From Streptosporangiales bacterium (GTDB taxonomy: Bacteria > Actinomycetota > Actinomycetes > Streptosporangiales > Streptosporangiaceae), in NCBI GenBank assembly GCA_009380095.1, contig WHSL01000044.1, forward strand, positions 1 through 32,325: a stretch of DNA of 32,325 bases. Reading direction: 5' to 3'. The position numbers and the translations under genes are program-made. Below, in pieces: positions 1 through 32,325 of this stretch (within the stretch, counting starts at the first letter, position 1; each line of letters opens with the position of its first letter). The notes under the pieces are model-generated. The model ran no database searches, was not told the DNA's origin, and saw nothing but the letters and a program-made list of their open reading frames with translations.

Positions 1-3
1 CCA

Positions 4-33
4 TTGACACCTGATGAGATGCCGCTCTAGCTT
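4..33 (+). promoter_or_regulatory. Sigma-70-like promoter of the acyl-CoA operon
   Basis: A perfect -35 hexamer TTGACA (4-9) lies 18 bp before TAGCTT (28-33), which fits the TAnnnT -10 pattern. Transcription would start near position 40 and run into the dehydrogenase gene at 85. Nothing else in the 84 bp upstream of that gene looks like a promoter. The call rests on hexamer match and spacing only. Confidence 0.6.
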
Positions 34-35
34 GC

Positions 36-55
36 AAACAAACGATCGGTTGTTT
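36..55. promoter_or_regulatory. 20-bp palindromic operator, probable TetR site
   Basis: The sequence AAACAAACGATCGGTTGTTT is an inverted repeat with one mismatched pair between its 10-bp half sites. It directly follows the -10 box and covers the predicted transcription start, a normal position for repression. A TetR-family gene closes the same operon (6631-7233), so autogenous control through this site is the simplest inference. The palindrome is seen; the identity of the binding protein is not. Confidence 0.6.
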
Positions 56-84
56 CAACCCTGTGAACAGAGAGGGTCCGACCG

Positions 85-1305
85 ATGACCTCTGACGGTG
101 GAGCGGCCGTGGACTTCAGGACCCGTGCGCGGAAGTGGCTGGAGGCCAACGCGCGCCCGACGAGCGACGCCGAGGACCGCCCCCGCGCCGGGATCCCCGA
201 GGCCAAGGCGTTTCAGGCGGCCCTGTACGACGCCGGCCTCGCCGGCATCACCTGGCCGAAGGAGTACGGCGGGCAGGGCCTGACCGAGGCCGAGCAGATC
301 GCCTTCAACGAGGAGTCCCAGGGCTACGACCTGCCGACCGGGGCCTTCCTGATCGGCATCGGCATGTGCGGCCCGACCGTACGGGACCTCGGCACCGAGG
401 AGCTCAAGAGGCGCTACCTCCCCCCGCTGCTGCGCGGCGACGAGATCTGGTGCCAGCTGTTCTCCGAGCCCGGCGCCGGGTCCGACGTGGCCGGCCTGCA
501 GACCCGGGCGGTCAGGGACGGCGACGACTGGGTGCTCAACGGCCAGAAGGTGTGGACCTCCGGCGCGCAGTACTGCGACTACGGGCTGATCATCGCCCGC
601 ACCGACCCGGACGTCCCCAAGCACCAGGGCATCACGATGTTCATCGTGGACATGCACGCCCCCGGCGTGACGGTCCGCCCGCTGCGCGTGATGACCGGCC
701 AGTCCCCGTTCAACGAGGTCTTCTTCTCCGACGTACGGGTCCCCGCGGACCACCTGGTCGGCGAGATCAACAACGGCTGGCAGGCCGCGGTGGTGACGCT
801 CAGCCACGAGCGCGTCTCCATCGGCACCTCCGTACGGCCCAGCGCGAACCCGCTCTCCTTCGCCTCGCTCGCCGCGGCCGCCCGCCGTACCGGCGCCGCA
901 GAGGACCCGGTGATCCGCGGCGCGCTCGCCGAGCTGTACGTGCGGAACCGCGTGCTCGACCTGTACAGCACGCTGCTCAAGCAGGAGGCCCGGCAGGGCA
1001 AGGACCCCGGCGCGCGCGGCTCGGTGGCCAAGCTGGCCGGGGCGCTGCTCGCCTCCTACAGTGCACAGGTGGCGGCCCAGGTCGCCGGCCCGGCGGCGGT
1101 CGCCTGGGAGCCGGCCGACGAGGACGCCGCCACGCTCGTGCAGGCCATCAACGGCACCCCCTCCTCCGGCATCGCCGGAGGCAGCAACGAGATCCAGCGC
1201 AACATCATCTCCGAGCGCGTCATCGGCCTGCCCAAGGAACCCCGGGTGGACCGCGACATCCCCTTCCGCGAGCTCAAGGTCGGGACCCAGCGACGGGAGC
1301 GGTGA
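85..1305 (+). CDS. Acyl-CoA dehydrogenase (FadE-type, probable heteromer subunit)
   Basis: A flavoprotein of 406 aa that would introduce a double bond into an acyl-CoA thioester in the cytoplasm. The N-terminal helical domain is followed by the middle beta-domain signature QLFSEPGAGSD (about residues 124-134) and a C-terminal GGSNEIQRNIISERV segment near residue 370. The position of the catalytic Glu in MCAD-type enzymes falls on Gly here, as I recall for the long subunits of mycobacterial alpha2-beta2 dehydrogenases such as the FadE28/FadE29 pair. The next gene, 41 bp downstream, looks like the partner subunit. ATG at 85 has a purine-rich GAGAGGG about 8 bp upstream. Family is secure; the substrate (branched, steroid-side-chain or other acyl-CoA) cannot be read from the sequence. 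Confidence 0.9.
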   Translation: MTSDGGAAVDFRTRARKWLEANARPTSDAEDRPRAGIPEAKAFQAALYDAGLAGITWPKEYGGQGLTEAEQIAFNEESQGYDLPTGAFLIGIGMCGPTVRDLGTEELKRRYLPPLLRGDEIWCQLFSEPGAGSDVAGLQTRAVRDGDDWVLNGQKVWTSGAQYCDYGLIIARTDPDVPKHQGITMFIVDMHAPGVTVRPLRVMTGQSPFNEVFFSDVRVPADHLVGEINNGWQAAVVTLSHERVSIGTSVRPSANPLSFASLAAAARRTGAAEDPVIRGALAELYVRNRVLDLYSTLLKQEARQGKDPGARGSVAKLAGALLASYSAQVAAQVAGPAAVAWEPADEDAATLVQAINGTPSSGIAGGSNEIQRNIISERVIGLPKEPRVDRDIPFRELKVGTQRRER

Positions 1306-1346
1306 GCCGTCCCGCCGTCCGACCCCCGACACGAACAGGAGCGTTG

Positions 1347-2438
1347 ATGGAGCTCGTACTCACGGGCGAGCAGGAGGAACTGCGCGCCACCGTCCGCCGC
1401 TTCTTCGAGGAGCGCTCGCCCATCTCCCGGGTGCGGGAGATCGCCGAGGGCGACCGGGACCACGACCCCGACCTGTGGAAGCGGCTCTCCGGGGAGCTCG
1501 GCCTCGCCGGGCTGATCGTCCCCGAGGAGCACGGCGGCGCCGGCTCCGGGCACGTCGAGCTGGCCGTGGTGCTGGAGGAGGCGGGCCGCGCGCTCGCCCC
1601 GGTCCCGTACCTGGCGTCGGCCGCGCTGGCCCCGGCCGCGCTGCTGGCCACCGGGGACGAGAAGGCCAAGGCGGAGCTGCTGCCGGGCATCGCCGCCGGC
1701 GAGACCATCGCCACGGTGGCCGGCGCCGACTCCCACGTCACGGTCACCGCGAGCGGCGCGGGCGAGGCGTGGACCCTGAGCGGCCGCGCGGACCTCGTGC
1801 TCGACGGCGCGTACGCGGACCTCCTGATGGTCGTCGCCGCGAGCGAGCACGGCACCGGGCTGTTCGCGGTACGGGCCGACGCCGACGGCCTCACCAGGAG
1901 GCGCCTCACCTCGAACGACCTGACCCGCTCGCTCGCCCGGGTGGACTTCGCCGGCACCCCCGCGCGCCGGCTCGAGGGCTTCGACCCGGACCACGGCCCC
2001 GTCGCGATCCAGGCCGTGGCCGACCTCGCGCTCGCCGCCGAGCAGCTCGGCGGGCTGCGTCGCTGCCTGGACATGACGCTGGAGTACGTACGGCTGCGCA
2101 TGCAGTTCGGCCGGCCGATCGGCTCGTTCCAGGCCGTCAAGCACGCCTGCGCGGACATGTACTCCGACGCCGACATGGCGTACGCCGCGCTGCGGCACGC
2201 CGCCTGGGCGGCGGACGGCGACCCGGACGCCTTCCCCCAGGCCGCCGCCGTCGCGAAGATCTTCTGCTCGGACGTGTACGAGCGGATGACCGCGCAGACC
2301 ATCCAGCTGCACGGGGGTATCGGTTTCACCTGGGAGCACGACGCACACCTGTACTTCAAGCGCGCACGCGGCACCGCGGGCCTGTTCGGCTCGACGGCGC
2401 GGCACCGCGCGCGGCTCGCCGACCGACTCGGGGTGTAA
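1347..2438 (+). CDS. Acyl-CoA dehydrogenase, short partner subunit
   Basis: A 363-aa acyl-CoA dehydrogenase. The start is ATG 1347 (MELVLTGEQEELRATVRRFF), which is where homology to the family begins; AGGA about 7 bp upstream serves as ribosome site. The frame is open much further upstream, but that sequence is a shadow of the preceding gene. C-terminal family motifs RMQFGRPIGSFQAVKHACAD and QLHGGIGFTWEHDAHLYFKR are present, while the FAD/base region typical of homomeric enzymes is weak. This complements the preceding gene and supports an obligate two-gene enzyme of the FadE alpha2-beta2 kind. Subunit pairing is inferred from adjacency and family resemblance. Confidence 0.88.
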   Translation: MELVLTGEQEELRATVRRFFEERSPISRVREIAEGDRDHDPDLWKRLSGELGLAGLIVPEEHGGAGSGHVELAVVLEEAGRALAPVPYLASAALAPAALLATGDEKAKAELLPGIAAGETIATVAGADSHVTVTASGAGEAWTLSGRADLVLDGAYADLLMVVAASEHGTGLFAVRADADGLTRRRLTSNDLTRSLARVDFAGTPARRLEGFDPDHGPVAIQAVADLALAAEQLGGLRRCLDMTLEYVRLRMQFGRPIGSFQAVKHACADMYSDADMAYAALRHAAWAADGDPDAFPQAAAVAKIFCSDVYERMTAQTIQLHGGIGFTWEHDAHLYFKRARGTAGLFGSTARHRARLADRLGV

Positions 2439-2475
2439 CGCAGCGTTCCTTCAATAATCACAGGAGAGGGAGCCG

Positions 2476-4215
2476 ATGGCGGAAGTGTCCGAGCAGACAG
2501 GGCTGACCGCGCGCGGCCGGGCGATCGCCGCGCTGACCGCACCCGGCGGGCCGTTCGAGATCGCGCCGGCCGAGGTCCGGGGCATTCCGATGCGGGTGTT
2601 CACCGGCGGGCCGCAGACGCTGCGCGAGGTGGTGGAGTCGAGCCGCGGGTTCGGCGACCGCGACTGCCTGGTGTACGAGGACCAGCGGTGGACCTTCGAG
2701 GAGCACTACCGGATCGTCGCCGGACTCGCCAGGCGGCTGGCGGAGTCGTACGGGCTCAGCAAGGGCAACCGGGTGGCCATCGCGGCGCGCAACTACCCGG
2801 AGTGGTCCATGGCGTTCTGGGCGATCCAGGCGGCGGGGCTGGTGGCCGTACCGCTGAACGCCTGGTGGACCGGGCTGGAGCTGGAGTACGCGCTGCGCGA
2901 CTCGGGCGCGCGGGTGCTGTTCGCGGACGGCGAGCGGGTCGAAACGCTCCGCCCGCACCTCCCGGAGCTCGGGCTCACCACGGTGATCGAGATCCGCGGC
3001 GACCGGGAGCACGTGCTCGGCGTGGAGCACTGGGAGGACGTGCTCGCCGCGCTGCCCGCGGACGCCTCCCTCCCGGAGGTGGCCGTCACACCCGAGGACG
3101 ACGCGACGATCCTCTACACCTCCGGCACGACCGGGCGGCCGAAGGGCGCGGTGGGCAGCCACCGCAACCACTGCACGAACATCATGTGCACGGCGCTGGC
3201 CGGAGTGGCCGGGCAGTTCGTCGCGGCCGGCGGGCCGCCACCGCCGCCGGAACCGGGCGCCCCGCAGCCGGGCGGGCTGAGCACGTTCCCGCTGTTCCAC
3301 ATCGCCGGCATCACCGGGCTGTGCGCGGGCGCCGCGCTCGGCACCAAGCTGGCGCTGATGTACAAGTGGGATCCGGTCAAGGCGGTGGAGCTGATCCGCC
3401 GGGAGCGGCTGAGTTCGGTATCCGGCGTGCCCACGGTGATGCGTTCGCTGCTGGAGGCGGCCGCCTCGGAGCCGGAGGCGGCGGGCAGCCTGGTCTCCAT
3501 GGCCATGGGCGGCGCGCCGATCCCACCGGAGATCATCCGCCGGGTCGACAGGCAGTTCGCCTCCGCGGTCGCGCCCGCGGACGGGTACGGCCTCACCGAG
3601 ACCACCTCGGCCGTGGTGGTGAACGCGGGCGAGGACTACGTCACCCACCCGGACAGCGTGGGCACCTGCGTCCCCGTGGCGGACGTCCGGGTGGCCGACC
3701 CGGCGAGCCTGGAGGACGTCCCCGAGGGGGAGATCGGCGAGCTCTGGTTCCGCGGCCCGCACGTGGTCCGCGGGTACTGGAACAACCCGAAGGCCACCGC
3801 GGAGGCGTTCATCGACGGGTGGTTCCGTACGGGCGACCTCGGCCACGTCACCGACGGCTGGGTCTACGTGGTGGACCGGATCAAGGACGTGGTGATCCGC
3901 GGCGGCGAGAACGTGTACTGCGCCGAGGTGGAGGCCGCGCTGTTCGAGCACCCGGGCGTGGCCGACGCGGCGGTGATCGGGCTACCGCACCGGTCGCTCG
4001 GTGAGGAGGTGGCGGCCGTGGTCACCCCGGCCGAGGGCGCCACGCTCACCGCCGAGGAGCTGCGCGCGCACGTCGGGGAGCGCCTGGCGGCGTTCAAGGT
4101 TCCCACCCATGTCCTCATCTCCGCGGAGCCGCTGCCCCGTACGGCGACCGGCAAGGTCCTCAAGCGGGACCTGCGCAAGGAGACCATGGCCCGGATGGAG
4201 GGCACGCACGCATGA
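2476..4215 (+). CDS. Fatty-acid/carboxylate--CoA ligase (ANL superfamily)
   Basis: A 579-aa adenylate-forming ligase that would activate a carboxylic acid with ATP and CoA to feed the neighbouring dehydrogenases. The P-loop-like A3 motif is LYTSGTTGRPKGA (about 214-226). The later core contains YGLTETTS, then GWFRTGDLGHVTDGWVYVVD with RIKDVVIRGGENVYCAEVE, and the C-terminal catalytic lysine motif PRTATGKVLKRDLRK. An unusual proline-rich loop (six prolines around residue 257) sits between the A3 motif and the acyl-binding core. ATG 2476 follows GGAGAGGGAG. The stop overlaps the next start by 4 bp (ATGA), so translation is probably coupled to the phosphotransferase. Class is certain; acid specificity is unknown. 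Confidence 0.9.
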   Translation: MAEVSEQTGLTARGRAIAALTAPGGPFEIAPAEVRGIPMRVFTGGPQTLREVVESSRGFGDRDCLVYEDQRWTFEEHYRIVAGLARRLAESYGLSKGNRVAIAARNYPEWSMAFWAIQAAGLVAVPLNAWWTGLELEYALRDSGARVLFADGERVETLRPHLPELGLTTVIEIRGDREHVLGVEHWEDVLAALPADASLPEVAVTPEDDATILYTSGTTGRPKGAVGSHRNHCTNIMCTALAGVAGQFVAAGGPPPPPEPGAPQPGGLSTFPLFHIAGITGLCAGAALGTKLALMYKWDPVKAVELIRRERLSSVSGVPTVMRSLLEAAASEPEAAGSLVSMAMGGAPIPPEIIRRVDRQFASAVAPADGYGLTETTSAVVVNAGEDYVTHPDSVGTCVPVADVRVADPASLEDVPEGEIGELWFRGPHVVRGYWNNPKATAEAFIDGWFRTGDLGHVTDGWVYVVDRIKDVVIRGGENVYCAEVEAALFEHPGVADAAVIGLPHRSLGEEVAAVVTPAEGATLTAEELRAHVGERLAAFKVPTHVLISAEPLPRTATGKVLKRDLRKETMARMEGTHA

Positions 4216-5243
4216 CCACCCCGCCGGCCCCGCCGGGGATCGACGTTCCGAAGGTCTCCGCCTGGCTCGCCGCGAACGTGCCGGGTCTGGAGCCACCGGT
4301 GGCGTTCTCGCTGATCTCCGGCGGCCGGTCCAACCTCACGTACGGGTTCACCGACGCCGCGGGCGTACGGCGCGCGCTGCGCCGCCCGCCCACCGGCGGC
4401 GTGCTCAGCACCGCGCACGACATGACCCGCGAGTGGCGGTTCATCTCCGCGCTCGCGGACACCCCGGTACCGGTGCCGCCTCCGCTGGCGTACTGCGCGG
4501 ACACCGAGGTCACCGGGGCCTCGTTCTACGTGATGGGCTTCGTCGGCGGCACCGTGCTCGGCGACGAGGCGGCGGGCCGGGCCTTCCCGGAGGAGTCCCG
4601 GCGCGCCGCGGCCGAGAACACCATCGACACGATGGCCGCGCTGCACCGGGTGGACCCGCACGAGGTGGGGCTGTCCGACATGATCCGGCCCGGCGGGTAC
4701 GTGGAGCGCCAGCTCCGCCGCTGGCACCGCCAGGTGCACGCCTCCGGCGCGGACGACCTCGCGCTCTTCGACGAGGTGCACGACCAGTTGAAGGCGCGGA
4801 TGCCGGAGGGCGGCACCGGCATCGTGCACGGCGACTTCCGGCCCGGCAACCTCTGCTACGCGCCGGACGGCACCGTCACCGGGGTGTTCGACTGGGAGCT
4901 CGCCACGTTCGGCGAGCCGCTGGCCGACCTTGGCTGGCTCATCTCCACCTGGGCGGAGCCCGGCGACAAACTGGCCAGCACCCCCGGCCCGAGCACCGCA
5001 CCGGGCTTCCCCGGCCGCGACGCGCTCGTCGCCAGGTACGCCGACGCGACCGGCACCGACGTCTCCGACCTGCCGTACTACGTGGCGTTCAACCGGTGGC
5101 GCGCGGCCTGCATCGGCGCGGGCGTGGTGGCCAGGTACCGCGCCGGCGTGATGGGCGACGACTCCTACGACGCGGACGCCCGCTCCGGCGACGTGACCCG
5201 GCAGGCCGCCTCCGCCCTCGCCATGATCCGCGAGCTGACCTGA
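4212..5243 (+). CDS. APH-fold phosphotransferase (ACAD10/LvaA-like)
   Basis: A 343-aa kinase-fold protein. The Brenner motif HGDFRPGN is at about residues 206-213 with predicted catalytic Asp208, and the metal-binding DWE begins at Asp227, followed by the family segment GEPLADLGWL. The N-terminal nucleotide-binding lobe has SGGRSNLTY. Proteins of this branch sit beside or are fused to acyl-CoA dehydrogenases: the N-terminal kinase-like part of ACAD10/11, and LvaA in the levulinate pathway, where they phosphorylate 4-hydroxyacyl-CoA. Here it lies between an acyl-CoA ligase and an ACAD11-like dehydrogenase, which favours that role over antibiotic resistance. Its start overlaps the ligase stop. 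No small LvaB-like partner gene is visible nearby. The enzymatic role is inference. Confidence 0.82.
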   Translation: MTTPPAPPGIDVPKVSAWLAANVPGLEPPVAFSLISGGRSNLTYGFTDAAGVRRALRRPPTGGVLSTAHDMTREWRFISALADTPVPVPPPLAYCADTEVTGASFYVMGFVGGTVLGDEAAGRAFPEESRRAAAENTIDTMAALHRVDPHEVGLSDMIRPGGYVERQLRRWHRQVHASGADDLALFDEVHDQLKARMPEGGTGIVHGDFRPGNLCYAPDGTVTGVFDWELATFGEPLADLGWLISTWAEPGDKLASTPGPSTAPGFPGRDALVARYADATGTDVSDLPYYVAFNRWRAACIGAGVVARYRAGVMGDDSYDADARSGDVTRQAASALAMIRELT

Positions 5244-5277
5244 CCGCGTACCCAAGACCTGACCGCGTACCCAAGAC
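5240..5277. repeat. Two perfect tandem copies of a 19-bp unit
   Basis: The unit CTGACCGCGTACCCAAGAC occurs at 5240-5258 and again, identically, at 5259-5277. The first copy contains the TGA stop (5241-5243) of the phosphotransferase gene, and the pair fills half of the 72-bp gap to the next gene. The sequence has little self-complementarity, so it is not an obvious terminator. A recent slippage duplication is the simplest reading. Confidence 0.9.
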
Positions 5278-5315
5278 ACCGAGCCCGACCCGACCCAGAA
5301 AATCGGAGGCCGACC

Positions 5316-6602
5316 ATGGCATGGGACTTCTCGACCGACCTGGAGTTCGAGGAGAAGCTCGCGTGGATGCGCGAGTTCGTCCGCGAAGAGATCACCCCGC
5401 TGGAGACGCTGGAGCTCGACGCGGACCAGCTCCGGAGGATCACCGACCCGCTGAAGGAGGAGGTCAAGAGCCGCGGGCTGTGGGCGGCCCACCTGCCCCC
5501 GGAGCTGGGCGGCGGCGGCTTCGGCCAGGTGCCGCTGGCGCTGATGCACGAGATCCTCGGGCAGACCCGGTACGCGCCGAGCGTCTTCGGCAACAACGCG
5601 CCCGACTCGGGTAACGCCGAGCTGATCGCGGTCGGCGGCAGCAAGGAGCAGAAGGAACGCTGGATGCAGCCGCTTCTCGACGGCAAGCTGCGCAGCGCCT
5701 TCTCCATGACCGAGCCGGGCGCGGGCGCCGACCCGACGCTGCTCACCACCCGGGCCGTGAGGGACGGCGACTCCTGGGTGATCAACGGGCACAAGTGGTT
5801 CTCGTCCAACGCCTCGGCCGCCGACTTCCTCATCGTGATGGTGGTGACCGACCCGGACGCGGAGCCGCGCCGTCGGGCGTCGATGATCATCGTGCCGACC
5901 GACACGCCCGGGGTGAACATCCTGCGGGACATCCCGACGATGGGCGAGCCGGAGACCAAGCCGGGCCGGCCCGGCGGGCACGCCGAGATCCTCTACGAGG
6001 ACGTCCGCGTGCCGGCGGAGAACATGGTCGGCAACCCGGGCGACGGGTTCCTGCTGGCCCAGCAGCGCCTCGGCCCGGGCCGCATCCACCACTGCATGCG
6101 CTGGCTGGGCCAGTCCAAGCGGGCGTTCGACATGCTCTGCGAGCGCGCGGTGAGCCGGTACGTGCACGGCTCGTTGCTGTCGGACAAGCAGATGATCCAG
6201 GACTGGATCGCCACCTCCGCGGCGGAGATGCAGGCCGCGCGGCTGCTCACGCTGCAGGCGGCGTGGAAGATGGACCAGGCCGGCGCGTCCGGGGCCCGTA
6301 CCGAGATCGCGATGATCAAGTTCTGGGGCGCCTCGGTGCTCTACAACGTGATCGACCGGGCCATCCAGGTGCACGGCTCGCTCGGCTACACCACGGACCT
6401 CCCGCTGGAGGGCATGTACCGGGCGGCCCGCGCCGCGCGCATCTACGACGGCCCGGACGAGGTCCACAAGGTCACCGTGGCCCGTAGGATCCTCCGAGGT
6501 TACGAACCCGCCGAGGTGCCGAGCGAGCACGTGCCCACCCGCCGGGAGGCGGCGAAGCGCAAGTTCGCGCACATCCTCGAGGCGGCCACGGACAACGACT
6601 GA
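5316..6602 (+). CDS. Acyl-CoA dehydrogenase, ACAD10/11 (LvaC)-like
   Basis: A 428-aa flavoprotein starting MAWDFSTDLEFEEKLAWMRE. The middle-domain signature MTEPGAGADPTLLTTRAV begins near residue 131, a GHKWFSSNA block follows, and the C-terminus has HGSLGYTTDLPLEGMYR and then ARIYDGPDEVHKVTVARRIL. The position of the catalytic Glu of MCAD-type enzymes is Asp here (YDGPDEVH); I recall the DGPDEVH signature from ACAD10/11 and relatives, which process 4-hydroxyacyl-CoA after phosphorylation. The gene directly follows the matching APH-like kinase, 72 bp downstream. CCGAC and GGAGG stand upstream of ATG 5316. Family is secure; the hydroxyacyl role is inferred from motif plus neighbour. Confidence 0.88.
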   Translation: MAWDFSTDLEFEEKLAWMREFVREEITPLETLELDADQLRRITDPLKEEVKSRGLWAAHLPPELGGGGFGQVPLALMHEILGQTRYAPSVFGNNAPDSGNAELIAVGGSKEQKERWMQPLLDGKLRSAFSMTEPGAGADPTLLTTRAVRDGDSWVINGHKWFSSNASAADFLIVMVVTDPDAEPRRRASMIIVPTDTPGVNILRDIPTMGEPETKPGRPGGHAEILYEDVRVPAENMVGNPGDGFLLAQQRLGPGRIHHCMRWLGQSKRAFDMLCERAVSRYVHGSLLSDKQMIQDWIATSAAEMQAARLLTLQAAWKMDQAGASGARTEIAMIKFWGASVLYNVIDRAIQVHGSLGYTTDLPLEGMYRAARAARIYDGPDEVHKVTVARRILRGYEPAEVPSEHVPTRREAAKRKFAHILEAATDND

Positions 6603-6630
6603 CCGCCGGACGAGCCGGAATAGTGGAGCG

Positions 6631-7233
6631 ATGACCGACCAGACCGCCACCCAGGGGAGCCCTCGGCGGCAGGAGATCTTCCGCATCGCGGCGGAGATCT
6701 TCTACCGCAAGGGCTATGACGCGACGTCCACCAAGGACATCGCGGACGCCGCGGGCATCCTCAAGGGCAGTCTGTACGCGCACATCGCGTCCAAGGAGGA
6801 CATCCTCTTCGCCGTCGTGGAGGAGGTCCACACGCTGTTCGAGCGCAACGTCGCCGACGTCGAGGCGGCGGCCGGCGAGCCGCTGTCCCGGCTGCGGCGG
6901 TTCGTCCGCGGCCACATGCAGGTGGCGCTGTCCGCGCTCAAGCAGCACCAGATCTACTCGCACGACTGGCGCTCGCTGAACGCCGAGCGGCGCGCCGTGA
7001 TCCAGCGCAAACGCGATGAGTACCAGGCCTACCTGGCCGGCCTGCTGCGCACCGCGCAGCGGACCGGTGAGGTACGGGCCGACATCGACGCGCGGCTCAT
7101 GTCGATCTCGCTGCTCTCCATGCTCAACTCGGTGCACGTCTGGTATCGGGAGGGCGGCGGCGCCAGCGCCGACGAGGTCATCGACGTCCACTGCACGATC
7201 GTCCTCGACGGCGTCCTCACCCACACAAATTGA
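6631..7233 (+). CDS. TetR-family transcriptional regulator
   Basis: A 200-aa repressor. The N-terminal helix-turn-helix spans about residues 13-60 (STKDIADAAGILKGSLYAHI, followed by SKEDIL), and an all-helical ligand-binding domain follows, as in regulators that sense acyl-CoAs. The 28-bp gap from the preceding dehydrogenase indicates it is the last gene of the operon, and the palindrome at 36-55 is a plausible target. The stop codon lies inside the left arm of the palindromic element at 7226-7292. A single A in that arm makes TGA; with the G found in the other three arms the frame would run on for about 20 more residues. Ligand and targets are inferred. Confidence 0.88.
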   Translation: MTDQTATQGSPRRQEIFRIAAEIFYRKGYDATSTKDIADAAGILKGSLYAHIASKEDILFAVVEEVHTLFERNVADVEAAAGEPLSRLRRFVRGHMQVALSALKQHQIYSHDWRSLNAERRAVIQRKRDEYQAYLAGLLRTAQRTGEVRADIDARLMSISLLSMLNSVHVWYREGGGASADEVIDVHCTIVLDGVLTHTN

Positions 7234-7292
7234 GGGAAGGATTTTGTGGGTGAACCCGCAGGTCGCGCCGGCAAAATCCTTCCCCCAATTTG
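7226..7292. repeat. 67-bp palindromic element, copy 1
   Basis: The arms are 21 bp: 7226-7246 (begins CAAATTGAGGGAAGG) and 7272-7292 (begins CAAAATCCTTCCCCC). They are complementary with one mismatch and surround a 25-bp centre containing CCGCAGGTCGCG. A second copy lies at 13306-13372 with the same arm length and centre length, its centre in the opposite orientation. The element sits between convergent genes and could act as a bidirectional terminator. The AT-rich outer arms and conserved centre also fit a REP- or MITE-like dispersed repeat. No clear target-site duplication is visible. Confidence 0.85.
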
Positions 7293-7303
7293 TTGATCTT
7301 GGA

Positions 7304-8518
7304 TCACGCGGGGTTGTGGACCGGTAGGTGTTTGGGGCCGGAGATGAAGTTGGACGAGAGCCAGGTGACCGGGCCGCCGGGCGCCAGGTGGGGGAGCCGG
7401 GTGAGCAGCTCGCGGAGCAGTTCCTCGATCTCCACCCGCGCGACGTGCGAGCCGAGGCAGTAGTGCGGCCCGCCACCGCCGAACGCGACGTGGTGGTTCG
7501 GCGAGCGCGCCGGGTCGAACCGGTCCGGGTCGGCGAAGACCTCGGGGTCACGGTTGGCCGCGCCGTAGTACATGACCACCTTGTCGCCGGCCCGGATGGT
7601 GCGGCCGCGCAGCTCGGTGTCGGCGGTGGCGGTGCGGCGCATGTAGATCACCGGGCTCACCCAGCGCAGCATCTCCTCGATCGTGGGCTTGAGCGTCCCG
7701 TCCAGGTCGGCGCGGATCGCCGCCGTGGCCTCCGGGTGCCGGAACAGCGCGTGCATGCCGCCGGACACGAGGTTCCGCGTGGTGTCCCCGCCGGCGTCGA
7801 TCAGCAGCAGGAAGAACAGCCCGAAGTCGATCTCGTCCACCGGCCGGTGCCCGAGGTGCCCGTTGATCACCTTGCCGCACAGGTCGTCCGTGGGCCGGGC
7901 GCGCTTCTCCTCCCACACGGTGTGCGCGTAGCCGAGCATCTCCCGTACGGCGGCGGTGCCCGGCGGCTCCTCGCCCTCGGCCGGCGAACCGTCCGGCACG
8001 GAGTGGATCGCCTCGGTGAGCTTGTACAGCGCCACGCCGTCGGCGTGCGGGATGCCGAGCAGCTCGGCGATCACGTACGAGGGCATCAGTCCGGCCACGT
8101 CCTCGACGAGGTCGAAGCGCTCCCGCCCCGCCACGCCGTCGATGATCTCGGCGGCGAGCTCGCGGATGCGCGGGCGCAGCGCCTCCGCGGCGCGCGGGAT
8201 GAAGTCGCGGTGCACGATTTTCCGCTGCACGGTGTGCCCCGGCGGGTCCTGCATCAGCATCATCGCGTGGTCGGGGACGGTGACCTCGCCCGGCGCGTCC
8301 GCGATCATGATGGTGGGCGCCGAGGAGAAGAGCACGGGGTCGCGGCCGACGGCACGTACGTCGTCGTGCCGGGTGAGCGCCCAGAAGCCCGGTCCGTCCG
8401 GCTCCGGGTGGAAGTGCACCGGGTCGTGCTCGCGCAGCCAGCGGAACTGGTCCCAGGGCTGGCCGGCCGCGAACGACGCCGCCGAGAGAAGGTCGATCGC
8501 GGGGGAGTCGATCGCCAT
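7304..8518 (-). CDS. Cytochrome P450 (CYP125/CYP142/CYP124-like group)
   Basis: A 404-aa soluble bacterial P450 with all standard landmarks: I-helix DAGGDTTRN, K-helix EEMLR (EXXR), and heme loop FGGGGPHYCLG with the thiolate ligand at Cys354. The N-terminal QPWDQFRWLREHDPVHFHP and the end SNFISGPKHLPV resemble P450s that hydroxylate sterol side chains, isoprenoids and fatty acids. ATG 8518 is preceded on its strand by GGGAGA about 9 bp upstream. It needs a ferredoxin and reductase, neither of which is encoded here. It is convergent with the TetR gene and divergent from an acyl-CoA ligase, so hydroxylated or oxidised products could feed acyl-CoA metabolism. The substrate is not determinable. 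Confidence 0.92.
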   Translation of the reverse strand: MAIDSPAIDLLSAASFAAGQPWDQFRWLREHDPVHFHPEPDGPGFWALTRHDDVRAVGRDPVLFSSAPTIMIADAPGEVTVPDHAMMLMQDPPGHTVQRKIVHRDFIPRAAEALRPRIRELAAEIIDGVAGRERFDLVEDVAGLMPSYVIAELLGIPHADGVALYKLTEAIHSVPDGSPAEGEEPPGTAAVREMLGYAHTVWEEKRARPTDDLCGKVINGHLGHRPVDEIDFGLFFLLLIDAGGDTTRNLVSGGMHALFRHPEATAAIRADLDGTLKPTIEEMLRWVSPVIYMRRTATADTELRGRTIRAGDKVVMYYGAANRDPEVFADPDRFDPARSPNHHVAFGGGGPHYCLGSHVARVEIEELLRELLTRLPHLAPGGPVTWLSSNFISGPKHLPVHNPA

Positions 8519-8722
8519 GGCCGAGATCTCCCATCGCTCAACGTCGATTCTCAGTCGTGTCTACACCGCCGGACCGGCGAACGGCAAGGGGGGACTGTCG
8601 CGCTTATTCGTCGCCGATGAAAAATTGATCGACGCGCCCCCGAACCCTTTCGCGATGCCGTCGAAAGGTGGCTCGGGACGTGCGTCGTCCCTGGCCATGC
8701 GCGTTGCAAGCGACCAGGGGCA
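8519..8722. other. Divergent intergenic region upstream of the P450 and ligase
   Basis: Together with the promoter, operator and leader described next, this is the 354-bp gap between the P450 start and the ligase start. GC content is visibly lower than in the genes. A CCCTGG (8689-8694) / CCAGGG (8714-8719) inverted repeat encloses a near-palindromic GCGCGTTGCAAGCG core, which may be a control site for the P450. I see no convincing promoter hexamers for the P450 and no protein-coding signal. Confidence 0.5.
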
Positions 8723-8751
8723 TTGACTCTTCAAAAGCTCCACATTAACCT
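8723..8751 (+). promoter_or_regulatory. Sigma-70-like promoter of the second acyl-CoA ligase
   Basis: TTGACT (8723-8728) and TAACCT (8746-8751) are separated by 17 bp, a near-ideal arrangement. Transcription would start near 8758, giving a 5' leader of about 115 nt before the ATG at 8873. Confidence 0.65.
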
Positions 8752-8772
8752 CACTAGAGCACGGTTCTAGTG
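8752..8772. promoter_or_regulatory. Palindromic operator over the ligase transcription start
   Basis: A perfect inverted repeat CACTAGA (8752-8758) / TCTAGTG (8766-8772) with a 7-bp spacer starts immediately after the -10 box. The position is that of a repressor site. It does not resemble the palindrome at 36-55, so a different regulator is expected. The half-site TAGA..TCTA recalls TetR-type operators of lipid genes, but spacing differs by one base from the KstR consensus I know. Confidence 0.6.
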
Positions 8773-8872
8773 TGCGGGAGCTCCGTCGTCAATTGGCACG
8801 GCAATGGCGCCGGCCGCAATTGTGGCCGTGCTTTCCGGCGCGGCCGTGCGTCATGGTTGCGAAGGGGAGCAG

Positions 8873-10417
8873 ATGTACCCAGGACGTCACGCTCGTACCG
8901 ACCCCGACCGGCCGGCGGTGATCATGGCCGGGTCCGGGCAGACCGTCACCTACCGCGAACTGAACGAGAGATCCATCCGGCTGGCCCGCGTGCTGCGCGC
9001 GAGCGGGCTGCGGCCGGGCGACCACATGGCGATCATCGCCGAGAACCACCCGTGGTACTTCGAGGTGTTCTGGGCCGCGATGCGCTCCGGCCTGCGCCTG
9101 ACCGCGGTCAACAGCCATCTGAACCCCGACGAGGCCGCCTACATCGTGACCGACTGCGAGGCCTCCGTACTGATCGTCTCGCACCACCTGGGCGAGCTCG
9201 CCGACGCGCTGCGCACCCGGGTGCCGCCGCAGGTCCGGCGGCTCATGTTCGGCGGCACGAGCCCCGGCTACGAGTCGTACGAGGAGCTCGTCGACGCCGC
9301 CTCGCCCGAGCCGCTGGACTCCGAGCCGCGCGGGGCGATCATGCTGTACTCCTCCGGCACCACCGGCCGGCCCAAGGGCATCAAGCTGCCGCTGCCGGAC
9401 GTGCCGGTGGACCACCCGGACAACCGGCTGGCCATCGCGATCTCGGGCACGTACGGCTTCGGCCCGGACACCGTCTACCTGTCGCCCGCGCCGATCTACC
9501 ACGCGGCGCCGCTCGGCTACACGGCCGGCACGCAGACCCTCGGCGGCACCGTGGTCATGATGGAGCGCTTCGACGCCGAGGACGCGCTGCGCTACATCGA
9601 GAAGTACAAGGTCACGCACAGCCAGTGGGTGCCGACCATGTTCATCCGGATGCTGCGGCTGCCCGAGGAGACGCGGAACAAGTACGACCTGTCGAGCCAC
9701 CGGGTCGCCATCCACGCCGCGGCGCCGTGCCCGCCCGAGGTGAAGCGGGCGATGATCGACTGGTGGGGCCCGATCATCCGGGAGTACTACGGCTCCAGCG
9801 AGGGCGCCGGGACCACGAACATCACCTCCGAGGAGTGGCTGCGCAAGCCCGGCTCGGTGGGCCGCCCCGCCTATGGCGAGGTGCACATCTGCGCCGACGA
9901 CGGCAGCGAGCTGCCGACGGGGGAGATCGGCAAGATCTACTTCGATCAGGGCGAGGTCGCGTTCAGCTACCATAACGACCCGGAGAAGACCGCGGAGACG
10001 CGACACCCCACGCGGCCCACCTGGGCGACGGTCGGAGACGTGGGCTATGTGGACGCCGACGGGTACGTGTTCCTCGCGGACCGGCGGGTGGACATGATCC
10101 TTTCCGGCGGGGTCAACATCTACCCCCGGGAGATCGAGGACTGCCTGATCGGGCACCCCTCCGTCGCCGACGTGGCGGTCTTCGGCGTCCCCAACCCGGA
10201 CATGGGGGAGGAGGTCAAGGCCGTGGTCCAGCCCGCGGAGGGGGTGACCGCCGGCGACACGCTCGCGGACGAGCTCATCGCGTACGCGCGCGAGCGCATC
10301 TCCCGGTACAAGGTGCCGCGCAGCGTCGACTTCTCCGACCAGCTGCCCCGTACGCCCACCGGCAAGCTGCAGAAACGGCTGCTCCGGCAGAGGTACTGGG
10401 ACGCGGCGAAGGCCTGA
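8873..10417 (+). CDS. Acyl-CoA synthetase (FadD13-like ANL ligase)
   Basis: A 514-aa adenylate-forming ligase. I choose ATG 8873 (MYPGRHARTDPDRPAVIMAG) because it has AAGGGGAG 5 bp upstream and begins where family homology begins; the frame opens at 8804, but that stretch lies in the leader. Motifs in order: YSSGTTGRPKG (159-169), YYGSSEGAGTTN, then VGDVGYVDADGYVFLADR with MILSGGVNIYPREIED, and PRTPTGKLQKR with the C-terminal catalytic Lys. It would convert an acid to its CoA ester. It is transcribed alone from its own promoter and is followed by a strong hairpin terminator. Acid specificity is unknown. Confidence 0.9.
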   Translation: MYPGRHARTDPDRPAVIMAGSGQTVTYRELNERSIRLARVLRASGLRPGDHMAIIAENHPWYFEVFWAAMRSGLRLTAVNSHLNPDEAAYIVTDCEASVLIVSHHLGELADALRTRVPPQVRRLMFGGTSPGYESYEELVDAASPEPLDSEPRGAIMLYSSGTTGRPKGIKLPLPDVPVDHPDNRLAIAISGTYGFGPDTVYLSPAPIYHAAPLGYTAGTQTLGGTVVMMERFDAEDALRYIEKYKVTHSQWVPTMFIRMLRLPEETRNKYDLSSHRVAIHAAAPCPPEVKRAMIDWWGPIIREYYGSSEGAGTTNITSEEWLRKPGSVGRPAYGEVHICADDGSELPTGEIGKIYFDQGEVAFSYHNDPEKTAETRHPTRPTWATVGDVGYVDADGYVFLADRRVDMILSGGVNIYPREIEDCLIGHPSVADVAVFGVPNPDMGEEVKAVVQPAEGVTAGDTLADELIAYARERISRYKVPRSVDFSDQLPRTPTGKLQKRLLRQRYWDAAKA

Positions 10418-10429
10418 GGCTCCCGGAGG

Positions 10430-10462
10430 CTCGTCCCCGTGCCGAACCGGCATGGGGACGAG
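10430..10462 (+). terminator. Strong hairpin terminator after the acyl-CoA ligase
   Basis: Arms CTCGTCCCCGTGCCG (10430-10444) and CGGCATGGGGACGAG (10448-10462) pair over 15 bp with one G-U wobble and a 3-nt AAC loop. The structure begins 12 bp after the ligase stop and is followed by GTTT, without a long T-tract, as is common in actinomycetes. Confidence 0.85.
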
Positions 10463-10545
10463 GTTTCGGCGGCCGATTTAGGATGATCTGGGCCTTTCCG
10501 GAACAGACCTCCGGCGGGCTCTTCCCCGGGTAGTCGGCCCGTCAC

Positions 10546-10551
10546 TAAAGT
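10546..10551 (+). promoter_or_regulatory. -10 box for a probable leaderless transcript
   Basis: TAAAGT (10546-10551) fits TAnnnT and ends 7 bp before the GTG at 10559, so transcription would start at or next to the start codon. No Shine-Dalgarno sequence precedes that GTG, which agrees with leaderless translation. No -35 match is visible. Confidence 0.5.
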
Positions 10552-10558
10552 TCCGGCC

Positions 10559-11938
10559 GTGCCGAGTAGCGCAAATCACAGAAACGCCGGACTCGACCTG
10601 GTTTCGGCGCCCACCGGCGCGATCACCGGGGACGCCGTACCGCTCTACGGCGAGGTCTTCTCCGAAGATCAACATGGCCTGTACGAGCGCCTCCGGCGGG
10701 AGTGGGGCCCGGTCGCCCCCGTGCTGCTCGAACCCGGCCTGCCCGCCTGGCTGGTGCTCGGCTACTACGAGGTGCTGCGCATCTGCCGGACGCCGCGGCC
10801 GTTCTCCCGCGACACCCGCCGCTGGCGGGAGCTCCAGGAGGGGGTGCGGCACGGCTCCGTACCCGCCGAGCTGGTGCACCGGCCCGGCCTCGCCTTCGCC
10901 GAGGGGGAGGAGCACGAGCGGCTGCGGCGGGCCGTGAGCGACGCGCTGGAGCGGCTGGACCCGGCCGCCGTCGCGCGGCACGTACGGGAGATCGCCGGCG
11001 CGCTGATCGACAGGTTCGCCCCGGACGGCCACGCCGACCTGGTACGGCGGTACGCGCACCGGCTGCCGCCGTACGTGCTCACCAAGATCGTCGGAGTGCC
11101 GGACGGGGAGGTCGCCGCGTTCGCCGCGATCCTCACCCGCGAGGTGCGCCCCGGCCGGCCGGACGACGGCGAGCTGGAGCGGCGGCTCCTCGACCTCGTC
11201 GAGCTGAGGCGCGGCGAGCCCGGCGAGGACCTCACCTCGTGGCTGATCGAGCACCCCTCCGCGCCGTCCGACAAGGAGCTCGTCCACCTGCTCCGGGTCA
11301 CCCTGCGGCGCGGCGACCGGCCCACCGCCGACCTGCTCGCCAGCGCGCTGCGCTGGCTCGTCAGCGACCGCGAGTTCGGCAGCGCGGTGGCCGCGCACCG
11401 GCTCGGCGTGGAGGACGCCATCGACCAGGTGCTCTGGGTGGACCCGCCGGTACAGAACGGGGCGCCGCACGTGCCCACGCAGGACGCGCGGATCGGCCGC
11501 GCCGACATCGGCGCCGGGGACCTGATGGTGATGAGCTTCGCCGCGGCCAACGCCGACCCGGTGCTCAGCGGCGGCCTCGCCGAGCTCGGCCACGCCGGGC
11601 TCTCCGGGCGGCGCGCCCACCTCGCCTGGGGCGCCGGGCCGCACCGCTGCCCGGCGCAGCGGCTGGCCCGCATGATCGCCGGGGTGGGCGTGGAGGTGCT
11701 GCTGGACCGGCTGACCGGGCTGCGCCTCGAGGGGCCCGCCGCCCGCCTCGACCGCCGCCCGTCCCCGCTCGCCGCCGGCCTGGTGTCCCTTCCGGTCCTG
11801 TTCGAACCCGCCCCGGTCCGGAACGGCACCGAGCCCGTCTTCGAACCCGCCTTCTCCGACCCCTTCACCGACCCCGAGCAGGGCTCGTCCCGAGGCCGGC
11901 ACGCCGCCCGCCGCGGGCGATGGTTCCGCCGAAGTTGA
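10559..11938 (+). CDS. CYP157-like P450 lacking the EXXR motif (copy A)
   Basis: A 459-aa P450-fold protein. The heme loop is LAWGAGPHRCPAQ with Cys364 as the presumed axial ligand. At the K-helix it reads IDQVLWVDPPVQ, so the EXXR pair is replaced by Q..W. The I-helix oxygen-activation region is RRGDRPTADLL, with Arg where Ala/Gly is usual. Loss of EXXR with a LW sequence is the hallmark of the Streptomyces CYP157 family, normally found in conservons. Here no roadblock, DUF742, GTPase or sensor genes flank it. A tail of about 45 residues beyond the usual P450 end is rich in Pro and acidic residues (FEPAFSDPFTDPEQ), then basic. The GTG start has no ribosome site and is likely leaderless. Catalytic activity is uncertain. 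Confidence 0.85.
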   Translation: MPSSANHRNAGLDLVSAPTGAITGDAVPLYGEVFSEDQHGLYERLRREWGPVAPVLLEPGLPAWLVLGYYEVLRICRTPRPFSRDTRRWRELQEGVRHGSVPAELVHRPGLAFAEGEEHERLRRAVSDALERLDPAAVARHVREIAGALIDRFAPDGHADLVRRYAHRLPPYVLTKIVGVPDGEVAAFAAILTREVRPGRPDDGELERRLLDLVELRRGEPGEDLTSWLIEHPSAPSDKELVHLLRVTLRRGDRPTADLLASALRWLVSDREFGSAVAAHRLGVEDAIDQVLWVDPPVQNGAPHVPTQDARIGRADIGAGDLMVMSFAAANADPVLSGGLAELGHAGLSGRRAHLAWGAGPHRCPAQRLARMIAGVGVEVLLDRLTGLRLEGPAARLDRRPSPLAAGLVSLPVLFEPAPVRNGTEPVFEPAFSDPFTDPEQGSSRGRHAARRGRWFRRS

Positions 11939-11942
11939 CGCC

Positions 11943-13304
11943 GTGACGGACCACGGAGAGCGGGACGCCGCGCACACGCCGGTCACCACGGAGGCGGTGC
12001 CGCTCTTCGGCGAGGACTTCGGCGGCGACCCGCACGCCCTGTACGAGCGGCTGCGCCGCGAGTGGGGCCCGGTGGCGCCCGTACTGCTCGTGCCCGGACT
12101 CCCGGCCTGGCTGATCCTCGGGTACTACGAGGTCGTGGGGGTCTGCCGCGCGTCCCGGCTGTTCTCCCGGGACACCCGGCTCTGGGCGGACCTGCGCGAC
12201 GGGCACGCGCCGCCCGGCACGGCCGTACCGGCCGGGCTGCTGTACCGCCCCGGCCTCGCGTTCGCCGAGGGGGATGAGCACACGCGGCTACGGCGCTGCC
12301 TGACGGACGCGCTCGAGCGGCTGGACCCGGCGAGCACCATGCGGCACACCCAGGAGATCGCCGAGGAGCTGATCGACGCGTTCTCCCCGGAGGGCCGGGG
12401 CGACCTCGTCGGGCAGTACGCGCGGCTGTTGCCGCCGTACGTGCTGGCCCGCCTGCTGGGCGTGCCGGAGAACGGGATCGGCCGGTTCGTCGCCGCGGTG
12501 ACGCACGAGGAGGCCGCGCCCCACCCCGGCTCGCCCGGCTCGGGAGACGCGCTCGGCCGGGAGCTGGCCGCCCTCGTCCAGGCCAGGCGCGAGGAGCCCA
12601 CGGAGGATCTCACCTCCTGGCTGGTCGGACATCCCGCCGCCCTCCCGGACGAGGCGGTCACCTCGGTGCTGCACACCGTCCTGCGCCGCGGCGACGGGCC
12701 CACCGCCGACCTGCTCTCCGGCGCGCTGCGCCGGCTGGTGCACGGCCGGGAGCCCGGGAGCGCGGAGGCGGCCCGCGGGCTGGACGTGGAGGACGCCATC
12801 GACGAGGTGCTCTGGACGGACCCGCCGGTGCAGAACGGCGCGGCGCGGGTGCCCACCCACGACGCGCTGCTGGGCCGGGCCGAGATCGTCGCGGGCGACC
12901 TGATGCTGATGGGCATCGCGGCGGCGAACGCCGACCCCGTACTCGGCCGGGGGACCACCGGCCCGGGCGTCTCCGGCCGGTCCGGGCGCCGCGCCCATCT
13001 CGCGTGGGGTGCGGGCCCGTACCGCTGCCCGGCCCAGCGGCTGGCCCGGCAGATCGCCTCCGTGGGGGCCGGCGTCCTGCTCTCCCGGCTGACCGGGCTG
13101 CGGCTGGAGGTCCCGCCGGAACGGCTGGAGCGCCGTGCGTCGCCGCTGGCGCCCGGGCTCGACGCGCTGCCGGTGCTGTTCGAGCCCGCTCCGGCGAACG
13201 CGGCGAGACGCGCGGCTCCGGTCGTCGAGCCCGCGTTCGCCGAGCCCGACCCGGAGCCGGAGTTCGTCAACCCCTTCCGCCAGAGCTGGTGGCACCACTC
13301 CTGA
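11943..13304 (+). CDS. CYP157-like P450 lacking the EXXR motif (copy B)
   Basis: A 453-aa tandem paralogue of the preceding gene, starting with GTG only 4 bp after its stop, so the two are co-transcribed. The proteins align throughout, including YERLRREWGPVAPVLL near the N-terminus. The heme loop is LAWGAGPYRCPAQ with Cys362, and Tyr replaces the usual His/Arg two residues before Cys. The K-helix is IDEVLWTDPPVQ: Glu is kept but Arg is replaced by Trp. The I-helix region is RRGDGPTADLL. The C-terminal tail again carries EPAF and a PDPEPE run, ending WWHHS. The pair may work as a heterodimer or as non-oxygenase heme proteins; that is speculation. Membership in the CYP157-like group is a motif-based call. 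Confidence 0.85.
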   Translation: MTDHGERDAAHTPVTTEAVPLFGEDFGGDPHALYERLRREWGPVAPVLLVPGLPAWLILGYYEVVGVCRASRLFSRDTRLWADLRDGHAPPGTAVPAGLLYRPGLAFAEGDEHTRLRRCLTDALERLDPASTMRHTQEIAEELIDAFSPEGRGDLVGQYARLLPPYVLARLLGVPENGIGRFVAAVTHEEAAPHPGSPGSGDALGRELAALVQARREEPTEDLTSWLVGHPAALPDEAVTSVLHTVLRRGDGPTADLLSGALRRLVHGREPGSAEAARGLDVEDAIDEVLWTDPPVQNGAARVPTHDALLGRAEIVAGDLMLMGIAAANADPVLGRGTTGPGVSGRSGRRAHLAWGAGPYRCPAQRLARQIASVGAGVLLSRLTGLRLEVPPERLERRASPLAPGLDALPVLFEPAPANAARRAAPVVEPAFAEPDPEPEFVNPFRQSWWHHS

Positions 13305-13305
13305 A

Positions 13306-13372
13306 TAAGTTGGGGGAAGGATTTTGCGGCCGCGACCTGCGGTTTCTCTAACAAAATCCTTCCCCCAATTTG
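13306..13372. repeat. 67-bp palindromic element, copy 2 (inverted)
   Basis: Arms 13306-13326 (TAAGTTGGGGGAAGGATTTTG less its last base is the core) and 13352-13372 (begins CAAAATCCTTCCCCC) pair with two mismatches around a 25-bp centre. The centre contains CGCGACCTGCGG, the reverse complement of the copy 1 centre, so the element is in opposite orientation. It starts 1 bp after the stop of the second CYP157-like gene and faces the 3' end of a minus-strand remnant, again a convergent junction. Its arms match copy 1 in all but a few positions. Confidence 0.85.
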
Positions 13373-13373
13373 C

Positions 13374-13882
13374 GGGATGGGTGGGTGTCCTCGTCGATGG
13401 CGTCGACCTTTTGGGCGGGGCCGTCGTACATGGCGTTGAACAACATGGTGATCGTCGCGCGGGACCAGGTGCGGTACGTGACCTGGCTGCCGGCGATCGT
13501 CACGTCGCCCCCGGAGCCGGACGCCACCTCGAACGCCGCGTCGGACTTGTTGAACCAGATCGGCCACTCCTCCGGCATGCCCCAGGCCGCCGGCTCGGAG
13601 GAGTCGAACTTCTGCGTGATCAGCGAGCCCGGTACGAAGTAGTCCTCGCTGGGCGCCGGCAGCGGATTCTTCACCGGCAGCGAGAGCAGCTCCGTGGCGG
13701 TCTTGGAGGCGTCGCCGAGCGCGACGAGCGTGCCGCCGTCCTCGACGAAGTCCTTGAGCCGCTGCCAGCCCTCGCGGCGGCGGGGGAGTCGTCGCCGCTC
13801 AGCCTGGGCAGTCCGGCGAACGTGCCGGGCTCGTACGGGCTGAGCGCGGTGGTGTCGATGACCATGGTCCCGGACGTTACGG
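13374..13882 (-). pseudogene. Frameshifted C-terminal remnant of an M14-type peptidase-like protein
   Basis: Two minus-strand frames join to give about 165 residues of recognisable protein: VIDTTALSPYEPGTFAGLPR in one frame, then WQRLKDFVEDGGTLVALGDA and later PGSLITQKFDS, AWGMPEEWPIWFNKSDAAFE and SRATITMLFNAMYDGP in another. The switch lies in the C/G run at about 13775-13790. The pattern resembles the C-terminal amidotransferase-like domain of large actinobacterial M14 zinc carboxypeptidases. The catalytic domain (several hundred residues) is absent: upstream sequence leads straight into the control region of the next gene. The frame runs into the palindromic element without its own stop. 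The family assignment is from memory and moderate; decay is clear. Confidence 0.6.
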
Positions 13883-14024
13883 TACGACCCGGCCGTGGGC
13901 CGGAGGTGGTCATGTTCGGTGGCGATCGCTAGGAAATTGTTGAAGGTCGTACCAAAATCGCCGTGGGCCTCCATACTTGTCGGGGCCAGGCCGGATATGA
14001 GCATGAAGGCGCGGTGATGCCGCT

Positions 14025-16130
14025 GTGGTGGGTCCGGGCCTCCCGCGCTCGGCCGGAAACCTCCCGCCCGAACTGACCGGGTTCGTTGGGCGCGAGGCGG
14101 ATCTTCGCGACGTCGCGCGGCTGATCTCCACCGCCCGGCTGGTGACGCTCACCGGCCCCGGCGGCATCGGCAAGACCCGGGTGGCGCTGCGCGCCGCCCA
14201 CCAGGTGGCGGAGGCGTTTCCGGACGGGGTCTGGCTCGCCGATCTCGCGCCGGTGAGCGACCCCGGGCTGATCGTTCCGCACCTGGCCGAGTCCCTCGGC
14301 GTGCGGGACAGGTCCGGCCGGGACCTCGGCGACGCGCTCGCCGGACATCTGGCGGAGCGCCGGCTGCTGCTCGTCATGGACACCTGCGACCAGCTGCCCG
14401 ACGCCTGCGCGGAGCTGGTCGAGCGGCTGCTCCGCCGCTCACCCGGGCTCCGCGTGCTGGCCACCGGGCGCCGTCCGCTGCACGCCATCGGCGAGCACGT
14501 CGTCGCGCTGCGCGCGCTCCCGGTGCCGCCCGCCGACGCCGCCACGCAGCCGGGCCATACGGCCCCCGCGTTCACCGGCACCGCCGTACAGCTGTTCACC
14601 GAGCAGGCCGAGGCGCTGAGCGGGTTCGCGGTCACCGACGACAACCGCGGCGCGGTGATCAGGCTCTGCCGCCGCCTGGAGGGCAACCCGCTCGCGGTGG
14701 AGCTCGCCGCCGGGCTGCTCCGCGGCGTCACCGTGGAGCAGCTCCTGGACCGCCTGGACGACCGGCTCGACCTGCTGGTCCGCGGCGACGGCGCGGACCG
14801 GCACCGGGCGCTGCGCACCTCCATCGGCTGGAGCCACGAGATGTGTGCGCCCCAGGAGCGGCTGCTCTGGGCGCGGCTCTCGGTCTTCGGCGGCGACTTC
14901 GACCTGGCCGCCGCCGAGGCGGTCTGCGCGGACGACGACCTGCCCAAGGCGACGATCATCGCGGTGCTGGCCGGGCTCGTGGACAAGTCGGTGGTGCTGC
15001 GCGACGAGACGTCCGGCGACGTCCGGTACGTGCTGCCCGCGGGCGTCCGCCAGTACGGGCAGGAGTGGCTGGACCGGCTCGGCGAGGAGGCGCGGCTGCG
15101 GCGCGCGCACGCCGACCACTTCCTCGACCTGGTGAAGACCGCGGAGCGCGTGTGGCTGGGGCCGGACCAGGACTCCTGGTGCCGCTGGCTGCGTACCGAG
15201 CGCGCCAACGTACGGGCCGCGCTGGAGCTGCGGATCTCCGAGCCCGGCGCGGGGCAGCTCGCGCTCGCGATGTGCACCGGCCTGTGGACGTACTGGGTGG
15301 CCTGTGGCGACCTCGCCGAGGGCCGCTACTGGTTCGAGCGCGCGCTGGACCGCGCCACCGGCTCCACCCCGCTGCGCGCCCGCGCGCTGTGGATGACCAG
15401 CTGGCTCGCCACCCTGCAGGGCGACCACGCCGCGGCGGGACCGCTGCTGCGCGAGTGCGCCGAGCTGGCCACCGAGCTCGGGTACGAGGCCGCGCTGGCC
15501 AGCGCGCTGCAGCAGACCGCCGGCATCGCGATGTTCCAGGGCGACTACGACTCGGCACTGCGGCTGTTCGAGGAGGCGCTGATCCAGCAGCGCGCGCTCG
15601 GCGACCGGGCCGCGGTGATGACCCTGCTGGTGCACCTCGCGCTCTGCTACGTGCTGCGCGGCGACGTCGACCGCGGCGACCTCGACCGGGCCATCGCGCT
15701 GTGCGAGGAGTCGCTGCGGCGCAGCGTGTCGCACGGCGAGACCTGGTTCCGTTCGCAGGCGCTGCATATCCTGGCGCTGGCGAGCTGGCGTGGCGGCGAC
15801 ATCACCTCGGCGGAGGGCCTGGCCCGGGAGAGCCTCGCGGTGAGCCGCAGCCTCGACGACCGGCTGAGCATCGGTATGAGCCTGGAACTGCTCGCCTGGA
15901 TCGCCGCCGGGGACGAGCGCTGCGGCCGGGCGGCGCGGCTGGCCGGCGCGGCCGAGGCGATATGGCGGACCACCGGGGCACCGCTGTCCGGCGTGGAGCA
16001 GCTGATCGGCTACCACGAGGGCGCGCTCGGGCACGTACGAGACGTGCTCGGACCGACGGCGTACGAGGAGGCGTTCGAGAAGGGGCGCCGCGCGCCGCTC
16101 GAGCGGACCCTCGAGGACGTTGTGCCGTAA
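14025..16130 (+). CDS. NB-ARC/AfsR-type ATPase with TPR region, no DNA-binding domain
   Basis: A 701-aa STAND-type protein. The P-loop is GPGGIGKTR (44-52), and the Walker B strand LLLVMDTCDQ (114-123) replaces the usual DNCEH. The motif ATGRRPL and the winged-helix region LRTSIGWSHEM follow. From about residue 400 the rest is helical TPR-like repeats (AGIAMFQGDYDSALRLFEEA). Relatives in actinomycetes carry a BTAD domain at the N-terminus or a LuxR HTH at the C-terminus. This one begins at the NB-ARC domain and ends AFEKGRRAPLERTLEDVVP, exactly where the LuxR domain usually starts. It may signal through a partner or be a truncated regulator. GTG 14025 is used because an in-frame stop lies at 14004-14006. 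Confidence 0.85.
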   Translation: MVGPGLPRSAGNLPPELTGFVGREADLRDVARLISTARLVTLTGPGGIGKTRVALRAAHQVAEAFPDGVWLADLAPVSDPGLIVPHLAESLGVRDRSGRDLGDALAGHLAERRLLLVMDTCDQLPDACAELVERLLRRSPGLRVLATGRRPLHAIGEHVVALRALPVPPADAATQPGHTAPAFTGTAVQLFTEQAEALSGFAVTDDNRGAVIRLCRRLEGNPLAVELAAGLLRGVTVEQLLDRLDDRLDLLVRGDGADRHRALRTSIGWSHEMCAPQERLLWARLSVFGGDFDLAAAEAVCADDDLPKATIIAVLAGLVDKSVVLRDETSGDVRYVLPAGVRQYGQEWLDRLGEEARLRRAHADHFLDLVKTAERVWLGPDQDSWCRWLRTERANVRAALELRISEPGAGQLALAMCTGLWTYWVACGDLAEGRYWFERALDRATGSTPLRARALWMTSWLATLQGDHAAAGPLLRECAELATELGYEAALASALQQTAGIAMFQGDYDSALRLFEEALIQQRALGDRAAVMTLLVHLALCYVLRGDVDRGDLDRAIALCEESLRRSVSHGETWFRSQALHILALASWRGGDITSAEGLARESLAVSRSLDDRLSIGMSLELLAWIAAGDERCGRAARLAGAAEAIWRTTGAPLSGVEQLIGYHEGALGHVRDVLGPTAYEEAFEKGRRAPLERTLEDVVP

Positions 16131-16223
16131 GCGAGACCGGCTCCGGCAAGTACGACGAACAGTGGTCAACATGCGACTGCGGGTGACACAATCGGGGGCC
16201 CTGGCTAAGGGGTGCGAGCAGCG

Positions 16224-17114
16224 GTGAGCAAGATCTGTACGTCGGCCTACGCCATCGAGCGTGGCGATCACGCCTGCGTCGCCTTCGGCGGGCAGGAAGA
16301 TCATCGTCGGCTGCTCTCGGTGCACCTCTCCGCCGCCCTGGAACGCGGCGAGAAGATCCTTTACGCGGGCGACATCGACTGCGTGGAGTCGATCACCGAC
16401 TGGCTCGGCGACGACACCGCCATCTCGGCGCCTCCGGCGGCCCGGGGCCAGCTCACCGTCCGGGTCGTGGAGGGCTACGACGGGTTCTTCGGCCCCTCCC
16501 CGGGCGCGGGGGAGGCGTTCGCCGCGACCGTCGCCGAGCTGCTGCGGGACGAGACCACGCTGGCCCAGCGCACCGGCTACACCGGGCTGCGCGCCTGCCT
16601 CGTCATCCCGGGCGAGCTGGGCACCGGCCCGGAGCCCGTGCTCGACCAGGAGCGTTCCATCGACCGGCTGATCGCCGACGGCCGCCCGGCCGGGGTCTCG
16701 CTGATCTGCCAGTACGACCGCCGCCGGTTCTCCTCGGAGCTGCTGCGCGAGGTGGAGCGTTCGCACCCCATCGTGCTCGACCCGCTCCGCGCCCAGCAGC
16801 GCCAGCCGCTGCTCACCATGCTGCCCCTGGACCGGCCGCTCGGCCTGCTGCTGAACGGCGAGATCGACAGGTCCAACATGCCGGAGTTCGCGGCGGCGCT
16901 GCGGGCCGCGCTCCGCGTGGAGGACGACTTCCACCTCGACATGGCGCGGCTCTACTACGCCGACGTGGACGCGGTGGAGCTCGTCGCGCAGATCGCGATG
17001 TCCTTCGGCTCCTCGCGCCGGCTGATCCTGCGCTCACCCGCGCCGATCGTCCGCACCACCCTCCGGATCTACGGCTGGGACCGTCTCCCCGCCCTCTCCA
17101 TCGTCGACTTCTGA
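16224..17114 (+). CDS. MEDS (DcmR-like) sensory domain fused to STAS domain
   Basis: A 296-aa protein. Residues 10-190 match the MEDS domain (GDHACVAFGGQEDHRRL, GEKILYAGD, YDRRRFSSELL), thought to sense small molecules. Residues about 200-296 form a STAS domain of anti-sigma-factor-antagonist type (PLGLLLNGEIDRSN, HLDMARLYYADVDAVELV). In SpoIIAA-type STAS domains a phosphorylatable Ser lies in the DSSG motif; here the matching stretch is ADVDA (246-250) with no Ser, so classical kinase switching looks impossible. GTG 16224 is chosen over GTG 16212 because AAGGGG lies 11 bp before it. It follows the NB-ARC gene by 93 bp in the same direction. The partner is unknown. Confidence 0.85.
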   Translation: MSKICTSAYAIERGDHACVAFGGQEDHRRLLSVHLSAALERGEKILYAGDIDCVESITDWLGDDTAISAPPAARGQLTVRVVEGYDGFFGPSPGAGEAFAATVAELLRDETTLAQRTGYTGLRACLVIPGELGTGPEPVLDQERSIDRLIADGRPAGVSLICQYDRRRFSSELLREVERSHPIVLDPLRAQQRQPLLTMLPLDRPLGLLLNGEIDRSNMPEFAAALRAALRVEDDFHLDMARLYYADVDAVELVAQIAMSFGSSRRLILRSPAPIVRTTLRIYGWDRLPALSIVDF

Positions 17115-17122
17115 CCCTCGAG

Positions 17123-17157
17123 TAGGGTGTGCGGGTCGGTACCGAATGTGGTTCGGT
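17123..17157 (+). promoter_or_regulatory. -10 box and inverted repeat upstream of the second phosphotransferase
   Basis: TAGGGT (17123-17128) fits TAnnnT but has no good -35 partner. Thirteen bp further, ACCGAA (17141-17146) and TTCGGT (17152-17157) form a perfect inverted repeat with a 5-bp spacer, placed just downstream of the expected start point and before the ribosome site GGAGAGG. A repressor site is plausible. Confidence 0.4.
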
Positions 17158-17171
17158 GAGGAGAGGCCCGG

Positions 17172-18263
17172 ATGAGCCCCGTCAGGCAGCCCGCCAGCGT
17201 GGACCCCGTGGACATCGACTTCGGCGTGCTCGACGGGTGGATGAGGGAGCAGGGGCTGCCGGGCGATGACTTCGCCGACGTGGAGCAGCTGGGCGGGGGC
17301 ACCCAGAATGTGCTGATCCGGTTCCGCCGCGGCGGGCGCACGTACGTGCTGCGCCGCGGGCCGCGGCACCTGCGCCGCCGGAGCAACGACCAGATGCGCC
17401 GCGAGGCACGGGTGCTCGGCGCGCTGGACGGCACCGGCGTACGGGCCCCGCGCCCCATCGCCGCCTGCCTCGACGAGACCGTCATGCACGGCGCGGTGTT
17501 CTACCTGATGGAGCCGGTCGAGGGGTTCAACGCCTCGGTGGAGCTGCCGGAGCCGTACGCGACCGACCCCACGTGGCGGCACGCCATGGGCGTGGACGCC
17601 GCGGTGGCGCTCGCCGAGCTCGGCGCGGTCGACCACCTGGCCATCGGCCTCGGCGACGTCGGCTACCCGGACGGCTTCCTGGAGCGTCAGGTCGGCCGCT
17701 GGCTGAAGGAGCTGGACTCCTACTCCCAGCTGGACGGCTACCCCGGCCCGGAGATCCCCGGCGTCCAGCGGGTGGCGGACTGGCTGGCCGCGAACGTCCC
17801 GTCCGCCTGGCAGCCCGGGATCATGCACGGCGACTACCACCTCGCCAACCTCATGTACGCCTACGACGCCCCGCGGGTGGCGGCCATCGTCGACTGGGAG
17901 ATGTGCACGATCGGCGACCCGCTGCTCGACCTGGGCTGGGTGCTCGCGACCTGGCCCGAGGAGGACGGCGACCCGGACGACGGCGACCGCCCCGGCCTCG
18001 TCGCGCTGGCCGGCGGGCTCGCCCGGCCGCCCGAGCTGGTCGCGGCGTACGCGGACCGTACGGACCGAGACCTCGCCCACCTCACCTGGTACGCCGTCAT
18101 GGCCTGCTACAAGCTCGGCATCGTCCTCGAGGGCAGCCACGCGCGCGCGTTCGCGGGGCTGGCCACGAAGGAGATCGGGGACCGGCTGCACGCGCGGACG
18201 CTGTCGCTGTTCCGCCGTGCGCACACCTTCATCGACTCGGGAACCTGGGAGGCGGTCCGGTGA
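17172..18263 (+). CDS. APH-fold phosphotransferase (second copy)
   Basis: A 363-aa kinase-fold protein of the same broad branch as the gene at 4212 but clearly divergent. The N-lobe has LGGGTQNVLIRF and the basic RGPRHLRRRSN. The Brenner motif HGDYHLAN spans about residues 219-226 with predicted catalytic Asp221, and the metal-binding DWEM starts at Asp241, followed by GDPLLDLGWVL. Such proteins are usually annotated as phosphotransferases of acyl-CoA metabolism. ATG 17172 follows GAGGAGAGG. The stop overlaps the start of an SDR gene by 4 bp (GTGA), so the two products probably act in one pathway. A role on hydroxyacyl-CoA is inferred by analogy; no ACAD gene is adjacent. Confidence 0.82.
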   Translation: MSPVRQPASVDPVDIDFGVLDGWMREQGLPGDDFADVEQLGGGTQNVLIRFRRGGRTYVLRRGPRHLRRRSNDQMRREARVLGALDGTGVRAPRPIAACLDETVMHGAVFYLMEPVEGFNASVELPEPYATDPTWRHAMGVDAAVALAELGAVDHLAIGLGDVGYPDGFLERQVGRWLKELDSYSQLDGYPGPEIPGVQRVADWLAANVPSAWQPGIMHGDYHLANLMYAYDAPRVAAIVDWEMCTIGDPLLDLGWVLATWPEEDGDPDDGDRPGLVALAGGLARPPELVAAYADRTDRDLAHLTWYAVMACYKLGIVLEGSHARAFAGLATKEIGDRLHARTLSLFRRAHTFIDSGTWEAVR

Positions 18264-19021
18264 CTGACCCGTTGTTCGACCTGTCCGGAAAGACGGCCCT
18301 CGTCACCGGCGGGAGCCGGGGCCTGGGGCGGGCCATGGTGCTGGCCTTCGCCGAGCACGGCGCCGACGTGATCATCGCCAGCCGTAAGCTGGAGTCGTGT
18401 GAGGAGCTCGCGGACGAGGTGCGGCGGACGTACGACCGCAAGGCCACGCCGATCGCGAGCAACGTCTCCCACTGGGAGGAGTGCGACGCGCTGGTGGAGG
18501 CCGCCTACGCGGCGCACGGGCGGGTGGACGTCCTGGTCAACAACGCGGGGCTGTCGCCGCTGTACGACAGTCTGCCCGGGGTGACCGAGGCGCTGCTCGA
18601 CAAGGTGATCGGGGTCAACCTCAAGGGGCCGTTCCGGCTGGCCGCGCTGATCGGCGAGCGCATGGTCGCCGACGGCGGCGGGTCCATCATCAACGTCTCC
18701 TCGACCGCGGCCGTGCGGCCCAAGGCGAACGTGGTTCCGTACGCGATGGCCAAGGCGGGGCTCGAGGCCATGACCGAGGCGATGGCGGACGCCTTCGCGC
18801 CGTCCGTCCACGTCAACACGATCCGTCCGGGCCCGTTCCTCACCGACATCTCCAAGGCCTGGGACATGGAGGCCTTCGCCGAGCGCGCGAAGACCACCAT
18901 CATGCTGCGCCGCGGCGGCGAGGCCGAGGAGATCGTCGGCGCGGCCCTCTACCTCGCCTCGGGCGCCTCCTCCTACACCACCGGCGCCGTGATCGCCATC
19001 GACGGCGGCTCCCGCCGCTGA
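18260..19021 (+). CDS. SDR-family oxidoreductase
   Basis: A 253-aa classical short-chain dehydrogenase/reductase. The Rossmann motif TGGSRGLG (16-23) and NNAG are present, and the catalytic Ser of NVSS and the YAMAK motif (Tyr161, Lys165) are intact. The C-terminal GAVIAIDGGSRR is the usual family end. An Arg after the dinucleotide-binding second strand (IIASRK) suggests NADP(H) preference. GTG 18260 overlaps the phosphotransferase stop, indicating translational coupling. Substrate is likely a beta- or gamma-hydroxy/keto acyl compound given the neighbour, but that is inference. Confidence 0.88.
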   Translation: MTDPLFDLSGKTALVTGGSRGLGRAMVLAFAEHGADVIIASRKLESCEELADEVRRTYDRKATPIASNVSHWEECDALVEAAYAAHGRVDVLVNNAGLSPLYDSLPGVTEALLDKVIGVNLKGPFRLAALIGERMVADGGGSIINVSSTAAVRPKANVVPYAMAKAGLEAMTEAMADAFAPSVHVNTIRPGPFLTDISKAWDMEAFAERAKTTIMLRRGGEAEEIVGAALYLASGASSYTTGAVIAIDGGSRR

Positions 19022-19031
19022 CCCACCGCGC

Positions 19032-19487
19032 TCACGGCGGATCCTGAGCCGGCCGTTCGGCGTCGCCGCCGAGGAGCTCGTCCAGGTCCGGAGCGGGGCC
19101 GGGGCGGGAGCCGAACTGGAGGGCGCGGAGGCGTTCCAGTTCGCGGCGGTCGCGTTTGGTGGGGCGGCCGGCGCCGCGGTCGCGGCGGCCGACGGGGATC
19201 AGGGCCTCGCGCGGTGGGGGCGGCGGGCTCTTGTCGATGAGGCACTCCGCGGCGACCGTCGCCCCCACTCGCCGCTGGACGATGCGCTGGACGATGACGA
19301 TCCGTTCCCGTCCGTCGTGGCGGAGCCGGACCTCGTCGCCGGGCCGCACGACCGACGCCGGCTTGGCGCGCTTGTCGTTGATCCGGACGTGGCCGCCCCG
19401 GCAGGCGGCGGTCGCCATCGACCTGGTCTTGAGCAGCCGCACGGACCAGATCCACACGTCGGCCCGCGCCGAGTCCTCGCCCGCCAT
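19032..19487 (-). CDS. S4-domain RNA-binding protein (HSP15-like)
   Basis: A 151-aa protein starting MAGEDSARADVWIWSVRLLK. The S4 RNA-binding domain covers about residues 8-70 (RLLKTRSMATAACRGGHVRI, RPGDEVRLRH). The C-terminal part is a basic linker with GRPTKRDRRELERL. HSP15-type proteins bind stalled or dissociated 50S subunits with nascent tRNA. I start at ATG 19487 because homology begins there; the frame stays open far upstream across the decarboxylase gene, which is only a shadow. It is convergent with the SDR gene (10 bp apart) and divergent from the decarboxylase. Confidence 0.85.
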   Translation of the reverse strand: MAGEDSARADVWIWSVRLLKTRSMATAACRGGHVRINDKRAKPASVVRPGDEVRLRHDGRERIVIVQRIVQRRVGATVAAECLIDKSPPPPPREALIPVGRRDRGAGRPTKRDRRELERLRALQFGSRPGPAPDLDELLGGDAERPAQDPP

Positions 19488-19494
19488 GGCCCCA

Positions 19495-19500
19495 AGCTTA
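19495..19500 (-). promoter_or_regulatory. -10 box for a probable leaderless S4-protein transcript
   Basis: On the minus strand TAAGCT fits TAnnnT and ends 7 bp before the ATG of the S4 gene, so the transcript may start at the initiation codon. A short G-run between them could alternatively serve as a weak ribosome site. Confidence 0.4.
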
Positions 19501-19565
19501 CGCAGCCGGAGGCCGGCGGGGCGGTCGGCGATGACCGGCGCCGGGCGGTCGGCGAGACTGGGGGC

Positions 19566-21017
19566 ATGACCCGACCCGAGGCGCCGGGGCACATGAGCCC
19601 CGAGGAGTTCCGCAGGCACGGATACGCGTTGGTCGACCGGATCGCCGACTACTGGACCAAGATCGGAGGACTTCCGGTCGGCCACGCGGTGGCACCCGGC
19701 GAGGTCGCGGCGGCCCTCCCCGCCGACGCGCCGGAGTCCGGCGAGGCGATGGAGACGATCCTCGCCGACATCGACCGGGTCGTGATGCCGGGCATCGTGC
19801 ACTGGCAGCACCCCCGCTTCTTCGGCTACTTCCCGTCCAGTACCTCGCCGCCCAGCGTGCTCGCCGACCTGCTCTGCGCCGGGCTCGGGGTGCAGGGCAT
19901 GCTCTGGGCGACCAGTCCCGCCTGCACCGAGCTGGAGACCGTCACCCTCGACTGGCTGGCCAGGCTGCTCGGTCTGCCCGAAGAGTTCACCTCCGGCTCC
20001 ACCGGCGGCGGCGTGATCATGGACGCCGCCTCCTCGGCCACCCTGGTGGCGGTGGTCGCGGCGCTGCACCGCGCCGACCCGGGCTGGCGGGATCACGGAG
20101 TCCGGGGCCGGTACGCCGTGTACGCCTCGGCCGAGGCGCACTCCGCCATCAACAAGGCGGTACGGATCGCCGGGCTCGGCGAGGACGCGGTGCGGTCGAT
20201 CCGTACCGACCCGCGCACGCTCGCGATGGACGCCCACGACCTGGCCGGACGGATCGCCGCCGATCGCGACGCGGGCGTCGTACCGCTGATGGTGCTGGTG
20301 ACCGTCGGCACGACCTCCACGACCGCCGTCGACCCGCTGCCCGCGATCGGCCCCATCGCCGCCGAGGCGGGGGCCTGGCTGCACGTCGACGCCGCCTACG
20401 CGGGGGTGGCGGCCGTCTGCCCGGAGTTCGGCTGGGTGCACGACGGGCTCGAGTACGCCGACAGCTACTGCACCAACCCGCACAAATGGCTGCTGGTGGG
20501 CTTCGACTGCGACACGTTCTTCGTCCGCGACCGGCTGGCGCTGACCGGGGCGCTCGGGGTGCTCCCGGAGTACCTGCGCAACGCGGCCACCGAGAGCGGT
20601 GACGTGATCGACTACCGGGACTGGCAGATCCCGCTCGGCCGGAGGTTCCGCGCGCTCAAGCTCTGGTTCGTGCTGCGCTGGTACGGGTCCGAGGGGCTGC
20701 GGGCGCACGTGCGGAACACGGTGGCGATGGCGCAGGAGCTGGCGTCCCGGATCGCGGCGGACGACAGGTTCGTGATCGTCGCGCCGCACCCCTTCGGGCT
20801 GGTCTGCTTCCGGCCGGCCGCGCTGCCCGGGGAGGCCGACACCGCGGCCGACGCCCGCGCGGCGCTCCTGCTGGAACGGGCCAACGCCTCCGGAACGATG
20901 CACCTGACGCACACCAAGGTGCACGGCCGGTACACGCTCCGGCTGGCGATCGGCAACGCCGCCACGACGCCCGACGACGTGGCCATCGCATGGGAGCGCC
21001 TGACCGCCCTGGTGTGA
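19566..21017 (+). CDS. PLP-dependent group II amino acid decarboxylase
   Basis: A 483-aa homologue of aromatic-L-amino-acid/tyrosine decarboxylases. It shows HPRFFGYFPSSTSPPSVLAD near the N-terminus and the PLP-stacking His region SAEAHSAINKAVRIAG. The Asp of HVDAAYAG would contact the pyridine nitrogen, and NPHKWLLVGFDC contains Lys307, the Schiff-base lysine. It would produce an arylalkylamine and CO2 in the cytoplasm. The start MTRPEAPGHMSPEEFRRHG has only a G-run 1 bp upstream, too close for a ribosome site, so a leaderless transcript is possible. It ends 18 bp from the convergent TPR gene. Substrate (Tyr, Trp, DOPA or other) is not resolved. Confidence 0.9.
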   Translation: MTRPEAPGHMSPEEFRRHGYALVDRIADYWTKIGGLPVGHAVAPGEVAAALPADAPESGEAMETILADIDRVVMPGIVHWQHPRFFGYFPSSTSPPSVLADLLCAGLGVQGMLWATSPACTELETVTLDWLARLLGLPEEFTSGSTGGGVIMDAASSATLVAVVAALHRADPGWRDHGVRGRYAVYASAEAHSAINKAVRIAGLGEDAVRSIRTDPRTLAMDAHDLAGRIAADRDAGVVPLMVLVTVGTTSTTAVDPLPAIGPIAAEAGAWLHVDAAYAGVAAVCPEFGWVHDGLEYADSYCTNPHKWLLVGFDCDTFFVRDRLALTGALGVLPEYLRNAATESGDVIDYRDWQIPLGRRFRALKLWFVLRWYGSEGLRAHVRNTVAMAQELASRIAADDRFVIVAPHPFGLVCFRPAALPGEADTAADARAALLLERANASGTMHLTHTKVHGRYTLRLAIGNAATTPDDVAIAWERLTALV

Positions 21018-21035
21018 GCCAAGGTCGGCGCGGCG

Positions 21036-22258
21036 TCAGCCGCCGGTGGTGGCCCGGCCGGTCCCCGGGCCGGCCGGGGCGACCCGCTCCATGTTCTCCT
21101 CGGAGGTGACGATGTCCCAGGCCAGGCCCCGCACGTTGGGCGCGTCGGGCTGCGGCACCTCGCTGATCTCCAAAGTGGAGCCGGGCAGCATGTGCCGGAA
21201 GGCGAGCAGGGCGCTCGGCGGCTCCGGCGCGGACACGGTCAGGTTGCCGCCCTCGACCGGCCCCTCCTGCTCCAGCACCTGCCCGGCAACGTTGATCACG
21301 GACTCCCCGGGCAGCGGGATGTGGCCGAGCCAGAGCCGCCGCTGCGCGATGTCCGTCAGGGTCAGTGAGGCGTGGTCGTTGTCGGGGTGCTCGCGCAGGT
21401 GGTCGGCGAGGGCGACGAGGTGTCTCAGGTCGTTGTCGCGCTGGAACCGCACCCGGCAGGCGGTGGGGAAGGCGCTCTCGTGCGCGGGCTCGTGCGCGAG
21501 CACGCGCTGCAGCCAGGCCATGGCCTCGTCCGGGCGGCCCGCGTCCTCCATCAGCTCGGCGATGTCGGTCTGCAGGTAGAGGTTGTCCGGCTGGAAGGCG
21601 AGCGCGCGCAGGAACGCCTGCTCCGCGTCCGCCCAGCGGTGCTGCGCGCGCAGCGCGTTGCCGAGCGCGAGCTCGGCGTTGAAGGACGGCTCGATCCGGC
21701 CGGACCGGTACGCGAGGTCGGCGGCGCCGCCGAGGTCGCCGAGCCGCCGTACGAAGATCGACGCGGTGGCGAGCAGCGGCGCGTGGCCGGGGTAGGTGGC
21801 CAGCGCCGCGCGCACCAGCTCCGTGAACGGATGCAGCGCGCGACGCCGCTCCGCGCTCTCGTCGAGCACCTGGGTGAGCCGCGCGATCAGGTGGATCACG
21901 TCGTCCGGGGCGAGCCGGGCGGGCAGCCCGGGTCGAGCACCCAGGGCACCTCGGCCCAGTGCCCGCCGGGCTCGTGGCACTGGGCGGAGGCCAGCAGCAT
22001 CAGCGCCTCGGCGGGCCGCCCGGCGGCGGCGAGGGCGTGCGCCCGGGCGACGACGGTGCCGAGGAAGGTGCGCTCGCCCATCGGGAACAGCTCGGGGCCG
22101 CCCTCCGGGCCGGAGATCAGCCGGGCCAGCAGCTCGTGCGCCTCGGGCAGTGTCGGCGCCAGCGCCAGCGCGCCCGCGACATGGTCGGCGGCGTGTCGCA
22201 GCCGATCTCCCGAAGGCGTCAGTTTGTCAGCAATCGGCCCCCGATGCGTCGGCTCCAC
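21036..22258 (-). pseudogene. TPR-repeat protein interrupted by one frameshift
   Basis: Two overlapping minus-strand frames together encode one tetratricopeptide-type protein of about 407 aa. The first begins MEPTHRGPIADKL and contains TLPEAHELLARLI and AEALMLLASAQCHE up to WVLDPG. The second continues LPARLAPDDVIHLIARL with several TPR-like units (EPSFNAELALGNALRAQHRW, FQPDNLYLQTDIAELMEDA). One base appears to be missing in the G/C run at about 21921-21935. The start lies 32 nt inside the 3' end of the upstream ABC transporter gene, so they would be translated from one message. Either a recent mutation or a sequencing error explains the break; both halves otherwise look intact. Confidence 0.7.
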
Positions 22259-24236
22259 GGCGATCGGAGACCACCCCGCTGCGCGGCGGCGGGACCACGC
22301 CGTTGCCGCCCGCGTAGGCGCGGGCCTGGAGTCCGTACAGCTCGGCGTAGACGCCGTCCTCGGCCATCAGCTCCGCGTGCCCGCCCTGCTCGATGACCCG
22401 GCCCTTGTCCAGCACGTAGATGCGGTCGGCCATCCGCACGCTGGCCAGCCGGTGCGTGATGAGCAGCACGGTGCGCCCCGCGGCGTGCGTGCGGACCGCC
22501 TCGAACAGCGCGTGCTCGGCGCGTGCGTCGAGCGCCGCGGTGGGCTCGTCGCAGACGAGCAGCGGGGCGTCGCGGTACAGCCCGCGGGCCACCGCCATCC
22601 GCTGCCACTGCCCGCCGGACAGCTCGTGCCCGTCCTTGAACCGCCGGTCGAGCAGCGTGTCGAGACCTCCGGGCAGCTCCTCGAGCACCCGGTCGGCCCC
22701 GGCGGAGGTGGTGGCCGTGGCGAGCCGGTCCGCGTCGACGGCGCGGCCCATGGTGATGTTGTCCCGCGCGGTCATCGGCCAGTGCGTGTGGTCCTGCGCG
22801 ATCAGCGCGACGTTGTCCCGCAGCGAGTCCGGCTCGTACGTCCCGTACGGCACGCCGTCGAGCAGCACCTCGCCCTGTTGCGGGGCGTAGAGCCCGGAGA
22901 GGATCTTGGCCAGCGTGCTCTTGCCGGAGCCGTTCTCCCCGACCAGCGCGACGATCTCGCCCGCGGCGACGCGCACCGACACGTCGTGCAGCGACGGCTT
23001 GTCCGCGTCGGGGTAGGTGAAGGTGACGCCCTCGGTGGCGATCTCGGTGAAGCCGCGCGGCGCGGGCCGCCGGCCGCGCCGTTCCCGCAGCCCTCGCGCC
23101 CGTTCGCAGAAGTCCAGGTAGTCGCCGAAGTAGAGCCCGGACTCGTAGCACCGGTTGAGCGAGAAGAGCACCGCCACCAGCGAGCCCTGCCCGGCGCGGA
23201 TCGCCAGCACCGCCGTGCCGGCCACGGCCAGCGGCATGCCCCTGGCGGCGAGCAGCAGCCCGAGGCTGACGTAGACCACGCCGGTGGCGACGCCGGTCAT
23301 CAGGTCGCCCGCCACCCGGGTCCCGGTCTCCCGGCGCGCCAGCCGCAGCTCCAGGTCGCGCTCGTGCGAGGCGATGCGGTCGTACCGGCGGAGCAGGAAG
23401 TCGCGCATCGAGAACGCGCGGACCTCCGCCGCCGGGTCCCGCTCGGCCATCAGGTCGGAGAGGATCCAGCGCCGCCGCCGGCTGGAGGAGAGCTGGAACA
23501 TCAGCATGTACCGCATGCGGGCCGCGCGCAGCGCCGCCCAGCCGTCCGGGATCGCGGCGGCGAGCAGCAGCGGCAGCAGCACCGGGTGCAGCACGCCCAG
23601 GGCACCGGCCGCGGCGGCCACGCCGACCAGGCCGGTGAGGATGTCCACGCAGGTGGAGACGACGGCGGGGGCCTCGTACCGGCCGCGGTCGCGTGCGCGT
23701 TGCATGGAGTCGTGGAAGTCGGAGTCGTCGAACGCGACCAGGTCGACCTCGGTGGTCAGCGCGAACAGCCGCATCTCCACGATCCGGTCGACCTGCGGGC
23801 GGAGCCGCGCCTGCGCCCACCCGGCGATGGCCTGCAGCCCGGCCCGCGCGCCCGCGGCTCCCGCGACGAGCAGCAGCGACGGGATCGCGGCACGCACCCG
23901 GTGCGGGGTGGCGCCGTCGGCGAACAGCGCGGTCAGCACGCCGGTGGTGGCGAGCAGGCCGAAGGCCGTGAAGACCCCGGCCGCGAGGTTGGTGGACACC
24001 ACGATCAGCGTCTCCCGCGGCGAGGCCTCCCAGGCCAGCCGCGCGGCCTGGACGATCAGCCCGGGCAGGCGCCGGGTCAGGCCGCCTATGCCGGTCTTCA
24101 TCACCGTCTCACGGTGCACCCAGTACTTCGAGTTGAGCTCGGCGTCCAGCATGTCGCCCGCGCTCTCGCCGACCCCGGCGCCGTCGGCGGCAGCGGGGGT
24201 CTCGCGCGGCCGTTTCCGTCGTCGTGGCAGTCCCAT
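22227..24236 (-). CDS. ABC exporter, fused membrane and ATPase domains
   Basis: A 669-aa half-transporter. The N-terminal part (about 1-380) holds the membrane segments, for example around IVVSTNLAAGVFTAFGLLAT and MTGVATGVVYVSLGLLLAA. The ATPase domain has Walker A GENGSGKST (near 430), the signature LSGGQWQRMAVAR (near 540), Walker B LLVCDEPTAALD (near 560) and the His-loop LITHRLASV. These fit an ABCB/MsbA-like exporter acting as a dimer. ATG 24236 is preceded by GGAGACGAGG; the frame extends upstream across the divergent promoter region, but homology begins after this start. The C-terminus overlaps the TPR gene. Cargo is unknown. Confidence 0.9.
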   Translation of the reverse strand: MGLPRRRKRPRETPAAADGAGVGESAGDMLDAELNSKYWVHRETVMKTGIGGLTRRLPGLIVQAARLAWEASPRETLIVVSTNLAAGVFTAFGLLATTGVLTALFADGATPHRVRAAIPSLLLVAGAAGARAGLQAIAGWAQARLRPQVDRIVEMRLFALTTEVDLVAFDDSDFHDSMQRARDRGRYEAPAVVSTCVDILTGLVGVAAAAGALGVLHPVLLPLLLAAAIPDGWAALRAARMRYMLMFQLSSSRRRRWILSDLMAERDPAAEVRAFSMRDFLLRRYDRIASHERDLELRLARRETGTRVAGDLMTGVATGVVYVSLGLLLAARGMPLAVAGTAVLAIRAGQGSLVAVLFSLNRCYESGLYFGDYLDFCERARGLRERRGRRPAPRGFTEIATEGVTFTYPDADKPSLHDVSVRVAAGEIVALVGENGSGKSTLAKILSGLYAPQQGEVLLDGVPYGTYEPDSLRDNVALIAQDHTHWPMTARDNITMGRAVDADRLATATTSAGADRVLEELPGGLDTLLDRRFKDGHELSGGQWQRMAVARGLYRDAPLLVCDEPTAALDARAEHALFEAVRTHAAGRTVLLITHRLASVRMADRIYVLDKGRVIEQGGHAELMAEDGVYAELYGLQARAYAGGNGVVPPPRSGVVSDRRGADASGADC

Positions 24237-24326
24237 CCTCGTCTCCGTCCCCTCCGCGATGGACCTTCGGTGATGACAGCATCGCGGCGGACTACGACAG
24301 TTTTGGCGTACGGCGGAAAGCGAGAT

Positions 24327-24386
24327 GATTCTAGAATCCGGCTCTTGACCGGAACGGCCCGAACGGCAAGTGTGCATGGTGCACAC
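24327..24386. promoter_or_regulatory. Cluster of palindromes in the exporter/hydrolase divergent region
   Basis: A perfect 12-bp palindrome GATTCTAGAATC (24327-24338) is followed by TTGACC (24345-24350), a possible -35. Then GTGTGCA (24370-24376) and TGCACAC (24380-24386) form a perfect inverted repeat with a 3-bp centre. A CGATCG pair lies just beyond (24386-24403 region). Two unlike symmetrical sites suggest control of one or both divergent genes. No good -10 pairs with the -35. Confidence 0.5.
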
Positions 24387-24432
24387 GATCGAGCGCGCGA
24401 TCGCGGTGACGTACGGTGCCAGGAGGTCCTTG

Positions 24433-25656
24433 ATGCAGGCAGAGACGGATGCGGTGGCGGCGGGGTTCATCCCCGAGCGGCTGGCCAGGATCGATTCCCA
24501 CTTCGCGAAGTACGTCGAGGACGGCAGGCTCCCCGGCTGGCTGACGATGATCAGCCGCGGCGGGCAACTCGCCCACCTGTCCTGCCACGGCCGGCGGGAC
24601 GCCGAGGCGGAGCTGCCGGTGGAGGAGGACACGCTCTTCCGCATCTACTCGATGACCAAGCCGATCACCTCGGTGGCCGCGCTGATGCTGTACGAGGAGG
24701 GCGCGTTCGAGCTGACCGACCCGGTCGCCGACTTCATCCCCTCCTTCGCCGACATGCGGGTCTTCCGCGGCGGCACCGCGGCCAAGCCGGTCACCGTGCC
24801 CGCCACCGAGCCGGTGCGCATCTGGCACCTGCTCACCCATACCGCCGGACTCACGTACGGGTTCCACTACGTGCACCCGGTCGACGAGATGTACCGGAAG
24901 GCCGGCTTCGAGTGGGGCCAGCCGCGCGACTACGACCTCGCGGGCTGCTGCGACGCGTGGGCGGCGCAGCCGCTGCTGTTCGAGCCGGGCAGCGAGTGGA
25001 ACTACTCGGTGGCGACCGACGTGCTCGGCCGGGTCGTGGAGGTGGCCTCGGGCCAGAGCCTCGCGGACTTCTTCGCGCAGCGGATCCTCGGCCCGCTGAA
25101 GATGACCGACACGACCTTCCAGGTCACCGGCGACGACCTGAACCGGCTCGCCGCGCTGTACGTGCCGGACCCGCAGACCGGGAAGATCCTCCGCAACGAC
25201 GCCGCGGGCAAGGGCATCACCCGTGAGCCGCGGATGCACTCGGGTGGCGGCGGGCTGGCGTCCACCGCGGGAGACTACATGCGGTTCGCCCGGATGCTGC
25301 TGGGCGGCGGCGAGCTCGACGGCGTACGGCTCCTCGGCCGGCGCACCGTCGACTACATGGCCACCAACCACCTGCCGGGCGGCGCCGACCTGGAGTCCTT
25401 CGGCCGCAAGCTGTTCGCCGAGACCCGCTTCGACGGGGTGGGCTTCGGCCTCGGCGTCTCGGTGACCGTGAACCCGGCCGACTACAAGACGATGACCAGC
25501 GTCGGCGAGTTCTCCTGGGGCGGCGCCGCGAGCACCGCCTTCTGGATCGACCCGTCCGAGGACCTCGCCGTCGTCTTCCTCACCCAGCTCCTCCCGTCCA
25601 GCACCCACCCGCTCCGCACCCAGCTCCGCCAGCTCGTCTACCAGGCCCTGGCCTGA
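24433..25656 (+). CDS. Serine hydrolase, class C beta-lactamase family
   Basis: A 407-aa beta-lactamase-fold hydrolase. The catalytic SxxK is Ser73-Met-Thr-Lys76 in YSMTKPIT, and the second Tyr motif is [11 protein letters not shown] with Tyr191. [20 protein letters not shown] and the C-terminal [16 protein letters not shown] match the esterase/EstB-like branch. There is no signal peptide, so it is probably cytoplasmic and an esterase or lactonase, not a resistance enzyme. ATG 24433 has a perfect AGGAGG 6 bp upstream; a longer reading from GTG 24370 falls inside an inverted repeat and is less likely. The substrate is unknown. Confidence 0.9.
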
Positions 25657-26438
25657 GCCCCGAGCGGCTCAGCGTTCGCCGTACGCCAGCGTCCGCGCAG
25701 GTGGGCCAGGGAAGCGCCCCAGACCGGCACGCCGAACGCGACGTAGAAGCCGACCGTGGTGAAGTTGACCAGCACCGCGTACAGGTCGGAGCCGGCGAGC
25801 AGCACGAACACGGTGGCGCCCGCGGCGGTGAGCAGGATCGAGGCGACCGGCAGCCGCTCCGGGCCGCGCAGCCGGCGCAGCACCCGCGCGCCGGGCAGCG
25901 CGTCGTCCCGGGCCGACGCCCAGATCACCCGGGACACCGCCGCCTGCACGGCGAGCAGGCTGGCCAGGAAGCCGATCACGAACACCACCAGCATGGGCCG
26001 GCCGATGGCCGGGCCGAAGTGCGCGGCGAGCGTCCCCGCCACCGGGTCGGCGCTCCCGCCGGCCACCACCGCGGACAGGTTCGGCACGGCGAGGATCAGC
26101 GCGGCGCTGGAGTACATCACCACCAGCCCCACCGCCAGCAGCGACAGGATCAGCGCCTTCGGCACCTCACGCTCCGGCCGCTCCACCTCCTCGGCGATGG
26201 ACCCGGCCGCCACGTTGGCCACCGTCCCGACCGCGAGGATGACCAGCGCCGTGCCGGTCGTGGCCGACCGCGAGGGCTCGGCCGCCCCGAGCGCCTCCAG
26301 CAGGAAGCCGGCCGCGCCGTAGGAGAGCGTGGACAGCGCGATCGTGAGCCCCCACATGTACGCCCACGCGGCCAGCCAGCCGGCCCGGGTGCCGAGCGCG
26401 TGCCGGGCCCACTGGTAGACGCTGCCCTCGAACGGCCA
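25638..26438 (-). pseudogene. C-terminal part of an APC-family amino acid permease
   Basis: About 265 residues of a polytopic transporter without its N-terminal 80 or so. It enters at [18 protein letters not shown], typical of the third helix region of actinobacterial permeases. It passes from [15 protein letters not shown] directly to [17 protein letters not shown], where family members have roughly 60 additional residues containing membrane helices, so an internal deletion is likely near 26200-26208. Later helices ([35 protein letters not shown]) look intact. It is in frame with an upstream agmatinase remnant, forming an accidental chimera. It cannot be a working transporter. Its 3' end overlaps the convergent hydrolase gene by 19 bp. 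Confidence 0.75.
25653..25672. terminator. Small stem-loop at a convergent junction
   Basis: CTGAGCC (25653-25659) and GGCTCAG (25666-25672) form a perfect 7-bp stem with a 6-nt loop, beginning at the stop of the hydrolase gene. It may stop transcription from either side but is short and lacks a T-tract. Confidence 0.4.
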
Positions 26439-26798
26439 GCGTCGTCGTCCAGGTCGCGCGGGCGTACAGCGGCCCGCGGATGCCCACGTGCGCGCTCGCG
26501 TCCTTGAGCAGCAGCCCCTCCTCGGCGGCGCGGCGGAACGGGGTGCCGTGCGTGTACGGGCACCGAAGTACGTGTCCCAGGTGTCCAGGTGCGCGTCGAA
26601 GTGCACCAGCGCGACGGGCCCGTACGCGGCCGCCGCGGCGCGCAGCGCGGGCAGCGCCACCGTGTGGTCCCCGCCGATGGACACGGCGCGGGCGCCGCCC
26701 TCGGTGAGGTCGCGCAGCCCATGCTCGATCTGCGTGATCGCCTCGCCGATGTCGAACGGGTTGGCCGGAATGTCGCCCGCGTCCACCACCTGCGTCAT
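26438..26798 (-). pseudogene. Agmatinase (ureohydrolase) fragment, truncated at both ends
   Basis: The open frame starts [20 protein letters not shown] and includes the metal-site motifs [13 protein letters not shown] and [11 protein letters not shown] of the arginase/agmatinase family. Family members have about 80 residues before this point; here the ATG lies 1 bp after the upstream SDR stop, so the N-terminus is gone. After DTYFGA one base is lost in a C-run (near 26557-26561), and the sequence continues in another frame as [19 protein letters not shown] and [11 protein letters not shown] further shift gives DLDDDA, and then the sequence jumps into permease coding at about 26436-26441. The C-terminal metal ligands are absent, so it is inactive. 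Confidence 0.75.
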
Positions 26799-26799
26799 C

Positions 26800-27489
26800 T
26801 CAGATCACCGCCCCGGCGTTGGGGGAGACGACCCTCGCCGCAGGCGAACGTGGCCTCCTCGATCAGGAACGCCGTGGTCAGCGCGATCTCCTCCGGCGCG
26901 GTCAGCCTCCGGGCGGGCAGCGAGGCCAGGTACGCGGGGTCGCGCCACGGCGAGTCCGCGGGCAGCAGCGGCGTGTCGTGGGCCCGGGCGCGACCGCGTT
27001 GACCCGTACGCCGGAGTCCGCCACCTCCACGGCCAGCGACCGGACGAGCCCGATGATCGCGCCCTTGGCCGCCGCGTAGTGCGCCTCGCGGTCGCCGCCG
27101 CCGATGGCCAGCTCCGAGGTCACCGCCACGATCGAGCCCGCGCCGCGGTCCAGCATGCCGGGCAGCGCCGCACGCGCCACGTTGTACAGCCCGCCGAGGT
27201 GCACGCGGAGCATCCGCCGCCAGGCCGGCCAGGTGATCTGCGCCAGCGGCAGCGGCGCGTAGTGCCCTGCCGCGGTGACCACGGCCTCGATCGGGCCGAC
27301 CTCGCGCTCGATCCGCTCGATCGCCGCCGAGGTCTGCGCCGGGTCGGAGACGTCCACGCCGATGCCGTGGCCGGCGGTCTCCGGCGGCCGCAGGTCCGGC
27401 CCGGCGGTCGTCCAGCCCCGCCGGCCCAGCTCGGCGGTGACGGCGGCGCCGATTCCGCCGGCCGCACCGGTCACCAGCGCGACGGGCAT
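26800..27489 (-). pseudogene. SDR-family dehydrogenase with two frameshifts
   Basis: Starts MPVALVTGAAGGIGAAVTAE at ATG 27489, with GGGAGGA just upstream. It keeps TGAAGGIG, the HYAAAKGA Tyr/Lys motif (YAAAK) and RVNAVAPGP. At about 26977-26981 one base is missing: the intact protein would read VAPGPTDTPLL, and the other frame continues LPADSPWRDPAYLASL to ALTTAFLIEEATFACGE. An extra G near 26832-26836 then separates this from the normal family end [10 protein letters not shown] plus stop. Restoring both gives a complete protein of about 229 aa. It headed an SDR-agmatinase-permease operon. The two shifts lie in short G/C runs. Confidence 0.72.
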
Positions 27490-27646
27490 GAGGTCCTCCC
27501 GGTCTTCGTACGGGTGCGGCGAGGCAAGCGCAGGCAGGGCGGCACGGCAATGGCCCCCGGGCGAACGTCGTACGACCGCACGACGCGCGGCCTGCCCCGT
27601 GGTGCGGTCGCACACACCCGGGGGGCGGATAACACGTGGGGGGCGG

Positions 27647-27677
27647 TTGCGGCAATGGGGGAGGTGGGAGTTAGCGT
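27647..27677 (+). promoter_or_regulatory. Possible promoter of thiC
   Basis: TTGCGG (27647-27652) and TAGCGT (27672-27677) are 19 bp apart. A start near 27684 would place the riboswitch at the very 5' end of the message. The spacing is long, so the call is tentative. The rest of 27490-27646 holds the palindrome GTCGTACGAC (27567-27576) and G-rich tracts but no gene. Confidence 0.4.
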
Positions 27678-27691
27678 CGAGCACGACAGAT

Positions 27692-29513
<1,822 letters not shown>

Positions 29514-29527
29514 GTCCTTCCAGAGCC

Positions 29528-29564
29528 GGCCGCGGCCCGTCCCTCCCCGGGACCGGCCGCGGCC
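29528..29564 (+). terminator. GC-rich hairpin terminator after thiC
   Basis: Arms 29528-29543 (GGCCGCGGCCCGTCCC) and 29549-29564 (GGGACCGGCCGCGGCC) pair over 16 bp with one mismatch and a 5-nt TCCCC loop. There is no T-tract. The position, 14 bp after the thiC stop, supports termination. Confidence 0.8.
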
Positions 29565-29598
29565 CGCCTGACCTGCGGCCGGCCCCGGGAGACCGGGC

Positions 29599-29604
29599 TA
29601 TCGT
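29599..29604 (+). promoter_or_regulatory. -10 box for a probable leaderless PucR-gene transcript
   Basis: TATCGT (29599-29604) fits TAnnnT and ends 6 bp before the ATG at 29611. There is no clear ribosome site, so transcription probably begins at the start codon. No -35 match was found. Confidence 0.5.
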
Positions 29605-29610
29605 TCAGGC

Positions 29611-30723
29611 ATGGACGCGGGTATCGGGCACCGCCGCGGCGATCACCGGTCGCCGCTCGGCCCGACCGTGCGCGACCTGCCGGCCGAGCCGCGGTTCCGG
29701 CTGCGGCTGCTGGCCGGTGCCGCCGGGCTGGACCGGCCGGTGCGCTGGGCGCACTCCACGGAACTGCTCGACCCGGGGCCGTACCTGCGCGGACACGAGG
29801 CGGTGCTCACCGTCGGCGCGTCGCTCACCTCACCGAGCAAGTGCGTGGCCTTCGCCCGTGCCTGCCGCGCCAACCGGGCCAGCGCGGTGCTGTACGAGAT
29901 CGGCAACGTCACCCCGCACGTGCCGGCCCCCCTCGTCGAGGCCTGCGAGGAGCTGGGGCTTCCGCTGTTCGAGGTGCCCAAGGACGTGCCGTTCGTGGGG
30001 GTCACCGAGTGGCTGGCGGAGCAGCTCGCCGCGGAGCGCGAGTCCGACCGCGACCGCCGCGAGCTCGGCCGGCTGCTGGAGCTGGTGGCGGACGGGCTGG
30101 CCAGCCCGGAGGCGCTGCGCGGCGGGCCGTCCGGCGCGGACCTGCCGGACCGCCCGGCGACGCTCGCGGTCCCCGCCGGGCACCTGGACGACCTGCCGGT
30201 GCCGCCGGAGGGGTGGCTGGCCGGGGCGGCGGACGAGGTCGCGTACGTCCTCGTGGCCGACCCGGCGCCGCTGCTGGCGCGCTGTGCCGAGCGGGGCATC
30301 CCCTGCGGCACGGCGCCCGCGGCCGGCCTCGACGGGCTGCCCCGCGCGCTGAACGAGGCCCGGCTGGCACTGGACCTGGCCCGGAGATCGGGCGGGGTGG
30401 TGGAGGCGGCCCGGCTGGCCACCTTCCGCGGGCTGCTGGCCCAGCTCGACCCGGACCGGCTCACCCCGTTCGCGGAACGGATGATCAGGCCGCTCGCCGC
30501 GTACGACGCCGGGCACGGGAGCGGGCTGCTGGAGACGCTGCGGGTCTACATCGGGCACGGCGGATCGGTGGCCACCGCGTCGCGCGCGCTCTACCTGCAC
30601 ACCAACTCGCTGCGCCACCGGCTGGCCCGCATCGAGACGCTCACCGGCGCCAACCCCCTGGACTTTGAGGACCGCATCCCCTTCGCCATCGCCCTCACCG
30701 CCTGGCCCGACCCGCCGCGCTAG
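29611..30723 (+). CDS. PucR-family transcriptional regulator
   Basis: A 370-aa regulator. The N-terminal PucR domain covers about residues 20-140 (RDLPAEPRFRLRLLAGAAGL, VRWAHSTELLDPGPYLRGHE, LGLPLFEVPKDVPFVGVTEW). A variable GGDEF-related middle region follows. The C-terminal helix-turn-helix of the PucR/CdaR type is LETLRVYIGHGGSVATASRA with LYLHTNSLRHRLARIETLTG. Relatives control purine catabolism, amino acid or polyamine use. No purine genes are nearby; the collapsed SDR-agmatinase-permease locus lies 2.8 kb upstream and could have been a target, which is speculation. It is convergent with the gene at the right edge. Confidence 0.9.
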   Translation: MDAGIGHRRGDHRSPLGPTVRDLPAEPRFRLRLLAGAAGLDRPVRWAHSTELLDPGPYLRGHEAVLTVGASLTSPSKCVAFARACRANRASAVLYEIGNVTPHVPAPLVEACEELGLPLFEVPKDVPFVGVTEWLAEQLAAERESDRDRRELGRLLELVADGLASPEALRGGPSGADLPDRPATLAVPAGHLDDLPVPPEGWLAGAADEVAYVLVADPAPLLARCAERGIPCGTAPAAGLDGLPRALNEARLALDLARRSGGVVEAARLATFRGLLAQLDPDRLTPFAERMIRPLAAYDAGHGSGLLETLRVYIGHGGSVATASRALYLHTNSLRHRLARIETLTGANPLDFEDRIPFAIALTAWPDPPR

Positions 30724-30732
30724 CCGCCGGGC

Positions 30733-30756
30733 CGGGCTCGGGCTCGGGCTCGGGCT
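30733..30756. repeat. Four tandem copies of a hexanucleotide
   Basis: CGGGCT is repeated exactly four times in the 36-bp gap between two convergent genes. It is a slippage-prone microsatellite. Read past the minus-strand gene's stop in another frame it would give a Pro-Glu run, but it is not part of a supported coding region. Confidence 0.9.
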
Positions 30757-30759
30757 CGA

Positions 30760-32325
30760 TCAGAGGTCGATGCGGTAGGCGAAGTCCCCGCCGTCCGGCG
30801 CGACGATCTCCACGCAGTCGGTGACGGCGCGGTGCAGCCGCAGGTGGCCGGCCGGGTCGGAGTCGAGGGTGGCGAGCGTGGCGGGGGTGAACGAGCAGCC
30901 GCCGTCCAGCCGTACCACCGTCCGGCCGCCGGAGGGGTTCGCCACCGCGAACGTCGCGTCGTCCATGGCCTCCCGGGTGAGCCGCTCGCCGTACATCACC
31001 CCGCGCCACAGGTCGAGGCAGAACTCGTTGGCGACGACGTGGCCGGGGGCTGTGTCCTCGTACGCGACGTGCAGCGTGCCGCCGGTCAGCCGGATGCGCT
31101 TGGCGAACGGCGCATGGCCGTGCCACACGATGCCTGGCTCGCCGGCCTGCTTGGCCCGCCGGTCCTCCTCCAGCAGCGCGCGGAACTCGCCGAGGGAGAG
31201 CGTGCCGGGCGGCGGCGCGGTGCGCTCGTACGTCCACCGCACCTCCTCCGATCCGCTCGGCCGCGTACGCGTTGAAGTTGTCCGGGTAGTAGCAGTCGAG
31301 CTCCCGCATGACCGTGCTCTTCGGGTTGTACTTGCGGCCGATCAGCCCACGGCTCTCCCGGACGTCGCAGGCGATGTACGCGTGGTTCGGCGTGTACACG
31401 GTGTTCTGCAGCACCTCGCCGTCGCAGAGCACATTCTCCCCCGCCACCCGATCCCCGGTGAGGAACTGGTAGCACTTGAAGGTGCCGCTCACGCAGATCG
31501 GCCGGCCCTCGCGCAGCACGAACACGTGCGTCACCCGGCCGCCGTTGCGGTCCATCACGACGAGCGCACGCTCGTTGTAGAGCAGCACGTTGGGCAGTGG
31601 GTCCTGGTCCCAGTGCCGGCCGGTCGGGTCGATGGCGCCGGTCAGCGCCGGGCGACTCTCCCCGGGGCGCGGCGCGAACGCCATGGCCTGCACGGTCTCC
31701 ACCACCGGCCCGTCGTCGCAGTACGCGGCCGGCGCCGTGACGGATCGCGCCCACTGCGCCCACACCGAGGCGTTCAGGTACACGTGCGCGTTGCGGGTCT
31801 GTAGCGACGCGGCGAGGACGAAGTCCTCGGGCTCCACCACGTCGGCGCGCTCGTTGGCGTCCAGCCCGCCGAGCCGCTCCAGCGGCTGCTTGTTCCACTG
31901 GGACTCGTGCAGCGACATGGCGAGCGCCATCCGGGCCAGGTCGTACAGCTCGTTGCGGTACTCCTGCGGCCAGTCCACGATCGCGTACTCGGCGCGCTGG
32001 GAGATCTCCTCGAGCGACCGGCCCAGCCAGATCGCGGGGAAGCCCTTCCAGTTGTCGTACCAGGCGTCGAAGTGCAGCGACTTCCCGTACTGGTCCAGGG
32101 TGAGCACCCCGCCCGGGTCCACCGCCGGACACGTCGCGGTGCGGATGTCGATGGTGCCCACGGAGTCCCGATCCGGGTCGAGGCCGTTGTCCGTGACCGC
32201 CTCGATCCACGGGTGCGCGGCGATCCACTCCAGCGAGGCGCGGAACTTGTCGTTGTACTCGATCTCGCTGCCGGAGTAGTCGCCGTCGAACCAGCCGTTG
32301 CCGGAGGCCTTGTCCGCGTCGTCGC
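30760..32325 (-). pseudogene. 3' part of a large, possibly GH57-like protein, frameshifted and cut by the window edge
   Basis: The minus-strand frame is open from the right edge (NGWFDGDYSGSEIEYNDKF, WIAAHPWIEAVTDNGLDP) through FDAWYDNWKGFPAIWLGRSL, LAMSLHESQWNKQPLE, RNAHVYLNASVWAQWA, DPLPNVLLYNERALVVMDR and CYYPDNFNAYAAERI. It shifts frame at about 31241-31252 and continues VRWTYERTAPPPGTLSLGEF to VAPDGGDFAYRIDL. Restoring one base gives a continuous protein of at least 520 aa. The arrangement recalls C-terminal halves of large secreted actinobacterial proteins annotated as glycoside-hydrolase-like, but I hold that loosely. The 5' end lies outside the window. Mutation and sequencing error are both possible causes of the shift. 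Confidence 0.65.

Follow-up and report, generated by a model that had tools for sequence, protein, structure and literature searches.

Two long palindromes lie in the window, the whole 32,325-nucleotide stretch of DNA that was analysed. The stretch is contig C355 in the assembly of an actinobacterial genome, which has 6.09 Mb in 413 contigs and is 97% complete. Both sit where two genes meet end to end. The locus raises the question of whether these are unrelated terminators or two copies of one dispersed repeat, and, if they are a repeat, how it came to lie at gene ends and what it may do there.

Two palindromes and their family

Copy 1 occupies 7226-7292 on the forward strand, as oriented by its centre, GAACCCGCAGGTCG. 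Its arms (7226-7246 and 7272-7292) are complementary at 20 of 21 positions and enclose a 25-nt centre. An outer right arm, TTGATCTTGG, follows at 7293-7302 on the same strand, and the left outer arm is missing. Copy 2 occupies 13306-13372 and is assigned to the reverse strand, again by its centre; its arms (13306-13326 and 13352-13372) also flank 25 nt, and both outer arms are missing. These are two of the three top-ranked inverted repeats in the window with arms at most 60 nt apart. Copy 1 and the reverse complement of copy 2 are identical at 58 of 67 positions, including 19 of 25 in the centre, which places them in opposite orientation. The initial annotation had described two oppositely oriented palindromes, each with a centre of 25 nt between arms of 21 nt, and was right on these points, positions included.

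At both copies one flanking reading frame terminates within the element. The TetR-family regulator gene (6631-7233, forward) has its TGA stop at 7231-7233, within the left arm of copy 1, and the convergent cytochrome P450 gene (7304-8518, reverse) stops directly behind the right outer arm. At copy 2, a gene without a Pfam match (11943-13304, forward) stops directly before the element. The convergent reading frame (13348-14004, reverse; start at 13674 by the coding-score model), also without a Pfam match, crosses the right arm and stops in the centre, with a tail that ends in RKLGEGFC.

The palindromes are not confined to this contig. A BLASTN search of the same genome with an 87-nt consensus found 41 near-full-length copies across 37 contigs, with E-values down to 1.9e-31, and a strict two-arm pattern found 11 palindromes where the reversed control pattern found 0. 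Together these numbers exclude chance for the palindrome family, and rule out a feature limited to two copies. A single-arm search added one more full copy, C364:19178-19364, which a different small element interrupts, and six sites with truncated forms or lone halves (on contigs C143, C243, C332, C79, C93 and C369); the genome holds about 20 truncated forms. The flanks of the copies are unrelated to one another. Dispersal of the element is thus well supported: the genome search that had been suggested as a check returned far more than two copies, and the dispersed, REP-like or MITE-like family that had been proposed is supported.

The consensus, built by aligning the strict-pattern copies, is an 87-bp palindrome made of CCAAGATCAA, the 67-bp core and TTGATCTTGG. 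Its layout is an outer arm of 10, an inner arm of 21, a centre of 25, an inner arm of 21 and an outer arm of 10, and CAAATTGGGGGAAGG is the arm sequence. The length of 67 bp first given for the element therefore holds for the core, but the consensus palindrome is longer. Identity with the core of the consensus is 78-96% among the copies; by part, conservation is 93% in the arms, 79% in the centre and 60-69% in the outer arms.

Shorter forms are also present. A 24-bp form, CCAAGATCAA-[CAAA or CAAG]-TTGATCTTGG, has eight perfect copies, all next to stop codons; allowing one mismatch gave no extra copies, and there were 0 in 298 family genomes. Gene ends also hold three forms of 22 bp, CCAAGATCAACAAATTGGGG, a single palindrome of 28 bp and lone halves. 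Deletion between short direct repeats is a usual decay route of long palindromes, and the junctions of the short forms are consistent with deletion between such repeats in the arms (TTG and TTGGGG). Loss between two TTG repeats would leave the 24-bp form and loss between two TTGGGG repeats the 22-bp form, with the scars remaining at the same type of site. We infer that the short forms are deletion scars of the element and not its ancestors.

Placement at gene 3' ends

Genes were called with a purpose-built codon-usage caller trained on the window. Both neighbours are known for 43 copies or fragments, and these divide into 23 in convergent gaps, 20 in tandem gaps and 0 in divergent gaps. At the same loci, divergent gaps make up 45% of the bases sampled in element-free gaps and 25% of these gaps by number, so that zero divergent copies would hardly arise by chance (by bases, P is about 6e-12; by gene pairs, about 3e-6). 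Nearly every copy abuts a stop codon, and in tandem pairs this is the stop codon of the upstream gene. The element starts 0-24 bp behind that stop in 19 of 20 tandem gaps, and its mean distance from the upstream stop is 11% of the free space (z = -6 versus uniform). Mapping the copies relative to gene ends, another check suggested at the outset, thus places them close to stops even in tandem gaps. The initial annotation had the family settling at convergent gene ends; this agrees with the 23 convergent and 0 divergent copies, and the 20 tandem ones refine it. Since the latter lie behind the upstream gene of each pair, the rule is gene 3' ends, not convergent ends.

Some genes end inside the element. 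Seven unrelated genes run into it and finish in a tail that it encodes, of the form DQQ(I/V)GGR(N/I)L, as in the example QDQQIGGRNL, or in a shorter version, PQIGGRNL, each followed by a TAG stop at the border of arm and centre. They encode a LysR, an MmgE/PrpD, a HAD hydrolase, a molybdopterin-binding oxidase, a TetR, a diacylglycerol kinase and one protein of unknown type. In all six of the genes scanned, the Pfam domains stop before the element-encoded tail. Several unrelated genes in this genome thus take their stop codon, C-terminal tail and 3' stem-loop from dispersed repeats.

Origin and role of the element

Mobility of the element is inferred from its copies within one genome. No match to the Y1 tyrosine transposase (PF01797, RAYT) was found in the 97%-complete genome, while 5 of 14 control genomes match, including E. 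coli, and a RAYT/REPtron origin was set aside for this reason. The initial annotation had suggested looking for a transposase with matching terminal repeats, and this search came back empty: all 21-bp arm matches (at most 2 mismatches) fall within palindromes or lone halves, so no insertion sequence (IS) with matching ends was found among the 413 contigs, from which collapsed ISs may be missing. The mobilising enzyme may have been lost, or its gene may have collapsed at contig breaks. Inspected by eye, the edges of the copies showed no constant target-site duplication; the borders there are blurred by the palindromic edges and the missing outer arms. The genome has a single IS110 domain match, which shows no link to the element.

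Two contig ends, C403 and C404, have 167 bp in common right behind the element, which is oppositely oriented in the two. The palindrome is at the edge of this repeat in 3 of 4 places, and a peptide from the repeat has no Pfam match. IS insertion into the palindrome is a candidate explanation for this pair, but the repeated sequence shows no clear IS sign. An integron attC site, which would also be a palindrome behind a stop codon, was considered and judged unlikely: there are no arrays, and the outer arms presumably do not match the core motif of attC.

Among the genomes searched, the family was found in the source genome only. Searches of 20 relatives, of 250 further genomes of the same bacterial family by BLASTN (E 0.001), and of plasmids and phages returned no copy. 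Nor did GTDB r220 or IMG/VR give one with the exact strict two-arm pattern, which would miss diverged relatives; IMG/VR gave no copy with one exact arm either. For the genus there is only one genome, the source genome, and in one scan the closest named relatives of its MurD were those of Actinoallomurus and Actinomadura, at about 66% identity. Literature searches found no earlier description of the repeat family. It is apparently undescribed, new as far as searched, and limited to one actinobacterial genome among those searched.

Two sites were compared with relatives. In the source genome, the element lies 12 bp behind the murD stop in the gap between murD and ftsW; in Actinomadura and Actinoallomurus, this gap ranges from overlapping genes to about 100 bp, and the palindrome is absent. 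A strong terminator would be awkward between murD and ftsW, and this copy speaks against a 3'-end function. The 29 family relatives compared at aspC do not have the element behind this gene, and most have unrelated long stem-loops of their own (79% with a helix of at least 12, versus 15% in shuffles). The relatives at both sites are distant, so the comparison shows the absence of the element elsewhere and not a clean insertion event.

RNA folding of copy 1 gave -51.8 kcal/mol on one strand and -51.7 kcal/mol on the other (z of -5.1 and -5.9), and copy 2 has a z of -4.6. No Rfam family matched at the element. Base-pair covariation in 40 aligned copies was not above shuffles (0.092 versus 0.084 +/- 0.007, with 75 of 500 as high), and an uncompensated T-to-A change in the left arm, common to 14 of the 40 copies, breaks one pair. 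Selection on the RNA stem is therefore not demonstrated, and, as the arm pairs lack covariation above shuffles, the common sequence reflects copying, not selected base pairing. This pattern of conservation is what recent copying would be expected to leave, and as a feature of the aligned copies it would neither prove nor exclude a role for the RNA stem. No U-tract follows the stem in copies 1 and 2, so the element is not a canonical intrinsic terminator. A scan for terminator-like sites gave a number of hits within shuffle expectation, with one hit at 13324, in the centre only. U-tailed hairpins at other gene ends are rare in the source genome and its relatives alike.

Based on these results, the family is probably a lineage-specific, formerly mobile, non-autonomous palindrome of REP/BIME or MITE type that now forms 3' stem-loops. 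Its copies would derive, through transposition or copying, from a master element, and the assembly would no longer contain the enzyme of that element. Insertions would have survived where they were harmless, at gene 3' ends. There the element would be transcribed, from one side in tandem gaps and from both in convergent ones, as a 20-30-bp stem-loop. The stem-loop may serve as an mRNA 3'-end structure, either as a transcription stop or as a barrier to 3' exonucleases, and, being palindromic, it would function alike in both orientations. The most likely role of the element would be that of a 3'-end stem-loop acting in both directions.

A purely selfish MITE or REP without function is a possibility that we take seriously and consider less probable. 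Insertions in promoters, ribosome-binding sites and coding regions would have been purged, and the gene-end position would then mark only where insertions are tolerated. The stem without covariation, the uncompensated substitution common to 14 of 40 copies, the truncated scars, the element-encoded last codons of genes and the copy within the murD-ftsW cluster all fit such an element. Tolerance would, however, be expected to spread tandem-gap copies over the free space, and they hug the upstream stop instead; the aspC genes of relatives, too, are followed by a long stem-loop in the same place. A bolder form of the favoured reading, which we regard as rather unlikely, is a mobile and domesticated element, moved by an enzyme other than Y1/RAYT, that would be directed to stop codons by a targeting mechanism, and not merely survive there, and would install a bidirectional stem-loop together with a stop.

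The two remaining explanations carry little weight. A specific site for a nucleoid protein or another DNA-binding protein, such as BIMEs provide for gyrase or IHF, selected at those gene ends where convergent transcription builds supercoils, would account for inner arms and a centre that are conserved as sequence without covariation, and half of the sites are convergent pairs. But tandem pairs hold nearly half of the copies, recent copying explains the conservation equally well, and no cognate protein was found, which makes this candidate very improbable. Still harder to believe is that the copies are bidirectional terminators, inherited vertically, that formed in situ at gene ends and are alike by convergence alone. 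The position behind stop codons and the long stem-loops behind aspC in relatives would be expected of these, whereas the same 67-87-bp sequence, with its asymmetric centre and common derived substitutions, recurs here between unrelated flanks and has nothing similar in 250 family genomes. The near-identical 21-bp arms and conserved asymmetric centre effectively refute convergence. The argument first made from the window, that conservation of the centre as well as the arms speaks against unrelated terminators, holds for the family, whose asymmetric centre is conserved.

Comparison with known repeats and terminators

The formerly mobile, stem-loop-forming palindrome favoured here shares features with several known systems. 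Like an intrinsic terminator, it is a strong stem-loop directly behind a stop codon, here a bidirectional one; unlike a terminator, it is dispersed, has a 25-nt centre and no U-tract, and gives scan hits that are not above shuffles. Rickettsia palindromic elements (PMC2229807) are likewise palindromic repeats fused in frame to unrelated protein genes, but the present element adds only a C-terminal tail of about 10 residues and its own stop, and most of its copies lie outside genes.

Bacterial MITEs such as Correia/NEMIS, RUP and ERIC are also short and non-autonomous, with inverted arms, tens of copies and internally deleted or truncated variants (PMC2229807). The element resembles them in its inverted arms of 21-31 bp, its 41 near-full copies and the lack of a transposase gene inside. 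It differs from MITEs in its almost exclusive location at gene 3' ends, and may differ in having neither an IS with matching ends nor a target-site duplication, as none was found.

A survey of REPs (PMC3733652) places most of them in gaps between ORFs that are convergent or in tandem, at no more than 20 bp from a 3' end and, in tandem gaps, near the upstream stop; it also reports that the TAG stop of a flanking ORF is often supplied by a GTAG REP. The element, too, is dispersed, palindromic and extragenic, occurs in tens of copies at convergent and tandem 3' ends close to the upstream stop, and supplies some TAG stops. It matches the published distribution and is therefore REP-like in behaviour. 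By membership it is not a GTAG REP. REPs are palindromes of 20-40 bp with a GTAG or CGTC tetranucleotide at one end, whereas the element has 67-87 bp, its centre of 25 bp being enclosed by arms of 21-31 bp; its GTAG lies at the border of arm and centre in 10 of 40 copies and is not terminal; and, in contrast to REPs mobilised by RAYT, no RAYT gene was found in its genome. The family is otherwise an ordinary kind of bacterial repeat. It combines the full REP-like location pattern, in a GC-rich actinobacterium and a single lineage, with a genome in which no RAYT was found. It can thus serve to test whether a RAYT is required for the placement of REP-type repeats at gene ends, or whether selection or function is enough to bring it about.

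Nested and paired copies of the palindrome

One copy of the dispersed palindrome, on contig C364 of the same genome (C364:19178-19364; positions 1679-1865 of extracted locus L057), is interrupted by an element of about 111 bp with 20-bp inverted ends, CAGGGCGATTACAAGGTCGC and GCGACCTTGCAATCGCCCTG. An apparent 8-bp target duplication, GGATTTTG, lies on both sides of the insert, which is a second MITE, distinct from the palindrome and nested within it. On contig C403, two mutually inverted palindrome copies separated by only a few bases (C403:52111-52250; L049 1512-1651) occupy the gap where a diacylglycerol kinase gene and its neighbor converge.

A repeat adjoining the palindrome

Four places share a repeat that is at least 167 bp long: the contig ends of C403 and C404 (L050 and L051), C254 (L069, about 3299) and C233 (L068, about 4076-4247). 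At three of these, the repeat starts immediately after the right arm of the palindrome, and the palindrome on C403 is oriented opposite to that on C404. The repeat, within which two contigs break, has no Pfam match and may represent the 3' terminus of a gene present in several copies. On C233, a segment of about 375 bp is also duplicated in inverted orientation (L068, 1-376 vs 2502-2873, 88% identity).

Other structures next to genes

A 24-bp palindrome, CCAAGATCAANNNNTTGATCTTGG, with the loop CAAA or CAAG, occurs in eight perfect copies (L076-L083) immediately 3' of stop codons, and was found in none of 298 family genomes.

A TPP riboswitch (RF00059; window 27683-27796, forward strand) lies immediately 5' of the gene at 27792.

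Among family relatives, the 3' ends of aspC (L168-L196) carry a long G+C-rich stem-loop in most members; these stem-loops, mostly without a U-tract, are unrelated in sequence.
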